Both the position numbers and the translations under genes were made by a program. Below are positions 1 to 64,000 of a DNA stretch of 64,000 bases, piece by piece. The DNA is from Cladocopium goreaui (taxonomy: Eukaryota; Sar; Dinophyceae; Suessiales; Symbiodiniaceae), in assembly GCA_947184155.2 (NCBI GenBank), contig CAMXCT020002078.1, positions 1-64,000 of the forward strand. Direction: 5' to 3'. Position 1 is the first letter of the stretch; every line of letters begins with the position of its first letter. The notes below the pieces were generated by a model. That model saw nothing but the letters and a program-made list of their open reading frames with translations. It did no database searches and had not been told where the DNA came from.

Positions 1-570
1 TGGATGGATGGATGGATGGATAGATAGATAGATCGATGGATGGATGGATGGATGGATGGATAGATAGATCGATGGATGGATGGATGGATAGATAGATAAA
101 TAGATAGATCGATGGATGGATGGATGGATGGATAGATAGATAGATAGATCGATGGATGGATGGATGGATAGATAGATAGATCGATGGATGGATGGATGGA
201 TAGATAGATAGATAGATGGATGGATGGATGGTTGGATGGATGGATGGATAGATCGATGGATGGATGGATGGATGGATGGATAGATCGATGGATGGATGGA
301 TGGATGGATAGATAGATAGATAGATAGATCGATGGATGGATGGATGGATGGATAGATAGATAGATAGATCGATGGATGGATGGATGGATAGATAGATAGA
401 TCGATGGATGGATGGATGGATGGATAGATAGATAGATCGATGGATGGATGGATGGATGGATAGATAGATCGATGGATGGATGGATGGATGGATAGATAGA
501 TAGATCGATGGATGGATGGATGGATGGATAGATAGATAGATCGATGGATAGATAAATAGATAGATAGATG

Positions 571-602
<32 letters not shown>

Positions 603-603
603 C
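1..603. repeat. GATA/GGAT microsatellite array
   Basis: Uninterrupted tetranucleotide DNA made of GGAT runs alternating with GATA runs, often joined by GATCGATGG. There is a higher-order pattern of roughly 50-60 bp (four to six GGAT, three to five GATA, one GATC). No coding content. The complementary motif recurs at 9885-10290. Confidence 0.97.
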
Positions 604-628
604 ATATTATGTGTATACTTGTTTGAAG

Positions 629-3600
629 CCGCCATTTAGCCCACATGGTTCCGCCATTACAGAAATCGCCTCCAGGTTCCTCCAGACGCACACCCCTGGG
701 TTGTTCCACTTCACTGAGCCAATTGGAGGTGCTTCCCGTTGTGTTTTGGGAGTTGACCAATGGTTGAAAGGCAGGTAAAACCACCAGATGATATCCTGTT
801 GATGAAAAAATGGTTGGATTATTATGGTACGAATAAAATCATCAACAGCTAAAATGGTTGGATTATTTTTCGGTTGATAAACCTTTAGATGTTCAATGAG
901 GATTACGGATAGAAACCATATGAAAGCGATATGCGAAACCTTTTTTTTAATCCAGGGAGCGGGAACTCGCTGGCTTGGTGACGCGCTGGGTGAAATCCAA
1001 TCTAGCAATCTTCTGCCATCCTGGGGGGGACACTGGGAGTTGATACTGATTTCATTTGAGATGATCCCAATTCTTCCGATTCTTCCTATTCTTCCCATTC
1101 ATATGTGTACAGAAATTCTGGATGAATTTGATCATGACCTCACGTCGTTTTCTGTCACTGGAATGACGGACAATGTTTTGGGGGGAATCATCCCTAAATG
1201 GCTAGTGAATTAATGCGAATGATTAGAATTTAGCAATAGAAATTGCTGACCTTTTTCAGTTTGACATAGTCAAAACCGTGGATGGCCATCCAAATGTTCA
1301 CTTAAATTAGCAGTCAGCAACCATGGTCAGGCAATGACAAGTTTTCTTGATCTTCCACTAATCAATGGTTGCCGCACAGTTGTTTGTTTTTGATGATTTT
1401 TGTAGCTCAAAGATCTCAAAGAATCTCCAAGACATATCCAGTGGTTTGGAGGAGCTATCGGTATCCATGTTCCCCATTACCGATACGCAGGCCCGGAAAG
1501 GACTATATTGAACCTGGCGAAGGCTGGGTCCAAACACTTTTTTGAACATTTTTCGCTTTCCGGAAAGGCGCCTGCCCTTTGGGTTGGGAACTGGTTTTTG
1601 ATTCATGGCTGAAAATTGGCTTCATGTGCCTTCAGATTCAGGATGATTCTCCTGCTTTTGGATGCAAAGAAGAGGAGAGCATGAAAACCAGGAAGTATTT
1701 CCGATGGCCAGATGGCACCTCAGAGGTTCAGTTCAACGTATCCACGCCAAAATTGCGTGCACAGGTCGCTGTTTCACGTGACCTGGCAACTCCGCTCGTG
1801 TAACCAGAACGCTTCCAGGTAGTGAGATAGAAAGATAGGTGGAGGAAATCCTGCAGCAGTTGCTAACTCTTGGATAATCTTGGATACTATTACTATCTAT
1901 TACTACCATCTGGTTATCTAACATAGCCATGGAAAATCACCATGCTATTAATAGGTAAACCATCTATTTCTGTGGGGCATCTATACCATGGCGAACTGTT
2001 AAATAACCAGAGGGTATATATTAATATATTAATACTACTGTACTGGTATTTAATAATATTTAATACTACCATATGGCTTGTAACTATATTATATAATGGT
2101 ATTTAACATAGCCATGTAAATTGGATGATTTCAAGGGACTTTGCAAGCGTCCACAGTAGCTATCCATCGAAGAAGATGTCTCGCTGGACGGACTGATACT
2201 TTTGGCATGACTTGAAACCACCGAACACTGGCTCACCACATTGTTGGTTGAGGTTTAAAGCCTCGCCGAGAGGTTGGAATTCACTGCAGTGATTTGTGGT
2301 TGGAGATTGGAACTTGTGCTGTAGATCCTCTCTACGTACAAGAACAAAACAAGTACACCGCATTCCTTGTGATTTCTCAATGATAATTCTTCGATGGTGT
2401 CCATGTGTGGATTTCATGATAATTTCTATATGCGACCAACTTCTTTTCCCTGGAAAAAATATTTTGCTGATGGAATAATAACTTGGCTTGTGTGTTTTGG
2501 TCGCCTTTTTTTATTGGTTGAACATCAACATGCAGTTGTCTTATGACCAAGATCCCCTCAAATCGAGAGTTTGCCCCTTGAAACAGACCACCGCTTCGAG
2601 TGTCGCGGTATTCCATTTGTGAACTACTACACTGAATGGGAAACGGCCTATCATTGTTGTTTTTTCGCCCCATTCCAAGTTTTTTTTCTTGGTTTTTGGG
2701 GTGTCTTTGATGTTTGGATGTTTCTGGATGCAGCCAGTTGCATGTTTCTACCTGTTGGTTCAGAAAGGACTGGTTTACCCACGACGAAAGGCATCACGGA
2801 CTGGATGCTGGATGTTGAGTTTCGAAACTCCGTTAGGTTGGTGATACTCACCATGGGGTAGCAATTCCTGACGAAATAATATGGCTCAAGAATTCTTCTT
2901 TCATATAACAAGATAAATAATGATAGAACAAGAATCCTTCGAGGAGTCCGACTTGTTTTTTTGTTTCAACAAGATCGTGAGTTCTCAACACCTGGAGGTC
3001 TTGATTTCGGGTTTCATCGCTTTCCTCCAGCAATGTTGGAGAGAGTTTCACCGGCAGTTCTGGCAATGTTCATCTGCCGAGGAAGAGAGGTATCAAGTTT
3101 GCGGCCGCCAAATCAGTTCAAACAAATCTCTATATACAACTGATTGGTGTTTTGGAACATTTTTTATTTTTTCCATTCAGTTGGGAATAATCATCCCAAC
3201 TGACTTTCATATTTTTCAAAGGGATTGAAACCACCAACCAGACAAGCATGGTTTCTCCAAACAGTTTGCTCCGTGAATGCCCCATAATTGCAATCTTGAT
3301 GAGTTTGATGAAGATGATCAAGCATGAAATTTCAGGGTACCCATACAAATCCCCCAAAAACATGGGCACTGAAGTTCTTCGAAAGGCATGATTTGATACG
3401 GCAGAACGTTGCGTTTCACCAATGGTCAACCGTGAAATTTGCTGCGTGATGCGTAGAAAACGACACGAGAACGCGGGCACTCCTGAAGAGCAATGCCAAT
3501 CTAACATTGGAACACAATGTAAGATAATGCAAGTATAATTGCTATCAATGTAAACATTGATTGATATTACAGTGATTTCAATTTCATTACTCCCAATCGG

Positions 3601-4330
3601 GGTTTATATAAAAATGGAATGTTATGACTATTGCAAAGTCAGTATCTATCCAGGATTTTTCAAACCCCTCAGTTTATTAGTAGCGGCCGACCAATTTGAA
3701 CAGTAATGCGTCTCTATTTTATTCTATTTTTGTGGTAACCCGCCCAATATCCCAATAATAGTCAGTTTCTGTTAGCTTAATCCAGGGTTGGCATTAGTCT
3801 ACATATTGGTCAATTTTATCACTTTCCATTTTGTATCGTGTAATGTTATGCTTGAGTGATTGATAGTCCCATACTGTATTTCTCTGGAAATATCTCGAAT
3901 AGGCTTTGAAAAATCTCTGGGCAATAAAGTGCATGCCGTCTGGCAATGAAACGTGGCAATAGGCAATGTCCGATTTAGAGATGATTTTCCAAGCTAGAAA
4001 CCTCCATTATCAGAGATTTCCGAAATTGCCACGCCCCGCACATTGGATCGACAGGGATCCCAAGCACCAAGGGCCCCTGGCATCCAGTTATTGGACCTAG
4101 TGTGAGAAAAGCCATTTTTGCAGAAGCCCCCCTTTTTCGTGTGTTGCTGCTTGAGGCATCATTTTTTGGACGAAGAACCCCCCAGAGTTGGTTTCGGAGA
4201 CATCTCCAATTTCTGCCGTTCGTGGTTCGTAAAAGGTTGGTAACTGGTCCCAACCATTGGGGGAATCGGAGCCTAACATCCACGGCAGGTGAGTCCCCAC
4301 TGACAGTATGTCACACTGAGGTGTCTTAGG
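629..4330 (+). CDS. Gene A: multi-exon gene of unknown product (partial model)
   Basis: I do not recognise the product. Exons are short open stretches of balanced codon use between an AG acceptor and a donor. Best supported: 629-774 (ends AG before GTAAAA), 956-1038 (one-base entry completing the split codon), 1636-1764 (43 codons, phase 0 at both ends, includes [15 protein letters not shown]), 2160-2204 (GC donor), 2552-2607, 2734-2836 (includes [11 protein letters not shown]) and 2982-3089. Joins 629/956, 2552/2734 and 2734/2982 agree in phase. Exon-like pieces at 1406-1567, 3340-3507, 4013-4095 and 4135-4240 are open in more than one frame, so their reading is uncertain. Introns carry short inverted-repeat elements at 1904-2016 and 3140-3241. 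Start and end of the gene are not identified. It could be a decayed gene, since one exon-like segment has an in-frame TGA. Confidence 0.5.
1904..2016. mobile_element. MITE family 2, copy a
   Basis: A 113-bp element whose ends are inverted copies: TACCATCTGGTTA on the left and TAACCAGAGGGTA on the right. The interior shares AACATAGCCATGG and ATCACCAT with other copies. If TA is the target duplication, the element proper is C(A/C)(C/T)TCTGG...CCAGAGGG, as in Tc1/mariner-derived MITEs. No coding capacity. Confidence 0.7.
3140..3241. mobile_element. MITE family 1, copy a
   Basis: A 102-bp element from CTGATTGGTGTTTTGGAAC to ACCACCAACCAG. The ends are an imperfect terminal inverted repeat. The centre holds a smaller palindrome, TTGGGAATAATCATCCCAA. 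It is flanked by the direct repeat ACAA (3136-3139 and 3242-3245), which fits a 4-bp target-site duplication. Confidence 0.75.
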
Positions 4331-5577
4331 ACGACTGCCAGAGTGTGGGCCCAAAAGCACAGCATGGCTCCAGATGAAGGATTTTTTCAGCCTGGTGAAA
4401 GAAATCAGACAGCCAATATGGTCTGAAGGTCAAATATGATACTAGGAGAGTCATCCGAGTTATCCCAAACAGTAAGCCGTTAGTATGTGTGATTAAAACC
4501 TAGCTTGTTTCCTGGGACAACCTTATCAAGGACGTACAAAAACACAGTGGGGGACACCACTTGCAGTTCTGATTGGAACGGCCGGATCCATTAACCGTGG
4601 CGGATTTGACCCTCTAATCACTGACCGTTTGCAAAGTGCAAAAGCAACTTATCCAAATGATAGGTACATCATCGAACTATTTCTTGGCCATGGCTTCCAT
4701 AGCAAACTGTTAAATTACTGGAGGGTATATTATTTTGTAAGTCCGACGTGCCCAGGAATTTATGGTGGCATTTTTTTTATCTGATAGGTTTTGTTTGTAA
4801 TCGTTGTGCATAGAATACGTGCTGAAAATGGCTGATAAAAAAACATTGACCTTTGAACGTTCACTGATCCGGTTGATGAATTTGCACTGAAGAAGTCCAA
4901 GTGAACAGTTTGCAGTTTGCAACTATTGTAGTTAAAACCAGAAAAACACCAGCATTGCAATCCTATTTTTCAGGTGACTTCAGATCATGGCTGTGTTGGA
5001 CTGTTGGATCTTTTGCCTCGTGGGATGTTTGCACAAGAATCCATTTTTGCTGGTTGTTTGCAGTTGGAATATATTGATTAAAGTTGAATAGTTACATAGA
5101 TTACTCTCTAGTTTCAGAGAATGATACTCATGAAAATTCTCATGAATCTCTGAGTTATGTAGCCAATTCTTCCTTGTTTCTATGCTGATTCTTGTTGGTT
5201 GAAGCAATACTTGGCTGGGATATCTCCACATTTGAACTGGTATATTATTCATTGTAGTATTCATACCAATTTACTGGCTATATGACTATTATATAATATA
5301 TAAGTTCATGCCACACTATTCATGATGATTACCACATATATTATCACATTATTCATTAATTGCTCATTATTCATTACATTCATATCCCCTGACTGCTACC
5401 TATGTAGGTAGACAGACCATTTATATATGTGTGGGTATGGTCCTTGATTCCGAATTCGTTTCAAGATCTTCACGGAACCAATGAAGGACTTAATCGATAG
5501 TTGATGGTATACATCACGGCTTCCTTCAAATTCTGCCGTTTTTCCCGAGAGCGTCTGAGCGCAGGGTTCTTCCAATA
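4331..5577. other. Stretch with no recognisable gene
   Basis: AT-rich DNA with no exon I can support. It contains the right half of a MITE family 2 element ending at 4727 and a short AT microsatellite around 5280-5350. Beyond that I see nothing definite. Confidence 0.5.
4663..4727. mobile_element. MITE family 2, partial copy b
   Basis: Only the right part is recognisable: CCATGGCTTCCATAGC, then AACTGTTAAATTACTGGAGGGTA, whose last part is the family's right terminus. The left terminus is missing or too diverged to see. Confidence 0.5.
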
Positions 5578-5589
5578 GTGGGGGTCTGT

Positions 5590-6230
5590 ATCTCATCTTC
5601 TCATCTTCACACCTTCTCATCTTCACACCTTCTCATCTTCACACCTTCTTATTTTTTCACATCTGCTCATCATCACATCTTCTCTCACATCTTCTCTCAC
5701 ATCTGCTCATCTTCACATCTGCTCATCTTCACATCTTCTCTCACATCTGCTCATCTTCACATCTGCTCATCTTCACATCTGCTCATCTTCGCATCTTCTC
5801 TCTCATCTTCTCTCACATCTGCTCATCTTCACATCTGCTCATCTTCACATCTGCTCATCTGCTCATCTTCACATCTTCTCTCACATCTTCTCTCACATCT
5901 TCTCTCATCTGCTCATCTTCATATCTTCTCTCACATCTTCTCTCACATCTGCTCATCTTCACATCTGCTCTCACATCTGCTCTCACATCTGCTCTCACAT
6001 CTTCTCTCACATCTGCTCATCTTCACATCTGCTCATCTTCACATCTGCTCATCTTCACATCTTCTCTCACATCTTCTCTCACATCTGCTCATCTTCACAT
6101 CTGCTCATCTTCACATCTTCTCTCACATCTGCTCATCTTCACATCTGCTCATCTTCACACCTTCTCTCACATCTTCTCACCTTCACATCTTCTCTCCTTT
6201 CTCTCTCCTTTTTCTCTCTCTCGCCTTCTT
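5590..6230. repeat. 16-bp minisatellite, CATCTGCTCATCTTCA type
   Basis: About 640 bp of tandem units based on CATCTGCTCATCTTCA, mixed with TCTCACATCT variants and fading into CTCT-rich DNA at the right. It happens to be free of stops in one forward frame for 230 codons (Ser/His/Leu/Ile-rich), but composition and periodicity are those of satellite DNA, so I do not call a gene. Confidence 0.93.
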
Positions 6231-6285
6231 TATCTTTCTCTCTTTAGGCCGAGGGTGGTACCGGCGGTGAGTCACGAAACGTCAA

Positions 6286-6648
6286 CCCTTTCGCACGAAA
6301 TGAGGGTCGATCGGCAAAAACTGAGGTAAAATTGCGATTTTACTTGTGCTGGAGTAACCCTTTCGCACGAAATGAGGGTCGATCGGCAAAAACTGAGATA
6401 AAATTGCGATTTTACTTGTGCTGGAGTAACCCTTTCGCACGAAATGAGGGTCGATCGGCAAAAACTGAGGTAAAATTGCGAATTTGCGTGTGCTGGAGTA
6501 ACCCTTTCGCACGAAATGAGGGTCGATCGGCAAAAACTGAAGTAAAATTGCGAATTTTCGTGTGCTGGAGCAACTCTTTCGCACGAAATGAGGGTCGATC
6601 GGCAAAAACTGAGGTAAAATTGCGAATTTTCGTGTGCTGGAGCAACTC
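6286..6648 (+). repeat. 72-bp tandem repeat, five copies
   Basis: Units begin at 6286, 6358, 6430, 6502 and 6574, with an exact 72-bp period and few substitutions. The core is CCTTTCGCACGAAATGAGGG, then TCGATCGGCAAAAACTGAGG. Since 72 is divisible by three, each unit gives 24 codons, and forward and reverse frames stay open across the array. The array ends in CTGGAGTGCCCA. The same unit recurs at 23201-23352. Confidence 0.95.
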
Positions 6649-7085
6649 CTGGAGTGCCCAAAGTTGTTGTTTTGGCAACTTTGATCCATGAAGTTGCCAT
6701 ATTGATCTCCATGTTGAACACACGGCACATTTGTTGGGTTTTGTTGCTTCCCGACACATTTGAATGTGTCATAGGAATGATTTATATACTTGGCACCTGG
6801 ATTGGCAAGATTTCTCTTGCCTTGCCAGAGCGATTTGTGGGAAAAAAGAAAAGCATTCGGGTTCGTGGTTCAACCTTTCTTTTGTGTTTGTGTATATGCA
6901 TATAATATCTGGTATTTTGCAAAGGTCAGGATGGCGCATTTGATTTTGAGATGTTGTGGCAGGTAATTTTGTTTAAAGAAACAGCAGCAGGTAAATTCAC
7001 TTGCTCCTCGCCGGCCTTCGCTGGCCCCATGCTCCGCTACCAAGGCTACCAGCTGAGTTGCTGGTTTCAGCATGTGTAATTGCAG
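6649..7085. other. Spacer after the 72-bp array
   Basis: Begins GGAGTGCCCAAAGTTGTTGT, related to sequence on the other side of the second 72-bp array (around 23140-23200) but in inverted orientation. A GC-richer piece at 7005-7060 may be coding, but I cannot bound an exon. Nothing else is seen. Confidence 0.4.
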
Positions 7086-9680
7086 GCCTTACTTTGCAGA
7101 AAATGCACATGAAACACATGGCAGCTAAGTTGCATGATTTGAATGATGCATGGCCCACTGGACCTTTTGCTACTGCAATTTTTAAAGTGAACATGTTTTA
7201 TTTTTTTCTTTTTGGCATATGGGTGGGCGGGTGTGGCACATGCATGGCCGGCTTAGCGGCAGCTGCGTTGGGAGGTCCCAGGTGCCACCCCATGCCTTGC
7301 AGTTGAAGCATGTCGCAGTCTCACATGCTTGTTGAAAGCAGGTACCATGTCACCTTGAGCATGTGAGCTAACCATAGCCTTTTTTTGGGTCAGGGTGTTC
7401 AGTTGCAACACTTTGCAGCCATGGGTGGGAACAAGAAGGTGGTGAAGGTGAAAAAACCCCATTCGCGGCACCAGCGCGATATGAAGAAGTATTTGAAGAT
7501 GAAACAGAGAGAACCTGAGGGGCCTTCAAGGAGGTGTCCCTTCAACCCTTCTTCTGACCTTCCCGATGTCTTGAAAACTGTGTTTCTTGGTATAGATAGT
7601 TTTGGATTGGCGGTGGATAGTTACATATCTACATTGGCCAAACAATTTTCGGAAAACAGGAAAACATCTTGTCAGGTAGATGGATAAACAAACCATTTTG
7701 TTTTAAACATTTACTTAGGAAGAAGTGCAACAGGTTGACTATTGATGTGCGTCGGCATATGGACATACATTGTAATTATAAAGAAACCCCAAACAGTAGA
7801 AACACATGTTTTATCAGTTCCTTTCTTTTTGGTTCATCATACATGTCCAACTGAGGATGACTTTGCTCATGTTCGGAGGGGCACCTTATTCAGTTCTGTC
7901 GATCGTGGACATGGTGATGCGTCACATGTCAAAGCCGGAAATTGCACCTCATCTGCATTAACAACCCTGCGCTGCTCTTGCTGTGCCCCCACTTGTTTTG
8001 GTCCTTCACGTGGTAACATCCCAGGGTCTGATGGCGGTCGAGAAATTTGCTGGAGTGAAGCGAATCCACACTGCCTTCAAGACTCTTGGCATTGCAGTGC
8101 ATGTTTTCTTTAGGGAGGTTAAGAAATGGGTTTCAATATCTGAAGGGCCTTGGATGTATTTTCCAAGTGCATCCATAAATGGGCATGGGTCCAAGTTGTT
8201 GATCTTATACATATACATTCACACCCAAACCTGGGTGGTGTTTAAATAACAAATAATTGAATGATTTTAACTTGTAAATAGGTCCATAGCTATCCCGTGT
8301 CTGACCCATTCCCACATCTGTTGAAATGTGTCTATCGCTCCACTCCCTGCAAAGGAATCGTGGCCATGCAAGCGCCAGCTATGAGATCAACGACGATCCA
8401 GTGTTCCAGGATTACAACAGTGGCCTGGGATTTGCATACTGCTTGGCCCTGACCATTCGGTTGTTCAAAAAAGTTGCTTGTCGTTTGACAAGTTGGATTT
8501 GAATGTTCAAAGGTTTGCCATACTTTGACAACATGATAAAGCAAAGGTTTGCCATTCTTTGACAGCAAGAAAAAACAAAGGTTTGCCATTGTTTGACAAC
8601 ATGATAAAACAAAGGTTTGCCATTCTTTGACAACATGATAAAACATGGTTGTGTGATAGTCAACTTGCACCACATGTTGGATCGAATGATCACATCACTT
8701 TGATCCCGAGGTTGGGCTCAATTTCGAAGCACCAGTTTGCTCGACGTGGGTATGGCTATCTCGGGGCAACTTGCTTGAAACAGTTTGGATTTTGCGGTTG
8801 CAAAGGAAAAATTATGGCACATGATTTCATTCCAAAAGGTTTCCAGTCGCACATGAATGCCGAGACCAACCCATCTATCTCGCCTCTAGGTTCTACCAAA
8901 CGAAGCTCAGCTTCTCCATTAGGAGATACATCAGTGCCCTGTGTGTGGGAAGCGAGCCTTGGCCAGCTGCGTGGTACAGGGTGGCAACTCTCATTCGGGG
9001 TGTTGGATCTCTCTTAGGATTGCTCAAGTCACATATTAGTTTGTATAAGGATCTGTCAATTTCCTCGGGGTTCCATCATAGTATCCAAGGTAAACAGGTA
9101 AGCTGTAGCTGTAGCTGCTTCCTGAATGGTCGCATGCAAAGAAGCATTTTGGGTCAGACTATCAGGGGTCTTGCCTCTAGTTGAGATGGGCTCAGCCGAA
9201 GAACGCATGGCAGTGGAGCTCAATGAGCTTGGGATCAAGATCTACAACAACATGCCTGCTGACCTTCAGGACCTGCAAACAACTGATCAAATCTTATCAA
9301 CAAAGTTCAACAAATATGGCAGTCAGATCGTTCCTGTTGTTCACATTTTGGGGAACATTTTCATGACAGGACAAGGTGTTAACTCCATATGGTGAAGAGC
9401 AGAAGTGCCGTTTGCTTGGCATTACCCGCTTTGGAACTGGAGGATTCGAAAATGATCTGCTACTTGGCTTGGAGCTGTCTCTCCACTCTCCACTTAAGTT
9501 CTTTGAAAATGGCACACATGAGATTATGTGCTTTACAGTGCAACCATCTTAGGCTGATCAACGAATGGTTCCTGGAGGCCCTTCTTGGGCACCCGGACTT
9601 CCAAGTACGGCTTCCATCGAAAACGGAGTGCACAGTCATCCTGGAATCGGTGAATGCAGCTTCCAAGGCTCACACATTCA
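7086..9680 (+). CDS. Gene B: multi-exon gene or gene remnant, product unknown
   Basis: I do not recognise the product. Exons with good boundaries are 7086-7186 (ends AAA before GTGAAC), 7394-7675 (94 codons, phase 0 at both ends, basic start with KKVVKVKKPHSRHQRDMKKY), 8736 to about 8848 (includes GYGYLGATCLKQFGFCGC), 8890-9089 (includes EPWPAAWYRVATLIRGVG, ends before GTAAAC) and 9181-9375 (about 64 codons, includes NNMPADLQDLQTTD). The 7086/7394 and 8890/9181 joins agree in phase. The region 7854-8110 holds good coding stretches separated by an in-frame TAA, and 9376-9680 continues in shifted frames, so part of this may be a pseudogene. A four-copy 34-bp repeat lies inside it. It may be continuous with the exons that start at 10637. 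Confidence 0.45.
8508..8643. repeat. 34-bp tandem repeat, four copies
   Basis: Units start at 8508, 8542, 8576 and 8610. The core is CAAAGGTTTGCCATTCTTTG followed by ACAACATGATAAAA. It lies between exons of gene B. Confidence 0.9.
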
Positions 9681-9704
9681 ACCAACCAAATCCTACATAA
9701 ACAC

Positions 9705-9835
9705 ACGCACATATATATATATATATATCATATATATATATCATATATATATATTATATATATATCATATATATATATTATATATATATCATATATATAT
9801 ATATATATTATATATATGTGATATTTTATACATAC
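9705..9835. repeat. AT microsatellite
   Basis: (AT)n and ATATATC interruptions over about 130 bp, directly after the last exon-like sequence of gene B. Confidence 0.95.
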
Positions 9836-9884
9836 AGTTTTTGTACATATGAAAATAATTGAATATACCCCTATCCATCTACTT

Positions 9885-10290
9885 ACCTGTACTTGTATCC
9901 ATCCATATCTCAAACTGGATTTCTGTACCTATCCATTTCTGCCTATTTTGAATCTATCTATGTATCTTTGCATCTGCTGCTATCTGTATCTATTGATGTT
10001 ATATGTCTATATCTAAAATTTTATCTATACCTATACCTCTACCTCTATCTATCCATCTATCCATCCATCCATCCATGCATCCATTTGCCCATCTATCCAT
10101 CCATCCATCTATCTGTCTTTCTATCTATCTATCTATCCATCTATCCATCCATCTATCCATCCTCCCATTCTTCCATCCTTCCATCTATCCACCTCTCCAT
10201 CTATCATCATCTGTCCATCTGTTCATCTATCCATCTCATTGTCTATCCATCTATCCACCCATCGATCCGTCCATCCATCGAGCGATCTGT
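9885..10290. repeat. CATC/CTAT microsatellite
   Basis: Degenerate (CCAT)(CTAT) repeats, the reverse-complement type of the array at 1-603. Open forward frames across it are a by-product of the repeat. Confidence 0.95.
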
Positions 10291-10636
10291 CTGCCTATAA
10301 ACCAGTTCATACCTGTAGCTAGCTACCTTCCAGTGATTTTCAATCTATGGGACTATGAGTGATTTTATTCCTTTGGATCTGTTTGGATCTATATCGATGT
10401 GTTTCTTGCACACCTTTTATGCATGTTGCGCACTGTTCCCCCATGTTCTTGCTTGGACTGTATTTGGTTAAACCTTGGCAGAACTTGGCCATTCGACCTG
10501 GCCCTTTGACAGAGCCTTGTCTGAGTGAAGCCTCCAAAAAATATATCTGACAACAATGCTTTAAAGGTATGGGATGGTCAAGTCGGTAAGTAAACATGTA
10601 TACATATCTGGAAGGGCTCAAGCCATGTCAACTCAG

Positions 10637-12356
10637 GATGTTGACACGGAGATCGGGGCTCTCACCTACATCATGCGTAAGCTATGGGGTGGCTTGAGGA
10701 GCCTGTGGAGAAATTCACCTTCTGCATCCAATGACGAGAGAATCCAGGCCTTGAAGTCTTTCATGCGTCGCAATGATGAGGACAGTCCCCTGCACCACAG
10801 GGCAGATAGCCATGCAGTGTTCAGTTTAACCTATCTACAAGTCTACAACCAGTCTTGGGAACACGCAAGTTTCCAACCCTGTAGGATTCTCAAGACCCTG
10901 ATGGAGATTCTCAACCGCCCCCTGAATCTCTGGAAGCTACTTTGTCAAAAGATCCTTCTGAACTTGATATGAAAGAAATTTTTGAAGAAGCCCTTGCGGA
11001 ACTCACTGAGGAGCTTAAATCGGGCTCTCTTGCGGCTGAATTTCCATGTAGCTCGGGTGCGAGCTCCAGCGCTACAGACAAAGTGGGGGAACCAGAAACT
11101 TCCAAGAAGAAGAAGAAGAACCCGTGTGATGAACCGGTTCATATGCATGTTCAGCTTAGCGAACAGCTCGTGCAGGATTTCTTCGACAAGTGCAAAAGGA
11201 ACCGTGGTTCTAAAGATCCCGAACTGACTGAGGAAGATGATGATAGCACCCAGGTGTTGGGAGAGTCACCTGTCCGACCTGTCCAGCCTGTTCAACCTGT
11301 TGGGGGTGATGATGTGAACATTGAATCAGAACATGATGCGGGTTCCTCTCCTACGTCCGAGTCTGAGTCTGTGAAGTCCGACCAGCCCAGCCCCTACAAG
11401 AATGACATTTGGGGAAATTCCAATGAGAAACCTGCATCTGACCATGAGTCTGACTCTGATGGAGGGATCGAATCTGTTGCCCCTTGGCCCCATGGTGAAG
11501 AAGGTGAACAAAGTGAATCTGAGACTTCCAACTCCGATTCAGAAGTGGAATGCGGTGATGTGAGCGCAGCTGTATCTTGGCTTACATTTATCATATCATT
11601 TGAGTTCCAAAGAAACCCTGAAGGTTAATGATCAGAAACTTGTGACAAAAGTGTGTTCAAGAACCTTCCATGTAAATCCATTTCGCTGAAGCCTAGGTCG
11701 ACTCCATTATGAAGCAGGATTTGGATGTGTCCTCTGAGCTTGGGAAACACCAGGATACCCACAAGGAGCTTTGCCCTTCCAAACCGGATGGCTACGATGA
11801 AGCTGCCCAACAGATCGAGTGCGAGCCTCCACAGGCAGTCCCCGTCGAACGCGAGGAAGGCCAGGCACCATTCACACAAGTCCTGCATAGCACAGCCATG
11901 TTTGTGTTTTCAGCATGCAATGGTAACATTGGCACACCCAGGCAAAAAAAGGAAAGAACCATCGTCCAAGTCAAAGACCTCGAAATCTAAGAAGCCAAAG
12001 AAGGCCAAAAAGCAGTCAAAGTTCGACATGGATGCAGGATCGGAACCAGAAGGAGAATGGTTGATCAAAACACGGTGACACTACAATTGTGTTTACAAGA
12101 TATTTCAACAATGGATGCATTTTACCTGAAGCGAGTGTGTTTGAAAGGTTTCAGATTGCTTAAGAAAGATGAATGTGTTGTCACGAAAGGAGCTTTCTTT
12201 TGGATCAGCAAGAAGGACATCATGGATTCTGTTGATCCTTGCTACCATGATGCTCTGCGAAAATTGCCTGCTTTCTTGTGGCCCCAGAGTACCGAGCATG
12301 GAAAGCACAGCTACACGGTGCCCCTTGGCTTTCCCATTCAGTCCTTGTCGATGAAA
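10637..12356 (+). CDS. Gene D: multi-exon gene for an acidic, serine-rich protein
   Basis: Product not recognised. Exons: 10637-10816 (60 codons), 10885-11559 (225 codons), 11697-11879 (61 codons), about 11948-12080 (lysine-rich, includes SKSKTSKSKKPKKAKKQSKF) and about 12092-12356 (includes GAFFWISKKDIMDSVD). The first three join in phase 0 with AG|G acceptors. The intron 10817-10884 is only 68 bp. The 225-codon exon is acidic and serine-rich and has a run of about five lysines; the next part is a basic, nuclear-targeting-like stretch. That mix suggests a nuclear or nucleolar protein, but no domain is visible. The start is not found, and it may continue gene B. The boundary before the lysine-rich exon needs a GC donor. 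Confidence 0.55.
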
Positions 12357-12456
12357 GTGCAGCCAGCAATGTGGGGGTCACAGATTTGACAAGCGCCATG
12401 TAGTTCTACACAGCTGCCTGCAAACCTGTGACCCCCTGAAATCCTGCAGCTCAGGC

Positions 12457-13564
12457 ATTTCGATGGTGGAGCCAAATTGGAAGTATTGCTTCGGGGGCGA
12501 TCATTCAAGCCCAAAAACGCAGTTGGTGGTGAGTGCCTTTCAGAGAAACAGACCCTTAGCTGAACATGTGGGAGTTTTCGTGAAATGGTGGTACCCAAAA
12601 ATCATCCAAAATTCAATCAGTTTAATATTGAAAGGTAGGGGTTTGGGAATCCATGTAAAGAATTCAAACCATTTGGCCACCAAGAGTCTGTAATGTATTT
12701 CACCAGTAAAGGTTCTAAATTTAAACCAATCCCAAAATTATACCTAAGGATCGGGTGGAAGAGCAGCATCAGCGATGCTTGGGAAGAAGCTGCTGCCAAA
12801 ATGAGGATTCAGCTCGACTCCTAGGGCTACATGAGACCTTTGCTGTTTCGATTCGCTGTCAATAGCACAGCCTTATATTGGGTTCGTCCAAGCCCTTTGA
12901 GGGTTTGAAATCCGAGTTGAAGGACATGAAAAGCTGGGGAAAAAATGCTCATCGTTCAGGGTCATCAGTGAAGCATAGCTCCAAACGACCTGCCTTCAAC
13001 CTTTGACCTGAAGGATAGACCACAAGTCCATTACTCCTGCCAAACCAAGGAATTTGATGGTGAGTCGTATGTGCATCAATTTGCTGGTCATGTGTATACT
13101 TCGCCTATGCTTTGTGGTAGAACAGCCGGGATCTTCGATCTTGGAAGAGCACCCCCTCTTCGTTTGGCTCTGTCGCCACTTCCGAATATATAAGGCCGCT
13201 TGGGTGGGATTGGGAGTTGTAACCCCCAATATTTGTGAAACCAAAATCAATGTGAGCCTGCTGCAGGCGTTTATATGGATGGGGAGTTATGGAGGATGTA
13301 GAGACTTGGCCTGAAATAGCTTGAAGTTCATCAACATATCAAACTAGCATACGTTAGTGTAAAAGCTTGCACATCAATCCCACAAACTGTGTCCGCAGCA
13401 AAGGTGCAAAACCAACAGTCCTCTATTCAAACTATGATTGGATTGGACAGTTATATTGCCCACTCCCCAAGAAGAAGTTCACCGATTTGGATCTGGATGT
13501 TTCCCGAAAGCAACTTGGCTGCATTTATGAACACCTTGCGAATCATAAGTTTGGGAACATATGA
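12457..13564 (+). pseudogene. Exon-like remnants after gene D
   Basis: Short coding-like stretches in changing frames: 12463-12600 (includes VEPNWKYCFGGDHSS), 12700-12822 (includes GWKSSISDAWEEAAAKM) and 13380-13560 (includes FTDLDLDVSRKQLGC). In-frame stops separate them and I could not join them in phase. They may be further exons of gene D or decayed sequence. Confidence 0.3.
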
Positions 13565-13889
13565 TCAAGCAACACAAATCATAGAAAAAACTGAGGTACT
13601 TTGATTGGCAAGGATTGGTCAGAGTGTGTGGTGGTGCCTCGACTTATAGTGAGCATCCAACTCATATGCCACGATGACATGTCTTTGACATCTAAGGAAA
13701 AGACCTGAAGCAAACACAGCACTATCCACCTGCATTTGGGGAAGCAGTATGCGAGCTATACCTGCAGCAACACGACACGATCTCTAAAGAGGTGTCGGAC
13801 AATGCAGCGAGCCTACGTGCCAACCCACGTCGTGAGATGAAGGACCCAACAGCTTGTTTTCTATCTGTGTGTTTAACTGTGGTAGGTAT

Positions 13890-14079
13890 GGTAAGTATAA
13901 TACATATATATATATAGTAGGTATGTTGATATTTACATAGTATCATATGTACACATGTGAAAAGACTACATATCATATATAGGTGAGTGGTTGGATGGCT
14001 GGGTGGATGAATGGATGGTACGGATGAGTGGATGAGAAGATGAATGGGTGGATATAGGCAAATGGATACATAGATAGGT

Positions 14080-14114
<35 letters not shown>

Positions 14115-14190
14115 TAGATAGATAGACAGATAGATAGATAGAAAGATAGACGTAGAGAGAGAGAGAGAGAGATATATATATATATTATGT
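13890..14190. repeat. Mixed AT, GATA and GAGA microsatellites
   Basis: ATATAT around 13905, GATG/GGAT-type repeats at 13980-14060, then GAGA, CAGA and GATA runs to a short AT tract at 14172-14185. No gene seen. Confidence 0.9.
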
Positions 14191-14214
14191 ATGCTGTCGG
14201 CTTGTGGTTTTGTC

Positions 14215-14397
14215 TTTGTCACCTTTGTCGCCTTTGTCGGCCTTGTCGGATTTGTCGGTTTTGTCGGCTTTGGTTTGTCTTTGTCGGCTTTGTCGGTTTG
14301 TCGGTTTGTCGGCTTTGTCGGCTTTGTCGGCTTTGTCGGCTTTGTCGGCTTTGTCGGCTTTGTCGGCTTTGTCGGCTCTTGGCTTTGTCGGGCTTGC
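14215..14397 (+). repeat. 9-bp repeat, TTTGTCGGC
   Basis: Tandem TTTGTCGGC with a few variants; the cleanest part is nine units at 14310-14375. Open in several frames because the period is nine. The complementary motif follows at 14605-14665. Confidence 0.93.
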
Positions 14398-14604
14398 GGG
14401 TGGCAACAGCTGCGCATGCAGGACCCTGGGTTTGTGAAGCATGCCCAGCTGCGGCAAGTCATTTGCAGTTTGCAGTCTTGACTCCTGAAAGGAGCCTGTG
14501 CTAGCTAGCTTGCATGGGAGGAGACCAGACCAACTAGTATAATTTCCTGGGCAATCTCACCTTTCAGCTCATTTTTGTGTTTTTTCCAAAAATTTCTCAA
14601 AAGG

Positions 14605-14665
14605 GGGAAACCCGACAAACCGACAAAAAACCGACAAAACCCCGACAAAAACCGACAATTTTGTT
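14605..14665 (-). repeat. Inverted counterpart of the TTTGTCGG repeat
   Basis: Five to six copies of CCGACAAAA, the reverse complement of the core of the array at 14215-14397. It lies 210 bp downstream in the opposite orientation, so the two could pair as a stem. Confidence 0.75.
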
Positions 14666-14954
14666 GGGTTTGGGGAGCCTCTCAGAAAGCTGGGAAATTT
14701 GTGAAAAAATTCATAGAAATTAAAACAGTCCAACCGACTTCTGGGAAACCAATTGCACCACAAGAAGGATTTGCACAGTGCTGGGCAAAAAAATGGCAAA
14801 GTTGCTGTCTTTTCTTTATCTATAGTGATCAACTTTCCAATTGAAAGAGACTTTACATATCCTTCAGACCCTTTTGCAAACATCAGTGCAGAATTGCTGA
14901 TCTCTCTGCACCTTGGCTCAATTAAGGGTGGCTGCAGGCTGAAACACTGTTCAT

Positions 14955-17900
14955 ATGGTTCTTCGCCGGTGCAGACAAAAGACACCGGCCAGTGAGGCAA
15001 ACATGCCTAGCAAGAGTCCTAATGGGGCTAAGTTGAGGAAAGCCAATGACAAAGTGAAAGGAAAAGACAAAGGAAAGGACAAAGGGAAACATTCAAAGGC
15101 GATTCCGGTTGAGGTGACACCTGTGAGCAAGACAATTTTGAAGACACCCTCTAGAAGTGGTACACCACCTGTGAAGCCCAAGAAGTTGACTTTCGCACCC
15201 AAAGACACTGTGCACATCATCACTCCAGAAAGCGAACAGCACACTGAGAAGAAAGAGGTTGCCAAGGAACAGTCTATGAGTGATGACCAGGCCAGCAAGA
15301 TCTTGGCTTCTATGAATACTGCAGCTACTTCTTCGGCACCATCAGACAGCGAGACATCAGCAACTTCAGCATGCGAAGACGACAGCAGTTCAGGGAGTTC
15401 AGAGACCGGAGAGGGGGAAGAAGATGACAAGTCCAGTCTGGGCTCCGACGAAGAAGATGAAAAGGAAGACGGTGAAGAAGCAACAGAATGCGATGAAAGT
15501 GACAAGGAAGATACAGAGGAAGAAGTAGAAGCAGAATCAGAAGAAGAGCAGACAGAAGCATAGAGAAGACAGGCCAAGATAAGACTCAGAGAGAGAAATG
15601 AAGAAGCGGAGCAGCTGGAAGCAAGAAGGATAGCAGCACGAAAAGAGATAAAGACAGAGAAAAAACGAAAGAGAGTTAAGAAGAACTAGAACAGAAGATT
15701 AGAAAGAGACTAGAACGAGAGAGATAGACTGAAGAAAAAGAAGAAACAGGTAGTAATCAGGACAAGACAAGAAGAGAAGAAGATATAGAGAAGAAAATGA
15801 AGAAGAAGATAAGAAAGAAAGAGAACCAGTACCGAGAGAATCTAAGGAGAAAAAGAGATAGAATGAGAAGCAAAGAAAAGAAAGAAGAAAAGATAGATAG
15901 AGAAGAAGAAGAGAAAGACAGAGAGAAAAGAAGAAGAGAGAAGAGATAGAAGAAGAAAGAGAAGAAGAAGAGAAGAAGAAAAAGAGAAGAAGAAGATACA
16001 GAGGAAGAAGTAGAAGCAGAATCAGAAAAGGAAAGCAACTCTGAGCAAGGGGCAGAGGAGGAGGAGCAGAGCAGTTCCTCTGTGGATTCCAGCGACACTG
16101 AGGAAAAGAAGGCTGCAGGCAACAAGAATGAAAAGAAACCCCAGGCAGTTGAGAAGCCGACCAAAGGCAAGAATGGTACAGAGGTGCCTTGCCTTCAACA
16201 TACAACCATGTCCATTCGCTTTTTTATACCTCTGCGTCCTTCATATTCTGTACAATGTCAACATCATCATCGCAATGTTTCAATACCCATATGTCCTTTA
16301 TGTGTTTCGATTTTTTCCCAAACCTGTGCCCAGGAGAAGACGGTGGCAGCTAAGACCAGCGAACAGCAAGAGTGCAGGAGACCAAAGAAGGTTGCAAAGG
16401 CAGAAGAGCCAGTTACAACTGCAAAGAAAGAGAAGAAGAGCAGCAAGGCTGAGGCAAGCAAAGACAAGAAAGCGAAGAAGGATCATGAGGCCATCACCAA
16501 AGACACAAGCGAGGAAAAAGATCAGGTGGACAAGAAGGACAACAAGGATAGCAAGGACAGCGACAAGAAGGACAAGAAAGACAGAAAGGACAAGAAGGAC
16601 AAGAAGGACAAGAAAGACAGAAAGGACAAGAAGGACAAGAAGGATAAGAAAGAGAAGGCCCATGAAGGTGACAGTGAGAAGGTAGAGACAGAGAAGACAA
16701 ATAAACATGTGGGCAAAGAGAAGAAAGCAAATGAGGAAGGTGCAGGTGCAGCAAACGAGAACGGGAAGCGAGAACGGGAAGCAACACCCACGGCCGAAGA
16801 TGAGACTACGAACAAGAAGCTGAAAGAGGCAGAGGAGAACATGTTGATCAACTCCAGTACACACAATGCAGAGTACAGCGCTTTCAGGAGGTGGATCAAG
16901 AACGGGAAGAGGTTTCCTTCGATCTTGGGAACACGCCTTCAGACAGAAGAAGGGCGAGCAAGCCTCTTTCGGGATTGGGTCCTACAGAAAGGTTGCGTAG
17001 AAGACATCATAGCCAAGCACAAACATGAGATGGAGGAGGCTCAGAAGTCAGAAGTGAAGTATGGATTCAGGAGTGAGAAATGGCTCAAGGACACCCACGG
17101 AGAACAGAAGGCACTGAAGATTTTGAACAAGAAGAAATCCCAAGGTCTCTACATCACGGACCCAGAAGACGAAGATGACAGTTTGTACTTTGTACTTGTG
17201 TCCTTGGACATTAGCAATGTGAACCAGTTGAAAAAGGTCACAAGCTTGGAGTGCTCAGGCCAAGTCACTGACGAAATGCTGAAGTCCTTTACGGAACAAG
17301 GAGGCATCTTGGATCCTAAAGCAACTTTGAAGCTTGGAGATGCATCTTCAGCTGGTGCTGTATCCAAAGCCCTCGCTTTCATGGACATGGGACAAGAGGC
17401 CGGACAAAAGAAGAAAGAAAAAAAGGCAAAGAATACTGAGAAGGAAACTGCTGGCAATGCAACAGAGGCCTGGGTATTCAAAACAATCATTGTGACCACA
17501 GCAGCAAAAAAAGGTCTTGACCACATAAAGGATCATAAAGGTGCTATACCGGACAAACGACTGACCCTAAATATTTCCTTGGTTAGGTTGTAGTCTATGG
17601 GGCTGTCTGCATTCCATCTTTCACCCATTATCCCCCTGCAGGTTCAACCAGCATCTCCAAAAGACAAAGCGGAGGCATTGATGCACAAAGTGCTGAAAGA
17701 TGCCAACACTTGCAGGCTCGATCGGCCAAAACTGTTACTGTACAAGGTCATGCATGGTTTGGTTACCTCGTTTGTCGTGATTGGGTTTTGAAAGCCCTTG
17801 CAGGGACAACGCGTTCAAACTTAAACCGCTTGAGATGAGCAACCAGCTGATCGACTACCTGAAAGCCTTGGAGACGAAGTTGCAAGGAGCAGCACGCCAG

Positions 17901-18268
17901 ATCCAGGAGTTAGTGAACAAGGGCAAGAACAAGTGGAAACACTACAAGGACATCACAGAACAGGTTGGGCTACTGGGAAAATGAGGTTAAGTTTCCACAT
18001 TTTTCATGTTTCAACTCCTTTGCCAAAGACACTGTCTTTGTTTTGTATCTGTCCTGTTTGCTGTCTGCTTGCTCTTCAGGTCTCTAAGCTTACCGACATG
18101 GCCAAAGAAAAAGTTGAACTTGCCAAAGCTTTGCTCAGGGCAGCAGAGAATGCAAAGAAGCCGAGAGCAAAAGCAAAGGCGGCAGCGAAGAGCGGAGAGG
18201 AGGCAAAGATCGAAACGGGTGGAGAGAACAAGGCAAAGAAGAAGAAGACTACCAAAAAGGATGACTGA
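14955..18268 (+). CDS. Lysine/aspartate-rich protein, six-exon gene
   Basis: Start is ATG 14955 or 15003, since an in-frame TGA lies at 14940. Exons: 14955 to about 15519; about 16005-16183; 16334-17467 (378 codons); 17642 to about 17751; 17804-17963; 18080-18268 (stop TGA 18266). Introns after exons 2 and 5 have GT donors, the one after exon 3 fits only a GC donor (ACAGAG before GCCTGG), and exon 4 to 5 also needs a GC donor for phase. Acceptors after exon 2 are AG|G. Intron 2 is 150 bp, a multiple of three without stops, so retention would keep the frame. The protein has an acidic serine/glutamate region, then a long KKDKKD-type tract, a folded-looking segment (about 16840-17400, includes RRWIKNGKRFPSILG and KYGFRSEKWLKD) and a basic alanine/lysine tail. 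The family looks dinoflagellate-specific from memory; function unknown, nuclear location inferred. Confidence 0.75.
15543..15991 (+). repeat. Polypurine tract within intron 1 of the lysine-rich gene
   Basis: About 450 bp of nearly pure A/G on the plus strand, made of GAA, AGA and GAGA words. It is bounded by an exact 36-bp direct repeat (15507-15542 and 15992-16027). Reading frames on the two sides differ by the 485-bp offset (two modulo three), so this stretch must be spliced or otherwise skipped. Confidence 0.85.
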
Positions 18269-18803
18269 GTATAAAGCAGTGGTATCAGCATGACTTCCGG
18301 TCGTTTGCTTTTGCAGCCACAACGGCTAGACCTTCTGGTTGCATAGTGCGCTGGCATGGTGCTGTGGATGTTTTGTTTAAGTCGGCTCACCAATTTATGT
18401 TTGAAATAGTTTTTCCCCTTAGTTGCTGTAGAGTGTCTGAAAAAAACATGTTTTGTGTGTGGGTGTGCTATGCAAAGTTCGGCAGCCATGAGGTCTCAAT
18501 AGGGGCATGTGCAGTGTGAAAACATACTGCCGTTCTTGGTTCTTGGTGGGATGCACTGCATCCATCTATCCATATCTCCATTTGATGTGATCAGAGCTGA
18601 GCAGCCATTCGGAGCTGTCAAAAAAGGATTAAACTGTGTTCATCGGCTTTGATGTCGTCACAAGAAATCCCTAACATGTATCACCAGCTGTGCATGACAT
18701 CACATGCCAAAAAGTGCTGGTGGATAAATGAAAGCATCTGTTAATTACCCAGGTATATGAACCTATGTGTTTATCTTATTTAGCTATCCAATCTCCCACG
18801 CAG

Positions 18804-21800
18804 GTTGGAGCGATCCCGCAGCCGGGGGTGTCCTGCATATCGATCTCGTCGCAGTAGAGCTTTGGATCCAGGCACCTTGGAGGTGAGCAACAGCAAGTTT
18901 TTCTCTGCCCCTAAAGTAGGTAAACTAGGAAATCCCACAAATCACGGGTAGTTCTATACCTTTTGTGTTTGGGTTTTGGAACCTCTCAGGTATTGAGGTG
19001 GTGTCCAATGGGTCCTATACTGCTAGACGGTTGCTTGAAAAACTCTGCACAGGGGAGCGGGGCTCAAAAAACATGTGAGTTTCATTTTCAAACAGTTCCC
19101 CAAACAGTTTCAAATCCATACCCATCAGATATTGTTTATGGACATCGTGTGTGTTTAAATATAAGCTGAGTTGTTTTTGTGCATATAACCATGCATAAGT
19201 AACTATGACTAAATATATATATAGAGCTATATAGATAGATAGATATTCAGATAGTCAGATAGATAGATAGTATACATCTGAACCCTGCCAGAAGACTACA
19301 GCAGCGGAGATGTGTGCTGATGCAGATGGATTGCTGAAAGATGGCACACAGTGCAATCTAGCGGAACTGATGTGTTCTTGGAGTGGTCATGGCCATGAAG
19401 AACGTTCATTTGAGAGGCCTTCAAGGGAAAACCAAACTCACTATTCTTTATGTTGGTTATTCTTGCCTTGTCCCCAGTGACTCATCCCACTGGTTATTTC
19501 ACCCTGTGTTCAATTGGAGTCCCCGAAATGGTTTCTTAACCCCATAGCCAAAACAATGTTATGGTGACCTGCTCAGGTGGTATGCCAAACATGGTCGGCT
19601 TCCTCTTGGAGAGATTCAAGTACCATACCTATTTGAAGATGAGATGGACCCAGCAAAACTCGTAGTTCGAAACAGTCCAGTTCCTGTTCTGTGGCCATGG
19701 GATTTACTGCATTGGCGATGTGAACTTGGGAATCTACATGGTTGGATTACAAACAAACCCCAGAAGGCCAACTTCAAATGCGAAGCTTCTTGGACTATGA
19801 ACAGGTACAGTTTAGGACACCCAGTTTCAATCACTGAGGGCCCCAGCGGGATGTAAATCAATGCAAACGTTATACTGTGGGCGGTCTTGAGCCTGCTTAG
19901 AAGAAATGGTTCAGAAGCAGCACGTCTGCAAACGTGCTGCGTCTAAACCATTTTTCCAAGTTGGCCCAAGACCGCCCACATTTAAGGTCATAAGGAGCAC
20001 CTGGGTGCCAGTGGCTTCAACCCCTTGATCTGTGAATTGACAATGGGATATGTGGGTTTCTTACCAATGGGTTATTTGGATATGTTCTTATCAGCAGGGG
20101 ATCTATCCATGCATGGGATAAAAAAAACAGACTTGCATATTTAATGCGATGTGGCGTACATCAAATGGATATCTATGGTCCAATTCCTTCAAAGAAAAAC
20201 CATGGAATCAACTTTACAATTAGAGATCAATGACTTAAATCGCGCAACGGGAATCAATCAGGTTTCTCAATGGGGTCATGGGTATAAATCGATCAGTGGG
20301 AAATCAATGGGATAGATAAACCTTAGATTCTTTTAGAAGGAAATTAATGGGATATATCCCGGATAATCTTTCAGTGATGTTCAGTGGGAACCCAATGGGA
20401 ACCCAATGGGATAAATCTTTCACTGGGATCAATGGGAACCATCTCTATGGGATACCAGTAGGATAAATAACAATGGGATATATGGATATCACTGGATAAA
20501 TTTCCATTGGAATATCGGAGTGAACAATAATATGGATACACAGTTTAAATGGGATTTGGAAGGGATATGGCTTACCAATGGAATGCCGATGGGAGGTAAA
20601 ACTTTCAAACGATGTTTGCTTAGGAGATTTCAGTGGGATACAACAGCAAAAACCATGTGCCTTTGTGGCACCCTGTTTCCATACAAATCCGTTTGCATTT
20701 TGTCACTTTGGAATTTAAAAAATGCCACACCAGCTACATGTAAACTGGTCCCTACCATTGCTTCCAAGGAGTATTGGAGCCACATGGATGGAGAAGAGTT
20801 TTTCCACCAACTCAACATTGCAGAGCCGTCCCATACCATACCAATCGTGTGGCATGCTGATGGTGTGAAAATCTTTCGAAATCAAAAGGCCTGGGTCTAC
20901 AGCTATTCATCCATGGTGAAGAAATCCGAGCTAGCCATTAGCAATAAGATGGTGTTTTGCATCCTGAAAGATTCTGCCATGTCGAAGCCTCAAACCCATG
21001 ATGCAATTGGGAAAATCATTGGATATGTGATGAAGGTTCTGCAAACTGGTCGGTACCCTACAGCTGACTACTTGGGGAATCCATTTCCAACTACGTCCAT
21101 TGAGTTCAGTCGGGCTGGACATCCATTTGCGTACTCGGCGCTTGGCAGACCATGGATGGGTGCATTTTGCGCATGGAAGGGGGATCTGGAGGCACGAGTG
21201 CAAATCCACAAGCTGGTTCGGAACTATATGTCCAATGCTATTTGCGAGCATTGTGCAGCTAGCAGGCAAATTTCCTTTGGCGACTTTTCACAAAATGCAG
21301 CCTGGAGAGAAAGCAGATTTACCCATGCACAGTTCATGATCCTGACACCTCCAGAAAGGTACAGTTCATGGCTCAACGTTCCTGGCTGGACCAAAGATCG
21401 CAACCTTGATGTCTTCTGTTTGCAAATAGGACCCGGTTTCAGCTACTTGAGTTTTGCTGGTGCTGGCTGGCAATTTTTAATTTGTTTTGCGCTTTTTACA
21501 AGTAAATCCAGTTTTTGGTTTGGCTGCTATGCCACGCGTGGCTTAGGACCTCTTGCACACACTTCACCAAGGGGTAGCTTGCTGTGCAATTGCTGGCGCA
21601 GTGATAGCTAGCATTCTTCTACATCATCCCCAGTGCACGCTGGAAGGGCTGGACCAGCATCTTTTGAGGGCCTATCGCCATTACCGAAGATGGTGCAAAC
21701 AAAATCAAGTGGCTGGCAGCTGCCTAAGGTTCACTCGAGCCAGGTTCAACAAGGAGAAGTGGTCTTCACTGCCTGATCTTTCAACCCAGTACAAGGCAAG

Positions 21801-22453
21801 TACTGTAAAGTACATGCAGTTTTGGTTGCATTCGTACTTGATGGACAACCGTGTTGCTGGCGATGAAGATTTGGTTTGCATGAGCTACTCGCTGGCGAGT
21901 TTCCAATATATGTTGGACACGCGTGGGCCATGGATGTCCCTTCCCGACAGGAGAAGGACTGCGGACTATGGCAATAGGTTTTTACTTTTCTACCAGAGAC
22001 TCGCAGGTCAAAACCGTGGGCACAGACGAAATTTCAAAATCATTCCCAAGTGCCATTACTTCTGCCACATGATTGAATACATCGCCACCACAGGGCGCAA
22101 TGTGAGGTACCTAGTCTACGCTTTATAGTGTTTTCTTAAAAACCTCATAGTCAAACTCGGGGGGTAGAAAGTTAACCAGCTTACGTGACCAGTTATATCT
22201 GGAGTATACCCCTTTGAATTTGAATATGGTTTTCGTATACTTTTGGGGATGCATATCCAAATGAAGGTTCTGTTTGTTTGGACGCTATTCTGAAGCCACA
22301 AGGTATGAACACTGCTACCCAGATGAATCTTTGATGGGAGACATCGCCCGGGTTGCTTCACGATGTCATGCTTCAACCCTGGAAAAAACATGTATGCACC
22401 GATACAGGTGTTTTGTCGACTTCTTCTTGGCCCCTGAGGCCCCTGACCCTTAA
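18804..22453 (+). CDS. Multi-exon gene with Tnp2/Plavaka-like layout (transposase-derived?)
   Basis: The last four exons join exactly: 19548-19804, 20624-21410, 21547-22106 and 22303-22453 (stop TAA 22451), with phases 2, 0 and 2 matching at the three junctions. Donors are GTACAG, GTCTTC and GTACCT; acceptors are all AG|G. Landmarks in order: LLRWYAKHGRLPLGE, WPWDLLHWRCELG, HADGVKIFRNQKAW, a CEHC zinc-type pair, WLNVPGWTKDRN, DLLHTLHQGVA, IPKCHYFCHM, CYPDESLMGDIARVAS. The order of an HxDG motif, a VPG motif and a D-(x)2-H motif near GV resembles Tnp2/Plavaka transposases, but this is by-eye similarity, and this family is, as I recall, widely expanded in dinoflagellates. Upstream exon candidates are 18804-18882 (Arg/Ser-rich), 18990-19074 (donor GTGAGT) and 19289-19425; these are not all phase-matched. 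It lies 0.5 kb after the lysine-rich gene on the same strand. Confidence 0.7.
19876..19980. repeat. 105-bp imperfect palindrome in an intron
   Basis: TGTGGGCGGTCTTG at the left pairs with CAAGACCGCCCACA at the right. Inner arms AAATGGTT...AGCAGCACGT and ACGTGCTGC...AACCATTT also pair, leaving a six-base loop. It lies in the 819-bp intron 19805-20623. It could be a foldback element or a hairpin RNA precursor. Confidence 0.8.
20033..20525. repeat. Degenerate ATGGGATA repeat
   Basis: The right part of the same intron is filled with variants of AATGGGATA and ATATGG. It carries no support as exon although one frame is open near its end. Confidence 0.7.
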
Positions 22454-22955
22454 AGGGCAGATTGCACGAGAGTGGCCGGTGAACTTGGGAAAAATCAGGC
22501 TGCAGTTTCGCTGGCAGATCTGGCGACACTAACGACCACCATTTTTTTTTTGATTGGCCCACATGTTAGGGCACCCAAACCCATATGTGCTACACGTAGC
22601 TGGCAACCTTTGGTTTTACATGGTTTTACAGTTTGATCTTTTCAGTTGTGCCAATTGCCCCATCGGCAATAATAAGCGAAACATTATTAACGTGTTCTTG
22701 TCCTACATGATGGTCATAACATATAAGATATAGGAGTTTACCCCGGCACACAGATGTATACATATTTACATGTATGTATGCATGCATGTAGGTATGCAGG
22801 TATGTAGGTATATATGTAACTATGTATGTGTACGTATGAATATATAAATCTTTAAAAAATATATACATTATATATTTATATATATATATATATGTATATC
22901 CATACTGTACATACTTAAAACGTATATTTGCCCACCTATGTATATATCTATTCTG
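22454..22955. other. Spacer with AT microsatellites
   Basis: No gene seen. TATG/CATG-type repeats occupy about 22755-22850 and (AT)n about 22870-22900. Confidence 0.6.
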
Positions 22956-22993
22956 CAAGAACCCTTCCCTGGCGCACCATGGAAGGGTTCTTG
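22956..22993. other. Perfect 13-bp hairpin
   Basis: CAAGAACCCTTCC (22956-22968) and its exact reverse complement GGAAGGGTTCTTG (22981-22993) around a 12-base loop. No T run follows, so it is not an ordinary Pol III terminator. Role unknown. Confidence 0.7.
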
Positions 22994-23200
22994 TGTGGCT
23001 CAAGCGTAAAACCAGAGGTCTTGAAAGACTTTTTTCAGAATCTTAGCGCTGGACAGTGCATGTTTGAGGTGCACTAAGTCTTTCATCTTGGCATAGCAAA
23101 GTATGGTTTTTGAGCACAAAGTCAAAGTTGTCATTTTGGCAACTTTTGTTGTTTTGTTGGTCAAATGCCTCAAAACGGCAACTTCTGGGCACTCCAGGCT

Positions 23201-23352
23201 CTTTCGCACGAAATGAGGGTCGATCGGCAAAAACTGAGGTAAAATTGCGTTTTTTCGTGTGCTGGAGCAACCCTTTCGCACGAAATGAGGGTCGATCGGC
23301 AAAAACTGAAGTAAAATTACGATTTATCGTGTGCTGGAGTAATCCTTTCGCA
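23201..23352 (+). repeat. 72-bp repeat, second locus (two copies)
   Basis: The same unit as at 6286-6648, with copies starting near 23200 and 23272 and a third breaking off after CCTTTCGCA. The left flank GGCAACTTCTGGGCACTCCAG is related to the right flank of the first array but inverted. Confidence 0.92.
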
Positions 23353-23354
23353 GG

Positions 23355-26300
23355 AAAAGTGGTTTGTGTGTGCGAGCGTTTCTGTGTAAAGATGTTTGTG
23401 TGTAAAAGTGTTTGTGTGTACAAGTGCATCTGTGTAAACGTGTTGTGTGTAAAACCTTCGGTGTGTAAAAGTCTTTGTGTGTAAACGGGTTTGTGTGTAC
23501 GAGTGTTTCTGTGTAAAGATGTTTGTGTGTAAAAGTGATTGCATGTAAAATTGCATCTGTTTAAACGTGTTTGTGTGTCGGAGTGTTTCGGTGGAAAGAT
23601 GTTTGTGTGTAAAAGTGTTTGTGTGTACAAGTGCATCTGTGTAAAAGTGTTTGTGTGTAAAAGCTTTTGTGTGTAAAAGTGTCTCTGTGTAAAAGGGTTT
23701 GGGTGTAAGAGTGTTTCTGTGTGAAGATGTTTGTGTGTAAAAGTGTTTGTGTGTCAAAGTGTCTGTGTGTCAAAGCGTGTGTGTGTAAATGTTTCTGTGT
23801 GTAAAGGTGTCTGTGTGCAAAAGCTTCTGTGTAAAAGCTTCTGTGTGTGTGCAATCTTCTGTGTGTAAAAGCCTCTGGGTGTAAAAGCATCTGTGTGTAA
23901 AAGGTTTTCTGTGTGTAGAAGTGTCTGTGTGTAAAAGCGTCTGTTTGTAAAAGCGTCTGTTTGTAAAAGCTTCTGTGGGTAAAAGTGTCTGTCTGTAAAA
24001 GTGTCTGTGTTTAAAAGCGTCTGTGTAAAAGCGTCTGTGTGTAAAAGCGTCTGTGTGTAAAAGCGTCTGTGTGTAAAAGCGTCTGTGTGTAAAAGCGTCT
24101 GTGTGTAAAAGTCTCTGTGTGCAAAAGCGTCTGTGTGGAAAAGCGTCTGTGTGTAAAAGCGTCTGTGTGTAAAAGCGTCTGTGTGTAAAAGCGTCTGTGT
24201 GTCAAAGCGTCTGTGTGTAAAAGCATCTGTGTGTAAAAGTCTCTGTGTGTAAAAGCGTCTGTGTGTAAAAGCGTCTGTGTGTAAAAGAGCCTATGTGTAA
24301 AAAGAGCCTGTGTGTAAAAAGTGTCTGTGTGTAAAAGCGTCTGTGTGTAAAAGGGTCTGTGTGTAAAAGTGTCTGTGTGTAAAAGCGTCTGTTTGTAAAA
24401 GCGTCTATGTGTAAAAGCGTCTCTGTGTAAAAGCGTCTGTGTGTAAAAGCGTCTATGTGTAAAAGCGTCTGTGTGTAAAAGCGTTTGTGTGTAAAAGCCT
24501 CTGTGTGTAAAAGCCTCTGTGTGTAAAAGCGTCTGTGTGTAAAAGCGTCTGTGTGTAAAAGCGTCTGTGTAAAAAAGCGTCTGTGTGTGTAAAAGCGTCT
24601 GTGTGTAAAAGCGTCTGTGTGTAAAAAAGCGTCTGTGTGTAAAAGCGTCTGTGTGTCAAAGCGTCTGTGTGCAAAAGCGTTTGTGTGTAAAAGTGTCTGT
24701 GTGTAAAAGCGTCTGTGTGTAAAAGCGTTTGTGTGTAAAAGTGTCTGTGTGTAAAAGCGTCTGTGTGTAAAAGCGTCGGTGTGTAAAAGCGTCTGTGTGT
24801 AAAAACGTCTGTGTGTAAAAGAACCTATGTGTAAAAAACGTTTGTGTGTAAAAGCGTCTGTGTGTAAAAGCGTCTGTGTGTAAAAGCGTCTGTGTGTAAA
24901 AGACTCTGTGTGGCAAAGCGTCTGTGTGCAAAAAGCGTTGTAGTGTGTGTGTGTGTGTAAAAGCATCCTCTGTTGTAAAAGCGTCTGTGTGTAAAAGCGT
25001 TTGTGTGTAAAAAGCGTTGTGCGTTTAAAAGCGGTCTGTGTGTACAAGCGTCGTGTGTAGAAGAAACTGTGTGTAAAAGCGTCTGTGTGTAAAAGCTTCT
25101 GTGTGTAAAAGCGTCTGTGTGTAAAAGACTCTGTGTGCAAAAGCGTCTGTGTGCAAAAGCGTGTGTGTGTAAAAGCGTGTGTGTGTAAAAGCGTCTGTGT
25201 GTAAAAGACTCTGTGTGTAAAAGCATCTGTGTGTAAAAGCGTGTGTGTGTGTAAAAGCGTGTGTGTGTGTAAAAGCTTCTGTGTGTAAAAGCCTCTGTGT
25301 GTAAAAGCGTTTGTGTGTAAAAGCGTCTGTGTGTAAAAGCGTCTGTGTGTAAAAGCGTCTGTGTGTAAAAGCGTCTGTGTGTAAAAGCGTCTGTGTGTAA
25401 AAGGCTCTGTGTGTAAAAGCGTCTGTGTGTGTAAAAGTCTCTGTGTGTAAAAGCGTTTGTGTGTAAAAGTGTCTGTGTGTAAAAGCGTCTGTGTGTAAAA
25501 GCGTCTGTGTGTAAAAGTGCTGTGTGTAAAAGGCGCTGTGTGTAAAAGCGTCTGTGTGTAAAAGCGTCTGTGTGTAAAAGAGCCTATGTGTAAAAAGCGT
25601 TTGTGTGTAAAAGCGTCTGTGTGTAAAAGCGTCTGTGTGAAAAAGGTCTGTGTGTAAAAGCGTCTGTGTTGTAAAAGCATCTGTGTGTTAAAAAGTTCTC
25701 TGTTTGTGTTGTATAAAAGGTTGGTGTTGTAAAATGTAAAAGCCTCTGTGTGTAAAAGCCTCTGTGTGTAAAAGCGTCTGTGTGTAAAAGCGTCTGTGTG
25801 TAAAAGCGTCTGTGTGTAAAAGCGTCTGTGTGTAAAAGTCTCTGTGTGCAAAAGCGTCTGTGTGCAAAAGCGTGTGTGTGTAAAAGCATCTGTGTGTAAA
25901 AGCGTCTGTGTGTAAAAGCGTTTGTGTGTAAAAGCGTCTGTGCGTAAAAGCGTCTGTGTGTAAAAGCGTCTGTGTGTAAAAGCAACTGTGTGTAAAAGTC
26001 TCTGTGTGTAAAAGCTTCTGTGTGTAAAAGCGTCTGTGTGTAAAAGACTCTGTGTGCAAAAGCGTCTGTGTGCAAAAGCGTGTGTGTAAAAGCATCTGTG
26101 TGTAAAAGTGTCTGTGTGTAAAAGCGTTTGTGTGTAAAAGCGTCTGTGTGTAAAAGCGTCTGTGTGTAAAAGCGTCTGTGTGTAAAAGCGTCTGTGTGTA
26201 AAAGTCTGTGTGTGTAAAAGCGTCTGTGTGTAAAAGCAACTGTGTGTAAAAGTCTCTGTGTGTAAAAGCGTCTGTGTGTGAAAGCGTCTGTTTGTAAAAT

Positions 26301-27030
26301 CGTCTGCGGGTAAAAGCCTCTGTGTGTAAAAGTCTCTGTGTGTAAAAGCCTCTGTGTGTAAAAGCGTCTGTGTGTAAAAGCGTCTGTGTGTAAAGTCGTC
26401 TGCGGGTAAAAGCCTCTGTGTGTGAAAGTGTTTGTGTGTAAAAGCCTCTGTGTGTGAAAGTGTGTGTGTGTGTAAAAGCATCTGCGTGTAAAAGCGCCTG
26501 TGTGTAAAAGCGTCTGCGTGTAAAAGCATCTGTGTGTAAAAGTGTCTGTGTGTAAAAGCGTCTGTGTGTAAAAGCGTCTCTGTGTAAAAGAGCCTGTCTG
26601 TAAAAAGCGTCTGTGTGTAAAAGCGTCTGTGTGTAAAAGCGTCTGTGTGTAAAAGTGTCTGCGTGTAAAAGCGTCTGTGTGTAAAAGCGTCTATGCGTAA
26701 AAGCGTCTGTGTGTAAAAGCGTCTGTGTGTAAAAGCGTCTGTGTGTAAAAGTCTCTGTGTGCAAAAGCGTCTGTGTGCAAAAGCGTGTGTGTGTGTAAAA
26801 GCATCTGTGTGTAAAAGTGTCTGTGTGTAAAAGCGTCTGTGTGTAAAAGCGTGTGTGTGTGTAAAAGCATCTGTGTGTAAAAGTGTCTGTGTGTGTAAAA
26901 GCGTCTGTGTGTAAAAGTGTTTGTGTGTAAAAGTCTCTGTGGGCAAAATCGTCTGTCTGTAAAAAAGTCTGTGTGTAAAAGTCTCTGTGTGCAAAAGCGT
27001 CTGTCTGTAAAAAGTTCTGTGTATGAAAAA
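23355..27030. repeat. Large 16-bp minisatellite, AAAAGCGTCTGTGTGT
   Basis: About 3.7 kb, or roughly 220-230 units, of AAAAGCGTCTGTGTGT. The left end (23355-24000) is more diverged, using GTGTTTGTGTGTAAA words. Because 48 bp is 16 codons, the reverse strand stays open for over 900 codons of a Thr/His/Phe-rich 16-residue repeat. The coding look follows from the period and lack of stops in the unit; indels shift the frame in places. I do not call a gene. Confidence 0.97.
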
Positions 27031-27244
27031 CTTTACAAAATACGATGCAAACTATTTTCTTGTACTAGTCATATATTGTCTTGATACTACTCTTCTCGTC
27101 TGCCTATAATACATCTTTAATATATTATCTTGTAATATAGTTTCTCCATACTAACAACAGAAGACTCTGCTCCTCTACGCTCTCGGGCCATCCGTCGTCT
27201 AGTTCTCATAGTTCATTGAATTGAGTTGGGATTTTTATACTGTA

Positions 27245-27335
27245 TGTTACATATATATATATTTATATGTATACATATATAGTATCATATATATATATAG
27301 AGAAATATATATATATATATATATATATTTAACAT
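27245..27335. repeat. AT microsatellite
   Basis: (AT)n with TATATG interruptions just before gene C. Confidence 0.9.
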
Positions 27336-27418
27336 CATTTAACATATGTTTTTGAGGACATTCCAAGCTTCTTCTTAAAAAAAGGCACCGTCCAAAACCG
27401 TTTTTTTTCTCGTCGGAG

Positions 27419-30400
27419 GTGGCGGAGTCCGCGGCTTCCGTTGCCGGCACCTGCTCCAGAGTCCGCGGAGCCAGTTGCGGAGCTCCAGGAGCGCATCGTG
27501 ACGACCGAAGCCTGGAATAAAGATGACTAGAACTACATGGGAACTATACCGTTTATAATATGTCATATAATATGTGATATGATATGTGGTATACTTTTAT
27601 AATATGGGAACTATACCATTTTTAATATGTTATATAATATGTGATATGATATGTGATATAATATGTGGTATAAATTGATATATGATTGATAGTTCAATGG
27701 GAAGTCCAGGATCCTAAAATGAAGGTAGGTTAGTACCATATGTTTGGCCATATTTTGTGGGGATATTCCCTGAAATTTAGGGCTAAAACAATTGGCTTTA
27801 TATATGGTAGGTACCTCTGATTTAGGTTCCTGAAAGGACCATTGATTACAGGATGGGCCCCCAAGATAGCGTTCAGTTGAGATGTAAGTAGCTGAATTCT
27901 ATGGTTTATGGTAGATATATGGTAGATACAACTATAGTTTTCATGTGGTTTATAACGGTTTATAAACCAACATATAACTGAGGGGCACCATCCTGTAGTA
28001 ATTAAGGGGAAGTATCCCAATTTAGTGTTATTTCAGGTTAGTGAATTATTGTAATTTGCTCAGATTGATGGTTATTGATGCTTATCGATTGTTAATAGAT
28101 GCTGTTAATAGTCATTAATCATGGTTAACAACATGTAAGGTGATAATGATAACCATTATAATAATTAGCAACCATCATTAACCATTATATGGAGCCGGCG
28201 CGTGGAGTTAACCATTAACATGGAGGCAAACGTCCGGATCTGTGCGTATATTTTCTATGGTTATAGTTATAGTTACGTAAGGGCGTGTCTTAAAATTAAA
28301 TCGGGGCTACCCACAAATTTGTTTGCCTTAAAATGGAAGACCTCCACAATGGTAATGCTTCATGGAAATAAAAAAATACCATATGATATTGGGGGTGCCT
28401 AATTTTAGGATTCAACGAAATGGTTGAAACTCCAAGGGAAATAATTATGATGGTTATGGATGGTTATAGATGGTCATTGATGCTTGATTTTTAAGGACAT
28501 TCGTTGAAATTGTTCGCAAAAATGGTTGAGCCATGGTGATTCAACTGATGACACTGTGGATATATACATAAGTATTGCCCACATGTTCGGGTGCGAATCC
28601 TCACAAGAATCACAAGTGGCTGTGATTCAAACACTTGCGCCTGGTTGCTGCCAATCTGCTGGTCATGAGTGGTTCTTGTTTCGATCTAACAGCCCCCATT
28701 AATTGTCATTATCCATTACTGTAATTGTCCATTTCAGGCGAAAAAATGGACGGTACAATTCAGAGAATGGGAAGTCTTCTCCATTTTCCAAGAGCGCGAA
28801 AAAGTAGGGTACTTCCGAGTCATGAAAAATGAAGGAAGTAGCAAAAGTATGCAAAATTACCCTCTGGCAAACTAACATAAGTATGGAAAATCACCATTTT
28901 TAAAAGGTAAATCAACTAGAAATATCATGACATATCTATAAATTGGCAATTTTCAATCGCAAACAGTTAGTTTCCCAGAGGGTATGGGATCTGCATGTTG
29001 ATCGCCACCAGGAACCTTTGTCCACTGGTTTTCGTTTTCGTTTTCCCAGGAGCCCAAGGAGCCAAAAGAGGCCTGGACGGGCTCAGTGTGGGACGGACTG
29101 GTGATGTGATTTCTTGAAGCAAATTAATGTTCAAAGTTGGGGAAAACTTTGGACATTTTGGCAAGTTGATGTTGTTTGTTGTTTTGAAGGCAAGAAAAAC
29201 TCTCAGTGCAGTTCGTTGTAGCATCCCCATTAAAGATGATCACGCTTGACGAGTGTCTAGTTCGTATCGAAACCACCTCAGCTGAGCCTGTAGAGCAGAC
29301 ACGCATTTGATACATTCGGAAAAAAACATCACGACCTCACTGCGATGTCGCTGGAATGATTGTTAGGATTCGGGCAAGTATCCCAAGATAACCACATTTT
29401 TTTGGTGCATTATTGCAATTTGTAGTTTATCCAGATCTATAGAAGTTAGGTATGAACAGTTCAAAACTTAGCCTTAGTTGAAATGGGTCCGGATCAAGAT
29501 CTTTGAAATCCCATATTTTTGGGAATGAACATCCACAATCCAAACCATTTTGCTGATTCCATCGGGAAGGTCCAGAAGATCGAGATGAACCTGCTGGAGA
29601 AAGGCTGAGTTCCACGGGTTGATGGAGAATTCTCATTTACTTCCCAAATTTTCCTGATTCTAAGACCTATCTATGTACATATATATATATATACACGTAT
29701 ACAAATACATATATCTTTTATACATGCCAATTTTTCAGAGACCAGGAATGCTGAAACGGCGGCATTTGGTTGGATGCCGGGTTAGCTCCTTCCTAGGTAC
29801 TGGCGAACGGAGCCCCTAAGGCAAACAACAACTCCATGGAGGCTTCAGCAGTCAGCAGAAAATCAATGTGTCTCGAAATACTTGGCAAAAACATGCAAAA
29901 GCAAATGGGGGTGTCCATAAATGAGGGTATCCAAAAATGGTTGGTTTATAATGGAAAATCACATTAATTAAATTGGATGACCCTATTTCAGGAAACTACC
30001 AAATGGGTTTGAAGACCCGAAATGTGATAGTTACCTCTTGTGCGTTTTCAGTGGTCTTTGGACATCTTGAGATTTCTTCCAACGTTTCTTTCGAATACAC
30101 TTCTCTGAAACCAGAGGATGATCGAAGTATTGAACTGTGATGATGCTATAAGAGCACAATTACCATGGCGATGAAACAACAACATCATCTTTTATTATCG
30201 CCGAAAAAACATTCGGAAACCACAGCACACTGTGCACACAAAAACACAAAAATTCAGAAAGAGATGCTGGGAAATGATGTTTTCACATGATAGGAACGGA
30301 ACAATACTGTATCACTCCAATCAGCATCAACCATGATGTATATCGTTTTATTTTTATTTTTCCCACCGACTTTTCGTTAGATCTTCCCGCAGCAAAACAG

Positions 30401-33400
30401 CCATGGCTGGAGATCAGACTGCAGAAGATCAACCACAGGTTGTTGAGTCTCGGCAAGGTGTGGCAGGCGCCCCTTGGGGGCCACGTAGCTTAAGGATGAA
30501 GGAACACCGCGCTGTGTTTATTTGGAGATTTCCTACAATGGTGATACTCTCATCCAAAATTTGACCCCTTTAGGATTGAAAACCTATGGTTTTGGGGGAC
30601 CTACCATTGTAAGAAATTCTGCAAAAACAGTGACGTTTTTATACACTCCAACTTGGGTAAAACTTACCCAAAAAGATGGTTCAGTCTCTACACACCCAAA
30701 TCAGCGGTCACTTCGCATTGGATTTTCAGCGATCTTCGGCATGGAAACTGATAGAACTCTATGGCCATGGCGGAGGCAACTCTTCTGGGATGCCGTCATG
30801 AAGCGAGAATGATTCAGTTGTTCAAGATTGGAATATATTAGCCTCTGGTTATTTAACATAGCCATGGACAATGGCCCATTTATAGATGGTTTACCTATTA
30901 AAAACGGTGATTTTCCATGGCTATGTTAAACAACCGGATGGTAGCTGGTTGGTGGTTTCAAACATTTCTTATGTTTCCATAATACTGTATATGGGATAAT
31001 CCTTCCCATTGTTGAACTCATATTTCTTCAAGATGGTTGACACCACCAACCAGTATTAGGATCCATTATCCATGCGAGGCGGTCTGTTTGCGGTATTTCA
31101 ATGCATTTCATGTATTTCACAGTTGGCCTTTTCTCAGTGGTTGCTGCCAAGAGAGGGGTGACACGCCACGTGTTTTTGCGTAAACCATCCTGAAGCGATT
31201 TTTCCCCTGTAAGGACAGCATTGATATTGATTGAGACCATCCAAAGAGGTGTATTTCACCAACAGTGCCAACAAAGCTGACCAAAATTCAACAGAAGTTC
31301 AGAATGTTGGAATACAACCATAATATTGAAAGAATTCCACCATCAAATGAGCCCATATTTCACCATGGCATAAATCAGATGGCCAGAAATTCTTCGAAGC
31401 GAGGATTGCATCCCGCTGATCGAGGCTGCTAGCAAGCTTCTTGGCCTTGGCATGAAAATGGAGGTTTTAACAGGAATTGGTAAATGTACCATTTTGGAGA
31501 TTTTGAACATCACTTTCAAGTATCTATTGGAGATTATATTTCTGTATATCCCCAATAGTTGGGTGACGTTCAATTAGAACATTTACCAACCCCTGTTAAA
31601 GATGTTTAGTTCTGGGAAAATCATCGAAGTAAAATGCTCTGATTACCCAAAAGTACCATCCATGACCATCGACTGGTTCATAATGGATAAATTTGGGAGG
31701 ATCATCCACTGAACCTTTCCAAGATATGCAGGACACGGTCTTAGTGACTGACTAAACAACGGACTGGGTTTACCAACCGGACTGGATGGTCTATTAGCCG
31801 CTAAGCCAAGCCATTTCAACGGGCAACTGGGCATGACGCGCCACACCTTTCTTCGGATCTCCAGGATGTTGGTAGACTTTATGCAGAGCAAATGTCCAGC
31901 CATAAATGTGGGTGAAAAAAAATAACTGGTTGGTGGTTTGGAACATTTTTTTGTTTTTCTATATATTGGGAATAATCATCCCAACTGACGAACTCATATT
32001 TTTCAGAGGGGTGGCTCCACCACCAACCAGATAACGACCTCACTCTGACCGAACCCTGGAATTATGGTTGGGATTCGGTTAACTATCCCAAAATAGCCTT
32101 ATTTATCCTTACATCTTATTTCTGATTCGTGAAATATTATAATTTTCCAAGATTCATGGACTACTAGCCATGATGAACCATTATTAGCCATTATTAGCCA
32201 TTAATCAATATTAAGTACTATTAGCCACTATTAATCACTGTTAACCACTATTAGCAATTCATCATTATTAATCCCTATTAACCACTATTGACCCCACCTA
32301 AAGTGATGTCAAAAAACCGCCCGCGATCCTCGAGGCAAAAGGTTTTGGGAAATGGAGCTGTGAAACAGAAGAACTTTGCCCAGGCGCCGGAGAAACTCAC
32401 GTGTTTTGTTGTTTTCTCATTAATCTGGATTATAATTTTCCTGGGAAGTAGTGGTTAATATTGATTTACAATGGTTAATACTAACAATGGTTAACAATGG
32501 TTATATTGATTAACAAGTTATATTGATTAACAATGGTTAACCATAGTGGTTAATATTGATTAACAATGGTTAATCATAATGGCAATGGTGTATACTGGCT
32601 ACTAACGCTACTAACTTTAGTGGCTTGTTTTCCAAAAAAATGTCAGGACATGTCAGGTACTATCAGTCAGTACTAAGTATGGAGAACCTGGATGAGTATG
32701 GATAAATAATTGTGCATATAAGTAAACCTTAGTAAACCACTATGTATTGTATATGTATATATAATCACCTTTGTTTTTATTTATGTCATTAATCTAGATT
32801 ATAATTTTCCTGGGAAGTAGTGGTTCATATTGATTAACAATGGTTAATCACAATGGCTAACAATGGTTTATACTGGCTACCAACCCATATCATATATCCG
32901 TGTAAATTGTGATATTTCACTCACCTGAAACTTGCGGCCAGCTATGGTGATGATTCCCCTAGTCCTAACCTCCATTTCAGGATTCGGTCACAGGGTTCGG
33001 TCACTGTAATTTACCCAGATTGCGGTAAACCCAAGAATAAACCATCACCAATGTATCACCATAAATGGGTGGTAACCATGATCCTCAAATGGTAGGTTTT
33101 TTGTTTTTTGTTTACCACAGTAATGATGATAATGATGTCACTTAAAATGTTTTTTCTTTAACATACTAGTAGGGAGGAACACGATCTAAACGATTATTCA
33201 AGTCAGATTACTCGAAGGTACCACAAGGAAAAATCAGCTCTGAAAACAGTGGAAAGACTAGTTGAGACTGGCCTGGTCACGTTGGAAGTGCGGTGAATTA
33301 TCCCACTTGGTCCTTCTTGGAAGAAATTGTTGATGACAAAAAACCTGAAACACTCTTGGGGTGATCATAATTCTTATGCAATCACTGTTAGGGATTACAT

Positions 33401-36400
33401 TACATATGAAAGACCCTTTGGGTGATCATTGGTGATCATCACTGCATGAATCAACTGTTATTGTTGGAACAAATGTCATACAGTGGTGATCCCTGTTGTT
33501 TTGAATCCCTAAAACACTCTGTGCAGTGGTGGTGTTTGATTCCTCAGCCTGGGGATGAAGACAAACTATGAACATGTGCCAAAACCCTTGCAAATTGGTG
33601 AACTCCAAAACATTTGGTTGTGATCCATCCCCATATGTATAGATATATATATATATATATAATCATATATATATAATCATATAAATACTAGTAGTATATA
33701 TATATATGGAGGTACGGTCCTGATTTCGCAGGGGTGTACAGTGTCTAGCGAGGTCCGTGTGCCCCTGCAAAATATATGGAGGTTTACTAAAATAGGGGTA
33801 CCCCCAAATTCCCCAAATCATCCATTTTAGTAGGATTGTCCACTATAAACCGTCCGTTTGGGGTACCTGGTAGCCCCATTTTAGGAATCCATAGCTGGTG
33901 AAATGGACCTGGGTGGATGTCCGGGATTTTTTCCACGGATGACCAGAGGCTATGGTTCCAATGGTGGATACTGGGGCCCTACTAGTGGGGTGTATGTAGT
34001 TTTAATGTGTGTATAATGGGAATCTTTATGAATATTCTGAATGTCAGGAAAGTCACCTATAGTTCTGATTCTTTTTTTCCGACATTTTTCCAGCGCCGTG
34101 CTAGGCGATTTCTGCATATGAGAGTGGCATCGCCATTCTCGTCGGGGTCCCAGAGACAGAGATAGCCCGAGGCTTGCGAGCCAACATCACAAGAGCCATG
34201 AAGACTACCATTGGTAATTCAACAAAGCTATTGGACATCTCCATTTTTATTGTGTATATATATATATATTATATTGTCGACTAACGTGGCCATGGCTTTC
34301 ATAGCTATGTGAGTTTACCGGAGGCTCTTTCCCAAAACCTTGCTAAAAAATAAATGAGATACCCACGGGATGTGGTTCTTGTGGGTTTCATTATTCGGTG
34401 GCCAGCAACCTGCTGCTGTGACCCTGACTCTTTCCCTGGTGAAACCTATTGAATCCACAGAGGAAGCTTTTGATCTTGATGTATAAGTACAATGTATGTA
34501 TATCTATCAATATACATAATTATAGTAATAGTATATCTTAATATATGATAATATGTATACATATATATATATATTGTCTTAGACCAAATTGATACAACCC
34601 TCCTGGCGGCCCCAAAAAAGCCAGTTTCCAGGCATCCTACTCCTTAGTTTTCATCTCATATATATATATACATATTATATACATATACATGCAAGGTGGT
34701 TCCCGGCAGTTACAAGAGGTTTGTAATCACCACTAACTAACTAACTAACGAACTAACTAATTAATCTAATCTAATCTAATCTAATCTAATCTAATCTAAT
34801 CCATCTATCTATCTATATCTACGGTCAACCATGGGTAATCTAGTCATGTGCACCAACTTGGCTATCGTAAACTGGGGCGCCACCTGAGCCATTAGAATAC
34901 CCCTATCCCATCTCATTATACTGGTTTGGTCATTAGGTTTTCCTACTATGGCTTATCATAATCTTCATTAAACCAGGTAGTATAATTCCCTATTTCATAG
35001 CTAATCAGCAATGGCATTTTTTTTGATAACTCGACTCCTCCTAAACTATCCTAAACTCCTGTGATTTACGTGTCCTAAAGCGGGCTGATTTTCAAGGACA
35101 AGGCGGATGGGCATCCAGTGCTGCGTAGCGAAGGTGAACAAATGGTGACTCTGAAGGCCGACGACTTTCGACAACGGCTGTGGATGGCAGGGGCGGGTTG
35201 ATCCATGGTTGACCCCTGTTGATTCAGGTAGCTATACGGTTATAGTATGTTATAGTATTTGATATATGTACGTAAATGTACATAGATTAGATAGGGTGAG
35301 ATAATATTAGGTGATGATCATCCATGAGCTGATAAACACATACTATTAAACTATATTAAACTTAGATTCAAAGAACAAACAAAAAAGGGACGACATTTTG
35401 CGTTTTGACCTCTGCTCAATAGAAGTTCGGAAAACTGCGCAGGAAACTCATCCGGAAACGCGACGGTTGAATGAAACTCAGTCGGCCATGTGACAGGAAG
35501 ACGGAAGATTCTCTCAAGAGACATGCAGATATCTGATGATATCTGAAGATATCTGCATGTTTGTCTTCGTTTGTCTTGCTGTCTTGTTACGCCTCTTAAG
35601 GTGAAATTATGTGACTCTGTAAACTATGGTAACTTTGCGCAGAAACATGTGACATCATGTGACATTTTGCCGGGTATTGGGGAATCAATATGAATAAACA
35701 ACATCACCCGAAAAAAACATAAAAAACAACGATGGTGAACTGAAGCTGTTCAGCTCCATGTCCTCGGCAAGTACATTGGTCGAGGGGCCTACGTTCAATC
35801 TAAGGTTCCAAAGATATTACGAGACCTACATCATATTATGTTGTACTATATATATATGTAATATGTAATATGTAATATGTATATAATAATATATATATAT
35901 ATAATACAATTAAATCATATTGTGGTATCACTTGTCAAACAAAAACGTCGCCGACAATCTTGGAGACATCTGCGCTGGAACGGAGGCCACCTTGTACAGC
36001 AACATTGCGCAGTGCGGGGTCACAGATGCGAGGCCACTCGGAGGTGGGAATAGACCCAGCATTTCACCTGGATTGCCCAATGATCGCCTGTTTTTTTCAA
36101 GTGAATCCCTCATATTTCCAGCATTTCCATGCATTTCCATGCATTTCCAATATTTGTCAGGGGTAAAGGATGGTGAAGGCAAATGTTTTCACATTCGATG
36201 CATTCTTTCAGGTTTGGGTGGCCAATACTGCCGGCACGTTCAATTGACTGTTTCTAGATGGACGGCATTGCAGAATGCCGAAAAATCAACCAAGATGCTT
36301 GTCTGACAATGACAAAGTGGTATACCCCCCAAATGGCAAATTTTAACTAATAAGGATATAAATGGATATAATGGTGATTTACCAGTGGACTAGACAAACC

Positions 36401-39400
36401 CACACATCCTTGTGAGACAAGTCTGGTAGGGAATCCTGTGAACATTGGCTATACCTTGACCATGGCGATATCTGGCAGATTTAGCCTAAAGGATCTCGAG
36501 CGAAACTTGCAGGTAATCAACAATCATGATCATCGATGAATATCATAAATATCCCATACTATCCCTATGTTTCCATATTGTTCCATATTTTTCTCGTGTT
36601 GACCTAGATGGGGGACATTTATCCTATGTTTTCCTATTCAAAGAAAAAACGCATCAAAAGGAAGACATGTTTTTTTCGAGTTGATGAATGCCTTCCGAAA
36701 GTCACTACATTCTATATACATATATATATAAAACATTTAAATCACCTGCACCATCAAGGCCCAGTAATGCCAACCCCACATTTTCCTCGACCCCAAACGG
36801 CTGGGACGAAAAATTGGGTTTAGGGGTACCATTTCAGTAGCGTAACAAATCACCACATTTGGGGGAACCACAATTAATCAACCAGGCTAACCAGGGTTTA
36901 TTAATCCGGGGTTGACATTAAATGATTAATTATCATGGTACCCCCAAATGGTTAGGGTTGGTTATTTATCAACCGGGGTTGACAAATTAATCATTTAATA
37001 AACCCAGGCTAAATTAACAAATCAACCGGGGTTTATTAATCCGGGGTTGACATTAAATACCCTCTGGAAATTTAACATAGCTATTGAACATCACCATTTT
37101 TAATGGGAAAATCCACTATTCATGGGCCATTTTCAATAGCTATTTTGACATAACCAGAGGGTATCATGAAATGCTTCGCTGATTTTGGCTTCACCGCAGA
37201 GTCATCGTGTCATCGGGTCACCGGTCCTCGGCTCGGTCTCCACGTGGTGAGCATTTCCGAAACGCATGGCCAAGGCGGCTTCTGGGCAACTGATAACGAC
37301 ACTGCAACGATGATAATGTAGGGAAAAAACGAGGTAACTATCCCAAAATGGTGAGTGTTTTATTCCAGGTGAGTGAAATTAATTGTAACGTACCATACAA
37401 TTTACGCAGATTTTTCTTGGCGGATGGATGTTGTGCTCCTGGATTTCTTGTGACAGCAACTCCAAGTAGCTGGATCACGGATCCAAGTATCGCAACTCGA
37501 ATGCGAACAGACATGATATGTCAATAATATCCAATCAATTCCGAGCAGGATACGATATTTTTTGTACATACATAGACATAGATCAAATTGGATTACACAT
37601 TGATTACACCAAATGCACAATATGATTGATATATCCTATTACCCATATGCTCCATGTACGGAATATTTACCTACATTTGGGTGATTTTGTTCGGCCAATG
37701 TTTGTAAATATTCCATACATGGAGCATTTGGGTTAGATATCCACTTCATTCGATGTCACTGTTACCCGTGGTATGGCAAGACTGGACGCGTCAGGTCGGA
37801 GACGAGGATGGAAAGAAGTTGAAGACGAGGCAGATCCGACGACCAAGCGAGCGGATGTGTCGGAAATGGACAAGGCGGCACCATTTAAGCACTGTTCAAA
37901 GATGTGTTTATTGAGGATGATATAACTTTATAATTAATGGGATTAATAAGGATTAATTATTTATATATATATATATACTATCCAATCTATTGGGGCCATC
38001 CTATTAACGAGCCAGTATAATGGAATGAAAGAGGGTTTTGAAAACCGCCCATTTGGACACATGGCCAAAGCATGGACTAGTTTCCCATAAAAGGGGACTG
38101 TCATCAATCCAAGAATAGAGAATTTATATTATATATATATATCTATACCCATTGGTTTGGGAATCCCATTCTGATGGTGGGATGACCATACTCCATACAA
38201 CATGTTTGGACCATGGCACATGTTGAACCATTGGAACCATCTGAGTCATCTTGGAAAGACAATCGAATGAAATTTCAAGGATATTTATATATGAGGAATA
38301 TATACCCTCTGGTAATTTCACATACCTGCGGACAATGGCCCATTGTATATCTAGAAAATTATGATGTTCCACAGCAAACTGTCACAAATTACCAGATGGT
38401 ATTCTCATTTTTGTTGGTTATATTCCGTGCATTCCCATTCCATCCCCAATATAGCCTCATTAAAACCAATTATATCCCAAATGATCTCGCAAATTATATC
38501 ATATTATATCATTATATATTCCCTATGATATTATAGATTATATTATATATCCTTATTATATCATATATATCCCTACTATTAAATATGATATATCCTTACG
38601 ATATCCACATATTTTTCCCTAGAAACTCGAGGCCCAAGGAAGGCTTGCAGCAGCGCCGCTCGCAGTTCCGAAGCAACACTGCGGCGTTGTGCTCCTCGGT
38701 CGCGGGCGGTGATCGCGGGCGGTGATCCGCGGGGATGGGGAGAGCCACGACCCGGGTTAGATCCATAACTCTGGGTAAATCATAACGACCTCACTGTTCT
38801 CCCTCACTGGAATCATGGTTTTTATATGGGAAATCATCCCCAGATGGCCCAACAATTCAAGTTAGTGATATATTCTAATTTACTGTACCCACTTTACCCG
38901 AGGTTACTAGACATTGGTGAGAAAATCAGGCTCCAACTGATTTTTTTAAAAACAGTGAAGTTACGAGGGTTATACTCAGCCTCTGGTAAATTAAGAGTTG
39001 GACTTGATTTCTCACCAATGTTTATCTAGTGGAAACTAATATGAACCAACCCCTATCTGGCAGGGTTGTTAATTTACTGGAGGGTACTTGATGGGGATTT
39101 ATCTTCATGGGCTTTAACCACCAAGAACAAGGGGATAAGAATACGGGGATAAGAGTGATGAATGATGGTTGGTTGATTATACTATATTATACGGTATTAT
39201 ATTATACTATACTATATTATATTATATTATTTTATATTATATTATATTTTAGATTAATTCTGGGATTATACTAACCAATCTACTGGGGAATATCACCATC
39301 CATAAAATGGCAAGTCCATTCTCAGCCAGGATTCACCGGAATGGCAGAGGATTTTTTTGCACTGCTCAAATTGCTTGGTTATTGAAACGAGTTATACTAG

Positions 39401-42269
39401 CTGGTGATTTGGGATTATGAACTAACCGTTAGTGTAATTAACCCATCTTAGAGAAGCCGTTGTCAACCCACGAGTTTTTGGGAGATGCGATAGGGAGGGG
39501 TGTTTTTGGAATGTGGTTTTGTAATGGCTCACTTGGATCATGAATGATGATCATCCCAGTAGCTGAGGAAGTTCGTCCCATGATTCATATGATACATATA
39601 TCAAGTCAACCCGGATGAATAAACCATGGTTAGCTGATTATGGGCCATAATAGGGGTATCCTCTAAATACCATGTGATGATAATAATAACTTCATGATAC
39701 TTAATTGGTGCCCCCCAATCAGAGAGCCTAGGGGTTTATTAACCCAGGGTTGACATTAGTCATGATCGTCAAAATAGTGATGACTTATGATAATTGAATT
39801 AGTCTTAATAGATCTTAGACTATTTAATTGAAATTTAATCCTTATCTTATGGACAGTTAGTCACTTCGAAAAGATAACTAAATTGAATTGGGGTTGACTT
39901 ATTATAAGTGTTTTTTTTCATAAGTTATCCCTATTTTTACAGATTACTCCCCCAGAAGTCCAATGATCCCGATCTGATGACCTATTGGACCAGCGGACCA
40001 GGGGGAGATGACCGGCAAAAGGCTTACAGTTTGCTATTGAACATCACCATTTTTTTTTGGCTAAATCATCGAACTAGTCCTGGACACTGTTCATCCATTT
40101 TCCATAGCTATATTAAATTCCCAGAGTGTGAAATAAACACGGTTGTCAAATCTTCAATGAAGGCACCAACTACTGTCAACGTGGAAAGGACACCGGTTCA
40201 ATGGCACCTAAAACAGTGAGAACAACATGGGTCACCCCTCTGGCCGTATGATCATTTCCCCCGCATTCATGCCTAAAAAGGCACTTCATGAAGCCAGTGG
40301 TTGCTGCGTGCACTCTGAGAATATATGAAACACATATGTACATGTATAGGGCGTACATATGTGTATATATATATTTATACATACCCACATATATATCATA
40401 TATGTAATATGTATACAATGTATACATACATGATATATGTAAACCGATGGATTAGAATAGGTACACCAGGTACACCTACAGGATCGATTATCCTCCTAGA
40501 TACACTTGCATGAACCCCTCGAAGCACCAGTTCACTAAGGATTTCTCCACCTGGTGAACTGGTGGTTTCATAGGGATGGGATTAGTGCGGCATGGATGGG
40601 ATATGTTGATCTTTGATTTTACCCTCTGGTAAACTGTTACATAACTATGGAACATCACTTTATTTTTAATGTGTAAATCCACTATTTCTATGGCAATTTT
40701 CAATAGCTATGTCAAATTACCAGAGGGTACATCAGTTTTCAGCTGCGCTGGAAAAGCAAGGCTTGCATTGTGAAGAGGCGCACGCACATGCTGAAGCTGG
40801 CTTTGTGAATCTCTTCGAGATGCGACTGGTCACTGCTTTTAGCATTAATTTTCTGTGTTTCATTTCGAGCGCTGAGCAAAGCGGTGGATCATTATTCATA
40901 TCTGTTTGGTGGTTTGGAACATTTTTTATTTTTCCATATATTGGGAATAATAATCCCAACCGACTTTCATATTTTCAGAGGGGTGGTTCAACCACCAACC
41001 AGAAAAGTGTCCCATAGGGTCCCAGGATCGGTGACCATTTCGGTGCACCTTAGACTCCCAATTTGGGATGAAGGGGGATGGTGTATGGCAGCCACTATTT
41101 ATCTCATTATGCCTCATAGTTATATATTTTGGGATATATATATATAGTATATACTATAGGCTATAGGTTATGTATTTTTGGGATCTAGCTGTATTATATG
41201 TAGAACGATATGTATATATATATATTATATGTATATTATCATTATTATTCTATGTGTATTTACAGCCTTAGTTATTATAGAACAAAGTTTGTAATAATCG
41301 TGATTGAGCGTAAAGCCTAGCGTCTAGATAATTGAGTTGACATATTTAAATATTGTACAATAACAAATAAGCGTTTGGGTATTTTGGTCCTATTAAACCC
41401 TGTTCGGTATTAGTATTAGTATATTTCTGAGTTTAAATCATAATTTGACAAATACAGCCATTGCAACGAATCGAATAACAATATTATTATTTAATTTCAT
41501 AATTATTATTATCATCATATTAATATAGTTATATAAGTTATACAATATGATATGCAAAAATAAATATAATACAGTATATTATGTTTTATTAAACTTATCA
41601 TTGATATTTTGATATATTATTTTGTATATTTATATGTTGTTAACTATTTCACATTATTAGTATATATATATATATAGATTACTATGATTTAAATTATTTA
41701 TTTTTGTAATGAATTAAGATATATATTACTGTATAGAATAAAATCTATTGCAATTATTACTATATCATTATATCAAATATATGTTACTGTTATATCATTA
41801 TATCATTATATCATATCATATCAGTATATTATTGTCAATCATTGTATTGATCTGACCCCTATTAATTATAGGCATGATAATGATAACGCCGGCGATCCTG
41901 TAATTCTTGAAGTCCGGCTTGACTCCATGTACATCATCATTGACACATTGACTGGAATTTTGAAGGGCGAACCAAAAAAGCACCTGAAACATATAGATAT
42001 AATTATAAAGAGTCAAAAAAAACACAGATGACATAACACCAAGGCGTAGGGTCCATGAGGCATATGGGGTTGCATGAACTGATTTGTGAAAACCGCAGCT
42101 GCCCTCCAAGCTCAAACTGAGAAACTGCACCCTGAGACCACCAGACTCAAGCATGGCTGGACCTGCCCACAGGAAAGTCCAGGTGCTCAAGGTGGTCAAG
42201 GCGACGGAGGCGGCTGTCAGGCAGCTCTCCGGGCGCAGGGGTGTAGGGCTGCTCGCATCTCGCAGTTAA
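27419..42269 (+). CDS. Gene C: about 28-exon gene spread over 15 kb, product unknown
   Basis: Small GC-richer open islands between AG acceptors and GT, GC or GA donors. Exons: 27419-27509, 28738-28803, 29050-29100, 29236-29289, 29570-29603, 29739-29780, 29797-29926, 30052-30136, 30381-30438, 30705-30804, 31133-31189, 31387-31463, 31806-31911, 32304-32400, 33173-33287, 34105-34213, 34406-34480, 35097-35196, 35966-36043, 36212-36300, 36430-36512, 37200-37243, 37781-37874, 38623-38708, 39943-40021, 40163-40216, 40743-40822, 41872 to about 41977, 42099-42269 (TAA). Phase agrees at most junctions, including the six-exon run 31133 to 34213. It does not agree around 29739/29797, 34213/34406, 36212-36512 and 40163/40743, where an exon end is wrong or exons are missing; 40217 TGA could be an alternative end. 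Typical peptides: TVQFREWEVFSIFQE, GMTRHTFLRISRMLVDF, YHKEKSALKTVERLVETG, ILVGVPETEIARGL. No family recognised. The first exon here may not be the true first. Confidence 0.6.
27541..27690. repeat. Tandem duplication of about 65-70 bp, AT-rich
   Basis: GGGAACTATACC followed by TATAATATGT-type sequence occurs at 27538 and again at 27605, each ending in GATATGATATGTG. It lies in the first intron of gene C. Confidence 0.75.
28858..28984. mobile_element. MITE family 2, copy c
   Basis: 127 bp from TACCCTCTGGCAAACTAAC to GTTAGTTTCCCAGAGGGTA, with long matching inverted ends and the shared AAAATCACCATTTTTAA interior. In an intron of gene C. Confidence 0.8.
30839..30943. mobile_element. MITE family 2, copy d
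   Basis: 105 bp from TAGCCTCTGGTTATTTAACA to TGTTAAACAACCGGATGGTA, with ACATAGCCATGG near one end and its inverted partner near the other. It abuts a family 1 copy with one base between. Confidence 0.75.
30945..31053. mobile_element. MITE family 1, copy b
   Basis: 109 bp from CTGGTTGGTGGTTTCAAACA to CACCACCAACCAG. The interior is more diverged than in other copies. No clear target duplication. Confidence 0.75.
31926..32030. mobile_element. MITE family 1, copy c
   Basis: 105 bp from CTGGTTGGTGGTTTGGAACA to CACCACCAACCAG with the central GGGAATAATCATCCC palindrome. Flanked by ATAA on both sides (31922-31925 and 32031-32034), a likely 4-bp target-site duplication. In an intron of gene C. Confidence 0.85.
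33788..33894. repeat. Inverted repeat with CTAAAATAGGGG ends
   Basis: ACTAAAATAGGGGTACCCCC at the left and TAGCCCCATTTTAG at the right are inverted copies. GGGGTACC words recur at 36829 and 36940. Possibly a third short inverted-repeat element. Confidence 0.45.
34733..34801. repeat. CTAA and TCTAA short tandem repeats
   Basis: (CTAA)n from 34733 changes into seven TCTAA pentamers ending about 34800. In an intron of gene C. Confidence 0.9.
36876..37057. repeat. Direct and inverted repeat cluster
   Basis: GGTTTATTAATCCGGGGTTG followed by ACATTAAAT occurs at 36894 and again at 37030, with an inverted partner (AATCATTTAATAAACCC) between them. Ends directly at a MITE family 2 copy. Confidence 0.6.
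37058..37163. mobile_element. MITE family 2, copy e
   Basis: 106 bp from TACCCTCTGGAAATTTAACA to TGACATAACCAGAGGGTA. ATAGCTATTGAACATCACCA at the left has an inverted partner at the right. Confidence 0.85.
38303..38401. mobile_element. MITE family 2, copy f
   Basis: 99 bp from TACCCTCTGGTAATTT to AAATTACCAGATGGTA; long perfect inner part of the terminal repeat. Confidence 0.85.
38975..39086. mobile_element. MITE family 2, copy g (diverged)
   Basis: Left end CAGCCTCTGGTAAATTAA, right end TTAATTTACTGGAGGGTA. The interior is not like the other copies. Confidence 0.6.
40026..40131. mobile_element. MITE family 2, copy h
   Basis: The interior ATTGAACATCACCATTTTTT and CCATAGCTATATTAAATTCC matches copies e and i, but the left terminus is degraded and the right reads CCCAGAGTGTG. 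It starts right after the 39943-40021 exon of gene C. Confidence 0.65.
40620..40729. mobile_element. MITE family 2, copy i
   Basis: 110 bp from TACCCTCTGGTAAACTGTT to CAAATTACCAGAGGGTA. Clean terminal repeat; shares ACATCACTTTATTTTTAATG-type interior. It ends 13 bp before the 40743 exon of gene C. Confidence 0.85.
40902..41002. mobile_element. MITE family 1, copy d
   Basis: 101 bp from CTGTTTGGTGGTTTGGAACA to CAACCACCAACCAG with GGGAATAATAATCCC in the middle. Very close to copies a and c. Confidence 0.85.
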
Positions 42270-42720
42270 TGAACCCGGCGCAGAGGAGGCGCCAGACCCC
42301 ACAGGACCTCCGACATGAAAAGCGAAACAACCATGCCTCCAAGCACAGAGAAACACATCGATCCTCAGCCACATTCATGATGATAGCTAACATTGATAAC
42401 ACGAATGATGCACTGATAACACGAATGATGCAAAATCAATTATATAGATCCTATATACGCGCCCAACATAGATTGCTTGAGCAAGTAGGTTGATCACCGA
42501 TGACCCGATACATTTCCTCGGACAACGACTTGAGAACAGAGTTTATGAGCTCTAAAAATAGCAATATTTAATCTTTATATATATATATATAGATGATAAT
42601 GATCGGCCATTCAGGATTGAGACATCTCTTAGTGCAGGAAGATCGATGGATGCAACAAAGAAGAAAAATACAAAAATAATTAATGTAGGTTACTGATTAG
42701 TGTGGGGAGGCCCCCCCCCC
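42270..42720. other. Spacer between gene C and the Copia element
   Basis: No gene supported, although one forward frame stays open to 42493. Contains a short AT tract near 42578 and a run of ten or more C at 42710-42720 directly before the LTR. Confidence 0.5.
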
Positions 42721-42921
42721 TGTTTTTGTCTCGACCTAATACCTACATAGGTACATGCATGAGTATTGAGCACATTTATATGCGCCTTCAAGGCTCAAGA
42801 AAGAGGTATATAGAGTAACCCTGTAGACAAGCACAGACCGGCAACAGGCTGAGTAAAAGAGTGCTGTCATTGGGGAAGACGCCTTAGCTGATCTTGAAGT
42901 AGACGCTAGGGCCCCTCTTCA
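42721..42921 (+). repeat. Left LTR of the Copia element
   Basis: 201 bp, TG...CA ends. It contains the palindrome TACCTACATAGGTA, a TATATGCGCC region and TATATAGAG, which could serve as core promoter sequence; no transcript start is evident. Confidence 0.95.
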
Positions 42922-42923
42922 AG

Positions 42924-42943
42924 TGGTAGCGGAGCTGTGATCC
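42924..42943 (+). promoter_or_regulatory. Putative primer-binding site (initiator Met tRNA type)
   Basis: TGGTAGCGGAGCTGTGATCC begins two bases after the LTR. Starting with TGG, complementary to the CCA tail, and resembling the TGGTAGCAGAG primer site for initiator methionine tRNA, it fits minus-strand priming. Not confirmed against this organism's tRNA. Confidence 0.6.
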
Positions 42944-42978
42944 CTCATTGAGGGTGAGCTCCAGGTAGAGCCCAAGAA

Positions 42979-45900
42979 ATGGCAAGCCATGGCTATGATG
43001 ATGATGACTTCGACATTGTCGATGCAAATGAATGGAACCAATATGACTCTTATGCAATGAGAAGAGCACCCCAGCAAACACAGATTCATATGACGCAACA
43101 GATGACCACAAAGGTTGCTCCAGCCTATGATGGGCGAACCAGCTTCTTTGCTTTTGAGGATGCAATTGATGACTGGTGTGACATTACGGAGTTAGAACCA
43201 GAGAAACGTGGTCCAGCATTGCGCAACAGACTGGAAGGAGATGCTCAACAATACAAGAGGCTATTGGATAGAGAATTACTCAGGGATCCCTATGAAGGAG
43301 TGGCTTATTTCAAAAGATTTCTACGACCTCATTTCATCAAAGGTGCCCAGAACGTGTTCTTATACCGTTTCATGCAGTTCATGAAGTTCAACAGAGGAAC
43401 CATGGATCTTCAGAAGTGGATGACTAGATTTCAACTCACTGGCAATAGACTTATTGAGTCTTGGATGGATTTACTTCCAGAAGTAACAGTGACTAGTCCT
43501 GAAGCAATCCTGTTTGTTCAACAACGACGTCAAGAACATGAACGAGATCAACAAGAGAGAGCTGAAGTAGCAGCAGCCTCAGGAACACCTCATGTAGCTG
43601 TCCCTTGGACAGATGAACTGGCACTAGCGGCATTCAGACAATTTCAGGAAGATCGTAGACAAGTACAGCGACAAGCATTCCCACTGTGTGAAAATTTGCT
43701 AGCATTGATTTTTGTAAGTCTAGCTGACCTGAGTCAAGATCAGAGAAACACACTCACAAGTATCATGACACATCGTGGACGAACCCTCGATCGATACAGC
43801 ATTCAAGAACTACGTGACCTGTTCTTGGAAATGTTTTGCACTACCAAAACAGCAGTTGATAATCCATTGATGCAACCCTCTGGCATGGCACAGAGAAGAT
43901 CTTCCCTCGTACTGGATGAAGGTGAATTAGAAGGAACCGACGGCTATTGGGCCGAAGATGAAGAAGACGGCGCAGAAGGATTCCTGGATGCTTTAGAAGA
44001 TGTTTTCTGGGTTTATGATGACGCCAACTTCACATGGTATCAAAGAAGGTTCCAAGGCAAATACATCAGACGAGGTAAAGGTAAAGGAAAGAGAAAAGGA
44101 AAAGGAAAAGGCAGAGGAGGACGAAGGTTCTTCAGATCAAGAAAAGGAAAAGGCCGAGGAAAAAGAAGAAAAGGCCGTGCTCACATGGTGAGTGAAGAAG
44201 ATTATGAAGATGAATGGCAAGATGATGAATGGAATGAAAACTATGACGGCTATTGGGCCGATGATCAAACCTGGAATGAAGGCTATTGGGCCTATGATGA
44301 TTCATACTACATGGATGAGTATGGATATTTCCAGAGGAAAGGAAAAGGAAAAGGAAAAGGAAAGAAAGGCAAGAAAGGCAAGGATGATGATGGAAAAGGA
44401 GGAAAGCCAGGAGATGGAAAAGGCAAGTCGAACTATGTTCAACCTCAGACCACATCAGCTCCTGCCATACAGAATCAACAAACTCAACAAGCTCATTATT
44501 CTTCTGCAGCTTCAAGTTCTGGTCATGGTTTCTTTTCATTTGGAACAACTGAACCAGCACGTGTTGATGTTGCAGAGACAGAGCCAGCTCGTGTTGATGT
44601 TTTGACATCCACGTATTCAGCACAAGATGAACAACGACGCACTCGTCGTGGAGGACAGAACCAACGTGATGCAAGAGCACATCAAAACAGGAGAGAAATG
44701 AAGAGATTCCCTGTTCTGGTTGGAGAAGTTGGTGCACTACGACAAGGTGTACGACAACGTCCAGCTATAGTGCCCAGGCAAGTTGGTCTTCAAGAAGGTG
44801 AGGCTTCATGGAAGCCATTGGCAAAAGGCACTTCCTTGTTTTCATATGGATGCTCTACAGAGATAGAGGAACCATCACAGCAGAGTGCTTTTTCATTTCA
44901 TACTGTACAAACTGATCTGGCATGTGAGAATGGACTAGCTTTTCACACAGAGAATTCTGCACCACCAACTGTGTGTATTCTGGATCTTGGATGCACAAGA
45001 GCTATGGGCTCTCGACGAGCAGTTGAAGCATTTTGCAGATATGTTGACTCACATCCCAACAGTGGACTCTGGTATGAAATTCAGCCAACAAGTTCAAGAT
45101 TTTTCTTTGCAAACTCACAACAATCAAAATGTACTGAGAAGCTCGTGATATTCATGTATGATCATGGATGGAACACTCAGTTTACAGAATTCGACATTGT
45201 CGAAGAAGGTGATGTCCCATTGTTGATGTCACTTCCACAGATAAGAAACCTTGGATTTCAATTTGAACTTACTCCAGAGAAGGCTTATTTGTCCTGTGCA
45301 CGTATTGGCATGAGAAAAATGGTTTTGAGGACAGCCATCAGTACTCATCTCATTCTCGACCTACAAGATGTAGCATGGTACATGAGCCAAGTTCATTTCA
45401 AGACTCCACAAGTCAAAAGTTTCTATTCACAACACGATCACTTTGAGTACAGTCAGATTGCTGTCAAACAAGATGATCATGAAGGAGAAGCTTTGGTGAC
45501 TGGTGACTACTGGCAGGTTGATCCACTACGTCGTGAACTCATCAGGCACCACAAGGACAAGAGAATGAACTTACATGAGATGACTCGATCAGAGAAAACT
45601 CCAATTCCAAAAGATCAACTTCTTGATGAGAGAGAAACCCACATGGAATTCCAGAAGAGCAAGAAGAAGGTTCTTCACAAGGACAACTGGCGCACAGAAA
45701 GGAAGAGGTTTTCTGAACAGAGTGAAGAGTTCTGGAAGGGCAAGACCATCTACAAGATCAAGGAGGACTACGTGATCCCAGATGACATTGTCAGAAGTGA
45801 CATTGATCGTGCAAAGCCCTTTCGTGGAAACATTGATGATCTTTTTCACCCTGAGTCAGCCTCTTCAATGCCATCAGGTGTACAGAAGAAGAAGCCAAGC

Positions 45901-48900
45901 TCCTTAAAGAAGGAGGAAGGCAAACCGATTTCAAATGGACCAGGCTCGAAAAAGATTGAGGTAGGTCCACCTGCAGCCAAAAGACACGTAGGTAAGCAGA
46001 AACCTCAGGTTGTCGATGACTCTCAATCAGGTTCATCAAGAAAGAAGGTTGTTGTCTCCTATCCCAAGCTTGATGAGGAAGATGAACTGGACATAAGAGC
46101 TAGGGAATTAGGTTTGGACAAGATTGATTCAGATGAACCTCAAGTCATTGAACCAAAACATTCTGCACCTGCGCGCAACCGTGGTAAGCAAGATTCAGAA
46201 AGTCAAGTTGAGAAACTAGGTAGTGATGCTCTTGAGCCTAGGCGAGTTTCGATTCCACTGCCTGGTAGTGAAGTGCAAGCCATGACACCAGCATACAGAA
46301 AGATGCTCAGGAAACTGGAGGATAGTGTGGAACTTTACAAACTTCACATTAAACACTATCACATGTCTCCTACTCAATTCAGACGAAGGACTTCCATGTT
46401 AGGACTTCCTGACTCTGTTTATCAGAAGTATGAGGAGATGTACAACAAGTGTCGTGTGTGTAGTACTTCAATTGCCCCACCGCCACGAGCCAGAATTTCA
46501 GGCATACGATCCACCAACTTTGGAGATGTTATCTTTGTTGATCATGCTGAAATTCAGTTGAGGAAGAATAAGTACATGGTGTTGCTTGTTCTTGATGGTG
46601 CAACCAACTTACTTTGGGCTACGGCACAAAACTCACTGAACAACAAGGAGACCATTCAGGCTCTAAGGTTGTGGAGTGATGAACACAATTGTATGCCTAA
46701 AGCCCATCGTGGGTGATGAAGCTTTCTTTCAAGAAGACTTTCTGACTTATTACCGAACTCATGGTATCAAAGAATGTCCCTGTGGTTCAAGAACCCCATG
46801 GCCTAACAGAGCTGAATCAGCTGTTAGACTTTTCAAACGACAATGGCAAATCATGTCCAAGAACCTTGAAGATGATAGGTTCAGAGGAATCACCATCAGA
46901 GAAGCTGTGAAGCGTACTGTTTGGGCCAGAAACACTCAACTCACTGTTAGTGGTTATTCTCCTTTGGAAATTGCCACTGGTAGAAGACCACCAGATCTTC
47001 TGGATATTGAGACTTCTGATCCTGCTCAACTTAGTGTTGATCCTTTACCTGAAGACAAAACACAACTCGAGTTGCAAAGGTTAGCACTGAGGGCACATCA
47101 GGAAGCCAGACAAGCTGCTGACCTCAGACATGACATGGCCAAACGAACAATGCCATCAGATGGACCTTACAAACCAGGTGAAAGGTTTTCGTTTGGAGTT
47201 CCCCTGTCAATGCTAATGCTATTGCTTCAAAGGCATGGAAGAAGGAAAGATGGATCAGAGGTACTGTTATCTCTCAAGAAGGTGCTATGGTCAATGTTCA
47301 TGTTGACAACGCAGTCATGCGTGTTAATCAATCGAAGGTGAGACGTGACCATGATGAATGGCATGATGTTGCTGTTCCTGGACTTGACACATCAGAACCT
47401 GTTCCACTTGCAGTTGAAGATGAAGATGACTATGAACCAGATATCGCTGAATATGCTGAAGCATACTTAGGTGAACAGGCTCACTGGTTTTGTCAAACTG
47501 GCAAGTGTGATGTTGTGGAACTTTTCAGTAGCAACACTGGTCTTAGTTGGCACATGGCACGATTGAACATGAAGGTTGGTGAACCCATTGACCACAAGCA
47601 TGGTTGGAGTTTCAACAGTAAAAAGAAACAAAACCAAGTTTGGAAACAACTTGAGAATCTTGATCCTGAATACGTGTTGATCACAAATCCTTCACCAAAT
47701 TCCTGGAAATACTCGGTATTCAAGTTTTGCCTTGATGTGATGAAATGGCAAGTTGACCGAGGAAAAGGTTTCTTGGTGATTGCACCACCTGATTCAGGAT
47801 TTGCTCAGTTTTTGGCTTGGAAGAAATTTCAGAAGGACAGAATCAAGTATCACATTGGTTGTTTCAACCTTGACATGACAAATTACTGTCGTTGTGATCC
47901 TTCAATCAAGAACTTGCGTGTGTATTACAATCATGATGAAGACTTTGACATGTTGGAACCACAGCATGCCTTCAATAGAGAAGGGAAGCTTTGGAATGAT
48001 CCACAATGGAAGGTCTTACCATCTTACTTGTGTTCATTCATTGCGCAGTTCACACAGCTTGTACCCTTGCAGAACATGAGACAATGTTTCTTGTTTGAAG
48101 ATCTGTTGGAACATTTTGATGATGGAGCATTGTGTGGCACGTCAATGTTTTTGGACCGTGAACCTGAGTGCTCATGTTTGTTGCAAGACTTGCATAATGT
48201 TGAGACCTCGATTCCAGTGCCGTTGAAGCACATCCTTCCACAGAGGTTTACCACTCAGTTACTTGTTCAAACATTGAGAAAGATTGATCAGTTGCCAAGG
48301 AGTACAGAGGCTAGTGTCAGAGAATCAACTGACCCCAGAATCATTGAACTGATTCCTGGACTTCAAGATGTCAGAAAGAAGACATTGCCTCAAATGTACT
48401 TTGAAGATTGCAGTGTGTTCAGAGGAACTTATGGAAGAGTGAATCCTTTGTTTCAACATCCTGAAGATGCTGTCTTACTCATTTGGAAACCTGGTGACTA
48501 TGATCATGTTTACTTCATGTTTGTGTCACAGTTGTATCCACATCATGAACAGTTCAAAATCCATGAATGGAGTATGATCGTCTTTTCACGAGAAACGACT
48601 GGTGCTATCAAAAGGAGAGTTGAAGATCCTCCTAGTTCAAGTAGCACACCACCAAATGGTGACGATCCCATTCATCCAGATCAGCATGGTGATGTTCCAC
48701 CAAATGATGATGAGATGTTGAGTGGTGATGAACCAGATGATCCTCTGGATGATGATAATCAACCTGATTATAATACTGGACCTGATCCAGGTGATGATGA
48801 TGATCAAGAGTACATCATTCCAGATGATTATGGACCACCACCTGATGATGATTTGGATATGCCAGGAATACAGGACTCGGGGGAAACACATCAACCAAGT

Positions 48901-51147
48901 TCACCATCAACTCCGTTTTCCAATCCTGACATTCCCATCGAAGAGATTGCTGATCCTGGACAAGATGATGATTCTCCACCAGGACCTGATCCAACGTCAG
49001 AGCCTATCAGAGTTCAAAGGAAACAGAGACAGATCTCAACTGATTCTACTGATGCTTTACCAAAGGCAAAGGCAAAGGTGATTATCAAGAGGCCAAAGGT
49101 TCAATTACCAGGTCATGTTCAGCCAATTTCAGTTCCTACTCAGAAACCTCATGAAGATGAAGATGAAGGACCTTCACATGATCCTACTGCCTCAAGTTCA
49201 CATGATAATACAATTCCATTGCCTACTACTACACCAACATCGTTTACGCCAGGTGACTTTGCGCAGCCAGCGCAACAGCAGTCTTCACAAGGAACACCAT
49301 TGGTATCATCACAACATGATGATGATGAAACAGAACCATATGAAACAGACGACACTCCTGTTTTGACTGAGGATGACATTGCTCAGCTTCAGGAAGAAGA
49401 TGTGGACACTGAATCTTACACATCAGACCACTCTCATTTTGTCGATGTTGATGGTACTGTTTTCGTTCCTTTAGGACCAAAGGTCCAAGCTGCACCTGAG
49501 TTTGGTTCATACGATGTTACTGGATTCAAACAGTTTGAACAGTATCTTGCCAAGAATGGAAAGAAACAGCCAAAGGCAGAATCAGTTATCACTCAAGAAG
49601 TCTTGAGAAAGTATGCTAAGGAGATCAAACAAGCCAAGCTTGAAGAATTCAGAAGTTTTCTGGATTTCACTGCCATGACTTTCAGAGACAAGAGACGTCA
49701 TAAGATTGATAACTATGTCACTGGCAGATGGGTGCTTACAATCAAGGTTGATAAGGATGGACAGTTCAAGAAGTTCAAGGCTAGATGGGTATGTAGAGGC
49801 TTTCAAGATGCTCAAAAGTATGACTTACAGACTGACAGTCCTACTGCCACCAGGTATGGTTTTCGTGTGGCATCTCAGCATGCAGCCTCGATGTACTGGG
49901 ATTTACTCCATTTAGACTTGAAAACTGCCTTCCTTCAGGGGGAAACATTCGACTTAGACCGCCGCGTTATCCATGTTCAGTTGCCTACTGACATTGGTTT
50001 GCCTCCTTACTTGGTTGGTTTGTGCACTCGTTCCGTCTATGGACTTGCGGACGCACCACGTAGATGGGGGAACCGCCTTGACAAATTTCTGATTTCGCTT
50101 GGTATTCAACCAACAAGAGCTGACAGGTGTACATATGTATGCTATGATGGTGCTTTTAAGGAGCCAAAACAGGTTAGCTTTGCTGACTCTGAGGCAACAG
50201 AACCAGCACCTGTGACATACTACGTAAGCTCACAAGACGGTGAGGAAACGCGTGATGAATCCTCCGACATTGCTGAGGAAGTTCATAAGTCTCTTTTGGT
50301 TGAAGAAAGATTGTTTTCAGCTTGCTATCAACAAACCCAAACATGGAAACAGAGAAAAGAGTTCAAGGAGAAGAAGGTTGAAGATTGTGCTTGGACTCCT
50401 GTTGTTGATGAAACTTTGTTGAAGTTTTTGGAATCTGTTGAACACAAGTCTGGTTGGTATCCCTTTGAAAATGGTCATGCTCAAGTTGCCTATCGTGCAA
50501 AAGCTTTGAGAACTCCTGATTCACATTATGATCGAAAGAAGTTTCACTTGAGAACTTCTATTGTGAAGAGGAAAGGAGTCTGGTGGTTGCTTGAGATGAA
50601 TCATGACATGAACAAGAACAATGTTTCCATAAGTTTGGAAGAAGAAGCTGAAGTACTTGTTTCAGTCTTCTTACCTTCAGAGCGTACTTATCTTGCCACG
50701 ACACCACAGTTGACACCTGAGATTGTTGAACAACTCTTGGAACACTTCATGGACCCTGTGAATGGCAGTAATGCCAAGGGAAGAAAACCTATTGGCATGT
50801 GTTGTTTGCATGTTGACGACTTGTTCATTACTGGAACTCCAGAGTTTCTGGAGAAGTTCAAGAAAGTTGTCAAGTCACAATTCAAGATTGGTCATGAAGA
50901 TGTGAATGACTTGATGTTCACTGGTCAACGTGTGAAATGGATCATTGATGAAAAGACCAAGAAGAAATCACACATCACTGTTGAACAATCACTTTGCGTC
51001 AGTGAACTTACTGAGGTTGTCATACCAAAAGGTTTGAAGGATGAAGACAAATGTGACAAGGATCTCCACACTGCCTATAGATCACTCTTAGGTAGTACCA
51101 ATTGGTTACAATCAAGAACTCAATTTCAGTCGTGTTATCAGTTTTCA
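42979..51147 (+). CDS. Copia Gag-Pol polyprotein, two one-base frame changes, ends in assembly gap
   Basis: Start ATG 42979 lies 57 bp after the LTR. The gag part (to about 44900) has an acidic start, a capsid-like helical region (includes VAYFKRFLRPHFIKGAQNVF) and lysine/glycine tracts (KGKGKRKGKGKG) that may bind RNA in place of a CCHC knuckle, which I do not see. Protease: ILDLGCTRAMGSR at about 44977. Integrase: HIKHYH and CRVC zinc ligands, then catalytic D (46540), D (46715) and E (46814). A Rossmann-like methyltransferase-type segment is at 47490-47850. The acidic proline-rich linker is 48600-49400. Reverse transcriptase: ARWVCRGF, DLKTAFLQGE, YGLADAPRRWG and HVDD (50815-50820). The frame shifts at 46703-46705 (CCC) and back at 47186-47189 (TTTT); removing both would leave one frame. 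These look like sequencing or decay indels, not programmed frameshifts. RNase H is not visible and may lie in the gap. Confidence 0.92.
47490..47850 (+). other. Methyltransferase-like domain inside Copia Pol
   Basis: CDVVELFSSNTGLSWHMARL resembles the SAM-binding start of C5 cytosine methyltransferases (a hydrophobic strand, then F-S/G-G). LITNPSPNSWK sits where the catalytic PC motif would be, but the Pro-Cys is absent, and FLVIAPPDSG matches a later strand. Cytosine methyltransferases captured by dinoflagellate Copia elements have been described. I infer a degenerate, probably inactive relative. Could be a different Rossmann fold. Confidence 0.45.
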
Positions 51148-51247
51148 NNNNNNNNNNNNNNNNNNNNNNNNNNNNNNNNNNNNNNNNNNNNNNNNNNNNN
51201 NNNNNNNNNNNNNNNNNNNNNNNNNNNNNNNNNNNNNNNNNNNNNNN
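51148..51247. other. Assembly gap, 100 N
   Basis: Exactly 100 N, the usual placeholder for a gap of unknown size. It falls right after the reverse transcriptase, where the Copia connection/RNase H region and the first part of the Tpt1-like domain should be. The reading frame across it is unknown. Confidence 0.99.
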
Positions 51248-54200
51248 TGATCAGATGCAAGGAGACAATCCAAAGGAATATCACATGTCTGGAGCAGATT
51301 TTGCTGCTATGTTACTGTGTAATCCAAAACAACGTTTCTTTGTTGAGATCTCCATGAGATGGCAGTGGTACCCATATAGCTCAAGGGCAGAGTATCCATT
51401 CGACGTTCGTCTTGGTGCTTTTCAAGGACATAGCAACCAAGTGGTCGATCCCACTGTGGCACACCACCAACTGACATATGATGAGGCTATGAGTTTGGGC
51501 TGGATTTTTCATGTCACTGATTATGAGAATTTAGATTCCATTCAACAATCAGGCCTGAAGACCTTTGTGAAAGGAAGTGGAAAAGGCAGAAGGGATGCAG
51601 TTCACTTCATGTATCACAATGACAATGGTCAGGGCTATATAAGGATGGCAGAGGGCACGAAGCCTCCAAGAAACTATAGGCGACCAGTGTACCTCGTGTT
51701 GGATCCAAGTTTTATTGTGGACAACCAACTCTATCTGACAAAGAATGGTGTCATTTTATTCCATGGTGACATTCCTTTCCAGTACCTTCACGTCAAGGAA
51801 CAACTCCCTACCATTGCATGCAACGTTGTTCATCAAGGACGTGGTCACTCTCTACCTCCATCGGTTACAGGTGGTTCATGGCACACCAACACAACATGGA
51901 ACCATGTCATGAAGGAGAAAGGTCCAACATTTATTCCTGGACAAGACATTCCTGAGGAAGTCAGAATCACAGCATGGGAGTTCATGGGTCAACAGGTTCC
52001 ACAAAACTATGGAAGATTAGTTTTTGGTACACCACTATGCAACGAGAATGACTTTGACCCGATTGTGGAATCAATCTATGGTGCTGCAGCAGAAGGCTCT
52101 CAAGAAAGAGAGGTATCTGCGCAGGCTGATGAAACCATGGAAAATCCATATGAACAACCATCTAGAAGAGGACGCTCTCAAGAAAGAGAGGAACCTCAAG
52201 ATGTATGGGAGCAACAACGCTCCTCATCAGGAAGTCCAGAATCACCACAACATGATGATCCTCAACAAGATGCTCAAGACAATCAACAAGAGGAGCCATC
52301 AGTGGACGTCCATGACGACCCAATGGGTGAAGAGGCTGTCAATCTCTGGGAAGCAGAAGATCCACCAGATGATATCGTAGACCCTGTGGTAGAACAGGCT
52401 ACCAAAAGTTCAATTTCTGCATCGAATCCCTGGGTCCTGTATGAGGCAGGAATTGTCTGTGCAAGAGAAGAGAGCGGTGAACTCATCAAGAACTCCTCAG
52501 GAGAAAAAGTGATAGTTCTGCGTGAATGGAACCTACTACTCTCTTCACAAAAGATAGCACTTCGTAGACAATCCATCACTCGCTCAGATTGGGAGAAATT
52601 ACCATGGACAGGACATCTATGCTTTCTCTTCACAAGAGCTTGGGAGATTGGACGCATGTTGGCACACTTCCATCGAGAAGGAGACATTGACGCCATGGAA
52701 GGTTACATGAACTCTTGTCGACAATATTGGACAGACTGGATGCGAGGTCAAGTTGCCCCAGCAGGTTGGGAAGACAGACACAGTATCAACAGAGACGAAT
52801 GGAGAGAGAAGTTCTTGTTATACGAAAGAGACTTAGCAATACAGAAGGACATGGAGTATCTCTCAGAAGCAGTCTTTGTCTTTTACACCAAGCATCTTGA
52901 TCAGTTCATTAGAGAGAACAACAAACTCTGGGGAAATTTCTGCAGGAGAAAGGAGGACCGTGATGGTAACATTTTGGATGCACTGGAGTTGAACACACAT
53001 GGGTATGACATGACTATCCAAGGAATTACAGTTCCCATGAAAAAGAGAACAGTCATCCCTGAACCTGAACGGCATTTCTCGTTTTCCACAAAGATGATGA
53101 TCATGGCAATCGATCTGTATGAAGATGAAGCACCTGCTAGCTTCAGCCATTTCACAGTTTTTGCTCTGAACAAGCTTCGACAATTTGTGGATAGCAGAAA
53201 GGAATTGACAGCTCAATCCTACAGATTCTTTGTTGAACATGCCTACAATCAATTCTTTCAGCATGAAGCATTCCATCAATCTGCAAGAGCAAGGACAAAG
53301 GTCAGGGAATGCGGTTCAGGTGACTTCCACACATCTACAAAGCTCGATGGCTACATCTGGGTAGCTGGAAAGGACAAGATTGCTCACATCCCAGAATCAG
53401 AGCAACAGAATGTGGACATGGAAGATCACGATGATGATGATGCTGAAGATGATTTGGAGTTTTTGCCAAGACTACAAGTTTTTGTCAGGAAAGAGGAGGA
53501 AAAGGCATCAGGCTCTCAGGAAAGAGAGGAAGAAGGTGTATGCTCTCAAGAAAGAGAGGAAACACAACCACAACAAGAAGATGAGGTATTACCAGATGCA
53601 AATCCTCGAAGAAATATGGAAGATCGACAGGGACTGTTTTTAGTCAGGCAACTCAAACCAGAGCACAGACAGATCCTCCATGATATTACACTTGCAGGCC
53701 AATCAATCCTCACAGGAGATGATCTTGAAGGAGGTCAACCCCTTGAACGTGGTGACATAAGCTTCTTCTCATTATGGTTGATGATGTCGGCATTATCAGA
53801 TGCTTCTTTTTCAACATTTATGGAGCAGTATGCACCTATGATGGGTTATGAGATCTCTTACGACAAGTATCATGAGTTCAAACTGGATATTGACCAAGTT
53901 CTCAAGGAGAATGAACACCTTGGCGCAGAAAATTTCTTTGGAGCAGAGGATCCTGATTTAGTGGACGATGATCCAGACACTCCTCTTCCAGATCTTCAAA
54001 GACCAGGCGCAGGTGATCCTGAGTACAAACATACTATTGAAAGTTTGAACATTGAGGACAAGCATATCATTTTGGAAACTGATGATGACAAATTGGTTGA
54101 GTGTACATTGAAATGGATCAGTATGTGCAATCAGAATGTTCAACGAAAGATCAAGGAAAGTTTTGTCAAACCAGAAGAACGACAAGAGGAAGAAGAGAAA

Positions 54201-56225
54201 GAAGAGGATGAAGATGAGGAGATTGCTGTCGAAGAAGAAGAAGAAGAAAAAGACACACAGGAGCCACATGTCCCAGCTGAAAGCTCTTCAGAGAAAGAGG
54301 AATCAGCTCCACCTGAACGCTCCTCAGAGAAGGAGGAATCAGGGGAGAAGAAAACAGACATTCAAGATGATGAGACAGCTCCTGAAGTGAAACCTGCAAT
54401 TCGACTTTACTATGGTCAAGATATCACTGGAAACGAAGATGATTCAGTTTTTCGAAAATTGAAGGATTGTTTTTCAGATGGTTACCATGGTGAATGGGCA
54501 GGATTTTACAACAAAGGTTATCCAGCGTCTTCGAAGCATCGACACATGTTTTGGCATGTCAAGTACAGAAAGACCATGTCTCCACATCAAGATTATTGGT
54601 ACCATCTTACAGATGACCAGTTGATGGTTGAGTACATTGCCAGACACAAGGATCAAAATCCACAACTAGAATTACAAGAACTCAATCAGCGCATTGAATA
54701 TGGTTGTAGTGATCCTAGGATGCATCCTCTTCATCAAGACAAGGCAGAAAGATCCTCAAAGGAAGCAGAACAGAGGATTGATGACGATTTTGGAAATCTC
54801 ACAAAAGTACTCCAAGATTACGTTGAGGAACACAAGGTCTTGCCTTACTGTATGATTTTGCATAGCTTAGCTTACAGGTACTTAGGTGGAGGCCTATCAG
54901 ACCCAACGTACAAGGATGCTGAATTTCCATACAGATCCTCTCCACAGATAACAGCAATGTTTTGGAATTTGGGAAACTGGTGCAGAAACAGATTTGAAAA
55001 ATGCCCGGTTCCAGAAAGATTTCAACAATTCATTCCACACATTGACTACACCATCGATGAGGATCATGAAAAATTTGATGAAAACAAATCACAGTTCAAC
55101 AATTACTTCATCAACGTCATCAAGAACTTTGGAGGACATCTTTTCATGAATTGCGAGGCTGGTTCATTGTATCCTCACAGAGAAAGACTCAACGAGGTTG
55201 ACTTCAAAACTTGCTTCAATGACTATCATGACTTGATGGTGGCAGCTCGCCTTGGAAAGGATGGCTATATCAAGCAAATTGCTGGATATCACACAGATGA
55301 CAACGACACACGAGTTCGACAAGTCTCATGGGCAATCTTTGAAGTATCTTGGGGAAAGACAAAGGATCGAGATACAGATGAGATTGTTGACTTGACAAGA
55401 GCTAGGATGAGAATGACACGTGTGTGCGTTTATCACGTCGGACAGAAGTATGCATCAGACTCTGCTGGGATTGTTGGTGAGTGCTTAGCTGTTATGGCTT
55501 TTGAGTGTGCCAGATATCAAGTTGACTTCATCGCAGGTGATGGAAACAAGGCATGCTATTACAGCACACCAAAATCTCCAGGTGTCCCTACATACCAACA
55601 CAGCCTTATCCAATTCTGGATCAACAGAATGGTAGGTGTTGCAACACAAGCCATGCGCAAGTATTTTGATTCATCTTGCCCTCCAATCAGGGTCAAGCAT
55701 TTCATTTCTTGCAGTTATCGTGACTTGGATTTTCTTGCAACGCACTTGGATGGCATTACAACAGCAACATACACCGACGAGATCATGAACAAGACACATG
55801 GTAAAGGTGATTGTTGTATGTTAACAGTTGTTGAGTGGGGTCATTCACGTTTGATGTGTGAGGAACGCCCAGAAGACTTTGATGGAGATGAAGATCGCAT
55901 GAACTATGTGGGTGAATTTTACTTCAAGGTAAATGAAACTTGCTTACATGGTGATCACAACATCTTCATGGTTGCCCCAAATGATCGTGATGCTCACAAT
56001 CCAATTCTTGTTCATCTTGATCCTTCTGATATGTCATGGAATGAACGACATCATTACAAACAGGCTTTCAAGAAGAAGCAGTATGCAGATACAAGAAAGG
56101 AAAGACAGAAGGAGAAAAAGAGAAAGGCATATGAAGATCAAGCATCGACGTATCAGGGCAACACAGAGTGGGGTGGATCCTCATCTTCTTCGTCCAGACC
56201 ATGGAGAACAAGCTTTTGGCTATGA
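51248..56225 (+). CDS. Copia Pol extension: Tpt1/KptA-like and EEP-nuclease-like domains
   Basis: One open frame of about 1,660 codons from the gap to TGA 56223-56225, so probably the continuation of Gag-Pol. Order: a Tpt1/KptA-like domain (51290-51830); an acidic glutamine-rich linker with SQEREE repeats; a helical domain of unknown type (about 52410-53370, includes LCFLFTRAWEIGRMLAHFHR); a second acidic linker with more SQEREE; another helical part (53630-53930); a third linker with SSEKEES repeats; and a C-terminal domain (54400-56100) with endonuclease/exonuclease/phosphatase-type motifs. It ends in a basic KERQKEKKRK stretch and a serine run. Expected role: processing of element RNA, cDNA or target DNA during transposition. 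That is inference from domain types. Confidence 0.85.
51290..51830 (+). other. RNA 2'-phosphotransferase (Tpt1/KptA)-like domain
   Basis: Motifs in the order of the Tpt1 family: NPKQRF (51331), matching the conserved KQRF; VRLGAFQGHS (51402), matching the RAxQGHS signature; IFHVTDYENLDSIQQSGL, matching the H-x-T...I...GL strand; HFMYHN, near the HLS position; RRPVYLVLD; and NGVILFHGDIPFQYL, matching the NGVxLxxG...IP signature. Tpt1 enzymes remove an internal 2'-phosphate using NAD+. The upstream LRH motif would lie in the gap, so activity cannot be judged. Confidence 0.72.
54940..56000 (+). other. EEP (DNase I/APE1-type) nuclease-like domain
   Basis: Motifs appear in EEP-superfamily order: FWNLGNW (N at 54966), NCEAG (E at 55155), VCVYHVG (H near 55434), AGDGNK (D 55539, N 55545, matching GDxN), SYRDLDFLATH, and HGDHN (D 55953, H 55956, matching the terminal SDH). 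Spacing between GDGN and GDHN is about 140 residues, which is normal. Similarity is by motif only. Confidence 0.6.
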
Positions 56226-56882
56226 GTGAGTGTATACTTCTTTAAATGAAGATAACACAGCATGAGAAGCCGTGTACAGTTTTTCTGTGCGTTCAACTTA
56301 TTTCACACAAATGGCATATACTCTTTTAGATAGAGATAATGCCACAAGTGTCTGAATCTTGATTTAATGTAAAATAGAGACTCTTGTAAATAGAGATACT
56401 ATATACATTTATCTCCATGAATCATCCTGCGAGCAGACCCATCCGAATGGAGCGAACTCCAAAAACTACCAACTTCGATTTCAGTCCATTGTTTGCTTGA
56501 ATGAGCAACTTTGGAGATCCGCTATTTCCGTTTATTTCGTGATTTGGTCAATTGTTTTTCGTATGACCTGAATTTCTGAATCTTGCGAACCCGAACTTTT
56601 CAATTCGAACTTTCACCGGTAGAGCAAGGCATTTTGCCTATGGAGAGACCGTGCGCGAAGCACCATTGGTCGCTACTGGAAAAATTAGCGAATCCGCTGT
56701 TCTTTTTCGACATGTCCTTAGGACATTCGCTGCTTTCACGTGTTTTTCAATTCGAAGCCACTGCGTAACTCCGGTTTCTTTTGCTATTTGCCATTGTGTA
56801 GAGAAGTCAGGAAGATACTCTTAATACCAATTGGGTACGGCAAGGCGTAGTGCTCTACTCATTGCTTTTGAATTTGTGCCTG
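56226..56882 (+). other. Untranslated region between Pol stop and right LTR
   Basis: 657 bp without a supported gene. It holds repeats of TTTAGATAGAGATA/TGTAAATAGAGATA (56330-56400) and a segment with TGAATCTTGCGAACCCG. No purine run precedes the LTR; the last bases before it are GAATTTGTGCCTG. Confidence 0.7.
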
Positions 56883-57084
56883 TGTTTTTGTTTCGACCTA
56901 ATACCTACATAGGTACATGCATGAGTATTGAGCACATTTATATGCGCCTTCAAGGCTCAAGAAAGAGGTATATAGAGTAACCCTGTAGACAAGCACAGAC
57001 CGGCAACAGGCTGAGTAAAACAAGTGCTGTCATTGGGGAAGACGCCTTAGCTGATCTTGAAGTAGACGCTAGGGCCCCTCTTCA
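56883..57084 (+). repeat. Right LTR of the Copia element
   Basis: 202 bp, colinear with 42721-42921. By eye it differs by one C/T near the start and by a small change at GTAAAACAAGTGC versus GTAAAAGAGTGC. Confidence 0.95.
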
Positions 57085-57106
57085 GCCCTCCCCCCTGCAC
57101 CCCCTC

Positions 57107-57588
57107 ACCCGCTTTTTTTAACAGGCTCCCCTTCCTGGCTACTCCTACATCCTCTGTTCTCATATGCATCGTTTCTACTACTACTACTGCTGCTGCTGCT
57201 GCCGCCGCCGCCGCGGCTGCTGCTGCTGCTGCTACTACTACTACTACTGCTACTACTACTACTACTAATACTACTACTACTGCTGCTACTACTACTACTA
57301 CTACCCCTTCAGCCCCCCCTTGAAGCCCCCCTTGAAGCCCCCCCCTGAATCCCCCCTGAAAGCCCCCTTAATCCCCCCCTTAAGCCCCCCTTGAAGCCCC
57401 CCTTGAAGCCCCCCTTCTTCCCCCCTGACCCCCCCCCCACCCGCTTTTTTTAACAGGCTCCCGCTTGCTGGCTACTCTTACGTCCTTTGTTCTCATATGC
57501 ATCGTTTTTACTACTACTACTACTACTACTCCTCCTCCTCCTGCTGCTGCTGCTGCTACTACTGCTACTACTACTACTACTACTACTA

Positions 57589-57639
<51 letters not shown>

Positions 57640-57770
57640 CACTACCCCTTCAGCCCCCCTTGAAGCCCCCCTTGAAGCCCCCTTGAAAGCCCCACCTTAA
57701 GCCGCCCCTCAAGCGCCCCTTGAAGCCCACGCCTTGAAGCCCCCCCCTTTGAAGCCCCCCCTTGAAGCCC
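57107..57770. repeat. 332-bp tandem duplication with CTA/CTG and TTGAAGCCCCCC repeats
   Basis: Two copies, 57107-57438 and 57439 to about 57770. Each starts ACCCGCTTTTTTTAACAGGC, passes through TCTCATATGCATCGTTT, then a CTA/CTG trinucleotide run, then a ladder of GAAGCCCCCCTT units. The ladder continues to about 57820. Strongly C-rich on the plus strand. No gene. Confidence 0.9.
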
Positions 57771-58069
57771 CCCCTTAAGCCCGCCCTTAAGCCTCCCCTT
57801 AACCCCCCCCTTCAAGCTCCCTTCGTGTGAAGGGTAGTGGGCCCCATATGGTATCTGGATGGACGTCTGCCCAGATAGCCACTGGACCCGAAACTGAGAC
57901 TCATCCGCAGGCTACAGTCGAGGTCCCTTTATGGCCGCCATGTTTCTACCAGTTTTTTTGGATCCTGGTTTTTTGGGCCATGATGAAGTAGGCTTGTCGC
58001 CAAACACTGAAGTCTTTGGCTGCTGAATGTCTTTGTGTTGGCGTTCGTTTGGGGCTGCTGAATTTCTTG

Positions 58070-58360
58070 ATTTTCTTTTTTCCTCTGTTGTGGCCGATCT
58101 CGCTCTAAGGCTCGGTCCTGACAGTGAGAGAAGCGGTAAAAACTGTACAACATAAATGAAACACTTTGGCTTCAAGCGAGGCGAATCATGGTCAAGCCAA
58201 ACGAAGAAACAAAAACACAGCAACAAAGACGACCCGCAAATCTCCCGGCCAGATTTGCGTTTCGCCAGAAGAAAAGACACGAGAGGGTAAAACCCACCGT
58301 GTCTCCGAAATGTGCACAAACGAATTAAGAATCTGTGGCCCAAGCTAACTAAGAAAAAGG
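58070..58360. repeat. Dispersed repeat, copy 1
   Basis: Shares with 58736-59105 the blocks TTTTTTCCTCTG, GGCCGATC, GCTCTAAGGCTCGGTCC, CCAGATTTGCGTTTC and a CACxGTGTC end. About 300 bp, diverged. No product assigned, although short frames are open. Confidence 0.6.
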
Positions 58361-58417
58361 GGTGAGAAGCTAAGCAACTGCAAGAATCAACAACACGGCA
58401 GTGAAAAGCTAATGTAC

Positions 58418-58621
58418 ACTACGGGAGTCATCTCTCAGGGCGATCTCGTCGCGTAGTGGTATGATGCCCGTCTCAGGACCGTGCATGGACAGCTAGCCGC
58501 GGATCGATTCCCCCCAGGTACGGGGCCGCGATCGTGACGTGGTAGACGAGTAAGTCTCAAGTACCGTAGACCCGCCGAAAGGCAACGGGCTCGGGCAAAA
58601 AAAAACTACGGGAGTCATCTC
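58418..58621 (+). mobile_element. tRNA-derived SINE with 17-bp target-site duplication
   Basis: The body 58435-58604 (170 bp) is bounded by perfect copies of ACTACGGGAGTCATCTC at 58418-58434 and 58605-58621. The head has Pol III promoter-like boxes: A-box GTCGCGTAGTGG near 58447 and B-box GGATCGATTCC near 58500. The tail ends in a run of A at about 58597-58605. All marks of LINE-mobilised retroposition are present. Flanked by two copies of the dispersed repeat. Confidence 0.88.
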
Positions 58622-58735
58622 AGAGTTCTTTCATGTGTGCTTTGTCTATCCTTGAGAAAGTTGACCAGCGTCAAATATTCTGGTAACTGCCACAAAGCAT
58701 TGGTGCACAGTCCGTGAGTGATTGCAGGAGGCTAG

Positions 58736-59105
58736 TGCTTTTTTTTTCCTCTGGTCTGGCCGATCACGCTCTAAGGCTCGGTCCTTACATGAGAAGAAGC
58801 TGTTATAAAGAGAACTACTACATGGGACACAGGTGGTCGCATGCAGCGTGGCAAATCAAAACAACCAAAAGACAAAACGCCCAAAAACAGCAGGCAAGAC
58901 GCAGATCCCCCAGCCAGATTTGCGTCTCACCATCAAAAGAACAGCGAAGCAAACAGCGAACGGGGCAGGAGCCCAACAGAAACAACCACAACCGATTTGC
59001 CAAGGACACAGTGGAAAAAAACCACTGTGTCGCAACAAATTCAAAAACGTGCAGCAAAAATTAGTGCCACCCAATGGAGTGAGACGCACGATCTACGTTG
59101 TTGCC
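58736..59105. repeat. Dispersed repeat, copy 2
   Basis: Diverged copy of 58070-58360, with an extra AGCAAACAGCGAACGGGG segment. Open frames in several phases reflect A/C-rich composition, not a visible protein family. Confidence 0.6.
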
Positions 59106-59312
59106 AAGAAGACAACAAAAAATCGCATTTCCTACACACTATCGCCTAACCCAGCCTCTCAGAGTCCTCTCACGAGTGCTTGTTCACGTGCCCATGTTCA
59201 GAAAAAAAGCAGGTACCACAAGGCGGAAGTAAGAGCATGGGAACGTTGACGTAGACGGCTAGGTGTCCGTGTGCCCCTCCCCAAGACGGGGAGCGGTCCG
59301 GTGGCTACGTCG

Positions 59313-62300
59313 ATGCGGTCACCCAGGGCCATCCGTCACAAGCCACAAAAACATCTAGTGCGTCTCAGGGTGGACATGACTAACGTGCCAAGTCAAGAGA
59401 GGGATGTTCCAGGCAATTTGCATAATTATACCACCATGGTCCAACAGTTCCTTGGTACCCTACCCCTGCCCATGGCTGTCTACATGTTAGACTACTACCT
59501 GCCCATGCTCAGTCCCAATGAAGGCTATAATGAAACAGGGTTAACAATGCAAAGAGCAGGACCGGTTCGACAGCCATCACAACCCATTGCCCTCGAGTTC
59601 CTCTTCAAAGGCAGCGAGTTTGGCCACTGGAGAGTCAAAGGCGGACAGGATGCATTCGCATTCCGACATCCAAGCCTTGGTAAAACTGATGTGTTTAGCC
59701 TACTTGCCAGCGATGCGCACCATCACAAAGTCAGCCCCATTGGCACGGGTAGGCTCATCGCCATGGTTGGCACAGCAGAAGCACCAGCTGATGACGGAGA
59801 TGACCTCCAAGTCCTATTTGGTTTGGTCCTCGCCATCACACCGCGTGCAGCCAAAAAGAAGGATGAGCTGGCAGCCTCACGTATATACAGACAATGTAAC
59901 CCTAAATTCATTGAGGTCGCCTTCCTTACCGTACCAGCCATTAAGTTCTTTGCAAAGGAACAGCTTGAAACCCTCCAAGACTTGTACACTGATTCTGGCC
60001 AATGCCTGGACCCTATTGATGCAACAGTCCAGGGGCAAAACAGTCCGGTTCCAAAGGTCTTTTTTCTCCACACAATGTGGATGTTTGGATGTACCAAGCC
60101 CACCCGCGAGCTTACAGCTGTCGCGCAAACCTCCCCGTGCAGGTATCACCTGGGACTAGGCATCTATAATGTCCAAACAGCAGTGGAGGGAATGGAGGGC
60201 AACAAAAGATCACATTTCTTGCATTTGTGCGGTCAGTTGCTGCACCTAGTGCTAACTCCATGTCACGTTGAAGGCGAGCATCACCCCTGGACCCGCTCCA
60301 CAGCGCTATCTTTTGCTGCTGAAATTGATGGACATGTCTTAGGCACACTCTGTGCAGTGACAATGGCTTTGCTCACCAACCGGCTCGATCTGTGCATCCA
60401 AGGGCTCTTCGGAGCAGGCAAGTCGAAATCGATGGCAATCCTTATCCTGGCTCTGATTGAGATCGATACCACCGACAGCCTTAAGATATTGTTCATTTGT
60501 AAAGAGAACTCCGGTACTAGATCTTTTGCTGACCTCCTCCTATGGCTCGACCCCCCGTCGGGGGTGTTTGGGCGCATAGGTAGGCTGGTGGGAGACCAAG
60601 AGCGCAACAAAAGCAGTTACTCCCACACAAAATTTGATATCCACCCCAAAGAAAGAAGGCAAATGTTGCACAAGTGTCAACTAATCTTAGCCACCGGGGG
60701 AACGGTAGCCCAGGATCTTACCATGCAATGGTCCACAATGGGTGGTTTTATGCAAGAGCTCTCCCTCCTGGTCATTGATGAAGGCCAGCAGCATGGCACT
60801 GACCGAGAAATTGCAGTTATCAGCCTGCTAAGGCAGCAACCTCTGGTATTGTGGACAGGAGACTCAGAGCAGACACCCGGCGGCATTGATCGGGCAGCTC
60901 GCAACGCAAAGCGCTCCCGACAACTACTGCTCGCCAAAAGGCATGGCCTGCGAAGCAACCGCAATTATTACACGCCAGCCACCCTTGCCGATGCTATGAC
61001 TCGGCTGCTAGATGGTTCGGCCAATGAAGGTCTGACAACTCTTAGTCAAATTCTCAAACGAGGGCAGTCCACTTTAGGCCGGCTATGGACAAGTCAGCTA
61101 TCGCCAGAGGATGAGGAAGATCTCAAAGTAGCCAGCGCTGTTCTTCCAGGCCTCCAAGCCGTATTTAAAGCAACGCAGCCCACTATGCGGCGACACTCCC
61201 GTTTCGTAGAACCCGGTCTCTTGTGCGCCTTGCCTGGATCTTGCAACATGCCGCTACCCTCCTGCCCATGGCTGGGGACATACAAGCAACCTTAAACTCC
61301 CAAACCGCTGGTGTGAGTGACATCCATACTTGGGGGTTAATGCTTCCCTCCAGTTCCAGAGTTAGTCCTGTGACATACCATGCAGTGGTTGCAGTAAGAT
61401 ACCCCGCTCTCTGCAGACAGGTAAATGGCCTATGGGAACTAGGCAGTTTTGCCTCGGGAGGACTACCAGACAAACCACCAGGGTTTCAGCTAGTGCTTTG
61501 GGATACCAATGCTAGGATTAACGGTTTGGTAGCGACTGACCTAGAGACTCTTGTGTCAGAGGTCCTCACCTCCTTCCCTTGTAATGCTGGATTTGCGGAT
61601 GGACTCTTTACAATGACCACAGCAACTGATCACAAGAACAACTTGAATCGCTCCGTGCTCAAAAGAGACTATGTTCGTACCCTGCGTGTCGAGACAATCG
61701 CCAATTCAGCCGGAGGAACAGCACAGGTATCAATCGTGGCTCAGCCCAGCATTGGTTTTCTCAACACTAAATATTACTCCAATGGCTCTCCTACAGAAGA
61801 TACAGAAGATTGCCTGGGCAGAATCACTGTAGGACTCACCCGGTCCAAATCATTAACCTTGCTAGTCTCACCTCTGGACATGATGGGGCTCATGGGCATG
61901 GCACAGGTGATTGCCACCATCGCCTACGGCATCGGGGGCCTGCGGAGGGGAGAAACGACATGGAAGTGGCCAGATTTTGACCCTGACCCAGTACAAGAGA
62001 ATCTTGCGCAATTAAGCCGTTGGTCACTGAATTCACCACCAAACTGGGAATACCCGCCCCTCGCTATCGCCAACCAATACTACGATCAGCATCAGACCTT
62101 CGCTGGTTGGACAGAGCGCGCTTCCAAGAAATTCAAGCAGGCTTGCGAACCCAACACAAGTAGCTCCCCAGGCAACATCTCCCTTTCTCCGAAGTCGTCC
62201 TATATGCCTATGCTGCTGATCGCACACCCTTTCCCACATACGTGTGCCTACCTTCAGGACTGTATAAAGCACGCACCGGGAATGTAGTAGCGCAGACAGG

Positions 62301-64000
62301 CCCAGACCAGGAGATCCTGTACCGCTCCTGATGCACCTACACCTGATGCAGAACCCAAACGGTCGCCAGAAGAAGAAACGAGGGACATTCTTGCAGTAGC
62401 CGCCAAGAACCAGCCAGAGGATGGCCCGAGCACAAGAAAAGCAGCTGTCCGCGCATGTAAATACCTGAGAGCCATGGTCAACCAATACGAAACCACCATC
62501 CAAGCTGTGCATAGTGCCGCCCGCACCCACACGCAAAGAAGTAAAGGCATGGTTGGACCTCCTGTTGATTATCGCCCACAAGGAGAAGCCCTCCCAGTAA
62601 TATCAGCAGACCTCACCTCTGAGTTATTGCATTGCCTATCGACGCTCCCAGACCCATGGCCCTTAGCCAAAACTACCATCGATATGGAGAAACCGAGCCA
62701 ATGGGTCTCAAAATTGTGTAGACTTTATTTTGCGGACGAGTACGCCAAGCGCACAGTGGGACTTCCCTCACGTAAACATGTTCCGGACATTGCAGGCGCC
62801 CTCCGAGCAGTTCAAGCCATACTCCCCAAACTGGAAGTCAAGATGATTGAATTCTTAGCTGAATGGATGGTAACTCTGTTAATGCCAGCCAGACACGTAA
62901 TGGAAGTGAGGCACCTCATCTTTCCTTCATGATGCTCAAGGAATACTGGTTCAGGGAACTTTACTTAGGCCTGAAAGTCACAGCGTCCTTTAACCGCTCT
63001 GAGTCATATCGATGGCCAGGTAAGATGCATCACGCCTGAAGTGAAGCCGCAGAATTGGCAGGTCATTTGGAATGTGCAGTTCATCACAGTCTTTGTGCCA
63101 GCATGGATGATCCCGCCTGTCTATCATAGCCTACGCAGAGAAAGCATCAAAACTGTGACTTCTGGCAGCCCCATAGGAGTCAGTCCGCCCTATTGGTTTG
63201 GGAACACAACACCTAAGGACCCTACCTCTCAGCAATCTCAAGACCCTCACAAGGAGCAAGCCCAGCCACTTCATGGTCTCAAGTTAGTCATCAAAGAAGA
63301 AGTGTTACCAGCGACTGACCAACCGCAATTCCAGTCGCTTGAGCTGTTGGCTAGCAGGGGCCTGTTGGCACCTGATACATGGAAGTGCAAACGCGCACAA
63401 GTCAGCCTGAAAGCAACTATTGATGTCCCATCTTGGGTACAATCATAGAGCAAAATGGCGATGGGCTCCTGGAAGACTCCCACATGCCAGTAGGATGGCC
63501 ACTCCACATCGATGGCGCTGTCAGACAATGTTGCATTCACAGAACTGCTAGTTTGCAAGAATTAGACGATATGCTCAAGGAATACGACATGAAACGAGAC
63601 TCTGTTGAAATCAACCATGACGCGCCTCAATGGTCCCATCATGCAGTGTGGAACCGCAAGTATATGGAACCAAAACCTGGATATACGCTGGAACAGCTAT
63701 GGGCTGACTCCGAACCTGCAGTAAATTAAAAAACGACCACTTCCTATGAAGTACAGGCAGATAACCTTCAGCGTGCCGTATCGGCCATTCGGCATTTTCC
63801 GCCCCCCATTCCTCCGGACAGCCCCTTCATACAAGCGTTAGGAACACCAGCTGCCCTGAAAGCCCCACCACAGACTGATACCCAGATTCACAATGAGGCA
63901 CAGGATCTCCTCTTACTGCAGGACTATGTGCACAGACTGACGAACACTCTCAGAACTTTGGAAGACACCCACGCCGTATTGCAGCAAACGGAACTCCTTG
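59313..64000 (+). pseudogene. Superfamily 1 helicase-like gene with repeated frame changes, runs off the window
   Basis: Starts at ATG 59313 or slightly downstream; no introns. The first about 630 codons are intact and carry helicase motifs: Walker A GLFGAGKSKS (about 60403), Walker B LVIDEGQQ (about 60770) and motif III WTGDSEQTPGG (about 60852). The frame then changes near 61200. The second half has motif VI as GRITVGLTRSKSLTLL (about 61817). More frame changes occur near 62190, 62325, 62920, 63018 and 63435, and an in-frame TAA stands at 63727, after which coding-like sequence runs to 64000. Motifs best fit the Upf1/ZNFX1-like AAA_12 group, an RNA or DNA helicase. Each segment stays coding-like, so the damage is recent or the indels are sequence errors. 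The last part (62290-64000) has no recognised domain. Confidence 0.75.

Follow-up and report, generated by a model that had tools for sequence, protein, structure and literature searches.

Enzymes of the Tpt1/KptA/TRPT1 family act in two steps: the RNA 2'-phosphate is joined to ADP-ribose, and RNA with a 2'-OH is then released. For RslTpt1 lacking the third arginine of the catalytic tetrad, the first step is reported to be threefold slower and the second 210-fold slower (PMC6333775), and the human TRPT1 mutants R40A, H41A, R86A and R150A are reported to give no ADP-ribosylation of 5'-phosphate RNA (PMC6582358). What Tpt1 does in organisms with no known source of RNA 2'-phosphate is presented as an open question in the accessible text of both papers (PMC6333775, PMC6582358). 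According to the accessible part of a survey of 21,191 viral proteomes, KptA occurs in phages, sawfly nucleopolyhedrosis viruses, Bodo saltans virus and a few RNA viruses (PMC9503650). Enzymes carried by retrotransposons have also been described: low Ka/Ks is reported for a DNA methyltransferase (DNMT) in a Gypsy element (PMC5890265), and the AlkB m6A demethylase ORF of orchid elements is reported to be active in vitro (PMC9289625). No report of Tpt1 in a retroelement was found in the literature searched, which consisted mostly of titles and abstract openings, with subscription journals mostly outside it.

The window analysed here is a stretch of 64,000 nucleotides from the dinoflagellate Cladocopium goreaui (contig CAMXCT020002078.1), and the surrounding genome was searched over 1.17 Gb in 6,202 contigs. 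The window holds a Copia-type LTR retrotransposon, so classified by its reverse transcriptase, with an extra ORF (ORF2) between the Pol stop and the 3' LTR. In this ORF an N-terminal extension is followed by a two-lobed Tpt1/KptA-family domain and then by a long tail. The parts of the element are as follows.

42721..42921, + strand: 5' LTR, 201 bp, TG...CA, identical to the 3' LTR at 199/202 positions
42958..46716, + strand: first long ORF, presumably Gag, protease and the beginning of integrase, judged by position and motifs
46667..47341, + strand: second frame, integrase region as we assume from a motif; the frame changes here
47182..51147, + strand: Pol ORF up to the gap, RVT_2 reverse transcriptase at about 49717-50154
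51148..51247, no strand: assembly gap of 100 N, between the reverse transcriptase and Tpt1 parts
51249..56225, + strand: back part of ORF2, the extra ORF, with its stop at 56225
51282..51764, + strand: Tpt1/KptA domain, made up of the NAD lobe and the end of the front lobe, PF01885 at 29.9 bits against 26
51765..56222, + strand: ORF2 tail, about 1,490 aa, no Pfam match
56866..56882, + strand: 17-bp direct repeat abutting the 3' LTR, with an exact twin just past the Pol stop position
56883..57084, + strand: 3' LTR, 202 bp, TG...CA, 199/202 positions as in the 5' LTR

The first-pass annotation described a Copia retrotransposon bounded by two matching LTRs, and both descriptions stand: the Pol reverse transcriptase matches the Ty1/copia-type Pfam family RVT_2 (PF07727) with E=5.3e-18 and 65.9 bits against a cut-off of 31.6, and the repeats at 42721-42921 and 56883-57084 run from TG to CA and agree at 199 of 202 positions. 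The flanks, compared for a target-site duplication, are C-rich and differ from each other. A Pfam scan found no family in the first long ORF, and none in the second frame, where the integrase profile had no match. Because the frame changes in the integrase region, the window copy is probably not intact. The ORF2 tail yielded no accepted relative in Pfam, NCBIfam or the PDB; a MoaE match of 18.4 bits against a cut-off of 175 was set aside as chance, and the end of the tail carries motifs that possibly resemble those of endo/exonuclease-phosphatase folds. A search of the window for a spliced-leader relic gave no match, and a 14-base part of the spliced-leader query was found in 0 of 74 loci, so that this search does not bear out a dinoflagellate source.

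Assignment of the domain to the Tpt1/KptA family rests on motifs and profiles. The residues previously pointed out, KQRF, GAFQGHS, HVT...GL and NGVILFHG, do lie in family order in the frame that opens at 51249; within the domain itself (51282..51764) they read KQRF, GAFQGHS, in which the third tetrad arginine is replaced by glycine, HVT and RRDAVHF. Translated alone, window:51249-52100 matches PTS_2-RNA (PF01885) with E=7.2e-7 over profile positions 46-176 of 177, and its 29.9 bits exceed the gathering score of 26, so that the profile check bears out the family name; when all 1,658 aa of the stretch are scanned together, the match falls to 25.6 bits, slightly under that cut-off. Complete domains score higher against the same cut-off of 26: L055, a complete young copy of the window family covering profile positions 5-176, reaches 41.5 bits, and L020, L026, L023, L004 and L021 reach 60.7, 57.7, 52.6, 99.7 and 53.1 bits. 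All six element domains searched are matched by NCBIfam models of RNA 2'-phosphotransferase, their best E values ranging from 3e-5 to 2.6e-20, with scores well under the models' own full-length cut-offs. A profile built from ten element-only sequences finds solved Tpt1 structures in the PDB (7yw3, E=2.9e-8; 6e3a, E=8.9e-7); phmmer searches of PDB sequences found no Tpt1 with the window fragment and nothing with L020. Among viral contigs scanned for relatives of the window domain, three stretches fitted the pattern and none was confirmed.

The gap lies between the reverse transcriptase and the domain, and the joining of two unrelated loci at this point was considered and rejected. Ungapped copies have about 1.4 kb at its position, with the RNase H motif, then a codon that is either a stop or a sense codon, and the greater part of the Tpt1 front lobe. 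For the window family (W), nine more loci were fetched (L020 and L049-L056). The ungapped copies L050, L049 and L020 run in one stretch from the reverse transcriptase through what we take, from its motif, to be a Copia-like RNase H (Pfam gave no match to RNase H in these copies) to the Pol stop, after which come LFFEFVPA, the N-terminal extension and the front lobe of Tpt1, in which VLRH is found. The ungapped loci fetched from the window's subfamily (L049, L050 and L052-L056) have this front-lobe Arg-His, the window's own front lobe being mostly in the gap.

The same copies place the domain outside Pol proper. In eight of the nine fetched loci the codon at the stop position can be read: it is TGA in L020, L049, L050, L051, L054 and L055, AGA in L052 and CGA in L053, and it is followed by CTA in 8/8; in L056 the sequence around this position is unmatched. 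A 37-mer bearing the TGA has 217 exact matches in the genome. With an in-frame UGA separating the two in six of eight fetched copies and in these 217 exact matches, we rejected Tpt1 as a plain Pol domain in the window family. What survives of the earlier view that Tpt1 is part of Pol is that the domain belongs to the LTR element; the codons at the stop position of L052 and L053 are sense codons. The idea that the Tpt1 frame ends at the Pol stop has to be abandoned, since Pol closes before the Tpt1 ORF in ungapped copies and the Tpt1 frame is a separate long ORF ending at 56225. Complete ORF2 has about 1,890 aa, and ORFs of 1,883-1,901 aa are common among the copies that match the window domain. 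UGA CUA is reported as a readthrough consensus in human genes (PMC4359377). Our hypothesis is that ORF2 might be made by readthrough of UGA-CUA or, equally, from its own ATG; RNA folding downstream of the Pol stop compared with shuffled sequences (z -0.57) lends no support to a readthrough structure.

Pol and ORF2 have diverged to different degrees. When the window family is compared with the older copy L020, dS is 0.27 for the reverse transcriptase (0.31 in a shorter upstream piece) against 1.17-1.57 for Tpt1 and tail, the L020 reverse transcriptase piece containing one stop and one tail piece two. As far as the Pol stop, L050 and L020 mostly have an identity of 0.87-0.98, apart from 0.69 near -590; from about 100 bases beyond the stop the identity is 0.54-0.68. 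The difference in dS and the drop in identity past the Pol stop together indicate that Pol and the Tpt1 ORF have different histories. The 17-mer just past the Pol stop position is exact in 7/8 loci and recurs against the 3' LTR (window 56866-56882); the longest chance match in 2,967 random pairs of 60-base element stretches was 12. We read the two 17-mer copies as the putative edges of an inserted cassette. No empty cassette site was seen among 40 scored of 1,317 candidates, all 40 of which stop at the junction.

The window family has multiplied recently, in a burst. Among 137 scored of 504 candidates for the window domain, the window included, all 137 are 98-100% identical and 136 are without a stop. 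The window's 33-base motif, in the glycine form, has 261 exact copies in the genome (reversed control, 0). The PF01885 search of the genome scored 150 of 1,496 candidates; 150/150 were above the cut-off and three of them are cellular. Counts from scored candidates are lower bounds, i.e. at least 150 for PF01885 and at least 137 for the window domain. From the 150 scored matches 41 loci were fetched: 3 cellular, 8 of class A, 2 of W, 2 of class D, 25 of family B, and L029, in which a motif search found nothing.

Among the fetched loci the domain occurs in four element types: the window family W, a second LTR family (B), DIRS-like elements (A) and an unclassified type (D). In the B1 copies L011/L012 and L027/L028 the 170-bp LTRs are 100% identical, the 5-bp target repeats are ATATC and ACATC, respectively, a GAGGGGGG tract precedes the 3' LTR, and the coding region is a single frame of 4,026 codons; the B2 element L024/L025 has 3,924 codons. 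Family B is filed as an LTR element, and since its RVT_2 match of 16.1 bits is under the cut-off of 31.6, assignment to the Copia type is only likely; we presume it to be Copia-like from an RNase H motif. Its Pol has almost no BLASTP similarity to that of W. The DIRS-like elements of class A are 12.7-13.5 kb long, with split direct repeats in the order A-coding-B-A-B in 3/3 copies checked. A tyrosine recombinase (PF00589) is matched weakly, at 19.5 bits below the cut-off of 27.1, in one of three C-terminal ORFs, and the Tpt1 domain scores up to about 100 bits against PF01885. The class D loci L021 and L030 are 97% identical across 2,952 bases; in L021 the Tpt1 ORF is flanked on one side by an ORF that matches RVT_1 weakly (21.3 bits, cut-off 29.6) and on the other by an ORF with PLDc_2 (37.2 bits, cut-off 27).

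Catalytic residues were compared in an alignment (A1) of 21 rows, comprising 3 cellular and 18 element sequences (1 young W, 2 old W, 10 B, 3 A and 2 D). The tetrad R-H-R-R is complete in the three cellular rows, in the old W copies L020 and L051 and in both D rows. It reads R-H-G-R in the young W copy L055, which represents the window subfamily and lacks the third arginine, R-G-R-R in 10/10 B rows, where the histidine is lost, and R-H-A-R in 3/3 A rows. One tetrad residue is consequently lost in 14/18 element rows (1 young W, 10 B, 3 A) and all are retained in four (2 old W, 2 D). The first arginine, the fourth arginine and the H-x-T of the NAD site are invariant in 21/21 rows. Outside A1, the class A loci L005, L007 and L014 agree with L004 over the stretches that were read, L016, L018 and L019 have HGS for HGT, and L018 and L019 have an altered or missing Arg-His stretch; this variation counts against a strictly conserved site in class A. 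Of the original proposal of an RNA 2'-phosphotransferase, then, the Tpt1/KptA-family domain within an LTR element is upheld, and the enzyme name goes beyond the evidence for a window subfamily without the third tetrad residue. The uses suggested with it (repair or capping of ends, counter-defence) are proposals, for which the published mutants point in both directions.

Pairwise dN/dS was calculated by the Nei-Gojobori method for 13 fetched B1 copies, 6 of B2, 7 of class A and 2 of class D, the pairs within each group not being independent. B1 gives 78 pairs, with values of 0.029-0.279 in the 66 without L031 and 0.111-0.789 in the 12 with L031, whose front lobe differs. Fourteen of the 15 B2 pairs lie at 0.062-0.162 and one is saturated. 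For class A, 6 of 21 pairs are saturated, 12 lie at 0.091-0.333, many with dS above 2, and the three near-identical pairs, with 2 to 6 changes each, range over 0.306-0.895. The one class D pair (0.571 on 17 changes) is uninformative and provides no evidence of selection. For W, a single pair comparison near saturation (dS 1.53) gives 0.153 for the domain, 0.128 and 0.165 for ORF2 residues 1-716 and 955-1653, and 0.174 for the reverse transcriptase. These codon comparisons are compatible with purifying selection in three families.

The three cellular loci are of different kinds. The best solved relatives of L001 are chains named tRNA 2'-phosphotransferase 1 (7yw3, 7yw2), and with 178 bits and a full tetrad it looks like the TPT1 of the host itself. 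L003 lies on a 7.4-Mb contig, is 77% identical to a Pirellulales MAG and so is planctomycete by its relatives, and L002 adjoins planctomycete domains; both look bacterial. In a tree of 33 rows (row L058 left out) each element class sits on a long branch. Constraining the 12 element rows to one clade gives p-AU 0.248, and W+B gives p-AU 0.287. A single origin of all element domains is thus not rejected on these sequences, and the tree does not tell one capture from several.

We lean slightly towards reading the domain as a selected, element-borne, NAD+-dependent RNA-phosphate enzyme, possibly one that stalls at the ADP-ribosylated intermediate. ORF2 would be produced as an extension of Pol through a leaky UGA-CUA stop, or from its own ATG, and would act on RNA during the life cycle of the element. 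With NAD+, its domain would ADP-ribosylate an RNA phosphate, which could be the 2'-phosphate that RNA ligation leaves behind or a phosphate at the end of element RNA, primer tRNA or cDNA. Where the tetrad is complete (old W copies and D), removal of the 2'-phosphate could follow. Where the third tetrad residue is lost, as in the young subfamily of the window and in the DIRS-like family, the reaction is predicted to stop at the ADP-ribosylated intermediate, as suggested by the kinetics of the third-residue mutant of RslTpt1. From the loss of activity in the human TRPT1 mutants we infer that a 2'-phosphate, or some other RNA phosphate, would be favoured over 5' capping in the window subfamily; by analogy, these mutants argue against capping in the window version and likewise in the B families, where the histidine is missing. 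The most likely benefit would be that element RNA or the tRNA primer is kept usable after cleavage and ligation, or is marked. Hundreds of copies, and further element kinds with a Tpt1 relative, hint that NAD+-dependent handling of RNA phosphates may be part of the life of these elements.

A wider version of this reading is rather improbable as a whole. It holds that retroelements of at least three kinds took up Tpt1, that some of them, by separate losses of single tetrad residues, turned it into a one-step RNA ADP-ribosyltransferase that would mark element RNA, primer tRNA or cDNA, that W would deliver it by UGA-CUA readthrough, and that the cassette was exchanged between elements. If true, ADP-ribose would be an RNA mark of a kind new to retroelements.

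An unlikely alternative, if the best placed of those we weighed, is that the domain serves counter-defence: metal-independent RNases of the host would cleave tRNAs or element RNA, and the element's Tpt1 would help to restore them or would remove a phosphate signal, as has been proposed for phage KptA. Cassettes engaged in conflict are often exchanged, and ORF2 appears to have been exchanged relative to Pol (dS 1.17-1.57 against 0.27). We know of no such host defence in this lineage, none of the ORFs scanned with Pfam contains an RNA ligase, kinase or 2H partner, and the low pairwise averages of dN/dS carry no sign of diversifying selection. For jumbo phages and a few RNA-virus polyproteins, KptA is interpreted as RNA repair in the accessible part of the viral survey (PMC9503650).

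Quite unlikely, too, is a silent domain, in which the window subfamily, B and the DIRS-like family would retain the Tpt1 fold only as an RNA- or NAD-binding module, for example for RNA packaging. The 14/18 element rows with one tetrad residue gone, the further variation of class A copies outside A1 (L018, L019) and the reported loss of RNA ADP-ribosylation in human single-residue mutants (PMC6582358) speak for it. However, no more than one residue (third arginine or histidine) is lost in any of the 18 rows, the first and fourth arginines and H-x-T stay, loss of the third arginine is reported to spare step 1 in RslTpt1 (PMC6333775), and old W copies and class D have all four residues.

That the gap or a mis-assembly placed a cellular Tpt1 gene inside the element is scarcely credible: although the gap sits exactly between reverse transcriptase and Tpt1 and the assembly includes bacterial-looking contigs with their own Tpt1 (L002, L003), the two parts are joined in ungapped copies, which refutes the idea unless all of these are mis-assembled, the genome has many copies (261 exact 33-mers), family B has the domain in a single 4,026-codon frame with identical LTRs and 5-bp target repeats, and the likely host gene L001 (178 bits, full tetrad) is clearly different.

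Set against known systems, the element-borne enzyme that we favour shares with the Tpt1/KptA/TRPT1 family the motif order KxRF, QGHS, H-x-T, NGV, scores over the profile cut-off, and the first and fourth tetrad arginines and H-x-T that are invariant in 21 rows. It differs in that the ORF encoding it belongs to an element and has insertions and a long tail, and in its tetrad, R-H-R-R in the family as against R-H-G-R in the window subfamily, R-G-R-R in B and R-H-A-R in the DIRS-like elements. As in the KptA of Beihai picorna-like virus, Botrylloides leachii nidovirus and Bodo saltans virus, the domain forms part of a long coding frame in a viral or mobile genome (PMC9503650). Those carriers are viruses and reportedly rare, whereas here they are reverse-transcribing elements with hundreds of copies; in its accessible part the survey names no retroelement with KptA, although it names certain retroviruses with 2H domains (PMC9503650).

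The DNMT retrotransposons of Symbiodinium and Klebsormidium are likewise reported as retrotransposons that acquired a nucleic-acid-modifying enzyme, and the Symbiodinium DIRS elements among them have A-coding-B-A-B repeats like those of class A (PMC5890265). Unlike ours, their enzyme is a cytosine methyltransferase carried by LINE, DIRS and Gypsy elements, the Copia elements there being described as lacking it, and the terms "phosphotransferase" and "ADP-ribos" have 0 occurrences in the main text (PMC5890265). The Ty3/Gypsy AlkB elements of orchids resemble the window element in being LTR retrotransposons with an extra ORF for an RNA-modifying enzyme, and differ in enzyme, superfamily and host lineage (PMC9289625). 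The apparently selected element domains, with full and altered tetrads, would offer natural variants for asking what Tpt1 does to RNA; with them, an NAD+-dependent RNA enzyme would join DNMT and AlkB among the few activities known to have been taken up by retrotransposons.

The Tpt1/KptA-family ORF of the two class D loci, L021 and L030, is contained within a repeated unit. At L021 this ORF is flanked on one side by an RVT_1-like ORF and on the other by an ORF carrying a PLD-type domain, the latter also having a weak zinc-ribbon match. Planctomycete-like genes are present at both loci with bacterial-looking, cellular Tpt1: L002, on contig C5523, and L003, on the 7.377-Mb contig C1, which may be an entire bacterial genome within the Cladocopium goreaui assembly.

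Within the window, a 16-bp unit is repeated in tandem at 23375-27012 (3.6 kb, about 225 copies, 84% matches). Long minus-strand ORFs in this array overlap one another across several reading frames and are unlikely to be real genes. A 681-aa ORF at 59250-61292 has a weak DEAD-helicase match, just below the cut-off (23.6 bits versus 26).

Two stretches, one upstream of the reverse transcriptase of the window element (47434-48600) and the other between RNase H and Tpt1 in the family B member L026, resemble degenerate methyltransferase motifs by eye; a Pfam scan of the window stretch gave no support for the resemblance. In subfamily B1 of family B, the front part of the polyprotein (L009:163-9999, aa 635-740) has Torus and CCCH zinc-finger matches above cut-off, domains that occur in a splicing protein.
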